From Massilia sp. R2A-15 (lineage in GTDB: Bacteria > Pseudomonadota > Gammaproteobacteria > Burkholderiales > Burkholderiaceae_D): a stretch of DNA of 64,000 bases. Location: contig NZ_CP131935.1 of the NCBI RefSeq assembly GCF_030704305.1, forward strand, positions 3,224,001 through 3,288,000, read 5' to 3'. The notes beneath the pieces were generated by a model that was not told the origin of the DNA, searched no databases, and saw only the letters and a list, made by a program, of their open reading frames with translations. Of this stretch, positions 1-64,000 are shown piece by piece. The position numbers and the translations under genes were made by a program. Numbering within the stretch: the stretch's first letter is position 1; every line of letters begins with the position of its first letter.

Positions 1-513
1 GATGATGTGTGCGAACAGCACGGTCTCGGGCTCGACCGGCGTGGCGTCGGCGATCTTCTTCACGTCGGCCAGATAGCTGCCCGCGTAGTTCAGCTGGTAG
101 GTGTGGCGGCCCTGCATGAACGCGTAGGCGCGGGTGATGTCGATGGTGTTCTTCAGCTGGCTGTGCGGCTTGACGGCGACGAAGTCGGCCTTGCCGAGCG
201 GCGCGCGCTTGACGGTCGGGCCGGTGTAGTCGAGCGGGTCGCCGTTCGAGCTGTCGCGCACCTCGAACCAGTTGCCGAACAATTCCTGCTCGGTCGCCAC
301 CGAACGAGCCACCCACACCGTGCGGTCGCTCTGGTTGTCGATCGTCAGCCGCACGAGCACCTTGCCGTCGCGCGATTCCACCTGCACTTTTTCGCTGACC
401 GGATTGACCATGCCGTCCCTTGCGCTGGCGCTGCCGCCGAGAACGATGACCGCCGTCGCGCAGGCCGCGCCCAGTAAAACTGCCAGAATACCCTTTGTTG
501 CTGCCCTGCCCAT
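1..513 (-). CDS. Secreted protein, M35-peptidase-like N-terminal domain (3' end outside window)
   Basis: The frame opens with ATG at 513, preceded by a good ribosome binding site (TTGGAG, 7 nt upstream), and stays open for 171 codons to the window edge, so the C-terminus is missing. Residues 1-32 form a signal peptide (hydrophobic ILAVLLGAACATAVIVL, probable cleavage after ASA). The following beta-rich region has the pattern FEVRDSSNG...LDYTGPTVKRAP...DFVAVKP. This resembles the N-terminal pro-domain of deuterolysin/peptidyl-Lys metalloendopeptidases (M35), where an xYxGxxxKR stretch and a late 'tYxlxY' strand are usual. The zinc-binding HEXXH would lie beyond the window, so protease activity cannot be claimed. 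It could equally be a stand-alone domain protein. It is separated from the flagellar genes by a repeat array. Confidence 0.6.
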   Translation of the reverse strand, partial: MGRAATKGILAVLLGAACATAVIVLGGSASARDGMVNPVSEKVQVESRDGKVLVRLTIDNQSDRTVWVARSVATEQELFGNWFEVRDSSNGDPLDYTGPTVKRAPLGKADFVAVKPHSQLKNTIDITRAYAFMQGRHTYQLNYAGSYLADVKKIADATPVEPETVLFAHII

Positions 514-643
514 TACTGCTCCAAGAAAAATAACTGGCGTGATTGTGCACCGCGCCATGCCGTTCGCCAAGCGGACTTGCGCAAAGTTACAAAGGAAAAT
601 CGCGCGCGGCAACACCGGCGCATGAGCGCGCGCAAGATTTCTT

Positions 644-1050
644 GATTGTCGTTCCTGCGAAGGCAGGAACCCATGCTGAATCTGCTCCATTGGTACTGCG
701 TGCTCAGCATGGGTTCCTGCCTACGCAACGACGGCATTATCGGGTGGCAGGTGATAGGGTCTGACCCCGCGGGGTCAGACTCCGGACGCGGCGCGTAATT
801 TCCAGGGTGGGCCGATTGTCGTTCCTGCGAAGGCAGGAACCCATGCTGAATTTGCTCCGTTGGTGCTGCGTGCTCAGCATGGGTTCCTGCCTACGCAGGA
901 ACGACGGCATTATCGGGTAGCAGGTGATAGAGTCTGACCCCGGACGCGAGAAGCCTGTCGCACCTGCGAAGGCAGGTGCCTATGCTGAGCATCCGGACCG
1001 GTAATGCAAGCTCAGCATGGGTTCCTGCCTCCGCAGGAACGACGGTCTAT
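644..1050. repeat. Array of three REP-like extragenic palindromes
   Basis: Three imperfect palindromes of about 86-90 bp lie at 648-733, 818-906 and 957-1044. Each starts gtcg(t/c)(t/a)cctgcgaaggcagg and ends with the inverted arm cctgcct(a/c)cgcaggaacgacg; copy 1 lacks three bases (gga) of the right arm. Copies 1 and 2 are part of a tandem duplication with a 170-bp period that also repeats the downstream text gcattatcgggt..caggtgatag. Copy 3 begins with a variant left arm (gtcgcacctg). The same family recurs at 62531-62619 and, split by an IS110 element, at 21937-23210. The stretch 514-1130 has no convincing gene. The array may act as transcription terminator or RNA-stabilising structure for motD, but no T-run is present. 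Confidence 0.85.
759..780. repeat. Perfect 22-bp palindrome GTCTGACCCC/GGGGTCAGAC
   Basis: A perfect palindrome centred between bases 769 and 770, between REP copies 1 and 2. A shortened version (gagtctgacccc) follows copy 2 at about 930-941. It belongs to the same word family (GGTCTGACCCC / GGGGTCAGxC) as the large inverted repeat at 24275-24384. Its function is unknown; a hairpin without a T-run could be a weak terminator. Confidence 0.6.
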
Positions 1051-1130
1051 CGGCTAATGGCCTTTGTCGATGCTGACTTGGTCCTTCACTAAACGGCGTA
1101 AGAGTCAGCCCCCCGGACGCCGCGCCGACC

Positions 1131-1880
1131 TTATTTGGTGGGGATTTCCTTCGTCGCGTCGGGCAAGGCCGACAGGATCGTCACCGCCACGCGGCGGTTG
1201 CGCGCGCGACCTTCCGCGTCGTCGTTCGACGCCACCGGGATGTTCGAGCCGTGCCCCACCACCGTCATGCGCCCTGGCGCCACGCCGCTGTCGATGAACA
1301 GCCGCACCACGGCGCTCGCGCGCGCGGCCGACAATTCCCAGTTCGACGGGAACACCGGATTCCTGATCTGCAGATTGTCGGTGTGCCCTTCGACCTGCAG
1401 CGTGTGCGGATCGTCGCGCAGCAGCACCGCCAGCGCGCGCAAGGCTTCGCGCGAATCGTTCGTCAGCGTGGCGTCGCCCGAATCGAACAGCACGCTCGCA
1501 TTGATCTCGACGCTCACGCCGCGGCTGTTCTGCGTCACCCGCACCTTGCCTTCCTTGACCAGCGGCGCCAGCGTCGATGTCAGGTCGCGCGCCAGCGTCG
1601 TCAGGCGCTCGCGCTCGCGCCGCAGCGCTTCGGCGCGGCGCTTGGCGACGATGTTGGGCAGCTGGATCGCGCCCGGAATCTCGGCCGTCGATCTGGGCGC
1701 GACGCGCCCGCCGAAGGCATTGCCCAGCGCATCCGAGAACACCTTGTACTTGCCCTCGTTGACCACCGAGATCGCGTACATCACCACAAAGAACGCGAAC
1801 AGCAAGGTGATGAAATCGGCGTACGAGATCAGCCAGCGCTCGTGGTTGTCGGTGGCCTCGTCGTATTTTTTGCGCGCCAT
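1131..1880 (-). CDS. motD: Flagellar motor stator protein MotD (MotB paralogue)
   Basis: A 249-aa inner-membrane protein that should anchor a stator to peptidoglycan. Residues 13-40 contain the single transmembrane helix with the conserved proton-binding aspartate in the context SYADFITLLFAFF. A plug/linker region follows, and about residues 115-235 form an OmpA/MotB peptidoglycan-binding domain (VEGHTDNLQI, NWELSAARA, GxGSNIP...N.DAEGRARNRRV). ATG at 1880 follows the motC stop by 2 nt, so the two are translationally coupled. In the family, MotC/MotD form a second stator beside MotA/MotB, as in Pseudomonas. It is the last gene of the flhF-flhG-fliA-motC-motD block. The C-terminus (SALPDATKEIPTK) looks complete. 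Confidence 0.93.
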   Translation of the reverse strand: MARKKYDEATDNHERWLISYADFITLLFAFFVVMYAISVVNEGKYKVFSDALGNAFGGRVAPRSTAEIPGAIQLPNIVAKRRAEALRRERERLTTLARDLTSTLAPLVKEGKVRVTQNSRGVSVEINASVLFDSGDATLTNDSREALRALAVLLRDDPHTLQVEGHTDNLQIRNPVFPSNWELSAARASAVVRLFIDSGVAPGRMTVVGHGSNIPVASNDDAEGRARNRRVAVTILSALPDATKEIPTK

Positions 1881-1882
1881 GG

Positions 1883-2629
1883 TCAGGGCCGCGACAGCAG
1901 GCTCGCCACGCGCTCGTCGATCACGCGCGAATGGTCGCCGCTGGAGATGTCGTAGAACACCTCGGTGAGGATTTCATACTGCGTCACCGTCTCAGCCACG
2001 ATCGACTTGAGTTTATTCCCGATCGGGTAGAAGAACAGGTTCGCCAGGCCCACCCCGTACACGGTCGAGACGAACGCCACCGCGATGCCGGCGCCCAGGC
2101 GCGACGGGTCGCTCAGATTTTCCATCACGTGGATCAGGCCCAGCACGGCGCCCAGGATGCCAATGGTGGGCGAATAGCCGGCCGCCGACTCCCACACCTT
2201 GGCCGCCTGGCGCTGAGCGAATTCGTAGGCCGTCACCTCGGCCTCCATCAGGCCGCGCAGCTTGTCCGGGTGGATGCCGTCGATCATCAGGCGCAGGCCC
2301 TTCTGCACGAAGGGGTCGCGCGTATCGAGCATGTGCTGCTCGAGCGACAGCAGGCCGTCGCGGCGCGCATGGTTGCTCCACAGCGCGATGTCGCGCGCCA
2401 GCGTCTGGCGCTGGCTTGGCGGCGGGCGAAACACCCAGCGCAGCATCTTCATCGCGCGAATGAAGGTCGGCGTTTCGGTCTGCAGCAGCACCGCGCCGGC
2501 CGTGCCGATGACGACGATCGCGAACGCGGCCGGCTGCACCAGCGAGGCGAGCTTGCCGCCGTCCAGGCCGTGGCCGAGGAACACGCCGGCCAGCGCCAGC
2601 GCGATGCCGATTAAGCTGGCCCAGTCCAC
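1883..2629 (-). CDS. motC: Flagellar motor stator protein MotC (MotA paralogue)
   Basis: A 248-aa member of the MotA/TolQ/ExbB proton-channel family and partner of the MotD encoded just downstream. There are four predicted membrane helices: two near the N-terminus (residues 5-20 and 30-50) and two around residues 150-200, with the typical ...YSPTIGILGAVLGLIHVM and AVAFVSTVYGVGLANLFF segments. A cytoplasmic loop (70-140) lies between them and carries the torque-generating charges. The start is GTG at 2629 with GGGAG five bases upstream. It overlaps the last 19 nt of fliA, which indicates translational coupling. It is probably co-transcribed with fliA, whose product may in turn drive late flagellar promoters. 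Confidence 0.93.
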   Translation of the reverse strand: MDWASLIGIALALAGVFLGHGLDGGKLASLVQPAAFAIVVIGTAGAVLLQTETPTFIRAMKMLRWVFRPPPSQRQTLARDIALWSNHARRDGLLSLEQHMLDTRDPFVQKGLRLMIDGIHPDKLRGLMEAEVTAYEFAQRQAAKVWESAAGYSPTIGILGAVLGLIHVMENLSDPSRLGAGIAVAFVSTVYGVGLANLFFYPIGNKLKSIVAETVTQYEILTEVFYDISSGDHSRVIDERVASLLSRP

Positions 2630-3339
2630 GCCTGCTCCCGTAACGTTGCGCGCAACCGCGCCACAGCCTGCGTATGCAGCTGCGACACGCGCGATTCCGA
2701 CACGCCCATCACGGCGCCGATTTCCTTCAAATTCAGTTCTTCCTCGTAGTACAGGCCCATCAGGATCTTCTCGCGCGGCGGCAAGGCGTCGATGGCGTCG
2801 ATGACGGCCTGGCGAAAGCCCGTGTCCATCAGACTACGCAGCGGATCATCGTCGTCCACGGCGTAGCGGTCGAGGAAGCTGTCGTTGCCGTCGTCGTCGT
2901 GGAAGTCCTCGTAGTACACCAGCTGGTGGCCGCCGCCGTCGGACAGCATCTCCTGGTAGTCGGCCAGCGACATCTTGAGCATCTTCGCCACTTCCGACTC
3001 GGTCGGCGGATGGCCGAGCTTTTGCTGCAGCGACGCCATCGCCGCCTCGATCTTGCGCATGTTCTGGCGCATCGAGCGCGGCAGCCAGTCGCTGTTGCGC
3101 AGCTCGTCGAGCATGGCGCCGCGGATGCGCAGCACCGCATAGGTTTCGAACTGGGCGCCGTGCGTCTCCTCGTAGCGGCTGATGGCGTCGAGCAGGCCGA
3201 TCATGCCGGCCTGGATCAGGTCGTCCACTTCGACGCTGGGTGGCAGCTTGGCCTTCATGTGGTGCGCGAGCCGCTTCACCAACGGCATGTGATCCGTCAG
3301 CAGCTGGTTCTTGTCCGCTTTCCCTTTGACCGTATACAT
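2611..3339 (-). CDS. fliA: RNA polymerase sigma factor FliA (sigma-28)
   Basis: A 242-aa alternative sigma factor for late flagellar and chemotaxis genes. Sigma regions are in the expected order: region 2 (residues about 17-90; DLIQAGMIGLLDAISRYEE, FETYAVLRIRGAMLDELR), region 3 (95-150) and the region 4 helix-turn-helix at the C-terminus (LNLKEIGAVMGVSESRVSQL). Length matches the family (about 235-250 aa). ATG 3339 lies 12 nt from the flhG stop at 3352. In other bacteria FliA is held inactive by FlgM until the hook is complete; no flgM is visible here. Confidence 0.96.
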   Translation of the reverse strand: MYTVKGKADKNQLLTDHMPLVKRLAHHMKAKLPPSVEVDDLIQAGMIGLLDAISRYEETHGAQFETYAVLRIRGAMLDELRNSDWLPRSMRQNMRKIEAAMASLQQKLGHPPTESEVAKMLKMSLADYQEMLSDGGGHQLVYYEDFHDDDGNDSFLDRYAVDDDDPLRSLMDTGFRQAVIDAIDALPPREKILMGLYYEEELNLKEIGAVMGVSESRVSQLHTQAVARLRATLREQAWTGPA

Positions 3340-3351
3340 GGTTATGCGTTG

Positions 3352-4164
3352 TTATGAGCCAAAACGGGTGGTTCCCCCAAGCTGAGGCATTCCGGACAGG
3401 GCAAAACGCCCGGCCAGGCGGCGAAACGCGACCGACGCGCCCGCCAGCGGAAAGGCATCGACCACCGCGCGTCCCAGCCGCGCCGCGCGCTGCAGGTACT
3501 CGTCGGCTGGCACCGAGCCCATCGACGTCAGCGTCACCGCCAGGTAGCGGCTTGCCGCAGAACACATATTATCGTATACCACCTTCGCTTCGGCTTCCGT
3601 CGCACCGGTCACGAGGATGCCGAACGGGCGCCGGCCCAGGGTCTGCGACAGGCGCTTGATCAGGCTGTAGGCGGCCGTGATCGAGGCGGCCGAGGTGCCG
3701 ACCTGCACGACGATCTCGGCGCTGTCCATGATCGGCACGGGAAAGCTGTCCTCGGCGCCGAACTCGCCATCGACGATGACGATGCCGGTCTGCTTGACCA
3801 GCACGTCGAAGCTCTTGGCCAGGCGGCGCGCCTCGTCGGCGCCGGCGCCGCGTTTCATGCGCGCCACGTTGAAGCCTTGCGGCGCCGCGTGGATCACTTC
3901 GTTCAGGCCGCATTCCTGGCGCGCCACTTCCAGCAGGCCGGCGCCGCGCGCCAGCCCGAGGCGCTGGGCCACGCCGTAGTCGCGCGCGCAGGCGTCCACG
4001 ATCAGCACGTCGTTGCCGGCGCGCGCCAGCGACGCGCCCAGGTTCACCAGCATGGCGCCCTTGTCGTCTTCGGGCGTGGCGCAAAGAAAGGTCACGATGC
4101 GCGGGCGCGGGCCCGCGAGCATGCGGCGCAGGCCCTCGGCCTGGTCGAAATCGAAATTAGCCAA
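3352..4164 (-). CDS. flhG: FlhG/FleN-like MinD-family protein with degenerate nucleotide-binding motifs
   Basis: A protein of about 270 aa in the place where FlhG (FleN, YlxH) is always found, directly after flhF and before fliA. FlhG is a MinD-type ATPase limiting flagellar number. The fold pattern is visible (IVTFLCATPEDDKGAMLVNLGASLA; VLIVDACARDYGVAQRLGL; IVIVDGEFGA; AEIVVQVGTSAASITAAYSLIKRL), but the deviant Walker A (KGGxGKT) is replaced by PEDDKGAM and the DAD box reads DAC. ATP binding is therefore doubtful. The start chosen is TTG at 4164, six bases after GAGG and overlapping the flhF stop; an in-frame ATG at 4194 has no good ribosome binding site and would add ten residues. Confidence 0.85.
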   Translation of the reverse strand: MANFDFDQAEGLRRMLAGPRPRIVTFLCATPEDDKGAMLVNLGASLARAGNDVLIVDACARDYGVAQRLGLARGAGLLEVARQECGLNEVIHAAPQGFNVARMKRGAGADEARRLAKSFDVLVKQTGIVIVDGEFGAEDSFPVPIMDSAEIVVQVGTSAASITAAYSLIKRLSQTLGRRPFGILVTGATEAEAKVVYDNMCSAASRYLAVTLTSMGSVPADEYLQRAARLGRAVVDAFPLAGASVAFRRLAGRFALSGMPQLGGTTRFGS

Positions 4165-5449
4165 GCGACACCTCGCGCAGGCTGCGGTCGCCATTGACGT
4201 TGCCGGCCTGCGCCATCAGCAGCGGCAGGTCGCTGTCGGCGTACTGGGTGGCGGCCTGCTCGCGCGTGAGGCGGAAGGCGCGGTCGATCAGCATCGCTTT
4301 GTCGGCCAGGTGCAGGTCTTCCGGCACGCGCTGGCCGTTCGAGATGTAGAACAGGCGCAGCTTCTGGCGGATCACCACGTCGAGCACGTTGCCGATCGAG
4401 GCCGCTTCGTCCATCTTGGTCATAATGCAGCCGGCCAGGCCGCTGCCCTGGTAGGCGCGCACCACTTCGTTCAGGGTCTCGTTGGTCGAGGTGGCGTTCA
4501 GGCACAGCAGGCGCTTCACGTCGGCGCCGGTTTCGGACAGCATCGCCACCTGCTCGGTGACCATCTGGTCGCGCTGCGACACGCCGACGGTGTCAATCAG
4601 CACGGTGTGCTTGTTGCGCAGTTCCTTCAGGGCGATGCGCAGGTCCGCCTCGTCCTTGACCGAGTGCACCATCACGCCGAGGATCTTGCCGTAGATGCGC
4701 AGCTGCTCGTGGCCGCCGATACGATAGGCGTCGGTGGTGATTAGGGCCAGCTTTTCCGGGCCGTGGCGCATCACGCAGCGCGCCGCCAGCTTGGCCGTGC
4801 TGGTGGTCTTGCCCACGCCGGTCGGGCCGACCAGGGCGAACACGCCGCCCTTGTCGAGGATCTCGTCCTCGTCGGTCATGGAAGTGAGGTTACGTTCGAG
4901 CACGGTCTTGATCCAGCGCGCGCTGTCGGCTTCGCTTTTACCGGACGGCATTTTCTCGACCAGGTAACGCGCCAGGTTGGCGGAAAAGCCGGCGGCCAGC
5001 ATCTGGCGCAGCACGGTGGCCTTTTCCGGCTCGCGCTGCTGGGTGGTGCCCCAGGAGATCGCGGCCAGCTGGGTTTCCATCAGGCCACGCATGGCGCGCA
5101 CCTCGTTCATCATGGCCGACATCTCGGCGGCGGCGCTGTCCTTGGCGTGGGCGATTGCGGCGGCCATCATCGACTGCATCGCGGCCATGTCGACGTTGTC
5201 CTGCTGCGGCTGCGGCGCGCGGCGGTTGGCGTAATTTTCAGGCACGTGCAGGGCCGGCGCCGGCTGAGCCATTTCGCTGCCGTGCGGCGGCGCGGAGATG
5301 GAGGCGACGTCGTCGTTGTCCAGCGCGAGGATTTCGACAATGCCGTCGACCGGGCGGTTCGACAGAATGACGGCGTCCGGACCGAGCGCGTCGCGCACTT
5401 TGCGCAAGGCTTCACGCGAGGTGGCGGCGGTAAATTTTTTGACATTCAT
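4157..5449 (-). CDS. flhF: Flagellar biosynthesis SRP-type GTPase FlhF
   Basis: A 430-aa GTPase that recruits early flagellar parts to the cell pole. An N-terminal basic B-domain (MNVKKFTAATSREALRKVRD) is followed by a variable, Ala/Met-rich linker (60-140) and the SRP NG domain. The P-loop GPTGVGKTT lies at about residues 208-216, DTVGVSQRDQ is the G3 region, and TKMDEA provides guanine specificity. ATG 5449 is preceded by AGGAG. The final codons overlap the flhG start. Upstream, where flhA would be expected in related genomes, lie polysaccharide genes instead. The gene must therefore use its own promoter in 5450-5658 or another source. Confidence 0.95.
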   Translation of the reverse strand: MNVKKFTAATSREALRKVRDALGPDAVILSNRPVDGIVEILALDNDDVASISAPPHGSEMAQPAPALHVPENYANRRAPQPQQDNVDMAAMQSMMAAAIAHAKDSAAAEMSAMMNEVRAMRGLMETQLAAISWGTTQQREPEKATVLRQMLAAGFSANLARYLVEKMPSGKSEADSARWIKTVLERNLTSMTDEDEILDKGGVFALVGPTGVGKTTSTAKLAARCVMRHGPEKLALITTDAYRIGGHEQLRIYGKILGVMVHSVKDEADLRIALKELRNKHTVLIDTVGVSQRDQMVTEQVAMLSETGADVKRLLCLNATSTNETLNEVVRAYQGSGLAGCIMTKMDEAASIGNVLDVVIRQKLRLFYISNGQRVPEDLHLADKAMLIDRAFRLTREQAATQYADSDLPLLMAQAGNVNGDRSLREVSLG

Positions 5450-5658
5450 CGATCAAGCTCCTGGGGTCCTGCATCCGGCTCACGCGAGCCACCTCGTTTC
5501 TAACAGTGACCATTATTGACGATGCCGCAAAGAAACCATCGAGCGAAAAGGTGGGTGATTGGGGCGCAATTCAAGAGCGAGTTGGCCGGGGCGGCGCATG
5601 GAGGGGCGGCTTGACCGAATGTTATACTGTTGCCCAACAAAAATAGCTTAGGGCAGCA

Positions 5659-6669
5659 GTGATCAAAGTTCGCGGTATAGACAGCATTCGCGCGTTGGCC
5701 GCGATATGGGTATTCCTGTCCCACTTGGGGAAGATTCCACTAGAGTCGCACTTGGGAACCGGCCGCATGGTATCGCTGCTGTTGAGCATCTACGGAACCC
5801 TGTTCAACGGCACGGCGGCCGTCGTCATCTTCTTCATCATTTCCGGAATTTGCATTCGTCTGGCGTCCCAGGCCGAATCGCTCGAACTCGGTCCGTTCTG
5901 GGTGCGCCGTTTCGTCCGCGTCGGCGGTCCGCTGCTTTGCGCCGTAGGTCTCTCGCATTTCGTGTTCGGCAGCACTGACGTGCTCGACGCCGTGCTGTGG
6001 TCGCTGTACTGCGAACTAATCTACTATTTTATTTACCCGTTCCTCTGCTCCATGGCTTCGAAAATCGGCTGGCCGCTGATGATTGTGACGTCCCTCATAG
6101 CGGCCTGCGCGCTGGTCTCCGTGAAGGATGACCACAACGGCTTCCTGTGGACCTATGGTGTCGGGCTGTCGTGGATTCTCGGTCTGCCGAGCTGGCTGCT
6201 GGGGGTCTATGTCGCTGATAACCTTCGTGCACCCGGTTGGATGCCGACGTTTTGGCCGCGGCGGGCCCTCTGGGGGGCCATGTGGTTGGCATCATCGGTA
6301 GCGCTGGTTGCGCACTTCCATTCCCCGCTCTCTTACAAATACACCATGATCCCCTTCGGCTTGATGGCGAGTTGGTGGCTGCTGGTGGAATTGCGGGCTG
6401 CCGCTAACGAGAAAGAAAACGCGATCCTTACTTGGATAGGTACATGGAGCTATTCCCTGTACCTGTGCCACAAGATCGCGATCGGTTTAATTGTCATGGC
6501 CGGGTTCAGTATTGAGAAAGAGCTTCTGGCGTTCGCTGCGGCGCTGATCTTGGGATTGGTTATGTCGTACGCCTTCTTTCGTCTCATCGAGCGCCCGTTC
6601 CACGAATTGGCGCGCCGGCTTTCAAAAGGCGCGCCCGTTATTTTCACAACGAGGGTCGCCGCTCAGTAG
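5659..6669 (+). CDS. Acyltransferase 3 family membrane protein (polysaccharide O-acylation)
   Basis: A 336-aa integral membrane protein of the acyltransferase 3 (OafA/NodX type) family, which transfers acetyl or other acyl groups to surface sugars. It starts RGIDSIRALAAIWVFLSHLG, which contains the family signature RxLxAxxVxxxH with the catalytic-type histidine. About ten hydrophobic helices follow, ending with FRLIERPFHELARRL, the usual C-terminal ERPF motif. The start is GTG at 5659, seven bases after AGGG. It is the only gene of the first polysaccharide cluster on the plus strand and is convergent with the glycosyltransferase genes, but it probably decorates the same polymer. A TATACT box (5623-5628) lies just upstream, without a clear -35. 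Confidence 0.88.
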   Translation: MIKVRGIDSIRALAAIWVFLSHLGKIPLESHLGTGRMVSLLLSIYGTLFNGTAAVVIFFIISGICIRLASQAESLELGPFWVRRFVRVGGPLLCAVGLSHFVFGSTDVLDAVLWSLYCELIYYFIYPFLCSMASKIGWPLMIVTSLIAACALVSVKDDHNGFLWTYGVGLSWILGLPSWLLGVYVADNLRAPGWMPTFWPRRALWGAMWLASSVALVAHFHSPLSYKYTMIPFGLMASWWLLVELRAAANEKENAILTWIGTWSYSLYLCHKIAIGLIVMAGFSIEKELLAFAAALILGLVMSYAFFRLIERPFHELARRLSKGAPVIFTTRVAAQ

Positions 6670-6935
6670 AGGCTGCAACGTAGCGGCGGATCCGGCAGGC
6701 ATCGCGCCCGGATACGAGCGGCCGCCGGTCCGCACACCGGCCCCCATCGGCCAGAGTCCGGGCATCACGCCACTCGCGCCTTGCCCCGCCGGAGCGCGTG
6801 CCAAGACGCTATCGGCAAGCGCCCTGGTGCGCAACTGAACGGGGCATATCGCGAGGCCATGCTAAACTCATCCCGTATACTTGCTGCCCCTTCAAAAATA
6901 TGTTTTTATGATCCAGACGCAGCATTTCGGCCCCG

Positions 6936-8123
6936 TCAGCTATTCATGGCAAGAGCACGCCTAAACAGGGTACGGCTGAGTTCTACGGCGTGCGGATCGT
7001 CCACTTTTTCCTTCGCGAAGCGTAAACAGTTCATGCGAATTTCACGCTTTTCCGCTGCATTTGAAAGCGCGAATTTTTCGATCGCAGTGGCAAACGCCGC
7101 TCTGTCGTCAAGCGAAAGATCCCACCCGACGCGGCGGCTTTGCAGGTCGCGCCATGGAGTCCGATCGCTTACCAAAATAGGTACCCCTGCAGACAACGCT
7201 TCCATGAAGACATGTCCAAAATTCTCGCCGCGGGAGGGAACAAAAAATATGTCGTGCGCGCTAATAGCCTTCCGTACACCGGAATGCGGGACGGGACCGC
7301 AATAGGCGACCGAAATATTGGGCGGCAATAGCTTGATCCTCGCCTCGCATTTGCTCCAGTAGCCGGCGTCTTCCTTAGGCCCATAGATATTGAAAGCGAC
7401 CGGGACCGACACGTCGCGCAGAACTTCCAGCGCGAATTCCAGGTTCTTCATTGGAGAAATACGGGAAAGAAAACAAATATTGATCGGTTCGGCCACGCCA
7501 CGCTCCTCGCCCTTCAACGGGAAAGTTTCCGATAATTTCTGCAATAAATCCGGCGCAATGATCACATTGTTCGCTACGTGTACATTCTTCACGTTCGGGA
7601 AGACCTTCTGGATATCGGCGGCTTCCAACGTGGTCGAGGCATGCCAGTTGGCGGTACTGAACAAGCCAATGCGACGCGCGAGGCGAATGAACGGAGTTTT
7701 CTTCCAACGTTTAATTCGCAGTGCGCCATCGGTAAACTCACCTCGCGGCGCGAGAACCACGGCCTTTTTGGCGACGAGGTCGAGCCAACGCAATACCATC
7801 GGCAGCAGCGTAAAGCGAGGATCGAAGAAGCTATTCAAATAAAGCACGTCGTACGGTGTGGCAAGAATCAGTTTGAGGAGCACCGGCAACGCTCGCAACG
7901 AATTGCTGACGTAATAAACCTGTGCTTTCCCCACGGCGTTCCACGCATTCGCTCGGATGTCCGCGTAAGGTACGTGGTCGCCCAAGTCGCGATCTGTGGT
8001 AATTATCCTGAAGTCGAATTCATCACCGAGGTGTTCGACCATATTGCGGATCGTTTGAATGGGTCCGCCTCCCCGAAATCCCGGAAGGTAACAGGAAGTC
8101 AAGGTCAGCACGATAGGCTTCAT
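6936..8123 (-). CDS. Glycosyltransferase family 4 (GT-B)
   Basis: A 395-aa GT-B glycosyltransferase. The N-terminal half begins MKPIVLTLTSCYLPGFRGGGP, the usual donor-fold start with a GGxx loop. The C-terminal half carries the nucleotide-sugar binding part: ICFLSRISPMKNLEFALEV, then the family 4 motif SRGENFGHVFMEALSAGVPILVSD with the ExxxGxxxxEAL-like glutamates. ATG 8123 overlaps the stop of the upstream gene (ATGA), so the longer in-frame extension is not used. It is the last gene of the minus-strand run, and its sugar specificity cannot be read. Base composition is more AT-rich than the flagellar genes on either side. Confidence 0.87.
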   Translation of the reverse strand: MKPIVLTLTSCYLPGFRGGGPIQTIRNMVEHLGDEFDFRIITTDRDLGDHVPYADIRANAWNAVGKAQVYYVSNSLRALPVLLKLILATPYDVLYLNSFFDPRFTLLPMVLRWLDLVAKKAVVLAPRGEFTDGALRIKRWKKTPFIRLARRIGLFSTANWHASTTLEAADIQKVFPNVKNVHVANNVIIAPDLLQKLSETFPLKGEERGVAEPINICFLSRISPMKNLEFALEVLRDVSVPVAFNIYGPKEDAGYWSKCEARIKLLPPNISVAYCGPVPHSGVRKAISAHDIFFVPSRGENFGHVFMEALSAGVPILVSDRTPWRDLQSRRVGWDLSLDDRAAFATAIEKFALSNAAEKREIRMNCLRFAKEKVDDPHAVELSRTLFRRALAMNS

Positions 8124-9367
8124 TGGAGTTTGCCTTTCCCGATTGCTGGCGCCGCCATCTTTAAAAGGCGATTCCAAACATCGACAAATGCACTACCCGC
8201 AACACTATCTGCGTATCTGCGCTCCACGGTCTCCCTTGCCGCCAGCCCCATTTGTAAGTTGGCCGGCCAGTTACTGCAAAGCTCCGTCAAACGGTTGGCC
8301 ATCTCTGATGGTGAGTCAAGCGCTACAAGAAAACCGTCTTTTCCTTCTGTGATGATCCCATCCGGACCACCACATCGCGTCGCTACCACAGGCACGCCGC
8401 AGGCCATCGCCTCCAGAATAACGACCCCCAAACCCTCTTCATCTGACGCGAGGGCGAACACCGCTGCATTTTGATACAGCGTTACCAGCTCGGCGACCGA
8501 CGGCCGAGCAACGTGTCGAACCCGATCCTGCAAGCCGAGGAAATTCACCCTCGCCCAATAGCTCGCCGGCGGGGCACTGGATCCCGCAGTGACCAGGTGC
8601 ACGTGTGGCAGCGCCGAGGACAATATCCGGAACGATTCAAGCAGCAGGCCGACGTTCTTTCGCGGATCGTCAAGCCGACCGACACAAAGGATGTACGGAT
8701 TGTCCGGCGCAGGTCTCGCCAGCAGGGGGCAGAACAAATCCGCATCGATCCCAGGCGGGGCATAGCGGATATCGACACCATGGCGGTCCTGGTTGATTCG
8801 CTGGGAGTATTCGAGCATCCACGGGTTTTCCAGCTGAATCGCGTCAACCGCGCGTAGCGCCTTGTCGTCGAGCTTGTCGCTGACCACGGTCATGGATTTC
8901 CGCCACCAGCCGGACAAATTACGAGGCTGGCTATCACGCATGCGGCGCTCCACCTTGACCCGGGTCGCTACCTGCAACGCCACAGGGATACCCAGCCCGA
9001 CAACGGCATTCGCCCAAGCGGGCGAACCGCTGACCACCTGAATGACATCGCAGTCCGCGAGGACGCCAGCGAGTACTTTGCGAGGCCGGTAGCGTTGGAA
9101 TTCCAGCTCCCCGCCGATCGCGCCCACGTGGGTAAAATCCATTCCATCCCAAATTCCGGGCTGAGTCGTAGCACCGCGAAAATACGTGGATGGGGATGTC
9201 AGGTTCAGGCTGCACTGATCGCGCGACGAGGTAGACAACGACACAAGTTTCAGGTCGTAACCCTCATTCTGCAAGATGACGTTTTTAACAAATCGCGCAA
9301 CCGAGGGAACGCCCCCGCCCAGCGCAAGGCTTGGTACGACCAAGCCGATTTTTGGACGCTGAATCAT
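8120..9367 (-). CDS. Glycosyltransferase family 4 (GT-B)
   Basis: A 415-aa GT-B enzyme. The N-terminus IGLVVPSLALGGGVPSVARF is the acceptor-side Rossmann start. The C-terminal domain shows ILCVGRLDDPRKNVGLLLESF and ASDEEGLGVVILEAMACGVPVVATRCGG, the E-x7-E nucleotide-sugar motif of GT4. It overlaps both neighbours by ATGA (8120-8123 and 9364-9367), so three glycosyltransferase genes form one tightly coupled unit. Substrate unknown; context says assembly of the repeat unit made by the wza-wzb-wzc cluster. Confidence 0.88.
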   Translation of the reverse strand: MIQRPKIGLVVPSLALGGGVPSVARFVKNVILQNEGYDLKLVSLSTSSRDQCSLNLTSPSTYFRGATTQPGIWDGMDFTHVGAIGGELEFQRYRPRKVLAGVLADCDVIQVVSGSPAWANAVVGLGIPVALQVATRVKVERRMRDSQPRNLSGWWRKSMTVVSDKLDDKALRAVDAIQLENPWMLEYSQRINQDRHGVDIRYAPPGIDADLFCPLLARPAPDNPYILCVGRLDDPRKNVGLLLESFRILSSALPHVHLVTAGSSAPPASYWARVNFLGLQDRVRHVARPSVAELVTLYQNAAVFALASDEEGLGVVILEAMACGVPVVATRCGGPDGIITEGKDGFLVALDSPSEMANRLTELCSNWPANLQMGLAARETVERRYADSVAGSAFVDVWNRLLKMAAPAIGKGKLQ

Positions 9368-10440
9368 AAGGTGCAGGCGCCCTCGAGAGACCGGCGGGCC
9401 AGCGCATCGCGCACTTTCTCCAGTACTTCACTCGCCCGGGCCGGTATCGAATACGCTGGCACCGCGCGTGCATGGGCCGCCGCTGCCATTTCAGCGCGCT
9501 CGGAGTCGCGTGGCAAATAATGCAAGACTTTGCGTGCCAGCTCGTCCGCGTCGTCCCACATTGCCACCTCAGTTGCCTGGTCGTAAATCCGCGAGGCGTA
9601 TGGCGTGCGACGATGCAGGAAAAAACAAAATGCGGAGGCTAACTCGTAGGTACGAGTTGTGTCTTCATCCCCCGGTTGCCGCACACCGTCGATCACCACA
9701 CGCGAATGAACCGGCGCTATTACTATTCTTCCTTTTCGCACCCAATCGCCGTACGCACGACCGTACAATGGCCCCGCATACTGCCAATTCGCCGGAAAAG
9801 CGGAACGGTGTTCCTCCCAGCCATTACCGGCCAGGCCGACAGTCAGGCCTTGCGTATTTGCTGCGTTGGCGAAACCCTGCATCAATTCGTGGTACTCGGC
9901 ACGCCAACTGGCGGCCAACACGACATCAAATTCCGGCGCTTGGTAAGGGGTTGGCCAAAAATGTACATCTGGATCGTAGCCGTGCGGAACGAACTCGCAA
10001 CGATTCGAATAACCATAGACAGATTGCCACCCCGCTGGATGAAACGGCTTGGTCGAGATGACGAGATCGTAGACTCCCATTGCAGACGCTAGCGCGCGGC
10101 CATAAGCATGTGGCGAATAGTCTGGGAACACATTTACGGTCAGTACGCCGCGCTTTTTCACCTTCTCGATGAAGTCGCTTCGAACTCCGTTGCCCTTATA
10201 GATGATCAATACGTCCGGTTTCAGGGCGTCTAGCTTGGTGGTGATCTCGCGTTCCAAGTCTTTAATTTGCCAAGGCTTGACCAAGCGATTCAGCGCGCGT
10301 AACGGCTTTGAACGGTAAAGCGGAAGGAAGTGGTCTTCGCCTACCTCGTCCATAAACACCTCAGGAATCTGTCCCAGCCCTTCTCGTAAGGATCGGGCAG
10401 ACGAGCCCTTCCAGGTCGCGCCAACAAACAGAATTTTCAT
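9364..10440 (-). CDS. CgeB-like glycosyltransferase
   Basis: A protein of about 358 aa that reads as a GT-B glycosyltransferase of the CgeB/Glyco_trans_1_2 type. It begins MKILFVGATWKGSSARSL and has a central NVFPDYSPHAYG...DLVISTKPFH segment. Its C-terminal region (GEDTTRTYELASAFCFFLHRRTPY-like, positions about 270-300) is typical of this subgroup, which lacks the classical E-x7-E motif. The start was placed at ATG 10440 because GGAT precedes it; an in-frame ATG six codons upstream (10458) has no ribosome binding site. It lies in the same run as the two GT4 genes. Function as sugar transferase is inferred from family and context. Confidence 0.75.
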   Translation of the reverse strand: MKILFVGATWKGSSARSLREGLGQIPEVFMDEVGEDHFLPLYRSKPLRALNRLVKPWQIKDLEREITTKLDALKPDVLIIYKGNGVRSDFIEKVKKRGVLTVNVFPDYSPHAYGRALASAMGVYDLVISTKPFHPAGWQSVYGYSNRCEFVPHGYDPDVHFWPTPYQAPEFDVVLAASWRAEYHELMQGFANAANTQGLTVGLAGNGWEEHRSAFPANWQYAGPLYGRAYGDWVRKGRIVIAPVHSRVVIDGVRQPGDEDTTRTYELASAFCFFLHRRTPYASRIYDQATEVAMWDDADELARKVLHYLPRDSERAEMAAAAHARAVPAYSIPARASEVLEKVRDALARRSLEGACTL

Positions 10441-10521
10441 CTTATCCAAATTACGCATCGCAACTTTTTTTCAATTAACCGAGAGACAACCAACAGCTTG
10501 GAATGGTCCGCGCCGCACTAT

Positions 10522-11340
10522 TCAACGCCGGCCCAACCGCAACCTTAGCCAGTCGCGGCAAAATTTCGCATACGGCCTGCCAAACTTGAAAATCCCGCCG
10601 GCAATTGGCACAGCTTCTATTCGGGCCAAACGTCGCGACCGGATCGCGCCGGGATTGAAGCTTCGCTCTGCACCAATGTGAACAAAACTCGGCCGCCCCA
10701 CAATCACCGCCACTGTCCATCTTTCTTGACAGGCCACGCGTCGTTTGAAATCGAGTTCCATTACCGTCATTGGAACCGCCTCGCGATAGGGCCCGATATC
10801 CCGGCAGAAGGCTGCGCGCTTAAGGTGCGGCTGATCGGAATACGGTCGCTCGTCACAATTACGCGCGATTTCCTGCAAGTCGTTCCGAAAGACTCGGTAG
10901 ACAGTTCCGTTTTGCAGCGTGCGAACTTCGTGCGGAATATGCGGCGTCAGATCATTAAACTGCACAATTCCGACGCCCGGCTCGGCCTTCAATATCTCGA
11001 ACGCGTTTGCCATTAGATCCGTGTCGCCGACAAATTCACAGTCATCCTGCACCTGTAAAATCAGCGTCCCCGTCGCGGCCGCGATTGCCTTATTTTGGTT
11101 GTTCCCCAGCCCCGCATTGCGGTCTGCCAACAAGTGCATATCAAAGGGCATCGATCGAATCCGGTCCACATGGGCTATCGCGCTCGCGTCGTCGGAAACA
11201 ATAAACTCGGTGCGACTATTGTCGAGACCGGCTCGATTTCTAAAGGCATCGAAGGCGATTTGCAGCAGGTCCGAACGATTAAATGTAATAAATAGCACCG
11301 ACAATGAATTTTCCGCTGCAGCCATATCTCGTTCATCCAT
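10522..11340 (-). CDS. Glycosyltransferase family 2 (GT-A)
   Basis: A protein of about 272 aa with a GT-A fold. The N-terminal LSVLFITFNRSDLLQIAFDAF is followed by FIVSDDAS and by ILQVQDDCEFVG, which holds the metal-binding DxD-like aspartates. After roughly residue 160 the acceptor part is short, and the C-terminus is basic (FCRDWLRLRLGRR). ATG 11340 overlaps the flippase stop by eight bases (ATGGATGA), so translation is coupled to wzx. An in-frame TTG at 11346 is less likely. Acceptor and donor sugars cannot be told. Confidence 0.83.
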   Translation of the reverse strand: MDERDMAAAENSLSVLFITFNRSDLLQIAFDAFRNRAGLDNSRTEFIVSDDASAIAHVDRIRSMPFDMHLLADRNAGLGNNQNKAIAAATGTLILQVQDDCEFVGDTDLMANAFEILKAEPGVGIVQFNDLTPHIPHEVRTLQNGTVYRVFRNDLQEIARNCDERPYSDQPHLKRAAFCRDIGPYREAVPMTVMELDFKRRVACQERWTVAVIVGRPSFVHIGAERSFNPGAIRSRRLARIEAVPIAGGIFKFGRPYAKFCRDWLRLRLGRR

Positions 11341-12778
11341 GACCAAGCCTCGACAAACTCTTCACCTCGTTGAATATGTTGATCCTCAATCCATTCGTGC
11401 ACGCGAACACAACGGCAAACGTATACACCGCCAACAAGGAGAGATCACCCCAGACTGCCAGCCCCGGCATCAGCGACTTCACTGTAGAAAGTAGAATGGA
11501 GAGCACCAAAACAAGAAAAAAGATAAGCAAATTATTGTGTCTATCTGCCGGTAAACTCGACATTTTTCGCATCCATACCAACGTCGCAACCGCAATGGCT
11601 ATTTGAGTAGTGACGCGGGTAACAGCGGCGCCCTGTACGCCGAACAGTGGTATCAAAATAATCGCCAGTCCGAACAGCAATCCACTGCCGAGGACACTGA
11701 TATTACGAGCGAATTTTCCATCCGTCTTGGCCTGCACGACCAGGTTTGCGCACCCGCTCGTCAGGCCGAGGGTTCCCAACGCCAGGATGGATACAATATC
11801 GGTGCTGGGAAGGTACTTCGTACCAAACAAAAGTCCAATGATGTGAGATGAAAGACAGACGATTAATCCGATCGACAAACCAGCGAGCAAGATCAATAGA
11901 TTTGTCAGGGTATTGCAGAATTCGTCCAATTTCTCAGCCGCACCCCTGTCCCAATTCAACGCGATCTGTGGCCAGAGTGCGCCAATCAGAAGACTTAATG
12001 CTTGATTGACGATTCCGGAAATAGTCAAGGCGATCGAGTAATAGCCGACCGATGCCTCGCCAAGATTTTTCCTAACTAAAGGCAATTCACCCCGCGACCA
12101 AAGAAGCGAAGAAATAACCGACGTTACCCAGGAGTTCTTCGCATACTGCCCAATGTGTTTGGAAAGGTCGCGCGAAAGTGGCGCGAATAGGCTCTCAGGA
12201 GTTTTGCGCAGGTCAAGTAACAGACACAGCGAGCCAGCGCAATTTGCGCACGCAAGCAATATGATCGTCAACGGTACGCTTGTTCGGATAGACGCGAAAA
12301 TCAAGCCGAAAAACGTTACGGCTATGAATACCGTGGACGCATAGGCTATCTTTCGATACTGGAACAGGCCCTGGCTGCGTGCGGTCGCGAGAGCGTAGCA
12401 AGCCGACGCCCCGCCTAGAAACGCAACGGCAACGATTTCAAAAGGACGATTTTGTCCGCCGAACAAAAGGGTCGCGACACCAGCGAAAACAAAAGAAATT
12501 AAGACTACCACCCCAGCGGAGCGGATAAACCAATTGCCAAATACAGAAGTATTACCGTTGTTGGGATGGATCGACTGCGGGAAAAACCGTGTAGCAACCC
12601 CCGCGAGTCCGCCAGAGAACAGTAGATAGGTCATATCGCTGAGCCATTGCAAGAAGACCAGCGCACCAAATTTCTCGGGCCCAAGGCAACGTGCCAAAAC
12701 AACAGCGATTCCCATCCGCCCGATAGTGGCGACTAAGGTCCCGGCGGCATTCCATATAGTATTTCGAAAAAAAGACAT
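11333..12778 (-). CDS. wzx: Oligosaccharide flippase (Wzx family)
   Basis: A 481-aa polytopic membrane protein of the MOP superfamily with about 12-14 hydrophobic helices and the typical N-terminus SFFRNTIWNAAGTLVATIGRMGIAVV followed by LGPEKFG. It should flip lipid-linked repeat units across the inner membrane. It lies between the Wzy-like polymerase and a GT2 gene, as usual in Wzx/Wzy clusters. wzx is a functional label given from family and position; the sequence itself is poorly conserved in this family. Confidence 0.85.
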   Translation of the reverse strand: MSFFRNTIWNAAGTLVATIGRMGIAVVLARCLGPEKFGALVFLQWLSDMTYLLFSGGLAGVATRFFPQSIHPNNGNTSVFGNWFIRSAGVVVLISFVFAGVATLLFGGQNRPFEIVAVAFLGGASACYALATARSQGLFQYRKIAYASTVFIAVTFFGLIFASIRTSVPLTIILLACANCAGSLCLLLDLRKTPESLFAPLSRDLSKHIGQYAKNSWVTSVISSLLWSRGELPLVRKNLGEASVGYYSIALTISGIVNQALSLLIGALWPQIALNWDRGAAEKLDEFCNTLTNLLILLAGLSIGLIVCLSSHIIGLLFGTKYLPSTDIVSILALGTLGLTSGCANLVVQAKTDGKFARNISVLGSGLLFGLAIILIPLFGVQGAAVTRVTTQIAIAVATLVWMRKMSSLPADRHNNLLIFFLVLVLSILLSTVKSLMPGLAVWGDLSLLAVYTFAVVFACTNGLRINIFNEVKSLSRLGHG

Positions 12779-12860
12779 TATCGAACAGCAGCAATCTATG
12801 TAGAACTATCAGCGTCGACCGGGTCCCGACGGACCTTGGCGACAAAAATAGACGTTGGTT

Positions 12861-14303
12861 TCATCCGCGAAAACGCAACTTTGACTCAGAAAACGAACGA
12901 ACTAAAAAAAGGCCTGCAAGAACGAGAATGACCGGCCCCGCGACGTCAAGGAGCCACCATCCATCCGGTCTGATTGCTACAGTAACTCCGACCAAGGCCA
13001 AGGGATATAGCGCGAAAGCCTTCTGGTTAATGATCGGCCGGGCGATACATCGATACACACTTAAAACCAAGCCATAGGTAATGGCCGAAAGAACAACGCC
13101 GAACCAACCAAAGTTGTAGTAACCGTCAGCAAACACACCAATACCGGTCGAACTGGTCGAAAATCCGTGAACCTTATCGGTGAGCATGGCGCCTTCGCTG
13201 GACAGGATCGGCTTATCAGGATAGATGCTCCGCGGCACAAACAGCCATAGCACGTTCTTGAAACTTTCGCTGCCGCGGCCCTCGTTGTACAAGTCAACTG
13301 CGGCATGCTGAGACGGAATGTAATTAAGCCGATACCACCACATTGCTTCGGTTTCGCCCGATTGCCCCCCGGTGCGCCTTGATTCGAGATACTCTTGCAC
13401 CAGCACTCCGCGGTCTATCATTCCGGCCACTCTCATTCCGTCAGTTCCCGAGTCCAAAAGTTGATTGCGACCAAACAGAACCAGTGGGCCAAGCACTACG
13501 TAAATGGCGATGGCGATCCCTGCCATCGAGACCAAACTCATTATCCGCCCGCGGGCTATGAACATCCCGAGCCCGGCTGATAAAACCGCCAGCAATACTT
13601 CCGTCTTGTTGAACATTAAGATGCTGGTGCCAACCTGGACAACCAGCGCATATTTCAAAAGTTTTCGCAATGACCGATTCATTCTCGGCAAAGAGAACCC
13701 AATAAAAAATCCGACCAGCACGAAGTTTTGCAGGGCACGAACGAGGGCAGACGGCGGCATCTTAATCATGCCGAACTCGTAAGGTATAACGAAGAAAAAC
13801 CTAAACAGCATTCCGACGACAATGAAGAACACTACTACCTTTTCCGTCGAAATCCTTGCCCAGCGTGTGGCACACACACTAGCGGCCCGTGAAACAGCAT
13901 TAAATCTTGTCGAGATGCAGGTGATACCGGTAATTCCGATACCGATAAAATGGAGTGCTATTAACCACAATCCGGCCCGCGGGTCAGTTGGGTACCAGGC
14001 CAGCGAGTATTCGGCAGTTTCATTTGGCCCAAAAACATACAGCAACGGCCCGAATCCGAAGTAAACAGCAGTCGCCAACGCAAAACAAACGATCGGGTCG
14101 AGAATCAGCGAAGAGGGATTTCTCACGACACGCACCAAAAACAGATACATCAGGAGCAGAATGCTGGCGCCGCAAAATGGAACAATGACTTCCCAGCCGA
14201 TCGGTCCAATGGATTGCGACAGGCCGATCGCGATCACGCCCATGAAAATGTGCGCCGAAAAAATTCGCAGTGCAAGTCCGCTATTGTTTCGCTGGCCGGC
14301 CAT
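12861..14303 (-). CDS. Oligosaccharide repeat-unit polymerase (Wzy-like)
   Basis: A polytopic protein of about 480 aa with some 11-12 hydrophobic segments and a large periplasmic loop near the C-terminal third (about residues 310-400, RLNYIPSQHAAVDLYNEGRG). This loop holds the basic and aromatic residues typical of O-antigen polymerases. The end is hydrophobic followed by SFSESKLRFRG. Start set at ATG 14303 (GGAACAG upstream); the frame continues upstream to a TTG with no support. It sits between wzc and wzx, the normal place of the polymerase. The family is defined more by topology than by motifs, so the call rests on topology plus context. Confidence 0.8.
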   Translation of the reverse strand: MAGQRNNSGLALRIFSAHIFMGVIAIGLSQSIGPIGWEVIVPFCGASILLLMYLFLVRVVRNPSSLILDPIVCFALATAVYFGFGPLLYVFGPNETAEYSLAWYPTDPRAGLWLIALHFIGIGITGITCISTRFNAVSRAASVCATRWARISTEKVVVFFIVVGMLFRFFFVIPYEFGMIKMPPSALVRALQNFVLVGFFIGFSLPRMNRSLRKLLKYALVVQVGTSILMFNKTEVLLAVLSAGLGMFIARGRIMSLVSMAGIAIAIYVVLGPLVLFGRNQLLDSGTDGMRVAGMIDRGVLVQEYLESRRTGGQSGETEAMWWYRLNYIPSQHAAVDLYNEGRGSESFKNVLWLFVPRSIYPDKPILSSEGAMLTDKVHGFSTSSTGIGVFADGYYNFGWFGVVLSAITYGLVLSVYRCIARPIINQKAFALYPLALVGVTVAIRPDGWWLLDVAGPVILVLAGLFLVRSFSESKLRFRG

Positions 14304-14456
14304 TAATTCTGTTCCAATATTTATAAACGTAATGCGAAGTGGGCCCAAATCGACCAAATTCTTGGTCAATCAAATTGCTTTCTAAGCACTTATTAGGGTC
14401 TGAGACGACTGATCAGATAGGATCTTCGACGTCGTTGGTTTTCTTCCGGTGCGCTG

Positions 14457-14621
14457 CTACGCCATGGCTAGAAGCGCGGCAGCAGCAACTGCAAACAAAA
14501 GTGTGAGAAAAAACGCACCACGTTTCGCTCTGTGCGACCACCGATTCTTGCGGTGGACCGATTTCTTATAGACCATTTGATGTGCAGCCCGATGGAATGG
14601 ATTAGTACTTATATTGGGCAT
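14457..14621 (-). CDS. Possible 54-aa basic single-span membrane protein
   Basis: A short frame whose ATG (14621) lies inside the wzc tail, out of frame, seven bases after GGGAAG. The product has a strongly basic middle (KKSVHRKNRWSHRAKRG) followed by one hydrophobic helix (FFLTLLFAVAAAALLAMA) at the very C-terminus. The overlap with wzc of 20 nt suggests coupled translation. I do not recognise the family. It may be a chance frame; the helix and the charge pattern are the only reasons to keep it. The rest of 14304-14601 holds no other gene. Confidence 0.35.
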   Translation of the reverse strand: MPNISTNPFHRAAHQMVYKKSVHRKNRWSHRAKRGAFFLTLLFAVAAAALLAMA

Positions 14622-16833
14622 AACGGTACTTCCCGTATTTCGACCCATAGCCATACCCCCCAACGCGAGGTTTCAGGTCATTGAATACAATACCGGTGAC
14701 GTGTGTCCCTGCCTGTTTGAAGCGCTTCACTGCTTCGGCGATCTCGCCAATATTGCTGACGCCACCGCGAACCACGTTGAAAATCGTGCCCACGTGATTT
14801 CCGACAACCAACGCGTCCGAAACGGCCAGCACCGGAGCGGTATCGATCAGGACAATGTCGTACAGCGGCTTGACCGTCGCCAGGAAGTCGGCAAAGTGTT
14901 CGTGCGCCAGCAGCTCGGCCGGCCGCGGCGGCAAGACGCCAGTCGAAATGAAGTCCACGTTTTCGATGACGTTGTTGTGAAGCACTTGTTCAAGCTTGAG
15001 TTCGCCGACGATCAACTCTGAAAGTCCGCGTGCCCGCTTCAGGCCGAAATATTTTTGTAGATAGCCTTTTCTCAAGTCGGCGTCGACTAGCAGTACTTTT
15101 TTCCCGGTCGAGGCGAGCACAGCGGCGAAGTTGACCGAAACGAAGGATTTTCCGACACCCGGGGTAGGACCACTGATCATCACGATGTTGTTTTCCGCAC
15201 CCAGCATCGAGAACTGAAGCGAAGTACGGAAACTGCGCAAACTCTCGATCGCCAAGTCTTGCGGTTGGTCAGCCGCCAGCACCGAAACGCCCAGCGGATT
15301 TTGTTGCATCCGGGTGTACAGCGCCTGTTGCGCCTCACTGTGCGGAATTGCCGCACTGACGGTCAGGCCCAGGATCTGTTCGATTTCGTGAGGGTCGTCA
15401 ATTCCGCCAAACAGGTTCTTTCGCACGAAGGCACCGATCACACCGACGAACAGGCCGATCAGGAGCGCCATGGAGATGATCACCGAACGCCGCGGACGTA
15501 TTGGATTCAGAGGTTTTTCAGCGCCATCAAGCAGGCGCGCATTGCCAACCTTGCTCGCCTTGACCAGGCGCAGTTGCTGCGCGCTGTTCAAGAGTGCCGT
15601 ATAAAGTTCGGTATTGACCTTGACGTCGCGAGTCAGTCGGAATACGTCCTGCTCCACGGATGGGAGCCGCTTGATCTTGCCATTGACCGATGCAATCTCT
15701 GCATTCAGGGTGCTGATCTGACTATTCACCGCTTGAACCAATGGATTCGCGTCCTGGAAGCGCGTCATCAGCTCATCGCGTTTCTGCTTCAGTTCGACCA
15801 GCTTGGATTGTGCCTGCACCGACTGCTGCAACACAGTCTTGGCCTCTTCCCCCAAATCGATGGTGCCACGAAGGTTACGCAGCTCATTGTATTTGTGTTC
15901 CGATTGCTCGAGATTCTCTTTCATTTCCGGAAGCTGCTTGGCTAAAAAAGCCAGCGACTTCTCAGCCTCCTCCGATTTACGGTCCACGTTCTGGCGGATA
16001 TATTCGCGCCCGATCGCGTTCAGGATGCCGGCAGTTTTTCGTGGATCGCTGCCTTCCAGCGCGATGCCAATGATCCCTGACTGTTTTCCCTTCTCAGAGA
16101 TTGACAAAGCGCCCTGCAAATTCTCCACGGCCCGCAACATCGGCGAACGCGTCAGATAGAACTGCGCACCAGGTCGTGCGTTCAAGCTGTCGATGCGCAC
16201 CTCAATCATCCCCGCCGACAACTGCTGTTTGACCAGCACACCGACTTGACCTTGGATATCGCCAAGGCCGTTAGGTGCGGTCAGGCGAAATCGTCCCTCC
16301 CCTTCCGCGGTCAACACGAAGCGGACGTCTTCAAGGCTCTCCGGAACATCGAATTGCGTGACGTGAGCTTCCTCGGCGCCCCACACATAGCCTTTTGCCC
16401 ACCACAGACCCGGCGTCGACAATTCGGGGTTGCGGGCGGCTATCCAACGGCCGACGAACGGAAAATATTTAGGCTGGACATCGATATACAGTTGCGCGTC
16501 GTCGACCACGCGCTTGATGACAAGCCGCGAACGCAAAATCTCAATCTCAGCGGTGGCAGCCGTCTTCAGATCGAATACACTCGACAGATCGCCCAGAATG
16601 TTTTTCGATGACGATGCGCTATCTTCAACCTGGACAAGAATGTTGGCTTCGTAGATCGGTCGAGACAAAAACGCATATGCTGCGCCGATCAGAGTGACGG
16701 CCAGTGCGATCGACACGATCAGCCACCGGTTATCGAACAGCAAATCGAGATACGACGCCAGATTGATTGTGTCATCGTCTTGCTCAGAAGGCGAAGCTGC
16801 GGTTAGCGCGTATTGTGAAGCGAGGTCGTTCAT
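14602..16833 (-). CDS. wzc: Polysaccharide co-polymerase / BY tyrosine kinase Wzc
   Basis: A 743-aa inner-membrane protein controlling chain length and export. A Wzz domain (residues about 20-110) starts after the first helix (WLIVSIALAVTLIGAAYAFL). A long periplasmic coiled-coil part follows (300-400, rich in Glu/Lys/Gln), then the second helix near residue 445 (VIISMALLIGLFVGVIGAF). The C-terminal bacterial tyrosine kinase has Walker A GPTPGVGKS at about 555, Walker A' LLVDADLRKG and Walker B IVLIDTAP. The tail carries a cluster of at least six tyrosines (YGYGSKYGKYRYAQYKY), the autophosphorylation sites. The partner phosphatase wzb lies 64 nt upstream. Complete for the family. Confidence 0.95.
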   Translation of the reverse strand: MNDLASQYALTAASPSEQDDDTINLASYLDLLFDNRWLIVSIALAVTLIGAAYAFLSRPIYEANILVQVEDSASSSKNILGDLSSVFDLKTAATAEIEILRSRLVIKRVVDDAQLYIDVQPKYFPFVGRWIAARNPELSTPGLWWAKGYVWGAEEAHVTQFDVPESLEDVRFVLTAEGEGRFRLTAPNGLGDIQGQVGVLVKQQLSAGMIEVRIDSLNARPGAQFYLTRSPMLRAVENLQGALSISEKGKQSGIIGIALEGSDPRKTAGILNAIGREYIRQNVDRKSEEAEKSLAFLAKQLPEMKENLEQSEHKYNELRNLRGTIDLGEEAKTVLQQSVQAQSKLVELKQKRDELMTRFQDANPLVQAVNSQISTLNAEIASVNGKIKRLPSVEQDVFRLTRDVKVNTELYTALLNSAQQLRLVKASKVGNARLLDGAEKPLNPIRPRRSVIISMALLIGLFVGVIGAFVRKNLFGGIDDPHEIEQILGLTVSAAIPHSEAQQALYTRMQQNPLGVSVLAADQPQDLAIESLRSFRTSLQFSMLGAENNIVMISGPTPGVGKSFVSVNFAAVLASTGKKVLLVDADLRKGYLQKYFGLKRARGLSELIVGELKLEQVLHNNVIENVDFISTGVLPPRPAELLAHEHFADFLATVKPLYDIVLIDTAPVLAVSDALVVGNHVGTIFNVVRGGVSNIGEIAEAVKRFKQAGTHVTGIVFNDLKPRVGGYGYGSKYGKYRYAQYKY

Positions 16834-16897
16834 TTGTAGGCCAAAAAAAGTGTTCAGTTACTGCCAGAAGGTGCAATGTAGCGGCGGGTTTGCTCGG

Positions 16898-17332
16898 TCA
16901 ACTCATGCGCAAAATCTGTTCAGCCCATACCTTCACGCCGGCGTCGATCAAATCAAGTGCGGAACGGAAGCTGTCTATTCCCTCCTTGTAAGGATCCGGG
17001 ATATCTACCTTTGCCGCCTCGCCCAGGCGAAAGACCTTTCCACGCGCGCCCACATATTGCGTCTCCACATGCCTCTTCTGCTGAAGGTCCATCACAAGAA
17101 TAAGTTCCGCTTGCGCCACAAGGCTGGGCGAGACCTGTTGCGCACGGTGGGCCGTGATGTCCATCCCTTGCTCCGACATCAACTGAATCGACAACGGATC
17201 AGCGGGTTTGCCGATTAGCGCCCCGAGGCCCGCTGAGCGAACCGTCCTGCCGGGCAGCGCAGCCTTGAGCATCGCTTCCGCCATCGGACTGCGGCAGATA
17301 TTGCCAATGCAAAGAACAAGAATGTTTTGCAT
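16898..17332 (-). CDS. wzb: Low-molecular-weight protein-tyrosine phosphatase Wzb
   Basis: A 144-aa cytoplasmic phosphatase, normal length for the family. The P-loop CIGNICRSP (C-x5-R-S) is at residues 8-16, and the general acid aspartate lies in DIPDPYKEG near residue 113. It should dephosphorylate the tyrosine tail of Wzc. The start ATG overlaps the wza stop (TAATG), and wzc follows after 64 nt, giving the standard wza-wzb-wzc order. Confidence 0.95.
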   Translation of the reverse strand: MQNILVLCIGNICRSPMAEAMLKAALPGRTVRSAGLGALIGKPADPLSIQLMSEQGMDITAHRAQQVSPSLVAQAELILVMDLQQKRHVETQYVGARGKVFRLGEAAKVDIPDPYKEGIDSFRSALDLIDAGVKVWAEQILRMS

Positions 17333-18447
17333 TATTTAAGCTGCCCGACAGATGCCGCCGCCCCAGTAGCCGTCGGCAAGATCAGACTGATCACGCGGTT
17401 GAAACGCGACAATCCGGAAGCGTCGATAAACACCACGTCGCGCGCATCGAGTTCGAAGTTGTCGGCCAGCGCCAGCGCCACTGGTGAGGCGGCGTCCAGC
17501 AGGTACACCTGCGGATCGGTCGCGCCAGCGTTGCGGATCACATACACCTGGCGTGCCGCCGCACTCAATTGATTGATGCCGCCTGCTTCGCCCAGCGCTT
17601 CGGCCAGGGTCAGCTTGCCGTTATTCATCGGCAGTGCCTTCGGCGCATTGACCTCGCCCAGCACATACACCTTGTTCTCGTCGCGGCTGCGCACGCGCAC
17701 CAGGTCGCCGCTGTGCAGCATCACGCTCGACGGATCCACGCCGCGGCGCACCAGCAGCGGCAGATTGATCGGGTATTGCACGCCGCCGCGGGTGACGACG
17801 ATATTGCTCTGGTCCGAGGTGGCAATGAAGCCGCCGGCGCGGGTGACCGCTTCAAGCAAGGTCATCGGCACATCGTCGATGGCCTGGTTGCCGGGGTTTT
17901 TGACTTCGCCGTCGATATAAATCTTCTTGCTGCGGAACGCGAGCACGCGCAGCGTGATGTCGGGCTTCTTGATCGACTTGATCAGCTTCTCGGCAAGCAG
18001 ATTGCGCGCTTCCAGCTCGGTCAGCCCGGCAAGCTTGATGGCGCCGATGTACGGAAACTGCACCATGCCGCCCTGATCGACGACGAAGGCGGCAGGCGAT
18101 TGCGCACCCGAACTGCTCAGCGCCTGGGCGCCGGTTGCCGCAATGTTGAGCTCAGGATGGTCCCAGACAAGAATGGACAGCAGATCACCGTTGCCAATCA
18201 CGTAAGGGCGCGCAGGCCCGGCCAGCGACTCGATTGGAGGCAATGGCAGTTGCGCCTTGGCCGCCTTTTGCGACTGCAGCAGGGACGGAGTAATCGGCAG
18301 GATCGTGGGGGTGGGCTGCTGGGCGGCCTCCGGCGCCACTTTCGCATTGAGGCGCATGCCCGGTTCGAGATTTGCGCAAGCGGCAAGGATGAGGGGTAAT
18401 GCAAAGGCGCCGATACGGCACAGGCGCCGGGAAGTGAAACAGTACAT
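17332..18447 (-). CDS. wza: Outer-membrane polysaccharide export lipoprotein Wza
   Basis: A 371-aa outer-membrane exporter. Residues 1-23 form a lipoprotein signal with lipobox LAAC. A Pro/Ala-rich linker, a Poly_export (PES) domain from about residue 80 (YVIGNGDLLSILVWDHPEL), and two SLBB-type domains (IYIDGEVKNPG, VYVLGEVNAP) follow. The C-terminal segment should form the outer-membrane helix. ATG 18447 has GAGAG upstream. It is the first gene of the minus-strand assembly operon, and its promoter should lie in 18448-19016. Slightly shorter than enterobacterial Wza (about 379 aa). Confidence 0.94.
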   Translation of the reverse strand: MYCFTSRRLCRIGAFALPLILAACANLEPGMRLNAKVAPEAAQQPTPTILPITPSLLQSQKAAKAQLPLPPIESLAGPARPYVIGNGDLLSILVWDHPELNIAATGAQALSSSGAQSPAAFVVDQGGMVQFPYIGAIKLAGLTELEARNLLAEKLIKSIKKPDITLRVLAFRSKKIYIDGEVKNPGNQAIDDVPMTLLEAVTRAGGFIATSDQSNIVVTRGGVQYPINLPLLVRRGVDPSSVMLHSGDLVRVRSRDENKVYVLGEVNAPKALPMNNGKLTLAEALGEAGGINQLSAAARQVYVIRNAGATDPQVYLLDAASPVALALADNFELDARDVVFIDASGLSRFNRVISLILPTATGAAASVGQLK

Positions 18448-19016
18448 TGATGCTCTCTAAATCAGTCCGGCCAAACATTGCAACCTGCTGGTTTTGGGCA
18501 GCTGCAACAGCGTGTTCAATTGGGAAGTGGCAACCTTCGGGATAAATACGTTGGTAGCCATTCAATTTTCCATTCTACAACATGCAGTTCCTTCCAGTCA
18601 CAAATTTGGTAGCTATTTGTAGGATTAATCCCACGAACATCGCAATAACTTTTAAAACGGTCACGGGCAAGTGCGGACAAGTGGCCGCTAACTGGCTCGT
18701 AAAAAACCTTTTCGTGCAATAGTTGCCGTACAGAAAAGTTACCTATGGTCAACAATCGAAACCGGGTGCCATTGTGCCAGATTACGAAGGCGCAATCCTC
18801 ACGCAATGTAACTTTGAAGAAAGATCGTACCGGAATGCGACACTGCCGAAATGGCGATGCGCCACGTGCCGGCCCGCAGCCGTAGATGCCGTTATGTTAA
18901 GAATCTGGGGCGCCGCACCAACGGTATAGGGTCCGCCCTGCAGCTCAGCCAGTCCCCCGCCGATTTTGGCGGTACCAGCGAAGGCTGGCCCCACCGGGCT
19001 TCCCAGCGGCGGGAGA
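18448..19016. other. Intergenic region between rfbD and wza
   Basis: A 569-bp stretch that is more AT-rich than its surroundings. An open minus-strand frame at 18516-18806 (96 codons, TTG start, no ribosome binding site) does not look like a gene. No clear sigma-70 or sigma-54 box was found by eye. It must hold the promoter and leader of wza, and perhaps the end of the rfb transcript. Confidence 0.5.
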
Positions 19017-19889
19017 TCAGCCCTGGCAGAGCGCCAGCGCGTGTTGCCAGTGCGGCATATGGAGATTCAGCGAACGCAGGCGCTCGCCGGACAATTCCGA
19101 ATTGCGCGGACGCTTCGCCGGCAACGGATATTCCTCCGTGCGGATCGCCGTCACCCGCGGCTTCCTGGCGATCGAAGCGTGCCTGACGATCTCCTCGGTG
19201 AAGCCGTGCCACGAGGTCCGGCCCGACGCAGTCAGGTGGTAGATGCCGCCCAGCTCCCCCGCCATCGCCTCGACCACGCCGGACCTGGCATCCAGCCTGG
19301 CCACCAGCTGCGCGGTGGTGTCGGCGACCGTGCGGCACCAGGTCGGCGAACCGAACTGGTCGGCGACGATGCGCAGCTCGTCGCGCTCGCCCGCCAGGCG
19401 CATCACGGTGAGCAGGAAATTCTTGCCGCGCATGCCGTACACCCAGCTGGTGCGCAGGATCAGGTGCGGCACGCCGGCGGCCTGGATCGCCTGTTCGCCG
19501 GCCAGCTTGGTGGCGCCATACGCATTGATCGGGCACGTCGCATCGGTCTCGACATAGGCTGTTTCCTTGGTTCCGTCGAAGACGTAATCGGTGCTGTAGT
19601 GGATGATTCCCGCGCCCAGCTTTTTGGCTTCGTCGGCCATCACCGCCGGCGCCTCGCCGTTGATGCGCAGGGCCAGCGCCGGCTCGCTTTCGGCCCGGTC
19701 CACCGCGGTGTAGGCGGCCGGGTTGACGATCAGGTGCGGCCGCACCGCGCGAATCACCTCGCGCACCTGGCGCAGGTCGGACAGGTCCATCTGGCTGCGG
19801 TCGACGGCGACGACCTCGCCCAGCGCCTGCAGGCTGCGTTCGAGCTCATAGCCGACCTGGCCGTTCTTGCCGGTGAGGAGGATCTTCAC
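19017..19889 (-). CDS. rfbD: dTDP-4-dehydrorhamnose reductase
   Basis: A 290-aa short-chain dehydrogenase catalysing the last step of dTDP-L-rhamnose synthesis. The NAD(P)-binding loop GKNGQVGYEL is at the start. STDYVFDG and the catalytic YGATK (Tyr-x3-Lys) lie in the middle, and the C-terminus RPRNSELSGERL is typical of the family. It follows rfbA by 8 nt in the order rfbB-rfbA-rfbD. The 3,5-epimerase gene rfbC is not seen anywhere in the window. Confidence 0.95.
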   Translation of the reverse strand: MKILLTGKNGQVGYELERSLQALGEVVAVDRSQMDLSDLRQVREVIRAVRPHLIVNPAAYTAVDRAESEPALALRINGEAPAVMADEAKKLGAGIIHYSTDYVFDGTKETAYVETDATCPINAYGATKLAGEQAIQAAGVPHLILRTSWVYGMRGKNFLLTVMRLAGERDELRIVADQFGSPTWCRTVADTTAQLVARLDARSGVVEAMAGELGGIYHLTASGRTSWHGFTEEIVRHASIARKPRVTAIRTEEYPLPAKRPRNSELSGERLRSLNLHMPHWQHALALCQG

Positions 19890-19896
19890 GTGCGCC

Positions 19897-20793
19897 TCAA
19901 AAGATCCGCTCGTTCAGCAGGCGCAACAGGTATTCGCCGTAGCCGCTCTTGTGCAGGCGCTGCGCCAGCGCGCGGAGCTGGCCGGCGTCGATATACCCTT
20001 TCCGGTACGCGATCTCTTCCGGGCAGGCCACTTTCAGCCCCTGGCGGTGTTCGATCGTCGCGATGAACTGGCTCGCCTCGAGCAGGGAATCGTGGGTGCC
20101 GGTGTCGAGCCAGGCCATGCCCCGCCCCATCACCTCGACGTTGAGCTGGCCGCGCTCCATGTAGGCGCGGTTGACGTCGGTAATCTCCAGTTCGCCGCGC
20201 GCCGATGGCGTGATCGCGGCGGCGATGTCGGCCACTTGGCCGTCGTAGAAGTACAGGCCGGTGACGGCGTAATGCGATTTCGGCGCCGCCGGCTTTTCCT
20301 CGATGCTCACCGCGCTCCCCGCCGCGTCGAACTCGACCACCCCGTAGCGCTGCGGATTGTGCACGTGGTAGGCAAACACCGTCGATCCCGCCGCCTGGCT
20401 TGACGCGGCCTGCAAGCGCGCCTCGAGCTCATGGCCGTAGAAGATGTTGTCGCCCAGGATCAGCGCCGATGGCCCGCCGCCGAGGAAATCGCGGCCGATC
20501 AGGAAGGCCTGCGCCAGGCCCTCCGGCGCCGCCTGCACCGCATAGCGCAGGCGAAGGCCCCACTGGCTGCCGTCGCCCAGCAGCTCCTCGAAACGCGGCG
20601 TGTCGCGCGGCGTGGAAATGATCAGGATGTCCTGGATGCCGGCGAGCATGAGCGTGGTCAGCGGATAGTAGATCATCGGCTTGTCGTACACCGGCAGCAA
20701 CTGCTTCGACACGGCGAACGTCACCGGATACAGGTGCGTGCCCGATCCGCCGGCCAGGATGATGCCCTTGCGGGCGGGCGCGGACGCGGTCAT
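19897..20793 (-). CDS. rfbA: Glucose-1-phosphate thymidylyltransferase with altered signature
   Basis: A 298-aa nucleotidyltransferase making dTDP-glucose. Nearly all signature stretches are present ([65 protein letters not shown]). However, the phosphate-binding loop reads GGSGTHLYP where the family has GGSGTRLYP; the codon is CAC instead of CGC. Start ATG 20793 overlaps the rfbB stop (ATGA). The reading frame stays open upstream only because of high GC content and overlaps rfbB. Confidence 0.94.
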
Positions 20794-21818
20794 TGCTTCT
20801 CCCCCGCCATGACGTCGTGCAGCCACTGCGGGTTGGCCAGGTACCACTCGACGGTGGCGCGCAGCCCTGCCTCGAAACTGTGCGCCGGCTTCCAGCCCAG
20901 TTCGCGCGCGATCTTGCCCGCGTCCACCGCGTAGCGCCGGTCGTGTCCGGCCCGGTCTGCGACGTGGGTGACCAACGCGCGATGGCTGCCGCGCGGGTTC
21001 GGGTCGAGTTCGTCGAGCAGGTCGCACAGCGCATGCACCACGGCGAGGTTGGTTTTCTCGTTCCAGCCGCCGACGTTGTAGACCTCCCCTGCCCGGCCGC
21101 CGGCCAGCACCGTACGCAGCGCGGCGCAATGGTCGGCCACATACAGCCAGTCGCGCACCTGGGCGCCGTCGCCATACACCGGCACCGGCTGGCCGGCGCG
21201 GCAGCGGGTAATCGCCAGCGGGATCAGCTTTTCGGGAAACTGCAGCGGGCCGTAATTGTTCGAGCAGGCGCTGGTCAGCACCGGCAAGCCGTAGGTCTGA
21301 AAGTAGGAGCGCACCAGGTGGTCGGCGGCGGCCTTCGAGGCCGAATACGGGCTGTTCGGCGCGTAGCGCGAGGTTTCCGTGAACGGCGCATCGGCAGGGC
21401 CGAGCGAACCGTACACTTCGTCGGTGGACACATGCAGGAAGCGAAACGCGGCGCGGTCCGAAGGCGGCATGTCCAGCCAGTAGGCGCGCGCCGATTCGAG
21501 CAGGCAGAAGGTGCCGCCGACGTTGGTGTCGATGAACGCGGCCGGTCCGCTGATCGAGCGGTCCACGTGCGTTTCGGCGGCGAAGTGGACGATGGCGCGC
21601 GGCCGGTACTGCGCCAGCAGCGCGGCCAGGCGCGCGCTGTCGCCGATGTCGGCCCGGACGAAGATATGGCGCGGATCATGGTCGAGGCTGGCGAGGTTGG
21701 CCAGGTTGCCGGCGTAGGTGAGCTTGTCGACATTGACGACCGCTTCATCGCTTTGCGCCAGCCACTCCAGGATGAAATTGGATCCGATAAAACCGGCACC
21801 ACCAGTAACTAAGATCAT
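20790..21818 (-). CDS. rfbB: dTDP-glucose 4,6-dehydratase
   Basis: A 342-aa extended SDR enzyme, first committed step to dTDP-4-keto-6-deoxyglucose. The NAD-binding [11 protein letters not shown] is at residues 5-15; VSTDEVYGS holds the catalytic Thr-Asp-Glu; [12 protein letters not shown] holds Tyr-x3-Lys; [16 protein letters not shown] and the C-terminal [12 protein letters not shown] are signatures. It is the first gene of the rfb run. The IS110 element begins 128 bp upstream of its start, so an IS-borne or truncated promoter region is possible. Confidence 0.96.
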
Positions 21819-21952
21819 GAATTCGGGTCGGAAGAGTCGAAAATGCGAACGTGATCGAATGTTACACGATGTGCAATCGCGCTATCGCTGCGATGGCGAA
21901 ATGCGAACCGGCAAACACTGGCGCTGCCCGAATCAGGTCGTACCTTATACGC

Positions 21953-22140
21953 TGTGGAACACGTTATGATTTCTGAGGACGCTTGGAAAACGAAGGGCAT
22001 GTAGGCTGAGTCGTACCCGAGGCTTCGAGCCTGTTGACGCAGATAAGCCGCATGTCCTTCCCTTTATCGCAGAGTGCGAACAGTATCTGAGGCTGCGAGC
22101 CTGTGTTCTTAAGGATGCACGAGATAAAGTCCTAGCGAAA
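21953..22140 (+). ncRNA. Predicted IS110 bridge RNA (target and donor guide RNA)
   Basis: Two similar internal-loop hairpins follow each other. Hairpin 1: outer stem aagggcatg (21993-22001) with catgtcctt (22051-22059), inner stem ggct/agcc, cap aggct-tcg-agcct. Its left loop strand holds gtcgtacc (22010-22017), identical to the target at 21937-21944. Its right strand holds cgcag (22038-22042), complementary to CTGCG at 23153-23157. Hairpin 2: stem ctttatc (22062-22068) with gataaag (22123-22129), inner stem gtgc/gcac, cap aggct-gcg-agcct. Its left strand holds acagtatct (22080-22088), identical to the right end of the element plus core (23146-23154). Its right strand holds taag (22110-22113), complementary to core plus left end CTTA. 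This is the target-loop then donor-loop plan known for IS621. The 5' end is inferred from a junction promoter. Confidence 0.78.
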
Positions 22141-22165
22141 TCACCAGCGGATGGGGGAGGCTGCC

Positions 22166-23140
22166 ATGGAAGTAGTCGGAATCGATATCGCAAAGCGTAA
22201 ATTTGACTTGGCTTGGCTGTCGGGAAAAACGGGCAAGATTCGTAACAAGGCATTTGAAAATTCGCCCGTTGGCTTTCAGGCGCTTTGCGATTGGCTCGTC
22301 GAGCAGGGTATTTCGGCGAATGAGTGTCGCGTGGTGATGGAAGCGACCAGCCAGTATTACGAAGCTCTGGCGCATGCCATGTTTGACGCTGGATATTTGG
22401 TCAGCGTCGTCAATCCTTTGCAAATTAAAGCTTTTGGCCAATCTGAGATGCGCAGACAAAAGACTGACCGAGCTGATGCCGAGTTGATCGCCCGATTTGG
22501 CGAGCAATCCAAGAAGTTGGTCCTCTGGGAGCCTCCCGCGACGGAAGTGCGGGAGTTGCAGCGCCTCATCGCGCGCCTGGAAGCGGTTCAAGGCATGCAT
22601 GTGCAGGAGCAGAATCGGCGTCACGAAGCGGCGGGCCAAGCGTTGGAATCGGTCGATCGCATATTGCTGACTTTGAAGGAAGAGGAAGCATTATTGACGC
22701 AAAAAATCCGCGATCATATCGACCGCCACCCCGGACTGCGGAATCAACAGGAACTCCTACGCAGTATTCCCGGGGTGGGGGAACGGGTTAGCAGTTATTT
22801 TCTTGCGTGGCTTCCTGTAGACCGCTTTGATAATATCCGCCAGATGGTGGCGTTCGTAGGACTATCACCGGAACATAATCAGTCCGGCGATTCGGTGCAC
22901 GGCAAATCACACTTGTGCAAGCTAGGACATGGACGACTACGCAAAATATTGTACTGCCCGGCGATGACCGCGATTCGGTTCAATCCAGCTGCCCAAGCGC
23001 TCTACGCGCGACTTCGAGCTGCAGGCAAAGGGGGTAAAGTCGCGTTGGTCGCAGTCATGCGCAAGCTGATCCATTGGATGATGGCGGTACTGAAGAGTAA
23101 CGCACGCTTCGATCCAAAAATGGCGCTTGCAAAAAATTAG
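22166..23140 (+). CDS. IS110-family transposase (DEDD plus serine recombinase)
   Basis: A 324-aa recombinase. The N-terminal RuvC-like domain has D7 (GIDIAKRKFD), E59 (VVMEATSQYYE), and D101 and D104 (KTDRADAELI), the DEDD set. A coiled-coil region (140-190) leads to the Transposase_20 domain with the helix-hairpin-helix LLRSIPGVGE (198-206) and the nucleophile region LSPEHNQSGDSVHGKS; the serine is probably S240. ATG 22166 is preceded by GGGGGAGG at five bases; an ATG five codons upstream overlaps that ribosome binding site. Family members excise as circles and insert under guidance of an RNA. The gene looks intact, so the element may be active. Confidence 0.93.
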   Translation: MEVVGIDIAKRKFDLAWLSGKTGKIRNKAFENSPVGFQALCDWLVEQGISANECRVVMEATSQYYEALAHAMFDAGYLVSVVNPLQIKAFGQSEMRRQKTDRADAELIARFGEQSKKLVLWEPPATEVRELQRLIARLEAVQGMHVQEQNRRHEAAGQALESVDRILLTLKEEEALLTQKIRDHIDRHPGLRNQQELLRSIPGVGERVSSYFLAWLPVDRFDNIRQMVAFVGLSPEHNQSGDSVHGKSHLCKLGHGRLRKILYCPAMTAIRFNPAAQALYARLRAAGKGGKVALVAVMRKLIHWMMAVLKSNARFDPKMALAKN

Positions 23141-23152
23141 GGACCACAGTAT

Positions 23153-23210
23153 CTGCGCAGGCAGGTACCCATACTGAGCGTGCATGCGTTTCCCTTGCAC
23201 GCGTACGACG
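23153..23210. repeat. Right part of the IS-interrupted REP-like palindrome
   Basis: Together with 21937-21945 this is one REP-like unit. The left arm continues as CTgcgcaggcaggtacccatactgag. The normal right arm is mostly missing, and only gcgtacgacg (23201-23210) remains after a spacer with its own small hairpin (cgtgca/tgcacg). The unit was therefore already eroded or belongs to a shorter subtype. Confidence 0.7.
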
Positions 23211-23307
23211 TTTCTTGAGCTGACGCGGCTGGGTGATTGTGTCGGTGTTCTTTACATCTGAAAACCGCGTATTTACTAAGCTTCTGATTCCAAAGGGAAA
23301 ACAAATT

Positions 23308-23323
23308 CGGCATAAATCTTGCT
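23308..23323 (+). promoter_or_regulatory. Putative sigma-54 promoter of the PEP-CTERM gene
   Basis: CGGCATAAATCTTGCT fits TGGCAC-N5-TTGCW with two mismatches. The essential GG (23309-23310) and GC (23321-23322) have the exact ten-base spacing. It lies about 75 bp before the start codon. Sigma-54 with the PrsK/PrsR two-component system is known to control PEP-CTERM genes in other betaproteobacteria, which supports the reading. Confidence 0.5.
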
Positions 23324-23396
23324 TTTTGCTTAACCCTGAGGCGGGCGCTTGCGTCGCGGCCAAAAATCAAGAATCGACACACCCTGGGAGAGACTC

Positions 23397-24257
23397 ATGA
23401 ACGCATTCAAACCACTGATGCAAGCCGCGGTACTGGCTGCCGCCTGCTGCGCGGCATCGGCGCAGGCAACCGTGATCAGCTATGGTAATTTTTCGAACAC
23501 TGCCGGTCTCACCATGGTGGGCAGCGCCGGCGTCGTGAACACCGGGGATGGCGCCGTAATGCGGCTGACGCCCGACCAGGGCAGCCGCAGCGGCGCGTTC
23601 TACAGCACCAACAGCCTCCAGCTCGGCAGCAACGCCACCTTCAGCACCTCGTTCCAGTTCCGCATGACCCACAGCGGCGGCACCCCGGCCGACGGTTTGG
23701 CCTTCGTGCTCGCCGCCGCCCCCACCGGCCTCGGCTCCAGCGGCCAGGGCATGGGTTACCAGGGCGTGAACCACAGCTTCGCGATCGAATTCGATACCTA
23801 CGACAACGGCTTTTACGACAGCTACAGCAACAACCACGTGGCGGTGAGCGCCAACGGCAGCTACGTTACGTCCAGCCCGGTGTTCCCGTATGGCCAGTCG
23901 TACTGCTTCGGAGCCACGCCAGGCTGCATGTCGAACGGCGACCTGTGGACCGTCAACGTCGGCTACGACGGCGCGAACCTGTCGGTGAGCCTGCTCGACC
24001 AGGCGGCCGGGACCACGTTCGTGGCGCTGCAGAACTACCAGGTGGACATTGCCTCGATCCTCGGCACCAACCAGGCGTATGCGGGCTTCACTGCCGCCAC
24101 CGGCGCGCTGAGCGAGAACCACGACATCATCCAGTGGACGTTCGCCGACACCGCGGTGGTGCCGTCGAATGTGCCGGAGCCAGGCACGGCGTGGATCGTG
24201 GGGCTGGGACTGGCGGCGCTGGCCGCGCGCAAGCGGGTCGCTGCACGCCGCTCCTGA
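23397..24257 (+). CDS. L-type lectin-domain protein with PEP-CTERM sorting signal
   Basis: A 286-aa secreted protein. Residues 1-25 form a signal peptide (LMQAAVLAAACCAASAQA). The body is a legume-lectin-like beta sandwich: FSTSFQFRMTH, DGLAFVLAAAP, GMGYQGVNHSFAIEFDTYDN, NHVAV and a late GFTAATGALSENHDIIQWTF, the usual last strands of bacterial L-type lectins. The C-terminus VPEPGTAWIVGLGLAALAARKR is a PEP-CTERM signal: PEP box, one helix, basic end. An exosortase should cleave it, but none is in the window. Start ATG 23397 has GGGAGAG; an upstream in-frame codon is not supported. Expected at the cell surface or in the matrix, possibly binding the polysaccharide made nearby. Convergent with flhA. 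Confidence 0.88.
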   Translation: MNAFKPLMQAAVLAAACCAASAQATVISYGNFSNTAGLTMVGSAGVVNTGDGAVMRLTPDQGSRSGAFYSTNSLQLGSNATFSTSFQFRMTHSGGTPADGLAFVLAAAPTGLGSSGQGMGYQGVNHSFAIEFDTYDNGFYDSYSNNHVAVSANGSYVTSSPVFPYGQSYCFGATPGCMSNGDLWTVNVGYDGANLSVSLLDQAAGTTFVALQNYQVDIASILGTNQAYAGFTAATGALSENHDIIQWTFADTAVVPSNVPEPGTAWIVGLGLAALAARKRVAARRS

Positions 24258-24274
24258 GCGCGTCCCGCAGCACC

Positions 24275-24384
24275 GGGGTCTGGTCCTGCGGACCTGACCC
24301 CATTTTGACTTGCCAAAAAAAACCGGTGCAGGGTGGCGTCGTCGCGACTCTCAACATGGGGTCAGGTCCGCAGGACCAGACCCC
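24275..24384. repeat. Perfect 28-bp inverted repeat between lectin gene and flhA
   Basis: The 28-bp word at 24275-24302 (beginning ggggtctggtcctgcgg) returns as its exact reverse complement at 24357-24384, separated by 54 bp. Each arm is itself nearly palindromic. It lies between two convergent genes, and a run of eight A (24315-24322) sits inside the loop. A bidirectional terminator or a small non-autonomous repeat are both possible. Short relatives occur at 759-780 and 28735-28762. Confidence 0.75.
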
Positions 24385-24417
24385 GACGATGCGCGCGGCG
24401 CAGCTTATTTCACCGCG

Positions 24418-26532
24418 TTAGCCCGGCGCCCCCACCAGGCTGGTCACCCGGATCGTCTTCGTTTCCGGAATCTCGCTGTGCGACAGCACCTTCAGCTGCG
24501 GCAGCGCGCGGCGCAGGAAACGCGACAGCAGCGCGCGCAGCGGCGCCGGCACCAGCAGCACCGGCGTCAGCCCCATCGCTTCCTGCTGCGCCGCGGCCTG
24601 CCCGGCCTGCTGCGCAATCGTGTCGGCCAGCCCCGGCTCGATGCCGGTGCCGTCGCCGCCCGCCCCCATCGCCTGCAGCAACAGCCGCTCGAGGCGGTTG
24701 TCCAGGGTCATCACCGACAGCTCGGCCGCGCCCGGGAACAGCTGCTGCACGATGGCCCGGCCCAGCGCGATGCGCACCAGCGCCGTCAGCTCGTTCGGGT
24801 CTTGCGTGTGCACCGCGTGCTCGGACAGCGTTTCGATCACCGAATGCATGTCGCGGATGTGCACGCCTTCGATCAGCAGGTTCTGCAGCACCTTCTGCAA
24901 GGTCGACAGCGACACGATCTTCGGCACCAGGTCCTCGACCAGCTTCGGCGCGTCCTTGGCGATATGGTCCAGCAAGGCCTGCACTTCCGAGCGGCCCAGC
25001 AACTCCGACGCGTGCGTGGTGATCAAATGGTTCAGGTGGGTGGCGACGACCGTGCCGGCGTCCACCACGGTGTAGCCCATGCTCTGCGCTTCGTCGCGCA
25101 GGCCGGCGTCGATCCAGGTGGCCGGCAGGCCGAACGCGGGGTCGGTGGTGACCAGGCCCGGCAAGGTGCCGCTGGCCATGCCCGGATTGATCGCCAGGAA
25201 CTGGCCGTTGAGCGACTCGCCGCTGCCGATCTCGACGCCCTTGAGCAGGATGCGGTAGGCCGACGGCTTCAGTTCCAGGTTGTCGCGGATGTGCACCGGC
25301 GGCGCCAGGAAGCCGATTTCCTGCGCAAATTTCTTGCGGATGCCCTTGATGCGCTTGAGCAGTTCGCCGCCCTGCGCCTTGTCCACCAGCGGAATCAGGC
25401 GGTAGCCCACTTCCAGTCCCAGCGTATCGACCGGCATGATGTCCTGCCAGCTGGCCTCCTCCTGCTCGGGATTGGCGGCCGGCGCATTGCTTGCCGCCGC
25501 CGCGGCCGCCGCCGCCTCTTCGATGGCCGGCGCTTCGCGGCGCTTCTTGTTGATCAGGTAGGCCGAACCGATCAGCAGGCCGCCCAAGAGGATGAACACC
25601 AGGTTCGGCATGCCCGGGATCAGGCCCATGCCGCCGATGATGCCGCCGGTGATGTAGAGCACCTGCGGCTTGGCGAACAGCTGGTTGGTCAGCTGGGCGC
25701 CGATGTCCTGGTCGGACGCCACGCGCGAGACGACGATACCGGCCGCCACCGAAATGATCAGCGAAGGAATCTGCGCGACCAGGCCGTCGCCGATCGCCAG
25801 CAGCGTGTAGGTCTGCAGCGCCTGGGCGAAGCCGAGGTCGTGCTGCAGCAGGCCGACCAGCAGGCCGCCGACGACGTTGATGACGGTGACCATGATGCCG
25901 GCCACCGCATCGCCGCGCACGTACTTGCTGGCGCCGTCCATCGCGCCGTAGAACTCGGCTTCCTGGGCCACTTCGGTGCGGCGCGCGCGCGCCACGTCCT
26001 CGGCGATCAGGCCGGCGTTCAGGTCGGCGTCGATCGCCATCTGCTTGCCCGGCATCGCGTCGAGCGCGAAACGCGCGCCCACTTCGGCGATCCGGCCGGC
26101 GCCCTTTGTGACGACGGTGAAGTTGATGATGGTGAGGATGATGAACACGACGATACCGACCGTGTAATTACCGCCGATCAGGAAGTGGCCGAACGCTTCG
26201 ATCACCTTGCCGGCCGCCGCGCCGCCGGTGTGGCCCTCGGTCAGCACCACGCGGGTCGAGGCCACGTTGAGCGACAGGCGCAGCATGGTGGACACCAGCA
26301 GGATGGTCGGGAAGGCCATGAAGTCGAGTGGCTTGACCGTGTACAGGCTGGTCAAGAGCACGATCACCGACAGCGCTATGTTAAAGCTGAAGAACAGGTC
26401 GAGCACGAAGGCCGGCAGCGGCAGGACCATCATCGACAGCAGCAGGATGATGATCAGCGGCGCGGCCAGCGCGCTGCCGCCGCGGCCACCGAGGCCGCTC
26501 ATCCAGGCGGGAAGTTTGATGCTGGCGTTCAT
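24418..26532 (-). CDS. flhA: Flagellar type III export gate protein FlhA
   Basis: A 704-aa integral membrane component of the flagellar export gate. About eight membrane helices occupy residues 20-330, with the conserved FHIPEP region (STMLRLSLNVASTRVVL, PGKQMAIDADLNAGLI, FYGAMDGASKYVRGD). An Ala-rich linker (350-375) leads to the cytoplasmic FlhAc domain that docks chaperone-substrate complexes. ATG 26532 overlaps the flhB stop (ATGA). The normal downstream partner flhF is about 19 kb away at 5449, beyond the polysaccharide genes. Confidence 0.96.
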   Translation of the reverse strand: MNASIKLPAWMSGLGGRGGSALAAPLIIILLLSMMVLPLPAFVLDLFFSFNIALSVIVLLTSLYTVKPLDFMAFPTILLVSTMLRLSLNVASTRVVLTEGHTGGAAAGKVIEAFGHFLIGGNYTVGIVVFIILTIINFTVVTKGAGRIAEVGARFALDAMPGKQMAIDADLNAGLIAEDVARARRTEVAQEAEFYGAMDGASKYVRGDAVAGIMVTVINVVGGLLVGLLQHDLGFAQALQTYTLLAIGDGLVAQIPSLIISVAAGIVVSRVASDQDIGAQLTNQLFAKPQVLYITGGIIGGMGLIPGMPNLVFILLGGLLIGSAYLINKKRREAPAIEEAAAAAAAASNAPAANPEQEEASWQDIMPVDTLGLEVGYRLIPLVDKAQGGELLKRIKGIRKKFAQEIGFLAPPVHIRDNLELKPSAYRILLKGVEIGSGESLNGQFLAINPGMASGTLPGLVTTDPAFGLPATWIDAGLRDEAQSMGYTVVDAGTVVATHLNHLITTHASELLGRSEVQALLDHIAKDAPKLVEDLVPKIVSLSTLQKVLQNLLIEGVHIRDMHSVIETLSEHAVHTQDPNELTALVRIALGRAIVQQLFPGAAELSVMTLDNRLERLLLQAMGAGGDGTGIEPGLADTIAQQAGQAAAQQEAMGLTPVLLVPAPLRALLSRFLRRALPQLKVLSHSEIPETKTIRVTSLVGAPG

Positions 26533-27707
26533 GGCGTTGCTCCGTTATTCGTGTCAGGCTTTTTTTGCGATGCGGGGTTGTGCGGATCGAGCTCGGGCGG
26601 CACGGCCAGCCTGGTCGGACGCTCCGGATACTTGCCGCCGCCCTTGCTGAAGGCGCGCAGCTGGAATACGTAGGCCAGCACTTCGGCCACCGCCGAGTAC
26701 AGCGCCTCGGGAATCTCGTCGTCGATGTCGGTGTGCTGGTGCAGCGCACGGGCCAGCGCCGGCGCCTCGAGCAGCGCGACCTTGTTCTCGCGCGCGATCT
26801 CGCGGATCTTCGCCGCCACTTCGTCGGCGCCCTTGGCGACCACGCGCGGCGCGCCACCCTGGCCGTCGGCGTACTTCAGCGCCACCGCGTAGTGGGTCGG
26901 GTTGGTGACCACCACGTCGGCGGTCGGCACCGCGGCCATCATGCGGCGGCGCGACATTTCGCGCTGCATCTGGCGGATCCGGCCCTTCATCTGCGGGTTG
27001 CCGTCGGACTCCTTGTGTTCCTGGATCATTTCCTGGCGCGTCATCTTGAGCTTGTTGGCGTAATGCCAGACCTGGTAGGGGCCGTCGATGGCGGCGACGA
27101 AGCCGAGTCCGCCGACGATGAACAGGAAAGTCGTGCCGAGCAGGCTGACCAAGTGGGCGCTGCCCTCGCCCACCGATTCGACGGCCAGCCCCATCACGGC
27201 GTCCTTCTTGCCCATGATGACCAGGTAGGCGACCGCGCCGACGACGACGGTCTTGGCGACCGCCTTCGCCAGCTCGACCAGGGCGTTGGTGGAAAACATG
27301 TTGGCAAGGCCGCGCACCGGATTGAGCTTGCCGAAGTTGGGCATGAAGGACTTGGCGGAGAACAGCCAGCCGCCGATCAGCAGCGGCGACGCCAGCGCGA
27401 CAACCATCACCGCGAAGGCCAGCGGCAGGCAGGTCAGCAGCACGTGGCCGATGTCCACGCCGACCCGGCGGATCAGGACGTCGGCGTCGAACACCTGGGC
27501 GCGGTCGAGCGCCAGGCCCGACACCATCACGGCGTTCAGGCTGCGCACCACGCTGCCGCCAGTCATCCACAGGCCGGCGCCGGCGGTCATCAATACTGCA
27601 AAGGTTGCCAATTCACGCGACCGGGGCACGTCGCCTTCGGCACGGGCCTGCTCCAGTCGCTTGGCTGACGCGGCTTCGGTCTTTTCTGCGTCGCTGTCTT
27701 CTGCCAT
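26529..27707 (-). CDS. flhB: Flagellar export switch protein FlhB
   Basis: A 392-aa export apparatus protein. A charged N-terminus (EKTEAASAKRLEQARAEGDVPRS) precedes four membrane helices up to about residue 210, then the cytoplasmic domain with the autocleavage motif NPTH in VVTNPTHYAVALKY (around 265-280), which switches substrate specificity from rod/hook to filament. The C-terminal tail is longer than in Salmonella FlhB and rich in Pro/Lys. ATG 27707 follows GGAG at five bases; a GTG two codons upstream is less likely. Confidence 0.95.
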   Translation of the reverse strand: MAEDSDAEKTEAASAKRLEQARAEGDVPRSRELATFAVLMTAGAGLWMTGGSVVRSLNAVMVSGLALDRAQVFDADVLIRRVGVDIGHVLLTCLPLAFAVMVVALASPLLIGGWLFSAKSFMPNFGKLNPVRGLANMFSTNALVELAKAVAKTVVVGAVAYLVIMGKKDAVMGLAVESVGEGSAHLVSLLGTTFLFIVGGLGFVAAIDGPYQVWHYANKLKMTRQEMIQEHKESDGNPQMKGRIRQMQREMSRRRMMAAVPTADVVVTNPTHYAVALKYADGQGGAPRVVAKGADEVAAKIREIARENKVALLEAPALARALHQHTDIDDEIPEALYSAVAEVLAYVFQLRAFSKGGGKYPERPTRLAVPPELDPHNPASQKKPDTNNGATP

Positions 27708-28048
27708 GTCCACTCCGGTTACGCCCCTTCACACCGAGGGGCGACGATAGCCGACATTATTCGTCATATTGCTCTGGGGCTATCCCCTGAACAGGGGTGC
27801 AAAGGGCGGTCTTATCGGGCCGGCCCGGCGCGGCGTTGGGCAAAGCGGCCACGGCAGATGATTGATTTACAAGGACTAATATATAAGTGGCATTATGTCG
27901 CGTATATCCGACGCCATCGCGCCTGTCAAATGGGATTCGGCACGCGATTGGCAGAATGTTGCAATTGATTCTGTTTTCGTGGTTATAATACGAAAGCATC
28001 AATGAATACCGTGCTTCCAAAATTTTTCGATCACAAGGAATTAAACAA
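27708..28048. other. Intergenic region between flhB and a small exported protein gene
   Basis: Divergent region of 341 bp without a gene. The right half is AT-rich and carries the promoter given separately; the left half must contain the flhB promoter, which I could not identify. A TGGCA-N4-TTGCA word at 27949-27963 resembles a sigma-54 site but is one base too short between GG and GC. Confidence 0.5.
27959..27989 (+). promoter_or_regulatory. Putative sigma-70 promoter
   Basis: A perfect -10 box TATAAT lies at 27984-27989. The -35 box is unclear: TTGCAA at 27959-27964 gives 19 bp spacing, TTGATT at 27965-27970 gives 13. It lies 60 bp before the start codon of the 76-aa gene. Confidence 0.5.
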
Positions 28049-28279
28049 ATGAAAAAGATTTTCGCTATCGCCGCCGCCCTGAGCCTGGTTTCGGCTCAAG
28101 CTTTCGCCCAGACCGCTGAAGCAACCGTTACCCCAGCACCAGCACCGGTCGCACCGGCTCCGCTGATGTCGGGCACCATCGCTGGCGTGCCAGTCGCTAC
28201 CGCCATCGTCATCGGCGTGGCCGTTGCTGCAGTTGCAGTGGCCGTTTCGGACAGCAACAGCACCACCACCCACCATTAA
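28049..28279 (+). CDS. Small exported Ala/Pro-rich protein of unknown function
   Basis: A 76-aa protein with a clear signal peptide (MKKIFAIAAALSLVSAQAFA), a Thr/Pro/Ala-rich spacer (TPAPAPVAPAPL), then one hydrophobic segment (VATAIVIGVAVAAVAVAV) and a polar tail ending TTTHH. It has its own promoter, a strong codon bias and a rho-independent terminator, all signs of a well-expressed gene. I do not recognise the family. The second hydrophobic segment suggests inner-membrane anchoring with a periplasmic tail, or a helical assembly protein. No functional link to dgkA is evident beyond adjacency. Confidence 0.8.
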   Translation: MKKIFAIAAALSLVSAQAFAQTAEATVTPAPAPVAPAPLMSGTIAGVPVATAIVIGVAVAAVAVAVSDSNSTTTHH

Positions 28280-28315
28280 TTTGGACGGCGCTTCGGCGCC
28301 GCAGAGGTAAGAAAT

Positions 28316-28340
28316 CGGCCGATTCGTTCGGCCGTTTTTT
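28316..28340 (+). terminator. Rho-independent terminator
   Basis: Stem cggccga (28316-28322) with tcggccg (28328-28334), 5-nt loop, followed by six T. It ends the transcript of the small exported protein gene, so dgkA needs read-through or its own promoter. Confidence 0.85.
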
Positions 28341-28366
28341 ATGCCCGCTCCCTTTCCGCCATCGAC

Positions 28367-28723
28367 ATGAAGAATCAGCCCTTTTATCGCCGCTTCGGCT
28401 TCGCCCTGCACGGCATCGCGTCGGCCTGGCGCAACGAGGCGAGTTTTCGCACCCAGTGCTGCGCCGCGCTGGGCGTCATAGCCGTGCTGGCGTGGCGGCG
28501 GCCGCCGCTGCTGTGGTGGGCGCTGCTGCTGGTGCTGTGCGGGATGGTGCTGGCGGCCGAACTGTTCAACAGCGCACTCGAGGCGGCGCTCGACCACCTG
28601 CACCCGGAACGCCACGACGCGATCCGCATCGCCAAGGACTGCGCCGCCGGCGCCGTGCTGGTGCTGAGCCTGGCCAGCGCGGCCGTGTTCGCCGCCTTCC
28701 TGGCCGAGTCTTTCGCGCTCTGA
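28367..28723 (+). CDS. dgkA: Diacylglycerol kinase (DgkA family)
   Basis: A 118-aa integral membrane kinase with three helices. The signature AELFNSALEAALDHLHPERH carries the conserved Glu and Asn of the active site, and the amphipathic N-terminus contains ASFRTQCC. It phosphorylates diacylglycerol released by membrane-derived sugar modifications; some relatives act on undecaprenol. Lipid recycling would fit the surrounding polysaccharide genes, but the E. coli-type role is the safe reading. ATG 28367 begins right after the preceding terminator region. Confidence 0.93.
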   Translation: MKNQPFYRRFGFALHGIASAWRNEASFRTQCCAALGVIAVLAWRRPPLLWWALLLVLCGMVLAAELFNSALEAALDHLHPERHDAIRIAKDCAAGAVLVLSLASAAVFAAFLAESFAL

Positions 28724-28734
28724 GCGCAATGCAA

Positions 28735-28767
28735 TGGGGTCCTCGCGCAAGCGGGGACCCCATTTTG
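28735..28767. terminator. Bidirectional terminator between dgkA and the phosphomutase gene
   Basis: tggggtcc (28735-28742) pairs with ggacccca (28755-28762), with a GC-rich loop, followed by tttt. It lies between two convergent genes. The arm sequence belongs to the ggggtc family seen at 24275 and 759. Confidence 0.7.
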
Positions 28768-30204
28768 CTAAGTGCGCGCCCGCGCCAAGATTCGCGCCAG
28801 GCATTCCTGGCACAGGCGCTGCGCCGTCGCGGCATCGGCCGCCTCGGCGTAGCAGCGCAGTTCCGGCGCGTTGCCGGACGGGCGCAGGTGCACGATGTCG
28901 CCACTGCCAAACGTGACCCGCAGGCCGTCGGTGGTGTCCACCTGCGTTACCGCGCCCGCCCCCGGCGCCATCACGGCGGCCATGGCGTCGCGGTCTTCCT
29001 GTAGCGCGGCGACCAGGGCGACACTTGCGCTGGTGGGAAACTCCTGCAGGCGGTCGCTGTGGGTGAAGCGCGCCGGCAAGCCGCGCGCCAGCTCGGACAG
29101 GCGGCAACCGCGCTGGCGCGCCATGGTTAGCAGAGCGAGCATCGGCAGCACCGCGTCGCGCGTGGGCAGCGCCGCCAGGCGCTTGCCGCCCTGGCTGATG
29201 TCGCTGCCCAGCAGGAAGCCGCCATTGGCTTCATATCCGGTGACGATGCCGCCCTGCGCCGCCTGCGCCTGCTCCATGCCGGCGATCACATAGGGCGAGC
29301 CGATGCGGGTGCGCAGCACCTGGCCGAAGGCGCCGCACTTCTCCACCGCGGTGTTGCTGCTGACCGGAGTGACGACGACATCGGCGTGCAGGAATTGCGC
29401 GCACAGGACGCCGACCATGTCGCCGCGAAACCATGCGCCGGTCTCGTCGCCGATCAGCGGGCGGTCGGCGTCGCCGTCGGTCGAGACGATCGCGTCGAAC
29501 CGGTGCTCGGCGGCCCACTGCCTGCCGCGCGCGACGTCGTCCGCGCCGACCGCTTCGGTATCGATCGGCACGAAGGTGTCGGCGCGGCCGAGCGCCAGCA
29601 CCTCGGCGCCCAGCGCCGCGAGGATGGCGCGCAGCACGTCGCGCCCGGCGCTGCTGTGCTCGTAGACGGCCACGCGCATGCCGCGCAGGCTGCCCGGCTC
29701 GAAGAACCCCGTATAGCGCTCCAGGTAAGCCGCTTGCGCGCGCGGGTCGGGCGCCGGCAGGCTGGCCGGCGCGACCTGGTCGGGGACCGTCAACACCGCG
29801 TGCAGCATCGCCTGTTCGTCGGCCTTGCTGATTTCGCCGCTCGCGCTGTAGAACTTCAGGCCGTTGCGGTCGAACGGGATATGGCTGCCGGTCACCACCA
29901 GCACAGGCGCGCCCAGCGTGCGGCCGAACGAGGCCAGCGCAGGCGTCGGCAGCGCGCCCGCATACAGCACTTCGACGCCAAGGTCGGCCAGCGCGGCGGC
30001 GCAGGCGCCCGCCATCGCCGGGCTGCTCGGACGCAGGTCGTGGCCGATGACGGCGCGCTTGCCCGTCCCCACCGCCTGCCAGAACGCCGCGGTGTAGGCG
30101 TAGCACACTTCCGGGGTCATCTGGGCCACCAGGCCCCGCGCGCCGCTGGTGCCGAAGGCCACCCCGGTGCTGCGCATCATGTCGGCGATGTTGATTTTTT
30201 TCAA
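28768..30204 (-). CDS. Phosphomannomutase/phosphoglucomutase-type phosphohexomutase
   Basis: A phosphohexomutase of about 478 aa, interconverting sugar-6-P and sugar-1-P for nucleotide-sugar supply. The four active-site loops are present: phosphoserine loop VVTGSHIPFDRNGLKF (instead of TASHNP), metal loop STDGDADRPLIGDE, sugar loop GYEANGGFLLG and phosphate loop RPSGNAPELR. Start TTG at 30204 is six bases from GGAG; the first ATGs (30181, 30178) would cut off a few residues. It is the last gene of the second polysaccharide cluster, 46 bp after the YjbH-PAP2 gene. The TGSHIP variant is typical of capsule-linked mutases, probably mannose-1-P; substrate uncertain. Confidence 0.87.
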   Translation of the reverse strand: MKKINIADMMRSTGVAFGTSGARGLVAQMTPEVCYAYTAAFWQAVGTGKRAVIGHDLRPSSPAMAGACAAALADLGVEVLYAGALPTPALASFGRTLGAPVLVVTGSHIPFDRNGLKFYSASGEISKADEQAMLHAVLTVPDQVAPASLPAPDPRAQAAYLERYTGFFEPGSLRGMRVAVYEHSSAGRDVLRAILAALGAEVLALGRADTFVPIDTEAVGADDVARGRQWAAEHRFDAIVSTDGDADRPLIGDETGAWFRGDMVGVLCAQFLHADVVVTPVSSNTAVEKCGAFGQVLRTRIGSPYVIAGMEQAQAAQGGIVTGYEANGGFLLGSDISQGGKRLAALPTRDAVLPMLALLTMARQRGCRLSELARGLPARFTHSDRLQEFPTSASVALVAALQEDRDAMAAVMAPGAGAVTQVDTTDGLRVTFGSGDIVHLRPSGNAPELRCYAEAADAATAQRLCQECLARILARART

Positions 30205-30250
30205 AATGTTCTCCGAGAGGTGGCCGGCCGGTGGCCGGGTTGCCGTTTGC

Positions 30251-33103
30251 TTAGTACGATCCGCGCCAGGACACGCCGATTTCCTTCGGCCCCGGATTGA
30301 TCGACAGGAAGGAACCGCGGTTTTCGCGCTGCGACTGCCACAGCCAGCTGCCGATCGCATAGCCGACCAGGCCGCCGGCCACGGTATCGGAGACGAAGTG
30401 CTGGCGCGCCGCCACCCTGCCCGCCGAACTGAGCGCGGCCAGGCCGTACAGCCACGGCGCATCGTATTCCTGGGCGAACGGCGTGACGGCGGCAAACGCC
30501 ACCGCGCTGTGGCCGGACGGGAACGATGCCTCCGAACGCTTGCCGCCGGTGTGCGCCCACGATCCCAGCTCTTCGCCGGGACGGGCGCGGCCGACGGCGT
30601 ACTTGCCCACCGTCGTCACGCCGATGGCGCCGGCCACCGACTCGAGCGAGATCAGGCCGATGTTCTGCGCGCGCTGGTCGCCGAACGCGAACGCGGCGCC
30701 GGCGGCGCCCACCAGCGCGATCGGCGCAGCCTTGCCGAAATTGCCCCAGCCGCGCATCACGGCGTTTTCCTGGTGCCGCTTGACGAAGCGGTCGGCCGGC
30801 TTGTCCAGCGCCGCGCTGGCCAGCACCGCGCCGGTCCCCAGCGCGCCGCCCTTGATCCACACGGGCAGGGTCGGCGACGAAGCGGCGGCCTGGTCCAGGC
30901 GCAGGCGAAATACCGGCCACGGGCTGCTCAGCGGCTTCGGGTCCATGTACAGCGCGGCGAGCGCCTGCTCGTCGGGACGCTCGCCCAGGTTGCCCAGGCC
31001 GTCGGCGATCGACATGTCGCGGCGCGGCTTTTCGATCATCTCGTACAGGTCGCCCGGCGTGGCCACCAGCTGGCCGACGTCGCGCGTCCATGGCGAGACC
31101 GCGAGCATGGCGCTGGCCTGGGTGTCCGCCAGCAGCATGCTGTTGAGCGAGATGTTCAGGAACACGCCCTTGTCGTTGTAGGGATTGGCCGGCGAGCCCG
31201 GATTGGTGATGTCCTTGCCGTTGGTCCTGGTGTACCAGGCGCCCAGTTCGATGCCCGACAGGAAGCGGCGCTTGAATTCCATCCGCACGCCCGCGTCCCT
31301 GGCCAGGAAGCGCCCGGCGCGCGCGGTGACGGTGATGTCCGACGGCAGGCGGTAATGCAGGGCGCCGAGGGCGGTGACGGTGCGATAGTCGCGCGCGTCG
31401 AACCAGCCGCGCACGCCGCGCTGCTGCAGCGCGTCGACCGTCAGGTCGGCGGCCCAGCGCGCGTCGTTCGGCGCATACAACAGTTGGCCGCCGGCGCCGC
31501 GGTACATCTCTTCGTAAAAGCCGCCGGACAGCCGGCCGTACCAGTTCGGCGCCGGCATCGCGTACTGGTTGAGCATCAGCTTGTTGAGCTTGATCCGCGA
31601 ACCGCGCTTGTACTCGGCAATGTCGGTGCGCACGTGCGGCAGCAGGCTGTTCGACGGCTGGGTCACGCCGGAGACGGTTTCGATCACCTTGGCGGTCAGG
31701 CCGCCGTTCAGGTACAGGCCGGTCGCCAGGCGCCGGTCGTAATTGGCGGCCGCGTCCACTTCGTAGCGCAGCGCGCCGCTCGGATCGTTGAAGAACAGGC
31801 CCAGCTTGGGCGCGATGCGCATGCGGTTGCTCTCGCGGTCTTCCGAGCGCAGCTGGATGGCGTTGCCGTCGTGGCCGACATCGACGCCGATCGGCACGTC
31901 CTCGTTCAGGCCGGCCAGCATGCCGGGCTGGTCGGCGGTGGCGAGCCGGTCGTCCGGCGTGCCCTGGCGCACCAGCACGGTCTTCAGGAATGCCTCGCGG
32001 TCGATCGTGCCGCCCAGGTAGTAGCTGAGCGCATACAGATCCTGGAATTCGTAGGTGGCGACCGGCTGCTCGTTCTTGGTATAGGTGATGTGCAGGCCGC
32101 GCGTGCCGGCCGGCGCGAACGCCAGCGCCGTGCGGCTGGCGCGCCCGACCGCGCGCCCCAGGTTGGAGATGCGGTTATTGGTCAGCGTCATCTTGAGGAT
32201 GCCGCCGTCGAGCTCGACCCGGATGTTCTTGAAGTCCTGCCGCGCCAGCGCCTGCACCAGCGCGGCGCCCGGCTTGCCGTCCTTCTGCCACGCGGCCATC
32301 GAGGCGCGCGGCGGCGCGTCCTTCTGTTCGAATGCCTTGGGCTCGCGCAGTTTCGGCAGGAATTCGCGCTGGGCGAACGGAATCGAGACGTAGGCGTTGG
32401 CGCTGAAATGGTCGCTGTGGCGGGCAATCTGGGCGCCCAGCCAGCCGCGGTGATATTCCAGGCCCACCACCGGGCCGGCCTTGCGCTGGCCGGCGAAGGT
32501 TTGCCCGGCGCGGAAATCGCGCGCGTAATCGATGGCGTCGTATTCGGCCACCACCGACCAGTTTGGTGCTTGCGCCGGGGTCCAGCGCGCGCCGGCGAAC
32601 ACGCCGTCCGGCCGCCGCCGCCCGACACCGGCGGAGAGCTCCAGGTTCTTCGCCGCGCCGAAAGTCTTCGTGGCCACCACGTACTGGCCCTTGAACAGCT
32701 CGGTGCCCTGCAGGTCGGTCGCCCCGACCGCCACTTGCGGCAGCCAGGCCGTCTCGCTCCACAGGCGCACCTTGGCGTCGAACACCTTGTCCTTGAACCG
32801 TCCGTAATTGCTGCCGTACTGGCCCGGCACGCTGGAAAAGCCGGCGACGCCGCTGATCGACACGTAGCGCGCGCCGACCTGGAGGAAAGGAAGGATGGTG
32901 GCGCTGGTCCAGATCGCGCCGTAAGGATTGTCGTAACTGTAGCCCGTGCTGAAGGTGCCGTCCTGTTCGACCGAGGCGTTGGGCATATTGATGTAGCCCG
33001 ACTGGCCGTTCAGGCTGGGGGTGGCGGCGCCGGCTTGGGCGGCGCCGAACACCACACAGCCGCACCACGTGATTTTGATGGTATTGCGCAGGAACGTAAG
33101 CAA
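30251..33103 (-). CDS. YjbH-type outer-membrane protein fused to a PAP2 phosphatase domain
   Basis: A 950-aa protein. After a signal peptide (residues 5-27, ending QAGAA) comes the YjbH domain: PSLNGQSGYINMPNASVEQDGT at its start is the family hallmark, and many beta strands continue to about residue 700, suggesting an outer-membrane barrel. Residues about 740-930 are a PAP2 phosphatase with all three motifs: KYAVGRARP, PSGHSA and SAGRVAARQHFVSD. The catalytic histidines are thus intact. The start is TTG at 33103; no better ATG exists before the signal peptide. YjbH proteins occur in exopolysaccharide operons. The PAP2 part could dephosphorylate undecaprenyl pyrophosphate, lipid A or a sugar phosphate in the periplasm; which one is unknown. 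Confidence 0.85.
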   Translation of the reverse strand: MLTFLRNTIKITWCGCVVFGAAQAGAATPSLNGQSGYINMPNASVEQDGTFSTGYSYDNPYGAIWTSATILPFLQVGARYVSISGVAGFSSVPGQYGSNYGRFKDKVFDAKVRLWSETAWLPQVAVGATDLQGTELFKGQYVVATKTFGAAKNLELSAGVGRRRPDGVFAGARWTPAQAPNWSVVAEYDAIDYARDFRAGQTFAGQRKAGPVVGLEYHRGWLGAQIARHSDHFSANAYVSIPFAQREFLPKLREPKAFEQKDAPPRASMAAWQKDGKPGAALVQALARQDFKNIRVELDGGILKMTLTNNRISNLGRAVGRASRTALAFAPAGTRGLHITYTKNEQPVATYEFQDLYALSYYLGGTIDREAFLKTVLVRQGTPDDRLATADQPGMLAGLNEDVPIGVDVGHDGNAIQLRSEDRESNRMRIAPKLGLFFNDPSGALRYEVDAAANYDRRLATGLYLNGGLTAKVIETVSGVTQPSNSLLPHVRTDIAEYKRGSRIKLNKLMLNQYAMPAPNWYGRLSGGFYEEMYRGAGGQLLYAPNDARWAADLTVDALQQRGVRGWFDARDYRTVTALGALHYRLPSDITVTARAGRFLARDAGVRMEFKRRFLSGIELGAWYTRTNGKDITNPGSPANPYNDKGVFLNISLNSMLLADTQASAMLAVSPWTRDVGQLVATPGDLYEMIEKPRRDMSIADGLGNLGERPDEQALAALYMDPKPLSSPWPVFRLRLDQAAASSPTLPVWIKGGALGTGAVLASAALDKPADRFVKRHQENAVMRGWGNFGKAAPIALVGAAGAAFAFGDQRAQNIGLISLESVAGAIGVTTVGKYAVGRARPGEELGSWAHTGGKRSEASFPSGHSAVAFAAVTPFAQEYDAPWLYGLAALSSAGRVAARQHFVSDTVAGGLVGYAIGSWLWQSQRENRGSFLSINPGPKEIGVSWRGSY

Positions 33104-33289
33104 GGAATTGGTCCAGATTGTCAGCGCCCTCGCCCGCCGCTGGCGGCAGGAGACGGCAGGTGGGGGCCGCGACTTGGCGGGGCCGGAAAGTGCGTTATTC
33201 TAGCAGCAATGTTTGCGCCCGCACTCCGCTCGGCAGTGCGGGCCCGTTCCTGGACGACGTCAAGCTTGTGGAGGCCGCATGCAGCAAGC

Positions 33290-34534
33290 TTATTCGGCTT
33301 CCTGGTACCGGTCCGCGTGGGCGATCCCGCGCTCGGAGGCCATGCGCCGGGCGCCGCTGCGCACCGAAACGGACGGCGCGGGCGCCTTGGGGATCATCGG
33401 AATGATGTTGCCGTGCCGGGCCGGCAGCGCGGCGCCGGCGTCCTCCTTGATTGCGGCCTTCTGCTTGCGCACGCGGCTCGACGAGGCGACCAGGAAGTAG
33501 CACGTCAGGTAGATCATGAAGCTGAACAGGCCGCACAGGGCCAGTGCGCTGTTACGGCTGGCAAACTGCACCGAAAACGCCGCCGGGATCGCCGCGATCG
33601 TCCACGAGATCGGCGACACCGACGCGTTGCGCAGGTCGGCGCGGGCGTTCGGGAACAGACGCGCCGACACGGCGACGTTGATCAGGCTGTGCAGATGGTG
33701 GCTGTCCGGCTGGCCGGGATGGGTCCTGGCCCACACGCGGCGCGCAATGGTAAACACGGTTTCGAAGATCGGATAGGCGCAGGCCAGCAGCGGGGCCCAG
33801 GCGGAGACGCCGGGGTTGCGGTAGGCCAGCGTGACGGCCAGCCAGGCCAGGATGAAGCCGAGCAGGTAGGCGCCGCCGTCGCCGAGGAACAGCTTGCCGA
33901 ACGGGAAGTTCACCATCAGGAAGCCGACGGTGACGGCGCCGACGATGAAGCACAGCTTTGCCAGCTCGACGTCGCCGCAGTTTTGCGCGATCAGGCCCAG
34001 GGCCACCAGGCAGATGGTGACGGTGCCGCCGGCTAGGCCGTTGAAGCCGTCGATGATGTTGACCGAATTGGCCACGCCGCCGACCGCAAAGGCGGTAAAC
34101 AGCACCGAGAACGGCACCCAGGCCAGGGCGAAATCGACGCCGACGATACCGGTATGGGTGACGCTGGCGCCGGTCAGCGCCCAGGCCAGCATGCCGCTGG
34201 CCATGGTGGCGACCAGCCGGGTGCGCACCGAGACGCGCTTAGTCAGGTCTTCGGCCACGCCGAAACAAAAAGCCGGCAGGCCGGCGATCAGGATCGGGCC
34301 GAACACATCCTGCAGGGCGTCGTCGGACGCCAGCCAGGCAATCATCAGGCCGAGGAAAATCGCGACGCCGCCGATACGGGGGGTCGGTTCGATGTGGAAT
34401 TTCTGTACGCCCGCGGTGCCGTCGAGCGTGAATTTGCCATGCCAGCGCGTCGTCACTACCAGGCCGATCGAACAGAGGAACGCCCCAAGCAATCCCAACA
34501 CCCAACCGATATTTTCAGACGAAGACAGGTTCAT
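33290..34534 (-). CDS. Polyprenyl-phosphate GlcNAc/HexNAc-1-phosphate transferase (WecA/MraY family)
   Basis: A protein of about 414 aa with some 11 membrane helices. Family motifs: KFHIEPTPRIGGVAIF near the N-terminus, GVAEDLTKR (normally DDxxxx; the first Asp is Glu here), VNIIDGFNGLAGG (NxxDGxNGLA) and FLGDGGAYLLGF. PGQPDSHHLHSL is the HIHH-type loop for sugar recognition. The C-terminal 70 residues are a basic, probably disordered tail (SSRVRKQKAAIKEDAG). It should start repeat-unit synthesis on undecaprenyl phosphate. ATG 34534 chosen; a TTG six codons upstream is an alternative. It is the only initiating transferase visible in the window. Confidence 0.9.
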   Translation of the reverse strand: MNLSSSENIGWVLGLLGAFLCSIGLVVTTRWHGKFTLDGTAGVQKFHIEPTPRIGGVAIFLGLMIAWLASDDALQDVFGPILIAGLPAFCFGVAEDLTKRVSVRTRLVATMASGMLAWALTGASVTHTGIVGVDFALAWVPFSVLFTAFAVGGVANSVNIIDGFNGLAGGTVTICLVALGLIAQNCGDVELAKLCFIVGAVTVGFLMVNFPFGKLFLGDGGAYLLGFILAWLAVTLAYRNPGVSAWAPLLACAYPIFETVFTIARRVWARTHPGQPDSHHLHSLINVAVSARLFPNARADLRNASVSPISWTIAAIPAAFSVQFASRNSALALCGLFSFMIYLTCYFLVASSSRVRKQKAAIKEDAGAALPARHGNIIPMIPKAPAPSVSVRSGARRMASERGIAHADRYQEAE

Positions 34535-34952
34535 AAACAACTTCAGGGCCAAGTTAAGCTTTCGTATTTTTTAAAACAGCTACAAGGCGAGATTTTAACA
34601 TGAAGCAATTTGCCCACCCAAACATTAAGGCAATTGAAACAGGGTTTTGTGGCGCGCAGCATACTAAACACCACATTACAAATTGTGACAATTTCCCTAA
34701 AGATTCAGACAATTACCCCCTCGGTTGTGCGAAGCAACTAAATGGAGCGCTGTCCACTTGCTGAAACGACAAATCTTGTTCTCAGCTTGGAACGGTTATT
34801 CCCGCGCAGGGCAAAATACGATCGCCAGGCACCAGATATCGACCGGGGGGCACGGCACAATTACGCCCGCCGGACGAGCGCGCCAGGCGAGCTCGGCGGC
34901 GATCCGGCGAACACGCACCGGCGGCGTGCGGGTAGCTTTCGATACGACGCGG
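34535..34952. other. Intergenic region between the WecA-family gene and wbuC
   Basis: A 418-bp gap inside an otherwise compact minus-strand operon. The half near the WecA-family gene is AT-rich and holds a palindrome (34680-34694), so a separate promoter for that gene is likely. No convincing coding frame. Confidence 0.5.
34680..34694. promoter_or_regulatory. Palindromic operator candidate AAATTGT-N-ACAATTT
   Basis: A perfect 7-bp inverted repeat around one base, in AT-rich DNA 146 bp upstream of the WecA-family start. The form is typical of dimeric helix-turn-helix regulators. No regulator gene is next to it. Confidence 0.35.
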
Positions 34953-35477
34953 TTACGCAGTCAGTGTGCACGATGCGTCCGCATCGACCTTCGGGAAGGT
35001 GTCGATAATCTTTCTTAGGTTTGAAAGATACCGTACAGCCGCATCACCGCCCTCTTCCGGCGCCCAGGGCGCCAGCTCCTTCGCAGCATCCGGCCTGAAC
35101 GGCCCCGCCTTCAGCTCGAGCAAAACCGCACCCGGTGTCAGTGCAACGATCGTGTGCCAAGTGCCCGGCGGCAGATCGGCGCCGGTATTGCCGCCGAACT
35201 TTTCCGACCCCAGCTTGATGACCTTCTGGACACCCCCGTCATCATCGAACAACACCAAACCGAACTGCCCCTTGATCGCGATGAGAGTTTCCGCTTTGGG
35301 ATCGAGTGAATGACGGTGCGGACGGATGTAACTCTCAGGTTCAATTGCGTTCAGAAAGCGCTGGGACGGATCAAGATAATCTTGATGGATATTGTGGTGC
35401 TGCCTTGTCCTTGGCGACTTCCGCGCCTGGTTGATAAGGCCGCTCAGTAGCTCCGGCGAAAATACTGTGATGTTCAT
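34953..35477 (-). CDS. wbuC: WbuC-family cupin metalloprotein
   Basis: A 174-aa cupin-fold protein of the WbuC family, which accompanies L-FucNAc genes in E. coli O26-type clusters. The metal-binding motif PHRHSLDPKAET...G is at about residues 54-70, followed by the second cupin half LPPGTWHTIVAL. RQHHNIHQDYLDPSQRFLNAIEPESY is the family-specific start. Its biochemical role is not settled. ATG 35477 has AGGTCAG upstream and lies inside the 3' end of wbuB, which overlaps it by 107 nt in another frame. Confidence 0.88.
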   Translation of the reverse strand: MNITVFSPELLSGLINQARKSPRTRQHHNIHQDYLDPSQRFLNAIEPESYIRPHRHSLDPKAETLIAIKGQFGLVLFDDDGGVQKVIKLGSEKFGGNTGADLPPGTWHTIVALTPGAVLLELKAGPFRPDAAKELAPWAPEEGGDAAVRYLSNLRKIIDTFPKVDADASCTLTA

Positions 35478-36669
35478 TTTTCTGACCTAATGCGCAAACA
35501 ATTTTTGACACCGCGGCCTCCGCGGAAAACATCTTAGCGGCAAGTCGAGTGCATCGGATTTGAATTTCCGGCTCCTTTTCGATTTGCTCGACTAATTGTT
35601 CAGCCAAGGCCGCGAAATGAGCGGGATCACCACCGGTATAGGCCGATCCAATGCGCTCGCCGTTGATCAAACCAATCAGATCGTTCCCTGGGTTGATACA
35701 CGCCAGCACTGGGAGCGCAGACTGCATATACGACAGGAATTTCCCGGGAATATTATGGCTTTTATGCCGCGGATCGAGCGCAACCAGACCAACATGGCAT
35801 TGCGCATACAGACCCGGAATTTCGTCTGGATCAATTTCGTCGGCAAATACGACATTGTCGAGTTCACGCTGCACTGCCACACCGCGCAAACGCGCAACAT
35901 CGCTGCCCCGGCCGACGAACAGAAAACCGATATCGGCACGTTCTTGCAAGCGCTCCGCCAACTCGAGCAATACGTCGACGCCTTGCGCCACTCCCATATT
36001 GCCGGCATATACGAAAATCTTCCGGCCCTTCAACGCGGTGTCGGACACATTAATGCTGCAACCGGCATCCGCGCCCTCCGCCAACCAATTGTGCAGCACC
36101 TCGAGGCGCTGCACCGAACGATCGCCGACGTTCGCGAAATAATCGAGATTACCCGGGCTCTGTACGCCGATTATGTCGGCCACGGAATACTGATAATTCG
36201 CGACAGCCTTGAAAAATCGATACGGCAGCCCGCGCCCCATTAATCCCATGTCGACGGCCCATTCGGGAAAGATATCCCGAATGATCAGGTAACTCGGACA
36301 AGCGCTGGTAGTCTTGAGCATCTTGACGAGCGGGCCGAGAAAAATCGACGGCGAATACCACGTTACCCCATCGAAGCGCTGGCCGGCCAGCGGCGACCTG
36401 CGCAAATTACGCAGCATGGCAAACGGCATCAGCAGTTCACCGATGGTGCGGCGCAAATAGCCGACATCTTTGGTTTTCGGCGTGCGCAAGCGGAGCACCT
36501 GCACCCCATCGATAGATTCGAGCTGCCAATCCTTCTGAAGGTCGGGTGACGCGATCATTGCGGTCACTTCGTGCCCCTGACGCACCAGTTCCCGCGCCAG
36601 GTCGCGCAGCTGTACGGCGCCTGACGAACGCAGCGGCGGAAATACGTCCGCAACTAGGGCAATACGCAT
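35371..36669 (-). CDS. wbuB: Glycosyltransferase family 4, WbuB-like (L-FucNAc transferase)
   Basis: A 432-aa GT-B enzyme. The N-terminus RIALVADVFPPLRSSGAVQLRDL, the central YLIIRDIFPEWAVDMGL (a WbuB hallmark) and the C-terminal half KIFVYAGNMGVAQGVDVLLEL with LDPRHKSHNIPGKFLSYMQSALPVLA identify the WbuB/FucNAc transferase group. The order fnl genes-wbuB-wbuC matches E. coli O26 and similar loci, supporting transfer of N-acetyl-L-fucosamine. About 35 residues beyond the usual end (from KNEHHS on) are read through the wbuC start region, so the stop seems to have been lost and replaced downstream. Confidence 0.87.
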   Translation of the reverse strand: MRIALVADVFPPLRSSGAVQLRDLARELVRQGHEVTAMIASPDLQKDWQLESIDGVQVLRLRTPKTKDVGYLRRTIGELLMPFAMLRNLRRSPLAGQRFDGVTWYSPSIFLGPLVKMLKTTSACPSYLIIRDIFPEWAVDMGLMGRGLPYRFFKAVANYQYSVADIIGVQSPGNLDYFANVGDRSVQRLEVLHNWLAEGADAGCSINVSDTALKGRKIFVYAGNMGVAQGVDVLLELAERLQERADIGFLFVGRGSDVARLRGVAVQRELDNVVFADEIDPDEIPGLYAQCHVGLVALDPRHKSHNIPGKFLSYMQSALPVLACINPGNDLIGLINGERIGSAYTGGDPAHFAALAEQLVEQIEKEPEIQIRCTRLAAKMFSAEAAVSKIVCALGQKNEHHSIFAGATERPYQPGAEVAKDKAAPQYPSRLS

Positions 36670-36771
36670 GACGGCGCGGCCTCCGAAAGCTTCAGCCGGA
36701 CCGCCTGCAAGACGGCGCAGCGCTTCGCAGCTGGGGAAAAAGATACAAAATTCGACTGCATTTGCATCTGC

Positions 36772-37902
36772 TTACACTGGCTTGGACCAAACGGTCCGGT
36801 TGACATAATCGATGTAGCTCAGCACGATGCGCAGCACTTTTTTCGAGACCGCGCCGCCTTCGTAATCGAGTACCGGCGGCATCACTTGCCTGGTTCTATC
36901 GTATTGCGAGGTGATCACGCGTACCGCGTCAAGCACGCTGGCTTTCTTCAGTCCGCTCATGATCAAGGTACCCGCATCCATTCCTTCGGGGCGCTCGTGG
37001 GCGTTGCGGATCGTAATAGCAGGCAAGTTGAGCAGCGAGCTTTCTTCGGTAATCGTGCCGCTGTCGGAGATCACGCACAATGCTTCCTGCTGCAGCTTGA
37101 TGTAATCGCAGAAGCCAAATGGCTTGAGGAATTGAATGTGTGCGTTCAGCTCGCCCAACTCCAGCGCGTCCAGACGCTTCTTGGTGCGCGGGTGCGTCGA
37201 TACGATCACGGGCACGTCGTACTGCTCGGCCAGTGCATTGAGCGTTTCGATCATGTCGACCAGATTCTCGGGGCTGTCGACATTCTCCTCGCGGTGTGCG
37301 CTGACAATGAAAAATTTGTCCGTCTTCAGGCCCATTCGCTCCAGCACATCGGACTTGGCGATTTTGTCCTTGTAGAACTGCAGCACTTCATGCATGTGCG
37401 AGCCGGTCTTGATAATCGTTTCCGACGGAATGCCTTCCGCGATCAGGTAACGGCGCGCGTGCTCCGTGAGCACCATGTTGATGTCGCTCAGATGGTCAAG
37501 CACCTTGCGGTTCAGCTCTTCCGGAACGCGCTGGTCGAAGCAGCGGTTGCCGGCTTCCATGTGAAAGACTGGGATCTTGCGCCGTTTTGCCGCCAGCACT
37601 GCCAGGCAGGAATTGGTATCGCCGTAGAGCATCAATGCGTCCGGCTTCTCCAGTTCCATCACGGCGTCGGCCTTTTCGATCACACGAGCGATGGTCTGCG
37701 CGACGTTGTCGCCCACGGCTTCCAGGAAGTGATCCGGCTTACGAATGCCCAGATCGTCGAAAAAAACCTGGTTCAGTTCGAAATCGTAATTCTGGCCGGT
37801 ATGCACCAGCACGTGCTCGGTGTGCTCATCGAACTCCGCGATGACGCGGCTCATTTTGATCAGCTCGGGGCGCGTCCCGACGATGGTCATGACCTTACGC
37901 AT
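36772..37902 (-). CDS. fnlC: UDP-N-acetylglucosamine 2-epimerase-type enzyme FnlC (UDP-L-FucNAc synthesis)
   Basis: A 376-aa enzyme of the non-hydrolysing UDP-GlcNAc 2-epimerase family. VGTRPELIKMSRVI, VHTGQNYD, GDTNSCLAV, HMEAGNRCFDQRVPEELNRK, VSAHREENVD and SDSGTITEESSLLNLPAI are all present. In UDP-L-FucNAc synthesis this step performs the final 2-epimerisation. ATG 37902 overlaps the last codons of fnlA by 8 nt. The FDQRVPEE variant distinguishes FnlC/WbjD from WecB, in agreement with the neighbours. Confidence 0.93.
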   Translation of the reverse strand: MRKVMTIVGTRPELIKMSRVIAEFDEHTEHVLVHTGQNYDFELNQVFFDDLGIRKPDHFLEAVGDNVAQTIARVIEKADAVMELEKPDALMLYGDTNSCLAVLAAKRRKIPVFHMEAGNRCFDQRVPEELNRKVLDHLSDINMVLTEHARRYLIAEGIPSETIIKTGSHMHEVLQFYKDKIAKSDVLERMGLKTDKFFIVSAHREENVDSPENLVDMIETLNALAEQYDVPVIVSTHPRTKKRLDALELGELNAHIQFLKPFGFCDYIKLQQEALCVISDSGTITEESSLLNLPAITIRNAHERPEGMDAGTLIMSGLKKASVLDAVRVITSQYDRTRQVMPPVLDYEGGAVSKKVLRIVLSYIDYVNRTVWSKPV

Positions 37903-38905
37903 TTAATTCTTCCTTGATGTAGTCGAGGTTCAACAGCAGCTGTTTGATCTGTTCGACATTCAGGCGATGCGTGTTGTGCGAGGTGTAGTCGTCGAGCTCG
38001 GAGATTTCCTTTTCGCCTTCGCTAAAATATTTCGCGTAGTTGAGGTCGCGATTGTCCGCAGGAATGCGGTAGTAGCCGCCCATGTCGGTGGCGTGAGCCA
38101 TTTCCTCGCGCGAAATCAGCGATTCGTACAATTTCTCGCCGTGGCGGGTACCGATAATCTTGACTTCGCCTTCCTTGCTGAAGAGCTCCTTGACCGCCTG
38201 GGCCAGATCGGCCACCGTCGAGGCAGGCGCCTTCTGAACGAAAATATCGCCCTGTTTGCCGTGCTCGTATGCGTACAGCACCAGGTCGACGGAGTCTTCC
38301 AGCGACATCAGGAAGCGGGTCATGTTCGGGTCGGTCACCGTCAAGGGCTTGCCTTCACGCAGCTGGTTGACAAACAGTGGAATGACCGAGCCGCGCGACG
38401 CCATCACGTTGCCGTAACGCGTAGCGCAAAACACCGTCTCGCCTTCCAACTGCATGCGCGACTTGGAGACCATCAGCTTTTCCGCCATCGCCTTCGAGAT
38501 ACCCATCGCATTGATCGGATACACAGCCTTGTCGGTGCTGAGCACGACTACGCGTTTGACGCCGTTCGCGGTGGCGGCGTTCATGACGTTCTCGGTGCCG
38601 AGCACATTGGTACGCACCGCCTCCATCGGATAGAACTCGCACGAAGGGACCTGCTTCAACGCCGCTGCGTGGAATACATAATCGACGCCCTTCATCGCCT
38701 GATGCACGCTCGCATAGTCGCGCACGTCGCCGATGTAGAACTTCAGCTTGCTGTTGTTCATTGCAATGCGCATCTCTTCCTGCTTCTTTTCGTCGCGGCT
38801 AAAGATGCGGATTTCGCGCACATCCGTTTTCAAAAAGCGCTTCAGCACCGTGTTACCGAACGAGCCGGTGCCGCCGGTGATCATCAAAACTTTATTAGCA
38901 AACAT
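37895..38905 (-). CDS. fnlA: UDP-GlcNAc C4,6-dehydratase/C5-epimerase FnlA
   Basis: A 336-aa SDR enzyme of the polysaccharide biosynthesis CapD-like short type. NAD-binding GGTGSFGNTVLKRFL, FHAAALKQVPSCEF, STDKAVYPINAMGISKAMAE (here Met replaces the Tyr of YxxxK, as in related 4,6-dehydratase/5-epimerases) and RYGNVMASRGSVIPLF. The first enzyme of the UDP-L-FucNAc pathway. ATG 38905 is preceded by AGGA; the open frame extends upstream without a ribosome binding site. Located between fnlB (13 nt gap) and fnlC (overlap). Confidence 0.94.
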   Translation of the reverse strand: MFANKVLMITGGTGSFGNTVLKRFLKTDVREIRIFSRDEKKQEEMRIAMNNSKLKFYIGDVRDYASVHQAMKGVDYVFHAAALKQVPSCEFYPMEAVRTNVLGTENVMNAATANGVKRVVVLSTDKAVYPINAMGISKAMAEKLMVSKSRMQLEGETVFCATRYGNVMASRGSVIPLFVNQLREGKPLTVTDPNMTRFLMSLEDSVDLVLYAYEHGKQGDIFVQKAPASTVADLAQAVKELFSKEGEVKIIGTRHGEKLYESLISREEMAHATDMGGYYRIPADNRDLNYAKYFSEGEKEISELDDYTSHNTHRLNVEQIKQLLLNLDYIKEELNA

Positions 38906-38918
38906 AGCTATTCCTACC

Positions 38919-39773
38919 TTATTTAAATTTGAACATCTTTTCAACGAGCGCGGGCCAGCTCGGCGGGGCGTACCCCGTTGCTTCCTTAAAGCGGTCAGCA
39001 TTCAAGGAACGGTCCAGTACGAACTGGTCTTGCGGCACGATTTCGATATCCTTCTGATACACAGCAGCCACCAGCTTGAGCAATTCGAACTTGGAAATCG
39101 GATCGGCGGCGACGTGGTACAAGCCGTGCAGTTCCGGCCGCGGCAACACGACGTCGCGGATAATGTGCGCCAGCTCGATGGTCGGAAAACCCGAGAAGAT
39201 CGCTTTGGTGAATCCGTTTACGGTACCGCTCTGCGACAGGAACCAGCCGACCAGTCCATTTGCGCTGCCGAGCTCGTGGCCGATGATCGACGTGCGCAGC
39301 GTGACGGCGTGCGGATAGTCCACTTCGCCAAGGTATTTCGAACGGCCATACAAGTCTTCGGCGTCGGATGGATCCGATTCACGATAATTTCCCTTGGTTC
39401 CGGCGAACACGCAATCGGTGCTGACGTGCACGAGACGTGCGCCAACGATTTCGCACAGTCGCGCCAAACGGTGTGGCAACAGCGCATTGATGGGAATCGC
39501 TTGGAGCGGGTCGTTCGCGACGGCCAGTTGCTTGATGAGGCCGATGCAATTGATAACCACTTGCGGCTTCACCTTCGCGAACAGCAACGCCAGCGAATCG
39601 GCGTTATCGACATCGGTGCCGACCACGATGTTCTTCGCCAGCTCTGGGCCGAATGCGCTACGCACCGCGCCGCTGCGCGCCGAACCAAACACCTCATGTT
39701 CGGGCGACTCGGAAAACAGCCTGAACACGGCATTGCCCAGCATGCCGGAAACGCCTAAAACCAAAACTTTCAT
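38919..39773 (-). CDS. fnlB: UDP-2-acetamido-hexulose reductase FnlB (RmlD-like)
   Basis: A protein of about 284 aa in the RmlD-like SDR family, which carries out the epimerase/reductase step between FnlA and FnlC. MKVLVLGVSGMLGNAVFRLF is the Rossmann start, HVSTDCVFAG and YGRSKYLGE (Tyr-x3-Lys) form the catalytic part, and the C-terminus LNADRFKEATGYAPPSWPALV is typical. ATG 39773 lies six bases after AGGGA; a further ATG two codons upstream overlaps it. It is the first of the fnl genes in this operon. Confidence 0.92.
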   Translation of the reverse strand: MKVLVLGVSGMLGNAVFRLFSESPEHEVFGSARSGAVRSAFGPELAKNIVVGTDVDNADSLALLFAKVKPQVVINCIGLIKQLAVANDPLQAIPINALLPHRLARLCEIVGARLVHVSTDCVFAGTKGNYRESDPSDAEDLYGRSKYLGEVDYPHAVTLRTSIIGHELGSANGLVGWFLSQSGTVNGFTKAIFSGFPTIELAHIIRDVVLPRPELHGLYHVAADPISKFELLKLVAAVYQKDIEIVPQDQFVLDRSLNADRFKEATGYAPPSWPALVEKMFKFK

Positions 39774-39874
39774 CGTCATTCCCTATACAAAAAATAATCT
39801 TTTACAAATCTGGCTCAGCAAGAAGCCGGAAACACTCGCCGTCAGCGACCTTGGCGAAATATTCTTACCCGGCG

Positions 39875-41008
39875 CTACTCGGAATAAAACGCACGCCAGG
39901 AAGGAACCAAGGCATCGAGCGAATGCATCGACTCCGCCCACTGCCGGATCCGTTGCGATCGGGCTTGATACTCGGCGGGTGACCAGTTGGCGACCTGGTT
40001 CAGCGCCGCACTGATTGCCCCTGCCCCCGTGCCGCAAAGGACCCCGCCGCTGTCGGCGATGTCGAATAGGCCGGTATATGGCGTCGTGACAACGGGCCGC
40101 GCCAGCAAAGCCGCTTCGATATTCACCAGCCCGGGGGCCTCCGAGTACGAGGGCAAACAAAACACATAGCAGCTCGCGTACAGCGCCGGGCGCAGATCGC
40201 CATATACCGGACTTTCAACCAGTACCCGGTCTCGCACTCCGGCCGCGGCAATAGCATTACTTATCGCGTCCATGAAGGCCACGTCACTGCTGGGCCCGAC
40301 CAGGCGCAAGCGCCATTCCGGAGCCAGCCGCGATTGCGCAAATCCTTCTATCAGGTCGAGCACGCCCTTCCTCGGGTCGAGGCGGCCGACAAACAAAATG
40401 TCCTTGAACTTGCCGGCGCCGGCGCCAGCGCCAGCGCCGGCATCATTGTCGCGCCAGGAGAAAAAAATCGGATCGATGATATGCGGAATCAGATTGACCT
40501 TTTTCGCCAGCCAGGGATTGCGCAGAAACTCGAGGCGCTCGTTCTCGCTGGACACGTGCACCTTATACGCTGACCGCAAAATCGCTTTTCCGACTATCGA
40601 CTGGTAGAGCTGTTTCTTCAGGCGCTTCGCGAACGAGTCCGCACGCAGTATTGTCGACAGCAACTGGCCATGCGTCGTGACCACATATTTCGTTCCGCTC
40701 AGTTTGCAGCAGAGACAAATGGCAATAAAAGAAAGATTCCACAGGCCATGCACGTGCACGAAATCATATTCGTGCGCGAGGATCGCGCGGAAAAATGCCA
40801 ACTTCCTGCCGAGACTGGCGAAAAAACCCGCGCCCTTAAGGTGACGAACCATACCGGTATCGGAAGCCGAGGCATCCGCCTTCATGGCGGTCGCAGCGAA
40901 GCCGACTGTATAGCCCATCGATTCCTGTAGCACCGCCAGTGACTTCACCGCCGCCGGCAGCCCACCACCCGCGCCTGCCAGCGATTCGATCACATGAATA
41001 ATTTTCAT
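39875..41008 (-). CDS. Glycosyltransferase family 4 with Ala-Gly repeat
   Basis: A 377-aa GT-B enzyme. MKIIHVIESLAGAGGGLPAAVKSL is the acceptor-side start, VVTTHGQLL and SAYKVHVSSENER follow, and the donor side has FVGRLDPRKGVLDLIEGF and PSYSEAPGLVNIEAALLARPVVTT with the E-x7-E motif. A low-complexity (Ala-Gly) run of five dipeptides (DAGAGAGAGAGK) lies in the interdomain linker at about residues 195-207. It is encoded by a hexanucleotide repeat at about 40409-40440, so length changes would stay in frame. ATG 41008 preferred over an upstream TTG. Confidence 0.87.
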   Translation of the reverse strand: MKIIHVIESLAGAGGGLPAAVKSLAVLQESMGYTVGFAATAMKADASASDTGMVRHLKGAGFFASLGRKLAFFRAILAHEYDFVHVHGLWNLSFIAICLCCKLSGTKYVVTTHGQLLSTILRADSFAKRLKKQLYQSIVGKAILRSAYKVHVSSENERLEFLRNPWLAKKVNLIPHIIDPIFFSWRDNDAGAGAGAGAGKFKDILFVGRLDPRKGVLDLIEGFAQSRLAPEWRLRLVGPSSDVAFMDAISNAIAAAGVRDRVLVESPVYGDLRPALYASCYVFCLPSYSEAPGLVNIEAALLARPVVTTPYTGLFDIADSGGVLCGTGAGAISAALNQVANWSPAEYQARSQRIRQWAESMHSLDALVPSWRAFYSE

Positions 41009-41058
41009 TTTCGCCAACCTGCGTTACCCCAATAAAATGCTTGCCAGAACTACCGTGC

Positions 41059-41961
41059 TCACTTGATCCGATAGTAGCGGAACATCGAAAACAGCGTGCC
41101 TGCCACGCGCTTCAGGTTTCTCAACGAAAGCGCATGCGCGCCTCCGAACCGAAGCGAATCGACCAGACGATTGACTGAAGTCCCGTAGCGGCCAGAGCGT
41201 AGATGCAGACAGGCCGAATACACATACGCGGCAGCCATGGCCTTGGTTCGGCTCAGCCCAGGCGTTGCCATCATCTTCTCGAACAGGTCCGCCATCGAGG
41301 CGATGGACTCATCGGACTTCTGAATGCTCGACTGCGCAAAAGTCTGCGAACCGGTATGTACCCGGAAACCGGCCAATTCCTCGTCGACCCGGATGAATTT
41401 TGCCCGGGCGCCGATGCGGATCCAGAAGTCATAATCCGGAATCTGCCGCAACTCGGTATTCCAGCCTCCGCTCGACTCAAACAGGCTGCGGCTGAATATG
41501 GCGCCAGGGCCGATCGGACAATTGAAATTGTGCACCATATCTGCGTAGCCAAGAAAAACCGTGTTCTTGGTCTTGATCGTGGCGCCGTTCTGATCGATCA
41601 AGCGGTAGGCGCCGAAAATCACGGAATCCTGGCCGTCATACTCCTCAACCAGGCGTTCTATCGCACGCGGGTCGAGCAGGTCGTCCGAACTGAGATAGGC
41701 CAGCAGTTCACCATTCGACATGCGCCAGCCCTTGTTGAGCGTGCGCGCCTGCCCCATGTTCTCGTGGCGCTCCCAGCGCAGTTGTCCGTCGTATTTCTTC
41801 AGGACTTCCGGGGTGCGATCGGACGAGCCGTCGTCAAGGACGATATATTCCAGATTGGGATAAGTCTGGGCCAATACGCTTTGAATCGTCGCGTCGAGAT
41901 ATTCGGCTTGATTGTAAGCCGGCGTGATAATGGATACGAGCGGATATTGTCGGGTAGTCAT
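41059..41961 (-). CDS. Glycosyltransferase family 2
   Basis: A 300-aa GT-A enzyme with PLVSIITPAYNQAEYLDATIQSVLAQTY, VLDDGSSDRT and the metal-binding LAYLSSDDLLDP. ELRQIPDYDFWIRIG is the usual acceptor-side ED-like motif. The C-terminal 60 residues are helical and basic, perhaps membrane-associated. It lies 4 nt downstream of the flippase stop, so the two are probably translated together. Specificity unknown. Confidence 0.9.
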   Translation of the reverse strand: MTTRQYPLVSIITPAYNQAEYLDATIQSVLAQTYPNLEYIVLDDGSSDRTPEVLKKYDGQLRWERHENMGQARTLNKGWRMSNGELLAYLSSDDLLDPRAIERLVEEYDGQDSVIFGAYRLIDQNGATIKTKNTVFLGYADMVHNFNCPIGPGAIFSRSLFESSGGWNTELRQIPDYDFWIRIGARAKFIRVDEELAGFRVHTGSQTFAQSSIQKSDESIASMADLFEKMMATPGLSRTKAMAAAYVYSACLHLRSGRYGTSVNRLVDSLRFGGAHALSLRNLKRVAGTLFSMFRYYRIK

Positions 41962-41965
41962 TATA

Positions 41966-43432
41966 TCAAGTCAATGGGGATCGGCGCGCAAGCGCACCGA
42001 CCCAGCTACGGTCCTCCTCGGATGCGAGGAAAAACCAGGTAAAACAATAAATAACCAGGCAAGAACCGACGAAAATCAATGCTTTCACCAATTCATTTGC
42101 CAACGTGCCGGCAAGAAACGAGATGACGACCAGAGCACACAGGGTCGAAAGCCTTCCAAAGTCCATCCTTTCCTTGCCGACAATGCGCCCGGCGATCGCA
42201 AAAAAGACGCCGGTGTCGATTACCATTCGCAGCAACCAGGCGACGGCGGCGCCGATTATGCCGAAATTAACGGAAAGAAACCATAAAACAATCGCAAATG
42301 GCACGAATTCGAGCACGTGCACGATTGCAGTGATCCTGGACTTACCTGCACTCTGAATCAATACGAAGGGAATATGCGCCAGACAATTTACAAGTATTCC
42401 GAACGAAAAGATCTGCATCGCGACATAACTGTGTTGCGCAAAGACCGGACCCACCCACACCTGCAGGATTTCATGGGCAAACAGCGCCAATGCCAAGGTG
42501 ATCGGATACAGTGTCAGGAAAAGCACCATCACCGATTTTCGGAACAACTTCCCGGCGTTCGTGCTTCGCGCTGCAATTTCGACTGCAAACTTTGGAAAAA
42601 TCACCGCAGTCAGGGCGCTCGGAATGATCCACAGTTTGGTGATCATTTCATTCGGCGTTACGTAATACGCCACCGCCGCGGCCGAGATTGTAATCCCGAT
42701 CAAAAAACGATCCAGGTAGCCCATCAACGGGCTCACGATATTGCTGACCGTCATCCAGCCGCCGGAGGACATCAATTCCTTGATCGCGCCTCCATTAAAC
42801 TTCCGGTCCGAAAGGCACCCGGGTATTTGCAGGTAAGCGTAATACCCGTGCACCACACAAGCGACCACCCTGCCAACCGTGAGCACCAGCGTGACAAACA
42901 CCAGATCATTCTTGATCCAGAGCACAGCGACCAATGGTCCCAAAAAGGTGAAAATTCCCATAGGGAGACGGATCAAATTAATGATCTTGAACGCCGACCT
43001 GGCTTCAAGGATGCCGCGCAAGCCCGAGGTCAGCACGATGAAGGGCATGGCGATGGCCATGACCCGAATCGATCCGATCACTTCTCGCAAGTCACCATGG
43101 AACGAAATGCGCTGCGCACCCCACGACGCGCCAACCCACATCAACACCCCCGCTACCACGCCCAGTCCGCTCAGCACGAGTACGCTGGAGTACACCAGCG
43201 TAGGAATCTCGCGCTCGCGCTTTTCGGCGATGAACACCGACAGTTGCTGCGTGAGCGCACGCCCCAGTCCGAGGTCGAATAGGCCAAAATAACTCACCAC
43301 CGCCCAGATCAGGGTCAACACGCCGAAGCGCGCATCGCCCAAATTATGGATGAGCATCGGCATTGCCCCAAGCGCAACCAGCAGCGGCAGACCAAGTCCT
43401 GCGAGGTTATATACCGTGTTTTTAACTACCAT
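41966..43432 (-). CDS. wzx: Oligosaccharide flippase (second Wzx)
   Basis: A 488-aa polytopic protein of the MOP flippase superfamily, about 12-14 helices, with an N-terminal amphipathic start (VVKNTVYNLAGLGLPLLVALGAMPMLI) followed by LGDARFGVLTLIWAVVSYFGLFDLGLGRAL, a strongly conserved feature of polysaccharide flippases. It is unrelated in detail to the flippase at 11333-12778 and belongs to the FucNAc cluster. The short spacing to the GT2 gene downstream indicates coupling. Confidence 0.87.
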   Translation of the reverse strand: MVVKNTVYNLAGLGLPLLVALGAMPMLIHNLGDARFGVLTLIWAVVSYFGLFDLGLGRALTQQLSVFIAEKREREIPTLVYSSVLVLSGLGVVAGVLMWVGASWGAQRISFHGDLREVIGSIRVMAIAMPFIVLTSGLRGILEARSAFKIINLIRLPMGIFTFLGPLVAVLWIKNDLVFVTLVLTVGRVVACVVHGYYAYLQIPGCLSDRKFNGGAIKELMSSGGWMTVSNIVSPLMGYLDRFLIGITISAAAVAYYVTPNEMITKLWIIPSALTAVIFPKFAVEIAARSTNAGKLFRKSVMVLFLTLYPITLALALFAHEILQVWVGPVFAQHSYVAMQIFSFGILVNCLAHIPFVLIQSAGKSRITAIVHVLEFVPFAIVLWFLSVNFGIIGAAVAWLLRMVIDTGVFFAIAGRIVGKERMDFGRLSTLCALVVISFLAGTLANELVKALIFVGSCLVIYCFTWFFLASEEDRSWVGALARRSPLT

Positions 43433-43501
43433 AGGACCGCACTATCATCCATTCATCTCGTGATACAACCGGAACACCCGGCCTAAGCCGCGAAAACAAC
43501 C

Positions 43502-44575
43502 TTATTCCATCCATTGTTCCTGCGCCTGGCCTGGCAAAACAAAATCAAGACGGGTGCCATTGCGAATCACCAAATTATAAAAAATCAATACCGCAAGACC
43601 GATCAGCACAGCCTTTATCACATAACTCTGTGTGGTACGGAACGCCGCCGCTGCAATAAAGGGCATCAGGCATAAGAAAAACTCGAATCCCCGCAAGCCG
43701 ACGGTAGGTACCCAATAGAGAAATGCGTAATACAGCAAGCCGATGCACGCCAATCGGAAACTATAAATTTCGAACTGGGTCGCTTCCTCGTCGGGCACCA
43801 CCAGCGCATAGATCGCCAACATGACCAGGCTGGCCGCGAAATAAACCGTCAGATAATTTGTGGACGACACGATGTTTCCGACAGCTTCGGAATAGACGGA
43901 GATCCGGGGATCAACGCCCCCGATCGCAAACATAAACTTCAAAAACTGCGGAGTACCCGACACGAGCAAACCAACCGCGCTTCCCGCAACGCAAAATTTA
44001 AAAATCTTTGCAGAACTGGCTTGAATGAACGGAAAAACAAAATACACTGCGCCGACCAACGTCGATTTATGGAAGAATACCGCGGCCATAAAAAATATTG
44101 CACTGCGCCACATTTCTCTGCGACTGCCGTGAAGCACCGCCAACCAATAAAACGCAATCGCCAAACCGATCCGAATCTGCGTCATCTCCTGCACGTACCA
44201 TGCATAGGTCGCGTACACCATCAGCGCAACGCCAAAGTGGCTGGCGTGGGAGCGCAGGATAAACAATTTCATAAACAGCGCCAGCGACGAATAGAACGCC
44301 ACCACCCACGGCCCGCCCACTTTGTAAAACAGCGCAAAGAAAATATTCGAAATGATTACATAACTTGTTTCGAAATTCAGCGTGCCGTCTTTCAAGCAAA
44401 ATTGATTCTGCGAGCAAAGAAAGTAAGTCAGATACCCTTTGTAATCCGGCGAACCGTTCATATACACGATCGTGAACGCGCCCATCAGGACGGCCAGCAT
44501 CAGGACTGCGCTCACGCTCACCCTGCGCACGGGGAGGAGAAGCATCAGCAGTGAATTGGCCAATAAATAGTGCAT
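43502..44575 (-). CDS. EpsG-family polysaccharide polymerase
   Basis: A 357-aa membrane protein with about ten helices. The signature regions of EpsG/Wzy-type polymerases are visible: NGSPDYKGYLTYF (PDY motif near residue 45), then YATYAWYVQEMTQIRIGLAIAFYWLAV and FFMAAVFFHKSTLVGAVYF with the conserved Arg and His-Lys-Ser. The C-terminal part contains GLRGFEFFLCLMPF. It should join the lipid-linked repeat units of the second cluster. Location between the Wzz-like co-polymerase and the flippase supports this. Confidence 0.88.
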   Translation of the reverse strand: MHYLLANSLLMLLLPVRRVSVSAVLMLAVLMGAFTIVYMNGSPDYKGYLTYFLCSQNQFCLKDGTLNFETSYVIISNIFFALFYKVGGPWVVAFYSSLALFMKLFILRSHASHFGVALMVYATYAWYVQEMTQIRIGLAIAFYWLAVLHGSRREMWRSAIFFMAAVFFHKSTLVGAVYFVFPFIQASSAKIFKFCVAGSAVGLLVSGTPQFLKFMFAIGGVDPRISVYSEAVGNIVSSTNYLTVYFAASLVMLAIYALVVPDEEATQFEIYSFRLACIGLLYYAFLYWVPTVGLRGFEFFLCLMPFIAAAAFRTTQSYVIKAVLIGLAVLIFYNLVIRNGTRLDFVLPGQAQEQWME

Positions 44576-44693
44576 GTCTGGTCTGATAGATGTTAGCCGC
44601 GCTCAAGTTGCGGCGGCGCTATTTGCAGCACCCCGCATGACTCCGAGCCCAGTCAAGGAATCGCCGCGCCGTCCCGGCGCCGCTGACACACGG

Positions 44694-45899
44694 CTATGAT
44701 TTCCAGCGCAACGAATCGCGCAGCGCGCTCAGGCGGGCGCGTTGCCCAGCGTCCGATTTGCTCAAGACTTCGTCCAGAACCGCTTTGCCCGCCGCGAGCA
44801 GCAGTCCGAGTAACGCTGCGACCAGGACGATGATCGACCGCGCAGGCTTGGTCTTTTTGTCCGGTTCGATTGCACTGTCGAGCACCTGGATGATCGAGCC
44901 TTCTTTGGCCTCATCAATTTTCGCCAGTTCAAATTGCTTTGCGATCAGTTCGAAAACGGTTTCGTAATACTTGACATCTCGCACCTTCCGGATGTATTCC
45001 AGGCCAGCTTGCGGAACTTGGCTGGTCGACACCGATACGTCGCCATGCCCGGCATTCATTCCGGTCTCTAATTTCCTCAGCTGCTGGCGCATGCCGGTGA
45101 GTTCTTGTTCGAGTTTCACGATTTCCGGATTATTGTTGGTCGCGAAGGTACGCATCGCCCCCAGCGCTACCTCTTTTGCGCCGATCTGGGCCTTCAATTC
45201 CGCGGCGGCCCGAATCACGGCCTCGGCCTGTCCCGTCAGTTGAATCAGGCCAGTCTTTTCCTGTACGGCTTTCAATGCGGCTTCGGCGTTCGCAAGCCCT
45301 TCCTTCGCCAGGATCAACTGCTTTTCGAAGAACAGGCGCCGCTGCGACGCCTCAGTCACCGCCAGTGTCTGCGTCAGTTTTTGCAACTCCTGCACATACC
45401 CGTTGGCCAGCAACGCTGCCCGCTTTGGATTCTTGTCGTCGACCTGGATGCTAATCACGCCATCCTTGCCACTGAAAATCGTCGATCGCAGTGCCAATTC
45501 GGTGCGAAGATCCGTCGGCGACTCCTTGTCGTACACGTGGGACAAGTCGAATCGCTTGATCAGGTTGTCGCTCACGGTGCGGCTATTGAGCATCGCCACG
45601 TAGGTGTCGTTGGGGTTCTTCACCCCAAGCGATTGCCCCACGGAGCCACCCAAACTGCTCAGCTGGCCCAGCAGCGCAGACGCTCCGGACTGCTGTTGCG
45701 GCGGCAGGATTTGGGCAGTGCCCGTATATGTATTCGGAATCAGCAAGCTCACACCGGCGGCAAGCACGGCCGCGACGAGCATTGAGCTGACAATAAATTT
45801 CTTGCGTTTCGCGACAACAATTGCAACGTCCAGCATGCTGAACTCGGCATCTTTGCGGAGCGGCAAATTGGTACTCGGGACTGCGTGATCAGGCATCAT
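44694..45899 (-). CDS. Wzz/PCP-type chain-length determinant (no kinase domain)
   Basis: A protein of about 401 aa. Two membrane helices flank a periplasmic part: the first at about residues 35-55 (FIVSSMLVAAVLAAGVSLLI) and the second near 355-375 (SIIVLVAALLGLLLAAGKAVL). The Wzz domain begins YTGTAQILPPQQQSG. A long coiled coil (about 180-290) dominates the periplasmic part, and PARS before helix 2 is the usual Pro-rich motif. There is no Walker motif or Tyr tail, unlike wzc in the first cluster. Start set at ATG 45899; a second ATG follows directly, and upstream in-frame codons lack a ribosome binding site. Confidence 0.88.
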   Translation of the reverse strand: MMPDHAVPSTNLPLRKDAEFSMLDVAIVVAKRKKFIVSSMLVAAVLAAGVSLLIPNTYTGTAQILPPQQQSGASALLGQLSSLGGSVGQSLGVKNPNDTYVAMLNSRTVSDNLIKRFDLSHVYDKESPTDLRTELALRSTIFSGKDGVISIQVDDKNPKRAALLANGYVQELQKLTQTLAVTEASQRRLFFEKQLILAKEGLANAEAALKAVQEKTGLIQLTGQAEAVIRAAAELKAQIGAKEVALGAMRTFATNNNPEIVKLEQELTGMRQQLRKLETGMNAGHGDVSVSTSQVPQAGLEYIRKVRDVKYYETVFELIAKQFELAKIDEAKEGSIIQVLDSAIEPDKKTKPARSIIVLVAALLGLLLAAGKAVLDEVLSKSDAGQRARLSALRDSLRWKS

Positions 45900-45980
45900 C
45901 AATTCTCGATATGGTTTCCACAGCCGACACGGAAAGGCCGGACAGAGCATCAATCCCCGTCCAGACCGTCCGTCCGCGAC

Positions 45981-47930
45981 TTAATTTTTCAAAACTTTCA
46001 GTCCGGCTGCGCCCAAACCAAATTGATAGAAGATCGCCGTCCATTCTTTTAGGCTCTGGCGGAAGGTGCTGCGGTCGATCTTCTCGGGGACAACAATGGT
46101 GTCGCCCGGATTGACAATCGCCCCACCGACACCACTGAACCAACCCATGCCCCGGCTGCTCTTGGCCGTGCCGTCGGCGCGAATGACATAAACTTCCGAA
46201 GGATCGGCCGATTCGGTTACCCCACCGGCGAGCAGCATATAGTCCTTGACGCTACGATGTGGCTTATAGATAAACGAATTCGACTGGAACACCGCGCCCA
46301 GCACTTCCACTGTGCCAGGCTTGCGGGGCACATAAATGGAGTCGCCGTCCTGCAAGGGCAAATCAGGCAAATTTTTCACTTGCGCGTTACTGTCGTCCAG
46401 CTCCAGGACGATGCGGCCCTCGGCCTTTACGGTGCGCAGTTTCTGCGCGACCCCGCGCTGGCGCTCAAGTTCAGAGGCCTGAAGGGCAATGGCGTCCTTG
46501 TCGGTCGATCCGCTCACACGTGCGGTCGCAGCCGACTCAATATCGCGTTCGAAACGGTCCGCAATTTCGTTCAGTTTTAATTGCTGAGCGCGCCTAACCG
46601 ATTCGCGGTTCACTTGGGTCGCATACAAATAGCCCATGTCGGAGACGCCGCCAAGACGCGCCATCAATTCACGCAAGGTTTCGCCTTTGCGGATTTGCAG
46701 CATGCCACTCTGGTTCACTTCACCGGAAACTCGCACAAACTCGTTTTGCACTCGCGCCTGAATCGGCACCGCTCCAGGGGCAAATACGCGGAACACATCG
46801 GTCGGCTTGACAGGCACCGAAGCCAGGCCGCTGTTGACTGACGTCGTGGCGGCATCGAACTGCGCCACCGTCTGGTAAACGTTGCCAACGGTTTTCTCGA
46901 CAACCACCTTCTGCTGCTCTGCCGCAGAGTCGATCCCGCCGGCCCAACCGACAAGGTCGGCCAAGGATGCGGGACCTTTAAGCTCGAAAATTGCCGGCGT
47001 CTTGACATTGCCCGTCAGTGCGACCAGCGGGCCCACTTCCGGAATGTAAATCACGTCGCCGTCGCGAATCGAAACATCACGACTCTTGTCGCCCTTAACC
47101 AGCATGTCGTACAAGTCGAATGTGGTCACGATCGCGCTGCCGCGTTTGAGCTGAATATTGCGCATCGAACCGGAAGTGGCAGGGCCACCCGACGTGAAAA
47201 GCGCATTGAGCAAGGTGCTCATCGAATTGAGCGTGTAGGTGCCAGGACGAACGGCATGCCCGACCACATAAATCTGCACCGCGCGAGTCTGCGAAATGCT
47301 CGCGGTCAGTTCGAAATTGCTGAAGACTTTGCTGATCGCCTGTTTCAGATAAGCTTGTAAATCGCGATATTTCACCCCCGCAACTTTAACCGATCCGACG
47401 CGAGGAATATAAATCCCGCCATTGCGATCTACCACTGCGGTCACATCAATATTGACCATGCCCCAGCCACGAATCTGGATTTCGTCTCCGGTACCGATCA
47501 CGTAATCGGCATTCACCTGAGCCGTATCGAATGGCGCGAAGGTAGTCGGCACATCGGTGAACAAACTTTTACCGAATAATTCAAGGCGCGAACCGGTAGC
47601 GGTTTCCGCATACAAATCGAAAGCGTTCCGCGGACCCTTGCTGTCATCGCCGGACGGCTTTGAAGTACGCACTGTGCGTTGCGCGTCCATAGTTTGCCGC
47701 GATTGGGGAACGGTGCCGACGATATTCGGCAAACTGCGCTCGGCCGGGGTTGCCCGGTCGACCGTACCTTCAGGCAAATTCGGGGACGCGGAGGGCGCAT
47801 TTTGCGACCTGGGCATCTCAACGGGCTGATTGAACGACTGCGCGCCGGCCTGTGCCGAAAGCAAACCAATGACGCTTCCGACAACGGCCAGCTGCCTTAC
47901 GTTAGCGACGAACCAATTTTTCTTACGCAT
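45981..47930 (-). CDS. SLBB-domain polysaccharide exporter (OPX family, KpsD-like)
   Basis: A 649-aa exported protein. A signal peptide ending AGAQ (about residues 1-31) lacks a lipobox, unlike Wza. A Poly_export domain (about 140-215, YVIGTGDEIQIRGWG) precedes several SLBB domains (IYVVGHAVRPGTYTL, VALTGNVKTPAIFEL, VRVSGEVNQSGMLQI, VEVLGAVFQSNSFIY), which build the periplasmic/outer-membrane ring of the export channel. A coiled insertion (about 445-510) lies between the later SLBB repeats. It is the first gene of the second cluster; the co-polymerase follows after 81 nt. The long OPX form resembles group 2 capsule KpsD in architecture. Confidence 0.9.
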   Translation of the reverse strand: MRKKNWFVANVRQLAVVGSVIGLLSAQAGAQSFNQPVEMPRSQNAPSASPNLPEGTVDRATPAERSLPNIVGTVPQSRQTMDAQRTVRTSKPSGDDSKGPRNAFDLYAETATGSRLELFGKSLFTDVPTTFAPFDTAQVNADYVIGTGDEIQIRGWGMVNIDVTAVVDRNGGIYIPRVGSVKVAGVKYRDLQAYLKQAISKVFSNFELTASISQTRAVQIYVVGHAVRPGTYTLNSMSTLLNALFTSGGPATSGSMRNIQLKRGSAIVTTFDLYDMLVKGDKSRDVSIRDGDVIYIPEVGPLVALTGNVKTPAIFELKGPASLADLVGWAGGIDSAAEQQKVVVEKTVGNVYQTVAQFDAATTSVNSGLASVPVKPTDVFRVFAPGAVPIQARVQNEFVRVSGEVNQSGMLQIRKGETLRELMARLGGVSDMGYLYATQVNRESVRRAQQLKLNEIADRFERDIESAATARVSGSTDKDAIALQASELERQRGVAQKLRTVKAEGRIVLELDDSNAQVKNLPDLPLQDGDSIYVPRKPGTVEVLGAVFQSNSFIYKPHRSVKDYMLLAGGVTESADPSEVYVIRADGTAKSSRGMGWFSGVGGAIVNPGDTIVVPEKIDRSTFRQSLKEWTAIFYQFGLGAAGLKVLKN

Positions 47931-48523
47931 GCGGTCCTTTTCAGGATAAGTTTACGATATTGATGGGACGACACAATTGTCCATCGACTCAAAAAGAGCC
48001 GTGCTCAATCCAGCTGGGATAAGGGCTCTACCTCACAAGACGGCAACGCACGCTCGTCACATCGTTTTCAAAAGGTTCCCGATGCGAAATTCACATGCAA
48101 AAACCACATTGCGCGGTTAACTTCGCCATGTACCGATACCGCAGAACAGATATCGAAGGAGGTGGAGACATGCCAAATATGAAATAATCCAAACGGGCAA
48201 ATTCACCAAAACGTGCGCTATCTTTGTGACAATGTCTTGCTTAGCTTGACAACCGGGTCGGATTTTACCATCAAGCAGCATAATTATGGTCGCAGAAATG
48301 AATCGAAACGCCAGTCCGCGCCACATACAACACACAGCGTACCGGGGTTGCTCTTCAATGGACTCGAGTCGCAGGCTAACTGAGTGGAGCAGGCGCGATC
48401 GCTATGAAATTAGTCAGATCGGTTTCATGGCCTGAAGCACAGTGTCGCGCAGGCCCGACAGCGTGGTAAGGCATGGGAGCGTACTGGCGCTGTCGCGGTG
48501 TTCTCTCGTCAGCCTCGCGCGAT
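47931..48523. other. Intergenic region upstream of the second polysaccharide operon
   Basis: A 593-bp stretch, AT-rich compared with rsuA. It must carry the promoter of the SLBB exporter gene at its left side and the 3' end of the rsuA transcript at its right. Frames found here lack ribosome binding sites and codon bias. I found no clear promoter box or terminator. Confidence 0.5.
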
Positions 48524-49234
48524 TCATCGCAGCAAGTCCAGTTGACTCTGGTCGAGATAGCACCACTCCCCTTCGGCGATGCCCAGCGATGCCAGCGTCA
48601 GGCCGCCGATCGCCGAACGGTGCAGTGCCACGCAATGGTTGCCGGCCGCCGCCAGCATGCGCTTGACCTGGTGATACTTGCCTTGCTCGAGCACGATTTC
48701 GAGCTGGTGCTCGCCGCGCTCGATGCAGGTGACGGCCGCCAGCGGCGCCGGCTCGTCGTGCAGCTTCACGCCGGCCAGCAGCTGGGCCACCAGCTCCGGG
48801 GTCACCGGATCCTGGGTCGTGGCTTGGTAAATTTTCGGAACGTGTCGCTTCGGCGACGATTGCGCATGGATAAACGGCCCATCGTCGGACATCAGGAGCA
48901 TACCGGTGGTATCGTGGTCGAGTCGGCCGACCGGCTGCACTTCGCGCCAGGTAAATTGCTCCGGGAGCAAGGTCAGCACGCCGGGATGGTGGCTGGGTTT
49001 GCGCGAGCATTCGAAATTGGCCGGCTTGTTCAGCGCGAGATACACGTGTTCGCGGTAGGCCCATTCTTCATCAAAAATGGTCAATACCAGGTCTTCTGTG
49101 TCGAACGTCGTCTTGTAATTGGAATGCGGAGCGCCATTGACGGCGACCTCGCCGTCTTCGATCAGCGCGCGACAGTATTTCCGCGTGCCGAAGCCTTGCG
49201 ATTGGAGGATGCGGTCCAGGGATAATTTGCTCAT
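48524..49234 (-). CDS. rsuA: 16S rRNA pseudouridine(516) synthase RsuA
   Basis: A 236-aa pseudouridine synthase. The N-terminal S4 RNA-binding domain (LSLDRILQSQGFGTRKYCRALIEDGEVAVNG) precedes the catalytic domain with the aspartate in VGRLDHDTTGMLLMSDDG; KYHQVKRMLAAAGNHCVALHRSAIG is the third family motif. Length and motifs fit RsuA rather than RluB/RluF, which differ in tail length. ATG 49234. A single-gene unit between two intergenic regions. Confidence 0.9.
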   Translation of the reverse strand: MSKLSLDRILQSQGFGTRKYCRALIEDGEVAVNGAPHSNYKTTFDTEDLVLTIFDEEWAYREHVYLALNKPANFECSRKPSHHPGVLTLLPEQFTWREVQPVGRLDHDTTGMLLMSDDGPFIHAQSSPKRHVPKIYQATTQDPVTPELVAQLLAGVKLHDEPAPLAAVTCIERGEHQLEIVLEQGKYHQVKRMLAAAGNHCVALHRSAIGGLTLASLGIAEGEWCYLDQSQLDLLR

Positions 49235-49330
49235 GCGCGAGACTTTAACAGAAGCGCATGTCCCTCGTCAGCCGCCGCCGCGGTGACGATTTGCAAGAGG
49301 GTGAATTTTTTTGCGGTGCATGCCACACGT

Positions 49331-49371
49331 TTGACAAAGATCAAGCTTTCGACCGCATCCGTTGGTACAGT
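49331..49371 (+). promoter_or_regulatory. FNR-type box with correctly placed -10 element
   Basis: TTGACAAAGATCAA (49331-49344) matches the FNR/Anr consensus TTGAT-N4-ATCAA in nine of ten fixed bases. TACAGT (49366-49371) is a fair -10 box. With a start point at 49378-49379 the FNR box is centred at -40.5 to -41.5, the class II activator position. A 7-bp hairpin (49379-49385 with 49392-49398) would form at the RNA 5' end, and a second hairpin (49415-49420 with 49426-49431) precedes the start codon. This predicts oxygen-limited expression of the 109-aa gene. Confidence 0.65.
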
Positions 49372-49464
49372 GAAACCTCGTTAGGAATCGGCCTAACGGT
49401 AACTCAGTAAATCCCCTACCTCAGCGGTAGGATAACCTAACCCAGCAACCACCATGAGGACGAC

Positions 49465-49794
49465 ATGACCATCGACAACTACTGCAGCGGAGATGACCGG
49501 TACGACTCCTTCTCCGTTTCGCATGCCGAGGCCCATTTCCGCGTCGCCCTTGCGCAGTCGGCGCTGTTCGCCGCGCGCCTGGCGATCGCGCGTTGGGCTG
49601 ATACCGGTGCGGCGCCCCAGATGGCGCAGGCCGACTGGTACGCTGAATACCAGAACAACTTCCAGCAATGGCTGGGGCGCGGCGGGTTCGCCCAGTATCC
49701 CGACGATTGCACCGAGCTGGCTCCGGCCATGTATACGATCAGCGCTCCCGTGGCCGAACCGGCAGGTACCGATATCCCGTCGGCTGCGTCCTGA
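49465..49794 (+). CDS. Unknown 109-aa protein behind an FNR-type promoter
   Basis: A soluble, acidic 109-aa protein without signal peptide or membrane helix. The middle (HAEAHFRVALAQSALFAARLAIARW) should be helical; ADWYAEYQNNFQQWLGRGGF is aromatic-rich; the C-terminus is Pro/Ala-rich and probably disordered. ATG 49465 has AGGAC at four bases. I do not recognise the family. The upstream FNR box and two leader hairpins suggest a regulated gene used under low oxygen. Stand-alone; its neighbours are not functionally related. Confidence 0.75.
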   Translation: MTIDNYCSGDDRYDSFSVSHAEAHFRVALAQSALFAARLAIARWADTGAAPQMAQADWYAEYQNNFQQWLGRGGFAQYPDDCTELAPAMYTISAPVAEPAGTDIPSAAS

Positions 49795-50178
49795 GGCGAA
49801 ACAAGGATGGCGTGTCCGCACACGGCAGCCCTCGAGCGCAGACGATCAGAACCCTTGACACCTGCGCTGACTGGCAGAATCACTTCGCATGCATGCTTCA
49901 AAATTATTCTTTACGATAGCGATCTCGCCACAGTATTATTCTTGCAAGCCTGATTTGAAGCCGAACTCGGCCCGAACCTCCCGACAGATCGCTGCTATCC
50001 TCCGTGATTGCGAAGTCCGTGCACATTTTTTCCGTGCGCGTACGAGTGCACGCCAGGGAAGCTTTGATGGGAGCCATTTAGGCGAACCGTAGTATTCCAT
50101 ACGCTGCCCGCTTGAACTTGCGTTTTTTTGGACCCTTCCCCTACCCGGGCGATTTTGTTGCACCCATCAGCCGTTCCA
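49795..50178. other. Intergenic region without recognisable genes
   Basis: A 384-bp region between the small gene and the methyltransferase. The right half becomes AT-rich. No terminator with a T-run and no clear promoter was found. Confidence 0.4.
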
Positions 50179-50961
50179 ATGAAATGGATTCGCTTAATGT
50201 CCACTCTGCTCAAAAAGTTCAGCAATTCGCTCCGCACCGAAGGGGTTTTCAAGACTGCCGGGAAAGTTGTCAGTTACCCTGTCCACTCCCTGAGACAACG
50301 GAACTTCATCAAGAATGTTCTTCCTAATCAGTCTACCGAAGACAAATTTACCTGGATTTATAGTACTAACCATTGGCACAGCAACGAAAGTGCCAGTGGG
50401 GCGGGATCCACGCTGGAATACACCGAAAATCTGCGGAAGGAACTGCCCAAGCTGTTCGCCAGCTTGTCGATCAAGACCGTGTTCGATGCGCCCTGTGGCG
50501 ACTTCAACTGGATGCAGCATTTGTTGCCCCGGGTAGACGTGGAGTACATCGGTGGCGATATCGTTCGACCAATGATCGAATCGCACAGCGAAAAATACAA
50601 AAACGACAAAGTGTCATTCATTCATATCAATTTGATCGAGGACAGCTTCCCAAAAGCTGACCTGATGATCTGCCGGGATTGCCTCTTTCACCTTTCGTTC
50701 GCGGACACCAAATCTGTTCTCAAAAACTTTGTCGATTCCGGAATTCCTTATTTGCTAACGACTACCCACACGCAACCTGACATTGAAAACAGGAACATCT
50801 TGACCGGCGATTTCAGGCTGATCGATCTCTTATCCGCGCCCTACAACTTCCCTGCCGCCCCGCTATTCCGCATAGATGACTGGATGGCTCCGGAACCGGA
50901 GCGCCAGATGTGCTTGTGGACCAGGGACCAAGTGTCGACGGCTCTTTCGACATACAATTAA
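50179..50961 (+). CDS. Class I SAM-dependent methyltransferase
   Basis: A protein of about 260 aa. The N-terminal 60 residues are basic (MKWIRLMSTLLKKFSNSLR). Motif I TVFDAPCGDFNWMQ binds S-adenosylmethionine, VEYIGGDIV gives the acidic strand-2 end, and DLMICRDCLFHLSF is the motif near strand 4. The late region is Pro/aromatic-rich (APEPERQMCLW), suggesting a small-molecule, sugar or glycan acceptor. The start is uncertain: ATG 50179 or ATG 50197. Base composition is lower in GC than the housekeeping genes around it, resembling the polysaccharide genes, so transfer is possible. Confidence 0.8.
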   Translation: MKWIRLMSTLLKKFSNSLRTEGVFKTAGKVVSYPVHSLRQRNFIKNVLPNQSTEDKFTWIYSTNHWHSNESASGAGSTLEYTENLRKELPKLFASLSIKTVFDAPCGDFNWMQHLLPRVDVEYIGGDIVRPMIESHSEKYKNDKVSFIHINLIEDSFPKADLMICRDCLFHLSFADTKSVLKNFVDSGIPYLLTTTHTQPDIENRNILTGDFRLIDLLSAPYNFPAAPLFRIDDWMAPEPERQMCLWTRDQVSTALSTYN

Positions 50962-51249
50962 TCGCAGCTCGGTGAATCGGCGGCAACATTATTTACGTGC
51001 CATTTGACAATAAACGTTGACGTAGCACAAAAAGAAACGGCGGCATTGCGCCGCCGTTCCACGTCCCCTGCGGAGACATTTTTTGAGGAATTTAAATTCT
51101 CTCGATCCCGCATCAGCGATGCAGTCAGTAGTTCGGTTCGAATTTATGATGAAAAAATACTGAACTTATTATATTGCCCCCCTTGGATGAACTACGGGTT
51201 CAATATAGAACAATTGACCGGACTTACAAGGAGAAAATTGACGTTGCGT
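50962..51249. other. Intergenic region between the methyltransferase and the S49 peptidase gene
   Basis: AT-rich convergent region of 288 bp. A long open plus-strand frame starting at 51004 runs on into the antisense of the peptidase gene and is not a gene. Sequence 51040-51060 (cggcggcattgcgccgccg) is a hairpin that may terminate the methyltransferase transcript. Confidence 0.45.
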
Positions 51250-52230
51250 TCAGCGCAGCGCCGGCCTGGCGCCGTGGTACACCGACTTCACCGCGCCGGC
51301 GCCCACCGCGGCGCCGAATTTTTTCAGCACCCGCTCCGGCAGGCCTTCGTGGGCGGTGTAATCGACGATGTCCTCCACCTTGACCACTTCGCGCGCGACG
51401 CTGTCGACGCTGCCGTAGCCGTCCGCCAGCCCCATCTCGATCGCCTTCGCGCCGCTCCAGAACAGGCCGGAGAACATGTCCGGGGTTTCCTTCAGGCGCT
51501 TGCCGCGGCCCGTGCGCACCACGCTGATGAATTGCTGGTGGATTTCGTTGATCATCGCCTGGGCGTGCGCCTTGTGCTTGTCCGACTGCGGGCTGAACGG
51601 ATCGAGAAAGCCCTTGTTTTCGCCCGCCGTCAGCAAACGCCGCTCAACGCCGAGCTTCTCCATGGTGCCGGTGAAGCCGAAGCCGTCCATCAGCACGCCG
51701 ATCGAGCCGACGATGCTGGCCTTGTTGACGTAGATCTTGTCGGCCGCCGCGGCAATGTAATAGCCGCCCGAGGCGCAGATTTCGTCCACCACCACGTACA
51801 GCGGCTTGTTCGGATAGCCCTTGCGCAGGCGCACGATCTCGTCGACGATCATGCCGGCCTGGACCGGGCTGCCGCCCGGGCTGTTAATCCGCAGCACGAT
51901 CGCGGCCGAGCCGGCGTCGGAAAACGCCTTGTTCAGCGACGGAATCACGTTGTCGGCCGAGCCGCTGCCCTCCGACTCGATGCTGCCATTGATCTCGATC
52001 AGGGCGGTATGGCGGCCCAGCGCCTCGATGTCGGTACCGGTGGAAAAATCGAAATACGCCCAAAGCGCGAAGATGATCACGCCCAGCGTCAGCAGCTTGA
52101 AGAAGATGCTCCAGCGGCGCGCCGCGCGCTGCTCCTTGACGGTGGCAAACAGCAGCTTTTCCAGGGTTTCACGCTCCCAGTTGGCGTTGATCGGTTCGCC
52201 AGGCGGCGGACTGCTCGGGTTGTCGCTCAT
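51250..52230 (-). CDS. S49-family signal peptide peptidase (SppA/SohB type)
   Basis: A 326-aa inner-membrane serine protease. One N-terminal helix (residues 42-62, IFFKLLTLGVIIFALWAYF) is followed by the protease domain: LRINSPGGSPVQAGMI, the nucleophile serine in ICASGGYYIAAAADKIYVN, and ASIVGSIGV. Length fits the short SppA type with one protease domain. It would cut leftover signal peptides or membrane protein fragments. ATG 52230; the longer open frame overlaps the Rieske gene and is not used. It lies 23 nt downstream of the Rieske gene, as in many Burkholderiales. Confidence 0.92.
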   Translation of the reverse strand: MSDNPSSPPPGEPINANWERETLEKLLFATVKEQRAARRWSIFFKLLTLGVIIFALWAYFDFSTGTDIEALGRHTALIEINGSIESEGSGSADNVIPSLNKAFSDAGSAAIVLRINSPGGSPVQAGMIVDEIVRLRKGYPNKPLYVVVDEICASGGYYIAAAADKIYVNKASIVGSIGVLMDGFGFTGTMEKLGVERRLLTAGENKGFLDPFSPQSDKHKAHAQAMINEIHQQFISVVRTGRGKRLKETPDMFSGLFWSGAKAIEMGLADGYGSVDSVAREVVKVEDIVDYTAHEGLPERVLKKFGAAVGAGAVKSVYHGARPALR

Positions 52231-52253
52231 AGATCGTCGCTTCTTGCTCGTCG

Positions 52254-52652
52254 TTAAATGGGTTGAATCGGAATGACCCGGGGCGGCTTGATGAACTCGT
52301 CCGGCTGCCAGTAGATCTTGCCAAGCTCTTCGCGGACGGCGATCGGCCGCAGCCGCCCGCCCTTGCACGGCCCGCCGGCGCACTGGCCGGTCTCGGGCAC
52401 GTAGATGGCGCCGTGCGTCGAACACATCAGGAACAGCCCGCTGGACTCGAAAAATTCGCCTTCGGCCCAGTCGAGCTCGATCGGCACGTGGGCGCAGCGG
52501 TTCAGGTAGCCGTACACGGCGCCGCCGTAGCGCACCACGAAGCCGGTCGCCTCGTCGCCGAACGCGGTGACGGCGAAGCGCACCCCGCGCCCGCCTTCGA
52601 GCACGGCGTCACCCTCGCAGATGAAAAGCTTGTCGGCCGCCTCCCCCGTCAT
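52254..52652 (-). CDS. Rieske [2Fe-2S] domain protein
   Basis: A 132-aa single-domain Rieske protein. The cluster ligands are in CAHVPIELD (C-x-H) and CSTHGAIY (C-x2-H), about 20 residues apart. There is no membrane anchor, so it resembles soluble ferredoxins of dioxygenase-like systems, but here it lies between a phosphatase gene and the S49 peptidase gene, a conserved order whose meaning is not known. ATG 52652 overlaps the stop of the upstream gene (ATGA). Confidence 0.88.
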   Translation of the reverse strand: MTGEAADKLFICEGDAVLEGGRGVRFAVTAFGDEATGFVVRYGGAVYGYLNRCAHVPIELDWAEGEFFESSGLFLMCSTHGAIYVPETGQCAGGPCKGGRLRPIAVREELGKIYWQPDEFIKPPRVIPIQPI

Positions 52653-53311
52653 CAGGCGTTCCCGCTCAGCCACTCGTGCAGGTGGGCTACGGTCGGCGCC
52701 GAAAACAGCGGCTGGCACGACTGCAACTGCTCGACCGGGTGGGCGCCGTATTCGACGGCGATGCCGGCCGCGCCGGCGTTGTTGGCCATCAACAGGTCGT
52801 GCGTGGTGTCGCCGATCATCACGGTGCGCTTCAGGTCCTGGCCCAGTTCGCGGGTCAGTTCCTGCAGCATCGCCGGATGCGGCTTGGAAAACGTTTCGTC
52901 GGCGCAGCGGGTCGAGTGGAACAGCGACAGCAGCCCGACCGCGTTCAGCGCCCGATTGAGGCCCACTCGGCTCTTGCCGGTCGCCACCGCCAGGAAGTAG
53001 CCATTCTGGCTAAGTTCGGTCAACATCTCGCGTACGCCGTCGAACAGCACCAGTTCCGGGTCCTTCGTCAGGAAATGGAAGCGATAACGCTCGACCAGCT
53101 TCGCGTACAGGGCCGGTTCGATTCCGGGGAACACGGCCTGCATCGCCTCGTGCAGGCCCAGGCCGATCACATGCGAGGCCTGTTCGTCGCGCGGAACCGG
53201 CAGGCCGAGGTCGCGCGCCGCCGCCTGGATGCTCTTGACGATGGTCGAGGTGCTGTCCATCAGGGTGCCGTCCCAATCGAAAACGATCAGGTCAAATTGC
53301 TTTCTTGCCAT
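52652..53311 (-). CDS. HAD-family phosphatase (Gph/YjjG-like)
   Basis: A 219-aa HAD hydrolase. Motif I FDWDGTLMDS has both catalytic aspartates, motif II is VATGK, motif III K in FSKPHPAML, and motif IV MIGDTTHDLLMA. The cap domain is of the C1 type (residues 20-90). Substrate not clear; phosphoglycolate or a nucleotide/sugar phosphate are possible. ATG 53311. It lies between rluC (58 nt upstream) and the Rieske gene (overlap), probably one transcript. Confidence 0.88.
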   Translation of the reverse strand: MARKQFDLIVFDWDGTLMDSTSTIVKSIQAAARDLGLPVPRDEQASHVIGLGLHEAMQAVFPGIEPALYAKLVERYRFHFLTKDPELVLFDGVREMLTELSQNGYFLAVATGKSRVGLNRALNAVGLLSLFHSTRCADETFSKPHPAMLQELTRELGQDLKRTVMIGDTTHDLLMANNAGAAGIAVEYGAHPVEQLQSCQPLFSAPTVAHLHEWLSGNA

Positions 53312-53369
53312 GTTTTGCGGCCGCTTGTGGCGGCCGGCTCCTTCCAGGGATTGTCGGATGCGCGCCGTG

Positions 53370-54362
53370 TCAGCGCTGCGCAATACTAAGCGGTTTCCCC
53401 AAGCTTACCAAGAAACGCTCGCATTCTGCCGGCAACGGCGCGTTAATGGTCACCTGCTTGCCAGATTCGGGGTGGGTAAACGTGATCTGGTGCGCATGCA
53501 GGAACATGCGCTTGAGCGCGCCGCGCGTGGCGTCGGCCTTGAGCAGCTGGCGGTTCAGCGCAAAATCGCCGTACTTGTCGTCGCCCAGGATCGGAAAGCC
53601 CGATGAGGCCAGGTGCACCCGGATCTGGTGCGTGCGCCCCGTCTTGAGCTCGGCTTCGAGTAGCGCGATATTCGGCCACTTGCGCAGCAGCGTGAACACC
53701 GTGTGCGACTCCATGCCGCCGGCCTGCACGCAGACCCGGCGCTCGCCGTCGGCCGTGGTGAACTTGTGCAGCGGCAGCTTGATGTGCTGGCGGGCGTTCT
53801 TCCAGTCGCCGCCCACCGCCGTCAGGTAGCGCTTGTCGGTCAGGCCGTCGCGCATCTGCTCGTGCAAGTTGGTCAGCGCCGAGCGCTTCTTGGCCAGCAT
53901 CAGCACGCCGGACGTCTCGCGGTCGAGCCGGTGCACCAGTTCGAGGAACTTGGCGTCCGGGCGCGACGCGCGCAACTGCTCGATCACGCCGTAGGACACG
54001 CCTGAGCCGCCATGCACCGCGGTGCCGCAGGGCTTGTCGATGACGAGCAGGTGGGCGTCCTCGTACAGGATGGCGAACTCGGCGCCGGGCGCGGTGGGGG
54101 CGGCCTTTTCGGCGATGCGCACCGGCGGGATGCGCACCACGTCCCCGCTCTCGAGCCGGTACAACTGGTCGATTCGCCCCTTGTTGACCCGTACTTCGCC
54201 CGAGCGCAGGATGCGGTAGACGTGGCTCTTCGGCACGCCCTTGCAGACGCGCAGCAGGTAGTTATCGATCCGCTGGCCGGCCTCTTCTTCGGTAATTGTG
54301 ACAAACTGCGCCTGGGGCTGATTGCCCGATGAAGGGGGAACAACATCGCTTTGCATCTTCAT
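53370..54362 (-). CDS. rluC: 23S rRNA pseudouridine synthase RluC
   Basis: A protein of about 330 aa. The N-terminal S4 domain (QRIDNYLLRVCKGVPKSHVYRILRSGEVRVNKGR) is followed by the catalytic domain with FLELVHRLDRETSGVLML (active Asp) and LKTGRTHQIRVHLASSGFPILGDDKYG. This matches RluC, which modifies 23S positions 955, 2504 and 2580 in E. coli. The start is ATG 54362 or 54356, both near AGGAC; an ATG at 54401 has no ribosome binding site. Divergent from rne with 681 bp between, the usual arrangement. Confidence 0.93.
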   Translation of the reverse strand: MKMQSDVVPPSSGNQPQAQFVTITEEEAGQRIDNYLLRVCKGVPKSHVYRILRSGEVRVNKGRIDQLYRLESGDVVRIPPVRIAEKAAPTAPGAEFAILYEDAHLLVIDKPCGTAVHGGSGVSYGVIEQLRASRPDAKFLELVHRLDRETSGVLMLAKKRSALTNLHEQMRDGLTDKRYLTAVGGDWKNARQHIKLPLHKFTTADGERRVCVQAGGMESHTVFTLLRKWPNIALLEAELKTGRTHQIRVHLASSGFPILGDDKYGDFALNRQLLKADATRGALKRMFLHAHQITFTHPESGKQVTINAPLPAECERFLVSLGKPLSIAQR

Positions 54363-54401
54363 TTGTCCTGTCTTCCCAGAAATTCTCTCTAAGTCCTTCA
54401 T

Positions 54402-55043
54402 TTTGAATATATAATCGACAGGCGGCGGTCAAACCTCTGCTGGTGTAAGAATTAAAACGATATTTTACACAGGGGCGTCTCCATCGGCCTCGCCAAATTG
54501 CAAATTCGATGGAAAATCGTGTACGCACAGCCCTGCGCGAATCAAGGTTGCACCGTTGTTGTAATCGGATAACGCGCAAGGTTGCCGGAAATGGATAGTT
54601 TGGAATTGTAAGGATAAGTACTGGCAAGCTGTCCCGCAGGGCCAGCTCGCCAGATGATGGCGTCGATAACGCTTGTCGTTTTCGCCCGACCCGATGTAAG
54701 CCTCATCCCAAAGGCTTGAGAATAATGGCGGAATAATCGCCTGTGGTTCGAAGTCTTAGGTTGTTCGCTGGCTACGGTTTGGCTCGTTGATCTGCTCACC
54801 GCCTGGCTGGTCCTGTGCCCCGGTTCGACCGGGCAGCAATCAGGACAGTTGCAGGTGATGCGTGCACTCGGCATGTCGATCGACCCCACCGCGCCCTGTC
54901 GCGGCCGCAATGCAAAGTCGTTGCTGCGCCGTGCGTAAAGGCATACCCACCCTCCAAACCCTGCTCCCCGCGTACATCCCGTGACAATTGTGCCGCCCTG
55001 ACAAAGCGGCCTGGAACGGCCTCGTGCCGTGGAGCCTATAAAA
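54402..55043 (+). promoter_or_regulatory. rluC-rne divergent promoter region and long rne leader
   Basis: A gene-free stretch of 642 bp. TATAAT at 54410-54415 is a good -10 on the plus strand, although no -35 match is seen. If used, the rne leader would be about 620 nt. In E. coli the rne leader (about 360 nt) carries hairpins by which RNase E controls its own mRNA; a similar role is inferred here from length and position only. Confidence 0.4.
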
Positions 55044-58031
55044 ATGAAACGTATGTTGTTTAACGCTACGCAGCAAGAAGAACTGCGCGTAGCCATCGTC
55101 GACGGCCAGAAGCTGATCGACATCGATATCGAAACCGCCGGGCGCGAACAGCGCAAATCCAACATTTACAAGGGTGTCATCACCCGCATCGAGCCGTCGC
55201 TCGAGGCGTGCTTCGTCAGCTACGGCGAAGACCGCCACGGCTTCCTGCCGTTCAAGGAAGTCGCCCGCACCTACTTCCGCGAAGGCGTCGATGTGCGCAC
55301 CGCGTCGATCAAGGATGCCCTGCGCGAAGGCCAGGAAATCATGGTCCAGGTCGAGAAGGAAGAGCGCGGTAACAAGGGCGCGGCCCTGACCTCGTTCGTG
55401 TCGCTGGCCGGCCGCTACCTGGTCCTGATGCCGAACAACCCGCGCGGCGGCGGCGTGTCGCGCCGCGTCGAAGGCGAAGAGCGCCAGGAACTGCGCGAGA
55501 CCATGGACAAGCTCGACCTGCCGCAAGGCATGTCGGTGATCGCCCGCACCGCCGGCATCGGCCGCAACGTCGAAGAGCTGCAGTGGGACTTGAACTACCT
55601 GATGCAACTGTGGCGCGCGATCGAAGGCGCCGGCAACCAGGGCAAGGGCGCTTTCCTGATCTACCAGGAATCGTCGCTGGTGATCCGCGCGATCCGCGAC
55701 TACTTCCAGCCGGACATCGGCGAGATCCTGATCGACACCGACGACATCTACGAGCAGGCCCATCAGTTCATGAGCCACGTGATGCCCGACATGGTGCACC
55801 GCGTCAAGCGCTACAGCGACGACGTGCCGCTGTTCTCGCGCTTCCAGATCGAGCACCAGATTGAAACCGCGTACTCGCGCACCGTGCCGCTGCCATCGGG
55901 CGGCGCCATCGTGATCGACCACACCGAAGCGCTGGTGTCCGTTGACGTCAACTCGGCGCGCGCGACCCGCGGCTCCGACATCGAAACGACCGCCTTCAAC
56001 ACCAACTGCGAAGCGGCCGAAGAAGTGGCGCGCCAGCTGCGCCTGCGCGACCTGGGCGGCTTGATCGTCATCGACTTCATCGACATGGAAGTGGCGAAGA
56101 ACCAGCGCGAGGTGGAAACCCGCCTGAAAGACGCGCTGCACCACGACCGCGCCCGCGTCCAGATGGGCAAGATCTCGCGCTTCGGCCTGATGGAACTGTC
56201 GCGCCAGCGCCTGCGTCCGTCGCTGTCCGAAGGCTCCCACGTGACCTGCCCGCGCTGCTCGGGCACCGGCCACATCCGCGATACCGAATCGTCCGCCCTG
56301 CAAGTCCTGCGCATCATCCAGGAAGAGGCGATGAAGGAAAACTCGGCCACCATCCACGTCCAGGTGCCGGTTGACGTCGCCGCTTTCCTGCTGAACGAGA
56401 AGCGTGGCGAAGTGCTGAAGATCGAGAACCGCCACCGCATCGGCGTGATCCTGATCCCGAACAAGCACCTCGACACCCCGCACTACAAGCTCGAGCGCAT
56501 CAAGCACGACGATCCGCGCCTCGAAGACAGCCAGGCCAGCTACAACCTGGCCGAGAAGGCCGACACGGACATGGCCTACAGCAAGCGCCAGAAGGAAGAC
56601 GTCAAGCCGCGCCAGGAAGCCGTCGTCAAGACGATCACCCCGGCCCAGCCTGCGCCTATCGTCGACCGCTCCGAGCCGGTCAAGGCGCCAGCCGTGGTCG
56701 CACCCGTGCTGACAGCGCCGGCCGAGGAAAGCTTCCTCGACAAGATCATCAACTTCTTCATGGGCAAGAAGGCAGCGCCAGTTGTCGCGGCGCCAGCGCC
56801 GGTGGCAGCGCCAGTCAAGCCGGCCGCATCGGGCGAGCGCGGCGGCGACCGCAACGGCCGTGGCCCGCGTGGCCGCAACCGTGGCGACAAGAAAGAGCGT
56901 GAACCGCGTGAAGCCAAGCAAGGTGCAGCCGACGAGACCGTGAAAGCGGCCGAAGGCGAAACCCGCGCCGCGCGTCCTCCGCGTCCACCGCGCGAGCCAC
57001 GTCCGCCGCGCGAACCGCGTGAGCAGGTGGAAAGCGCAGCGCCGGCCGCACCGCGCGCCGAACGCGGCGAGCGTCCCGAGCGTGGCGAGCGCCCGGTGCG
57101 TGCACCGCGCGAACGCGCCGACTACCGTGCCGTCGTCACCGAAACCAAGGCCGAGGAAGTTGTTGCAGCCGAAGCGCTGGTAGCGCCAACGGTGGAGTCG
57201 CAAGGTCCTGAAGGCATCCAGGAAGCGGCGCCGCAACCGGTCAAGATGGTCACCACCATCGGCCCGAACGGCGAAGAGATCGAAGTCGAAGCCGGCGGCG
57301 ATGAGCCGCGCCGCCGTCGTCGTCGTGGCGGCCGCAACCGCAATCGCCGCGACCGCGACCAGGTCGAGGGCGTTGAAGGCGCGGAAGGCGAAACCGAGGG
57401 TGCGGAACAAGCGCCAGCGGCAGTTGCTGCCCCAGCATTCACCCCGGTAGCGGACCAGGAAATCGCCGCCGCGGCAGTTGCCGCGCCGGAGCCGGTGTCG
57501 GAATATGTGATTGCCGAGGCGATCGAAATCGCTCCAGCGCCAGCGCCGGAACCGAAAGTCGAGACGCCGGTCGTTGCTGAAGCGCCGGTCGCCGCGCCTG
57601 CACCTGTGCAAGCGCCGCTGTTCACGCCGGAAGCGCCGGTGGCCGCCGAGCCCGTCGCTGAAGAGCGCGTGGTGGCAGCCCCGATCGCCGTCCAGACGAT
57701 TCCGGAAGAAGTTGCTGCGCCGGCAGTCGAGCAAGCGCCAGTGGCGCAGCCGGAGCCAGTCGCAGTTGCGCCAGCACCGGAGCCAGTTGCAGCGCCAGCG
57801 CCAGTTGTTGCTGCAGCACCAGCACCAACGCCAGCGCCGGCGCCGATGGCCGACCTGAACGAAATGCTGGGTTCGGCTGGCCTGGTCCTGGCTGCGACCG
57901 ATCCTGAAAAGCTGCGTGCAGCCCAGGAAGCGGCGGCCAAGGTTGCCCCGCCGGTACGTGTGCCGCGCGAGCGCAAGCCGCTCCCGCCGCCAGTGGACGA
58001 GCCACTGATCCAGATCGACACTCGTCAGTAA
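55044..58031 (+). CDS. rne: Ribonuclease E
   Basis: A 995-aa endoribonuclease, core of the RNA degradosome. It begins [24 protein letters not shown]. An S1 domain follows at about residues 35-120 ([29 protein letters not shown]), a 5' sensor/RNase H region, the catalytic DNase I-like part with aspartates in [12 protein letters not shown] and IVIDFIDME, and the zinc link CPRCSGTG. From about residue 510 the protein is low-complexity: Arg-rich RNA-binding stretches ([28 protein letters not shown]) and long Ala/Pro/Glu runs, ending in a scaffold-like tail ([15 protein letters not shown]). ATG 55044 has GGAG upstream. Confidence 0.95.
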
Positions 58032-58052
58032 CAAGTGAAGTAGCCTGATGAA

Positions 58053-58082
58053 AAAGGGAAGCCGCGTGCTTCCCTTTTTTTA
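58053..58082 (+). terminator. Rho-independent terminator of rne
   Basis: Stem gggaagc (58056-58062) with gcttccc (58068-58074), 5-nt loop, followed by seven or eight T. It lies 24 nt after the rne stop and separates it from chrA. Confidence 0.92.
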
Positions 58083-58194
58083 TCCGCGGCGCCGACCAAC
58101 CCCGGGGGGCAGGTCCGACGGAGCGACGGGGACGCCGAGTCCCGCCCTTGGGCCGCGGCGCATTAAGCAGCCATTTTTAACGCTTACGCCATCA

Positions 58195-59535
58195 ATGACT
58201 AACGCCTCCACGCCAGACACCCGCCCCGCCGACGTCACCCTGCGCGAAGCCTTCTGGTACTGGCTCAAGCTCGGCTTCATCAGCTTCGGCGGTCCGGCCG
58301 GCCAGATCGCGCTGATGCACGCCGAGCTGGTCGAGCGGCGCCGCTGGATCTCCGAGCAGCGCTTCCTGCACGCGCTGAACTACTGCATGTTGCTCCCCGG
58401 CCCCGAAGCGACCCAGCTCGCCATCTACATCGGCTGGCTGCTGCACAAGACACGCGGCGGCATCATCGCCGGCGTGCTGTTCGTGCTGCCCTCGCTGCTG
58501 ATCCTGATGGCGCTCTCGTGGATCTACATGGCCTTCGGCAGCTTGCCCGCGGTGGCCGGCATCATGAACGGCATCAAGCCTGCAGTGGTGGCGATCGTCC
58601 TGGCCGCTGCGTGGCGCATCGGCAGCCGCACCCTGAAAAACCCGGTGCTCATCGCCATCGCCCTCGCCGCCTTCTGCGCAATCGCCCTGGCCGGCCTGCC
58701 CTTCCCCCTGATCGTGCTGGGCGCGGCCGGCATCGGCCTGGCCGGCGGGCGCTGGTGGCCGGCGTGGTTCCAGGTCGGCGGCCGCCAGCCCGGCAAGCAG
58801 GCGTCGTACGGCCTGGCCCTGATCGACGACGACACGCCAACGCCCGGCCACGCGCGCTTCTCGATGCCGCATCTCGCGCGCGTCGTGCTGGCCGGCGTTG
58901 CCATCGGCGCCGGCGCCTGGCTGCTGCTGGCCCTGTGCTTCGGGCCTGCGGGCGTGCTCGCGCGGATGGGCTGGTTCTTCACCAAGGCCGCGCTGATGAC
59001 TTTCGGCGGTGCGTATGCCGTGCTGCCCTATGTTTACCAGGGCGGCGTCGAGCAGTACCACTGGCTCACCGGCCCGCAGATGATCGACGGGCTCGCGCTG
59101 GGCGAAACCACGCCCGGCCCGCTGATCATGATCGTCTCCTTCGTGGGCTTCGTCGGCGGCTGGAGCCACGCCCTGTTCGGCACTTCGTCGCTGCTGGCGG
59201 CCGGCGTGGCCGGCGCCACGGTCGCCACCCTGTTCACCTTCCTGCCCTCGTTCATCTTCATCCTGGCCGGCGGCCCGCTGGTGGAATCGACCCGCGGCGA
59301 CGTGCGCATGACGGCGCCGCTGACCGCGATCTCGGCCGCGGTGGTGGGCGTGATCGTCAGCCTGGCGGTCTTCTTCGGCCAGCACGTGTTCCTGCGCGAC
59401 GGCCGCTGGAATATCGCCGCGCTGGCGATCGGCGCGGCCGCCTGCGTCGCCCTATTCCGCTTCAAAATCGGCACCATCAAACTGATCTTCGCCTGTGCAG
59501 TTGTCGGCCTCGTGCTATCGTATTGGCATGGCTGA
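58195..59535 (+). CDS. chrA: Chromate transporter family protein (ChrA, long two-domain form)
   Basis: A 446-aa membrane protein with two homologous CHR domains. Domain 1 begins [23 protein letters not shown] and contains [16 protein letters not shown]; domain 2 begins [23 protein letters not shown] and contains [21 protein letters not shown]. The FGGP and PGP motifs of the family are thus duplicated. It exports chromate in resistant strains; other oxyanions are possible. ATG 58195 has no clear ribosome binding site. Its stop overlaps the moaA start by 8 nt, so it is co-transcribed with molybdenum cofactor genes. Confidence 0.92.
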
Positions 59536-60637
59536 AAAAATCATTATGCTCAACGACGAGCGCAGGCCACAGCTGGCCATTCCCGCCGTCCTCGAATCGC
59601 CCACCGGCCGTGTCGACGACGCCCTCGCGCGCCCGCTGCACGACCTGCGCATCTCCGTCACCGACCGCTGCAATTTCCGCTGCGTGTACTGCATGCCCAA
59701 GGAAGTGTTCGACAAGGACTACCAGTACCTGCCGCACACCTCGCTGCTGTCGTTCGAGGAAATCACCCGCGTCGCCTCCATCTTCGTCAACCACGGCGTC
59801 GAAAAGATCCGCCTGACCGGCGGCGAGCCGCTGCTGCGCAAGAACGTCGAACGGCTGGTCGGCATGCTGGCCGAATTGCGCACGCCCAGCGGCCGCCCGC
59901 TCGACCTCACGCTCACGACCAACGGATCGCTGCTGGCCCGCAAGGCGCAGTCGCTCAAGGACGCGGGCCTGAACCGCGTCACCGTGTCGCTCGACTCGCT
60001 CGACGACGCCACCTTCAAGCGCATGAACGACGTCGATTTCGCGGTCGCCGATGTGCTCAACGGGATCGACGTCGCGCACAAGGTGGGACTGGGCCCGATC
60101 AAGATCAACATGGTCGTCAAGGCCGGCATGAACGATCAGGAGATCGTGCCGATGGCGCGCCATTTCAAGGGCACGCCCTACATCCTGCGCTTCATCGAAT
60201 ACATGGACGTGGGCGCCTCGAACGGCTGGAACATGGACGAGGTGATTCCGTCGGCAGAGGTGGTGCGCCGCATCTCGGCCGAGATGCCGCTCGAACCGGT
60301 CGGCGCCAACTACACCGGCGAGACCGCGGCGCGCTGGCGCTACGTCGATGGCGGCGGCGAGGTCGGCATGATCTCCAGCGTCACCCAGTCGTTCTGCAAG
60401 GACTGCACGCGCGCGCGCCTGTCGACCGAGGGCCAGCTCTACACCTGCCTGTTCGCCACGCGCGGGCACGACCTGCGCGGCCTGCTGCGCACTGGCCGCA
60501 GCGACGCCGAAATCTCCAGCGCGGTCGCGCAGCTGTGGCGCGCGCGCGCCGACCGCTACTCCGACACGCGCACCATCAACACCACAGGTATCGAACGCGG
60601 CCCCAAGCGGGTCGAAATGTCTTACATCGGCGGATAA
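59528..60637 (+). CDS. moaA: GTP 3',8-cyclase MoaA (molybdenum cofactor)
   Basis: A 369-aa radical SAM enzyme, first step of molybdopterin synthesis. CNFRCVYC (C-x3-C-x2-C) binds the first 4Fe-4S cluster, TGGEPLLRK contacts [24 protein letters not shown] (cysteines near residues 285-300) binds the second cluster, and the C-terminus ends in the conserved Gly-Gly (SYIGG). ATG 59528 lies inside the chrA end; the protein has about 40 extra N-terminal residues compared with E. coli MoaA, as usual in Burkholderiales. Followed after 7 nt by the mobA-moeA fusion. Confidence 0.95.
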
Positions 60638-60644
60638 ACCAAGC

Positions 60645-62522
60645 ATGAACAAGATTGAACAGATCAGCGCACTGATCCTGGCGGGCGGGCGCGGCTCGCG
60701 CATGGGCCATGTCGACAAGGGGCTGCAGCCGTTCCGCGGCACGACCATGGTGCAGCATGTGCTCGAACGGCTCGCGCCGCAAGTCGACAGCATCGCCATC
60801 AACGCCAACCAGAACCTCGACGCGTACGCCGCGTTCGGCATGCCGGTGTGGCCTGATGAAACCACAGGATTTGCCGGTCCGCTGGCCGGCCTTGAAGCCG
60901 GTTTGCGCCACTGCGCCACGCCCTACCTGGTCACCGCACCGTGTGACTCGCCTTTCCTCCCGGCCGACCTGGCCGCGCGCCTGTTCGACGCGCTGCAATC
61001 GCAAGGCGCCGACATCGCGCTGGCGGTGACGCAGGAAGCCGGCATGCGCAAGCAGCCGCACCCGGTTTTCTGCCTCGTGAAAACCTCGCTGCTCCCCGTG
61101 CTGTCGCAATACCTGCTTGAGGGCGGCCGCAAGATGGATGGCTGGTACGCGGATCTGAAAGTGGCCGAAGTCGTGTTCGAGGACAGCGACGCCTTCCGCA
61201 ACATCAACACGCTCGACGAATTGCACAGTTTCGACACCGCGCGCGCGCCACGCCTGAAGGATGTCGTCAGCTGCCTGTCCGACTACGATCCCGACGCGCT
61301 TCCCGTGCGCCACGCTCAGAAGATCATCGGCGACTTCGTCACTCCGGTCCGCTCGGTCGAAAAGGTCGCGCTGCGCTCCGCGCTCGACCGCGTGCTGGCG
61401 GCGGACATCATCTCGCCGATCAACGTGCCCGCGCACGACAACTCCGCGATGGACGGCTTTGCGCTGCGCGGCGCCGACCTGCGTGCCGACGGCCCGACCA
61501 CATTGAAAGTCATCTCCACAGTGTTCGCCGGCCGCCCGAACGACGCGGTGCCTGGCGCCGGCGAATGCGTGCGAATCATGACGGGCGGCGTGATGCCGGC
61601 CGGCTGCGACAGCGTGATCCCGCAGGAGCATGTAGCGGCGATCTCCGACACCGAAATCACCATCGACGCCGGCGCCATCCGCACCGGCGACAACCGCCGC
61701 TTTGCCGGCGAAGACCTGAAGGCCGGCAGTCCCGCGCTCAGGAAAGGCAAGATCATCCGCCCGGCCGACCTGGGCCTGCTCGCTTCGCTCGGCATCGCGG
61801 AAGTGCCGGTGCAGCGGCGCCTGCGCGTGGCGTTCTTCTCGACCGGCGACGAACTGCGCTCGATCGGCGAACCGCTCGACGCCGGCTGCGTCTACGACAG
61901 CAACCGTTACACGCTGTACGGCATGCTCACGCGCCTTGGCTGCGACATCATCGACATGGGCATCGTGCGCGACGACCCGCAGGCGCTGGAAGACGCGCTG
62001 CGCAACGCCTGCGAAAACGCGGACGCCATCGTCACCTCGGGCGGCGTTTCGGTCGGCGCGGCCGACTACACGCGCGAGATCATGGCCAAGCTGGGCGACG
62101 TCACGTTCTGGAAGATCGGCATGCGCCCCGGGCGTCCGCTCGCCTTCGGCAAGATCAACTCCAACGGCAAGAGCGCCTTCCTGTTCGGCCTTCCCGGCAA
62201 TCCCGTCGCGGTGATGGTGTCGTTCTACTTCTTCGCCCGCAACGCGCTGCTGGCGATGATGGGTGCCGAGGCGCCGCTGCCGCTGCTGCGCGTGAAGTCG
62301 CTTGGCGCGATCCGCAAGAAGTCCGGACGCACCGAATACCAGCGCGGCATCCTGTCGGTCGATGCGAACGGCCAGCAGCAGGTGGCGATCACCGGCTCGC
62401 AAGGCTCGGGCATCCTGCGCTCGATGTCGGAAGCGAACTGCATGGTGGTGCTGCACGACGAAATGGGCAACGTGAACGCCGGCGACATGGTCGACGTGCT
62501 GCTGTTCGAAGGCCTCGTCTAA
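60645..62522 (+). CDS. MobA-MoeA fusion: Mo-cofactor guanylyltransferase and molybdotransferase
   Basis: One continuous frame of 625 aa. Residues about 8-200 are MobA: LILAGGRGSRMGHVDKGLQPF (nucleotide loop and catalytic Lys), NANQNLDAY, CDSPFLPADLA and the C-terminal FRNINTLDEL. A short linker (about 200-215) leads to MoeA: SCLSDYDPDALPV, the NVPAHDNSAMDGFAL motif, IMTGGVMPAGCD, SVGAADY in TSGGVSVGAADYT, and LPGNPVAVMVSF. MoeA inserts molybdate into adenylylated molybdopterin; MobA then adds GMP, so the two act consecutively. In relatives the genes are separate and adjacent; here no stop or frameshift separates them. ATG 60645, 7 nt after moaA. Confidence 0.93.
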   Translation: MNKIEQISALILAGGRGSRMGHVDKGLQPFRGTTMVQHVLERLAPQVDSIAINANQNLDAYAAFGMPVWPDETTGFAGPLAGLEAGLRHCATPYLVTAPCDSPFLPADLAARLFDALQSQGADIALAVTQEAGMRKQPHPVFCLVKTSLLPVLSQYLLEGGRKMDGWYADLKVAEVVFEDSDAFRNINTLDELHSFDTARAPRLKDVVSCLSDYDPDALPVRHAQKIIGDFVTPVRSVEKVALRSALDRVLAADIISPINVPAHDNSAMDGFALRGADLRADGPTTLKVISTVFAGRPNDAVPGAGECVRIMTGGVMPAGCDSVIPQEHVAAISDTEITIDAGAIRTGDNRRFAGEDLKAGSPALRKGKIIRPADLGLLASLGIAEVPVQRRLRVAFFSTGDELRSIGEPLDAGCVYDSNRYTLYGMLTRLGCDIIDMGIVRDDPQALEDALRNACENADAIVTSGGVSVGAADYTREIMAKLGDVTFWKIGMRPGRPLAFGKINSNGKSAFLFGLPGNPVAVMVSFYFFARNALLAMMGAEAPLPLLRVKSLGAIRKKSGRTEYQRGILSVDANGQQQVAITGSQGSGILRSMSEANCMVVLHDEMGNVNAGDMVDVLLFEGLV

Positions 62523-62530
62523 TCCGACTC

Positions 62531-62619
62531 GTCGTACCTGCGAAGGCAGGTACCTATACTGAATACGCGTTCACTCTTCTGCGCGCTCAGCATGGGTACC
62601 TGCCTCCGCAGGTACGACG
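62531..62619. repeat. REP-like palindrome overlapping the end of the CoA-transferase gene
   Basis: Left arm gtcgtacctgcgaaggcagg (62531-62550); the right arm is the inverted form ending ggtacgacg (62611-62619). It belongs to the family at 648-1044. Its right part encodes the last codons of the minus-strand CoA-transferase gene, whose stop (62571-62573) lies in the loop. Both arms contain gtcgtacCTgcg, the exact word bound by the predicted bridge RNA. Confidence 0.88.
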
Positions 62620-64000
62620 ATTCCCATTTTCCGGTCCGCGAAGATGCGCGCGTCCATGGTCTTGAGCTGCGCGCTGACCTGCGGCCGGAAATCCATCTGC
62701 GCCATGATGTCGCGCTCGATGTCGATTCCCGGCGCCACCTCGATTATTTCGAGTCCGGATTCCGCCAGGCGAAACACGCAGCGCTCGGTGATGTACAACG
62801 CCTCCTGCCCGCGCGCGTAGGCGAACCGTCCCGCGTAGGTACGGTGTTCGACCGAATCGACGAACTTGCGCGCCGATCCTTCCTTCACGATTTGCAGGCG
62901 CCCTTCGCTGACCGCCACTTCCAGCCCACCGGCGGTAAAGGTCCCGACGAACACCACCTTGCGCGCATTCTGGCTGATGTTGATGAAGCCCCCGGCGCCG
63001 GCCAGTTTCGATCCAAATTTGCTGACGTTCAGGTTGCCCTCGCGGTCCGCCTGCGCCAGCCCGAGCACCGCGACATCGAGTCCGCCGCCATCGTAGAAAT
63101 CGAACTGGTACGGCTGGTCGATCACCGCGTCGGCATTGGTCGCGGTGCCGAAATCGAGTCCGCCGGCCGGCATCCCGCCGATCACGCCCGCTTCGGCCGT
63201 CAGTGTGATCGATTCCAGCATTCCCTCCTCCGCAGCCACCTGCGCCACGCCTTCCGGCATGCCGATACCCAGGTTGACGACGTCGCCTTCCGACAGCTCC
63301 ATCAAAGCGCGCCGCGCGATGATCTTGCGTTCGCACAGCGGCATCGGCGCCAGCGACGACAGCGGCACCCGGTGCGCGCTGGCGTAAGCGGCGCTGTACG
63401 CCGTGGTGAAGGTCTGCATGTGATATTCGGGCTGTTCGGCCACCACCACGCAATCGACCAGGATGCCGGGGATCTTGACCTGGCGCGCGTTCAGCGAACG
63501 GTTTGCGACGACCTGCTCGACCTGCACGATGACGATGCCGCCCGAATTATGCGCCGCCATCGCGATCGCCAGCGCCTCGAGCGTCAGCGCCTCCTTCTCC
63601 ATCGTCACGTTGCCGGCGTGGTCGGCCGAGGTGCCGCGGACGATCGCCACGTGGATCGGCCGCGTTTTGTAGAACAGGTACTCCTGGCCGGCGATCTCGA
63701 TGAGCGACACCACATCCTCGCGCGCCAGCGCATTGATCTTGCCGCCGCCATAGCGCGGATCGACGAAGGTGCCGAGGCCCACCGAAGTCACCAGACCGGG
63801 CTTGCCGGCGGCGGTATCGCGAAACAGCTGGCTGATCACGCCTTGCGGCAGGTTGTAAGCCTCGATCTTGTTATCGATGGCGAGCTTCTGCAGCGCCGGC
63901 GCCAGCGCCCAGTGCCCGCCGATGACGCGCCCGACCATGCCTTCGTGGCCGAAGTGATTCAGGCCGCGTTGCTTGCCGTCGCCCTGGCCCGCGGCGTACA
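62571..64000 (-). CDS. Acyl-CoA:acetate/3-ketoacid CoA-transferase (5' end outside window)
   Basis: At least 476 aa of a family I CoA-transferase with fused alpha and beta halves (YdiF/propionate CoA-transferase type). The frame is open to the window edge, where it reads [20 protein letters not shown], so the start lies outside. [15 protein letters not shown] and VALVRGT-like strands mark the alpha half. [19 protein letters not shown] and [14 protein letters not shown], with the catalytic glutamate, mark the beta half. The C-terminal residues [15 protein letters not shown] are encoded by a REP-like palindrome and are not family sequence. It moves CoA between short acyl groups; substrate not determined. 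Confidence 0.9.

What the first reader, a model, noticed from the sequence alone, without database searches (positions are those of the whole stretch)
21985..22140. A complete bridge RNA can be read in the left end of an IS110 element
The 220-nt non-coding left end folds into two successive hairpins with internal loops, with near-identical caps (aggct-N-cg-agcct). Loop 1 has gtcgtacc on its left strand, identical to the target just left of the element (21937-21944), and cgcag on its right strand, complementary to core plus right target (CTGCG). Loop 2 has acagtatct, identical to the element's right end plus core (nine of nine), and taag, complementary to core plus left end (CTTA). This is the IS621-type plan of target-binding loop then donor-binding loop, deduced here from sequence alone. 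All four guides fit the actual insertion.
Basis: partly seen in the sequence, partly recalled or inferred. Interest (0 to 1): 0.88.

Follow-up and report, generated by a model that had tools for sequence, protein, structure and literature searches.

The report
Bridge RNA guiding an IS110 transposon
A short jumping gene in this bacterium carries, just ahead of its one protein gene, what reads as a guide RNA that fits both the element's own ends and the repeated genomic site where all five of its copies sit; it is a clear new example of a recently discovered kind of system, with a possible twist in the two-letter crossover site.

Summary
The window carries a complete 1,209-bp IS110-group element (21946-23154) whose left end encodes an IS621-type bridge RNA. 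A model built from 23 relatives (IS621 included, this element excluded) hits the 64-kb window only at 21985-22126 (66.7 bits, E 1.5e-16). All five copies in the genome sit at one motif, GTCGTAC-CY/GCG, an arm of a genomic repeat (140 exact sites; 16 for the reversed pattern). Across 38 elements the left target guide follows each element's own target (6.18 of 7 letters; permuted 4.41; 0 of 10,000 reach it), and so does the right guide. The closest relative with a readable left end (63%) has a different loop and a different target that agree, and seven two-sided compensatory changes in the target-loop stem. The mechanism is known (IS621 papers, 2024), so this is a new member of a known kind. Unexpected: in this element and that relative the left guide reads CC, not CT, at the crossover dinucleotide; insertions at CC are seen in both genomes; and the residue aligned with IS621 G63, which contacts that T, is Ser in both but Gly in the 36 others. 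No transcript or activity was tested.

The parts
21937..21943 (+). left target (LT), GTCGTAC
   Evidence: same 7 letters left of all five genomic copies; repeated in LTG
21944..21945 (+). left core dinucleotide CT (CT in 4 copies, CC in 1)
21946..22165 (+). left end (LE), 220 nt non-coding; begins TATACG
   Evidence: boundary from five copies whose left flanks differ beyond the target motif
21970..21989 (+). 5' stem-loop UUUCUGAG-GACG-CUUGGAAA, probable 5' part of the RNA
   Evidence: in the MFE fold; relative L074 has UUUCCUAAG-GACG-CUUGGGAAA
21992..22060 (+). target-binding loop: outer stem 21992-22007 with 22046-22060
   Evidence: 15 pairs; against L074 14 of 15 kept, 7 with changes on both sides
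22010..22018 (+). left target guide (LTG) GTCGTACCC
   Evidence: identical to LT plus first core base; ninth letter C equals core CC of copy L004 and mismatches CT of the other four
22020..22032 (+). cap hairpin 1 AGGCT-TCG-AGCCT
22038..22042 (+). right target guide (RTG) CGCAG, complement of CT-GCG
22043..22044 (+). handshake guide AT, complement of donor positions 6-7 (AT)
   Evidence: sequence; role as described for IS621 in PMC11208158 (passages)
22062..22129 (+). donor-binding loop: outer stem 22062-22068 with 22123-22129
   Evidence: in L074 three of seven pairs fail unless the register is shifted by one base
22080..22088 (+). left donor guide (LDG) ACAGTATCT
   Evidence: identical to right end plus core; LDG first 8 letters equal the right end in 26 of 33 elements, third letter A/G agrees in 33 of 33
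22090..22102 (+). cap hairpin 2 AGGCT-GCG-AGCCT
22105..22113 (+). right donor guide (RDG) GTTCTTAAG: TAAG pairs CTTA, GT pairs AC further on, with UC looped out and one non-canonical U-T, as in IS621
   Evidence: sequence mapped by me to the IS621 scheme of PMC11208158 (passages)
22166..23140 (+). IS110 recombinase (324 aa); ribosome-site-like GGGGGAGG upstream
   Evidence: PF01548 and PF02371; PDB IS621 8wt6 E 1.3e-66, ISCro4 9t56 E 1.9e-63; DEDD and catalytic Ser kept
23141..23154 (+). right end with left donor ACAGTAT (23146-23152) and core CT (23153-23154)
   Evidence: identical in five copies
23155..23161 (+). right target GCGCAGG
   Evidence: GCGCAGG in 4 of 5 copies, GCGGAGG in 1

Best explanation
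It is an intact IS110-group insertion sequence of the IS621 type. Its left end is transcribed (inferred) into a bridge RNA of about 170 nt with a 5' stem-loop, a target-binding loop and a donor-binding loop. The recombinase binds this RNA. [quoted passage not shown] the donor loop pairs in the same way with the joined ends of the circular element (ACAGTAT-CT-TATAC). The top strands are cut just after the two-base core and exchanged, placing the element in one arm of a repeat present in well over a hundred copies in this genome. Shown here: element boundaries, five copies at one motif, guides matching target and donor, covariation of guides with targets among relatives, compensatory changes in the target-loop stem against one relative, conserved catalytic residues. 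Inferred from IS621: transcription, circular intermediate, RNA-protein binding, strand exchange.
For: Five copies, all at GTCGTAC-C[T/C] ... CT-GCG[C/G]AGG. Model R1 from 23 relatives without this element: one hit in 64 kb on both strands, at 21985-22126, E 1.5e-16 (calibration is short, E-value rough). LTG against own target over 38 elements: free scan over the left end, 7.45 of 9 against 6.23 permuted, 0 of 2000; anchored, 6.18 of 7 against 4.41, 0 of 10,000; 26 non-redundant elements 6.35 against 4.37, 0 of 10,000; 25 without this element 6.32 against 4.36, 0 of 10,000. RTG over 31 elements 2.45 of 3 against 1.47, 0 of 10,000. L074 (63% protein identity): LTG GTCATCC-CC, target GTCATCC-CC. 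Stem pairs against L074: 7 with change on both sides, 4 on one side, 20 unchanged, 4 broken of 35; slid versions pair 30-46% of cells against 94%. IS621 run through the same script gives an LTG and RTG that agree with the residue numbers printed in PMC11208158 when these are counted on the recalled 177-nt sequence.
Against: No RNA or activity data. Energy folding alone is weak. A crude promoter scan over the joined ends does not help: best score 8 of 12 here, equal to IS621 (8) and below L049 (10) and L115 (9), with the -10 word overlapping the core. Seven of 38 elements match fewer than 6 of 7 target letters (L054, L057, L065, L066, L078, L088, L089). In L074 three of seven donor-stem pairs fail without a one-base shift. 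On six more distant relatives 10-14 of 35 pairs break and 1-5 fall on gaps when the structure is projected on a plain alignment. LTG position 9 mismatches four of the five targets.
Confidence: 0.95

Rival explanations
1. The protein itself reads the repeat (REP-like hairpin) and the loop matches are relics or coincidence.
For: The target is one arm of an inverted repeat; a 2006 paper suggests, for the REP-targeting IS1397 and ISKpn1, that transposases themselves set target specificity (PMC1525189, passages read).
Against: Guides follow targets across 38 elements, the best match lying 68-79 nt before the donor guide in 30 of 38; the closest readable relative differs in loop and target together; relatives at unrelated targets have matching loops.
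Confidence: 0.02
2. The element is a degenerate or immobile copy and the RNA is no longer used.
For: No activity data; promoter not identified.
Against: Open frame without stops, conserved catalytic residues, five full copies of which three are identical to each other and the other two share the same four substitutions, which points to recent movement.
Confidence: 0.03
3. The left-end conservation reflects end recognition by the recombinase (DNA sites, promoter), not a guide RNA.
For: The donor guide is by nature a copy of the right end.
Against: Compensatory pair changes on both sides of the target-loop stem and target-following letters inside the element are not expected of end-recognition sites.
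Confidence: 0.02

Closest known systems
IS621 of E. coli and its bridge RNA (PMC11208160, sections 6, 7, 8, 12, 21 and passages; PMC11208158, passages)
   Same: Upstream non-coding end, two-loop RNA, order target loop then donor loop, LTG/RTG/LDG/RDG layout, donor ACAGTATCT, discontiguous RDG, handshake letters AT, DEDD plus Ser, insertion in a genomic repeat; protein 42% identical
   Different: Different target repeat; both caps near-identical 5-bp hairpins; one extra base in the RTG linker; LTG reads CC at the core; Ser at the residue aligned with IS621 G63
ISCro4 (PDB 9t56, name)
   Same: Same recombinase family, E 1.9e-63
   Different: Its RNA was not compared here
seekRNA of IS1111/IS110 elements (PMC11187229, start of abstract and passages seen)
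   Same: In IS110 members the upstream non-coding region gives an RNA with a part matching each target strand
   Different: IS1111 members carry it downstream and have subterminal inverted repeats
REP-targeting IS110 elements such as ISPa11, ISPpu9, ISPpu10 (PMC1525189, passages read)
   Same: All copies counted there lie in a repeated extragenic palindrome
   Different: Other hosts and repeats; sequences not compared here

Membership tests
IS110 family, IS110 group | DEDD RuvC-like domain plus Transposase_20 domain with catalytic Ser | tested here: met
   PF01548, PF02371 above cut-off; D7 E59 D101 D104 S240 align with IS621 D11 E60 D102 D105 S241
IS110 family, IS110 group | long non-coding region upstream of the gene, short right end | tested here: met
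   220 nt left, 14 nt right including the core
IS110 family, IS110 group | site-specific insertion, core dinucleotide CT at both ends | tested here: met
   right core CT 5 of 5; left core CT 4 of 5, CC 1 of 5
IS110 family, IS110 group | circular intermediate | not testable with these tools
   no reads available
IS621-type bridge RNA | two successive internal loops, target then donor, in the left end | tested here: met
   energy folding alone is not decisive
IS621-type bridge RNA | LTG/RTG match target, LDG/RDG match donor, core included in each | tested here: met
   exception: LTG core position 9 reads C, so fully paired only at the CC copy
IS621-type bridge RNA | guides covary with targets among relatives | tested here: met
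IS621-type bridge RNA | promoter rebuilt at the joined ends | tested here: inconclusive
   best crude score 8 of 12, the same as IS621; not discriminating
IS621-type bridge RNA | RNA expressed and bound by the recombinase, needed for recombination | not testable with these tools
   no experiment
IS1111 group | long non-coding region downstream of the gene | tested here: not met
   right end is 14 nt
IS1111 group | subterminal inverted repeats of 7-17 bp | not tested
   no search for them was made

The most novel reading that the evidence does not exclude
This element belongs to a lineage of bridge recombinases with altered core recognition: its target core may be CC while its donor core stays CT. 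The left target guide encodes the target's core (CC) and the right target guide encodes the donor's core (CT), so at a CC target the loop pairs better after strand exchange than before and could bias the reaction towards insertion. The change goes with Ser instead of Gly at the residue aligned with IS621 G63, whose backbone contacts the core T.
Probability: 0.35. Interest if true: 0.6.

Novelty: new member of a known kind. Interest (0 to 1): 0.42.

Why it matters
It shows that a bridge RNA, with all four guides and its target, can be read from one raw sequence, and adds an element targeting an abundant bacterial repeat. If the split-core reading is right, nature already has recombinases whose target and donor cores differ, which bears on how strictly IS621-type systems require a T at the core and on what sets the direction of the reaction.

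Tried and rejected
RNAalifold on a plain MAFFT alignment of 23 relatives (A2) found only three consensus pairs; I put this down to an alignment that is not structure-aware. The resulting model R1 is therefore almost a sequence profile (152 positions, 3 pairs) and its hit is not proof of the fold. The fold was tested instead against the one relative alignable by sequence (L074). Projected on six more distant relatives without realignment, 10-14 of 35 pairs break and 1-5 fall on gaps, which I take as misalignment but did not prove. Thermodynamic folding alone was not decisive. Rfam: no match at gathering score. Genome contigs with the single protein: none; with the 32-protein alignment: nine loci, of which four (L075, L077, L078, L081) entered the guide test. 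Viral contigs: none. The left-end DNA finds nothing in plasmids or phages at E 1e-5. Searches in further genomes at strict cut-offs gave G603 and no second close relative.

Rows dropped before the 38-element tests, of 76 loci given: L083 (no tblastn hit); L064, L079, L080, L082 (left end cut or missing); L076 and L087 (left boundary not recognised or plainly wrong); 31 further copies of elements already represented (L002-L005, L072, L073, L090-L114). The 38 are one per element and genome; G098 gives two different elements (L052, L115). The left-boundary patterns were chosen by eye from printed left ends with the loops in view, so that step was not blind. In one search the donor-guide position was misassigned in four rows (L050, L051, L055, L056). 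In one search the RTG finder took a wrong position in L075, L077 and L088, missed L049, and L061 had too little right flank; the rows were left as they fell. A search for Y1 transposases found two in the genome; their link to the repeat was not followed.

Full report
What is there. The window lies in a 5.03-Mb, single-contig genome that is not named. At 21946-23154 is a 1,209-bp element with a 220-nt non-coding left end, a gene of 324 codons plus stop (22166-23140) and a 14-nt right end including the core. The protein carries PF01548 and PF02371, matches IS621 (8wt6, E 1.3e-66) and ISCro4 (9t56, E 1.9e-63) among solved structures, and keeps the catalytic D, E, D, D and S. The genome holds five full copies: three identical, two sharing four substitutions inside the gene. 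The left flanks differ beyond the target motif; the right flanks share the rest of the repeat for a stretch and then differ. This fixes the boundaries independently of any guide reasoning.

The target. Left of all five copies is GTCGTAC followed by CT (4) or CC (1); right of all five is GCG followed by CAGG (4) or GAGG (1). GTCGTACYYGCG occurs 140 times exactly in the genome against 16 for the pattern read backwards; of the 100 sites listed, 84 have CT, 14 CC and 2 TT at the core, and many come as inverted pairs about 58-88 bp apart, as in REP doublets. Insertion into REP-like repeats is a known habit of IS110 elements (PMC1525189 and PMC11208160, passages read).

The RNA. They also follow the IS621 scheme as printed in PMC11208158 (passages read): RDG as TAAG plus a second short run beyond two looped-out bases; AT after the RTG as handshake letters complementary to donor positions 6-7; G after the RDG complementary to target position 7 (position 6 does not pair). 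A 5' stem-loop lies at 21970-21989. The mapping of residue numbers onto this RNA is mine. A covariance model from 23 relatives, IS621 among them and this element excluded, has one hit in the window, 21985-22126, 66.7 bits, E 1.5e-16; as the model has only three base pairs, this shows sequence-profile homology with relatives' left ends rather than the fold.

Do the guides follow the target? Left boundaries of relatives were set from the conserved element start and the core by a pattern that does not use the loop, though I chose the pattern by eye with the loops in view. Of 76 loci given to, 38 elements entered the test (one per element and genome, IS621 included; the others are listed under tried and rejected). 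A free scan of each left end for its own target gave 7.45 of 9 letters against 6.23 with permuted targets (maximum 6.71; 0 of 2000). The best place lay 68-79 nt before the donor guide in 30 of 38; in four the donor guide was misassigned by the script and in four the best place was elsewhere (L054, L057, L066, L088). Anchored there, positions 1-7 match 6.18 of 7 against 4.41 (0 of 10,000); after removal of near-identical loops (26 elements) 6.35 against 4.37, and without this element (25) 6.32 against 4.36 (0 of 10,000 each). 31 of 38 match at least 6 of 7. The three RTG letters next to the core match 2.45 of 3 against 1.47 (31 elements, 0 of 10,000). The donor guide equals the right end over eight letters in 26 of 33, and at its third letter (A or G) in 33 of 33 (all). 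Permutation does not correct for relatedness; the removal of near-identical loops is only a partial remedy.

The closest readable relative. L074 (63% protein identity) has LTG GTCATCCCC and sits at GTCATCC-CC / GCGAAAG. Of 35 pairs of the proposed structure it keeps 20 unchanged, 4 with one side changed, 7 with both sides changed and breaks 4; the target-loop stem accounts for all 7. With the partner slid by 1-3 columns 30-46% of cells pair, against 94%; 3 of 500 shuffles reach the count of two-sided changes. Two sequences are few, and the structure was drawn from one of them.

An unexpected detail. In IS621 and related orthologues the core is CT and the T is almost invariant, contacted by the backbone amide of G63 (PMC11208158, passage read). 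Here the LTG reads CC while the RTG reads CT and the right end carries CT. L074 has the same split, and its left core is CC; in its genome 95 of the 100 listed (of 114) GTCATYCYYGCG sites have CC, so CC is the usual core of that repeat there. One of the five copies in the window's genome also has CC on the left and CT on the right. L080, a Zoogloeaceae fragment 68% identical over 133 residues, ends ACAGTATCT-GCGAAAGCGGGAATCC, the same kind of repeat, but its left end is missing. At the residue aligned with IS621 G63 this element and L074 have Ser, the other 36 elements Gly; 29 of the 32 proteins of alignment A1 have Ser, 3 Gly. By script the LTG core letters are CT in 29 of 38, CC in 3 (this element, L074, and L089, where the script looks misplaced), TG in 4, GT in 1 and GA in 1; the last six are L060 and five elements with GACCC right targets, where the reading depends on the offset chosen and by eye is not settled. 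This is one lineage, so the link between Ser and CC is a single correlation; a Ser backbone amide could make the same contact; a later mutation at the left core of single copies is not excluded, only less likely in two genomes.

What is not shown. No transcript, no circle, no recombination. A crude promoter scan over the joined ends scores this element 8 of 12, IS621 8, L074 8, L115 9 and L049 10, so it neither supports nor excludes an IS621-like junction promoter. A TATGAT shared with L074 lies at 21965-21970.

Verdict. As a kind of system it is known. Searches of the open-access library for bridge RNA with IS110, seekRNA and bridge RNA, core dinucleotide, IS621 listed the founding papers, reviews and unrelated papers, and none of the listed titles concerns an element with unlike target and donor cores; I read only parts of four papers, so this is no proof that it is not in print.

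Noticed in passing
window 648-1043 and 62531-62618: More copies of the target-like repeat (GTCGTTCCTGCG, GTCGTACCTGCG), several as inverted pairs about 76 bp apart; 11 matches with up to one mismatch in the window against 2.48 expected. 62531/62607 is an empty exact target pair.
   Followed up: partly
window 23201-23209: GCGTACGAC downstream of the element looks like a worn partner arm of the interrupted repeat.
   Followed up: no
L117, L118 (G000:C1:4060168 and 4219615): Two Y1 transposase genes (PF01797) in the genome; that such genes can spread REP repeats is recalled.
   Followed up: no
window 20790-21818: A dTDP-glucose 4,6-dehydratase-like frame on the minus strand (name recalled, no call) starts 127 bp from the element's left end, so the insertion lies in or near its upstream region.
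   Followed up: no
L116 (E. coli NZ_CP151045): The left end of IS621 is partly duplicated in tandem at this locus, element start found twice 85 bp apart.
   Followed up: no
H2, plasmid AP018204.1 (Leptolyngbya): A relative, 42.5% identical, is annotated as a pilin gene inverting protein.
   Followed up: no
L057, L063, L065, L066, L068: A group whose RTG matches CT-GACC fully while the LTG letters at the core do not read CT at the offsets the script chose: the left guide may not pair with the core, or the offset differs.
   Followed up: partly
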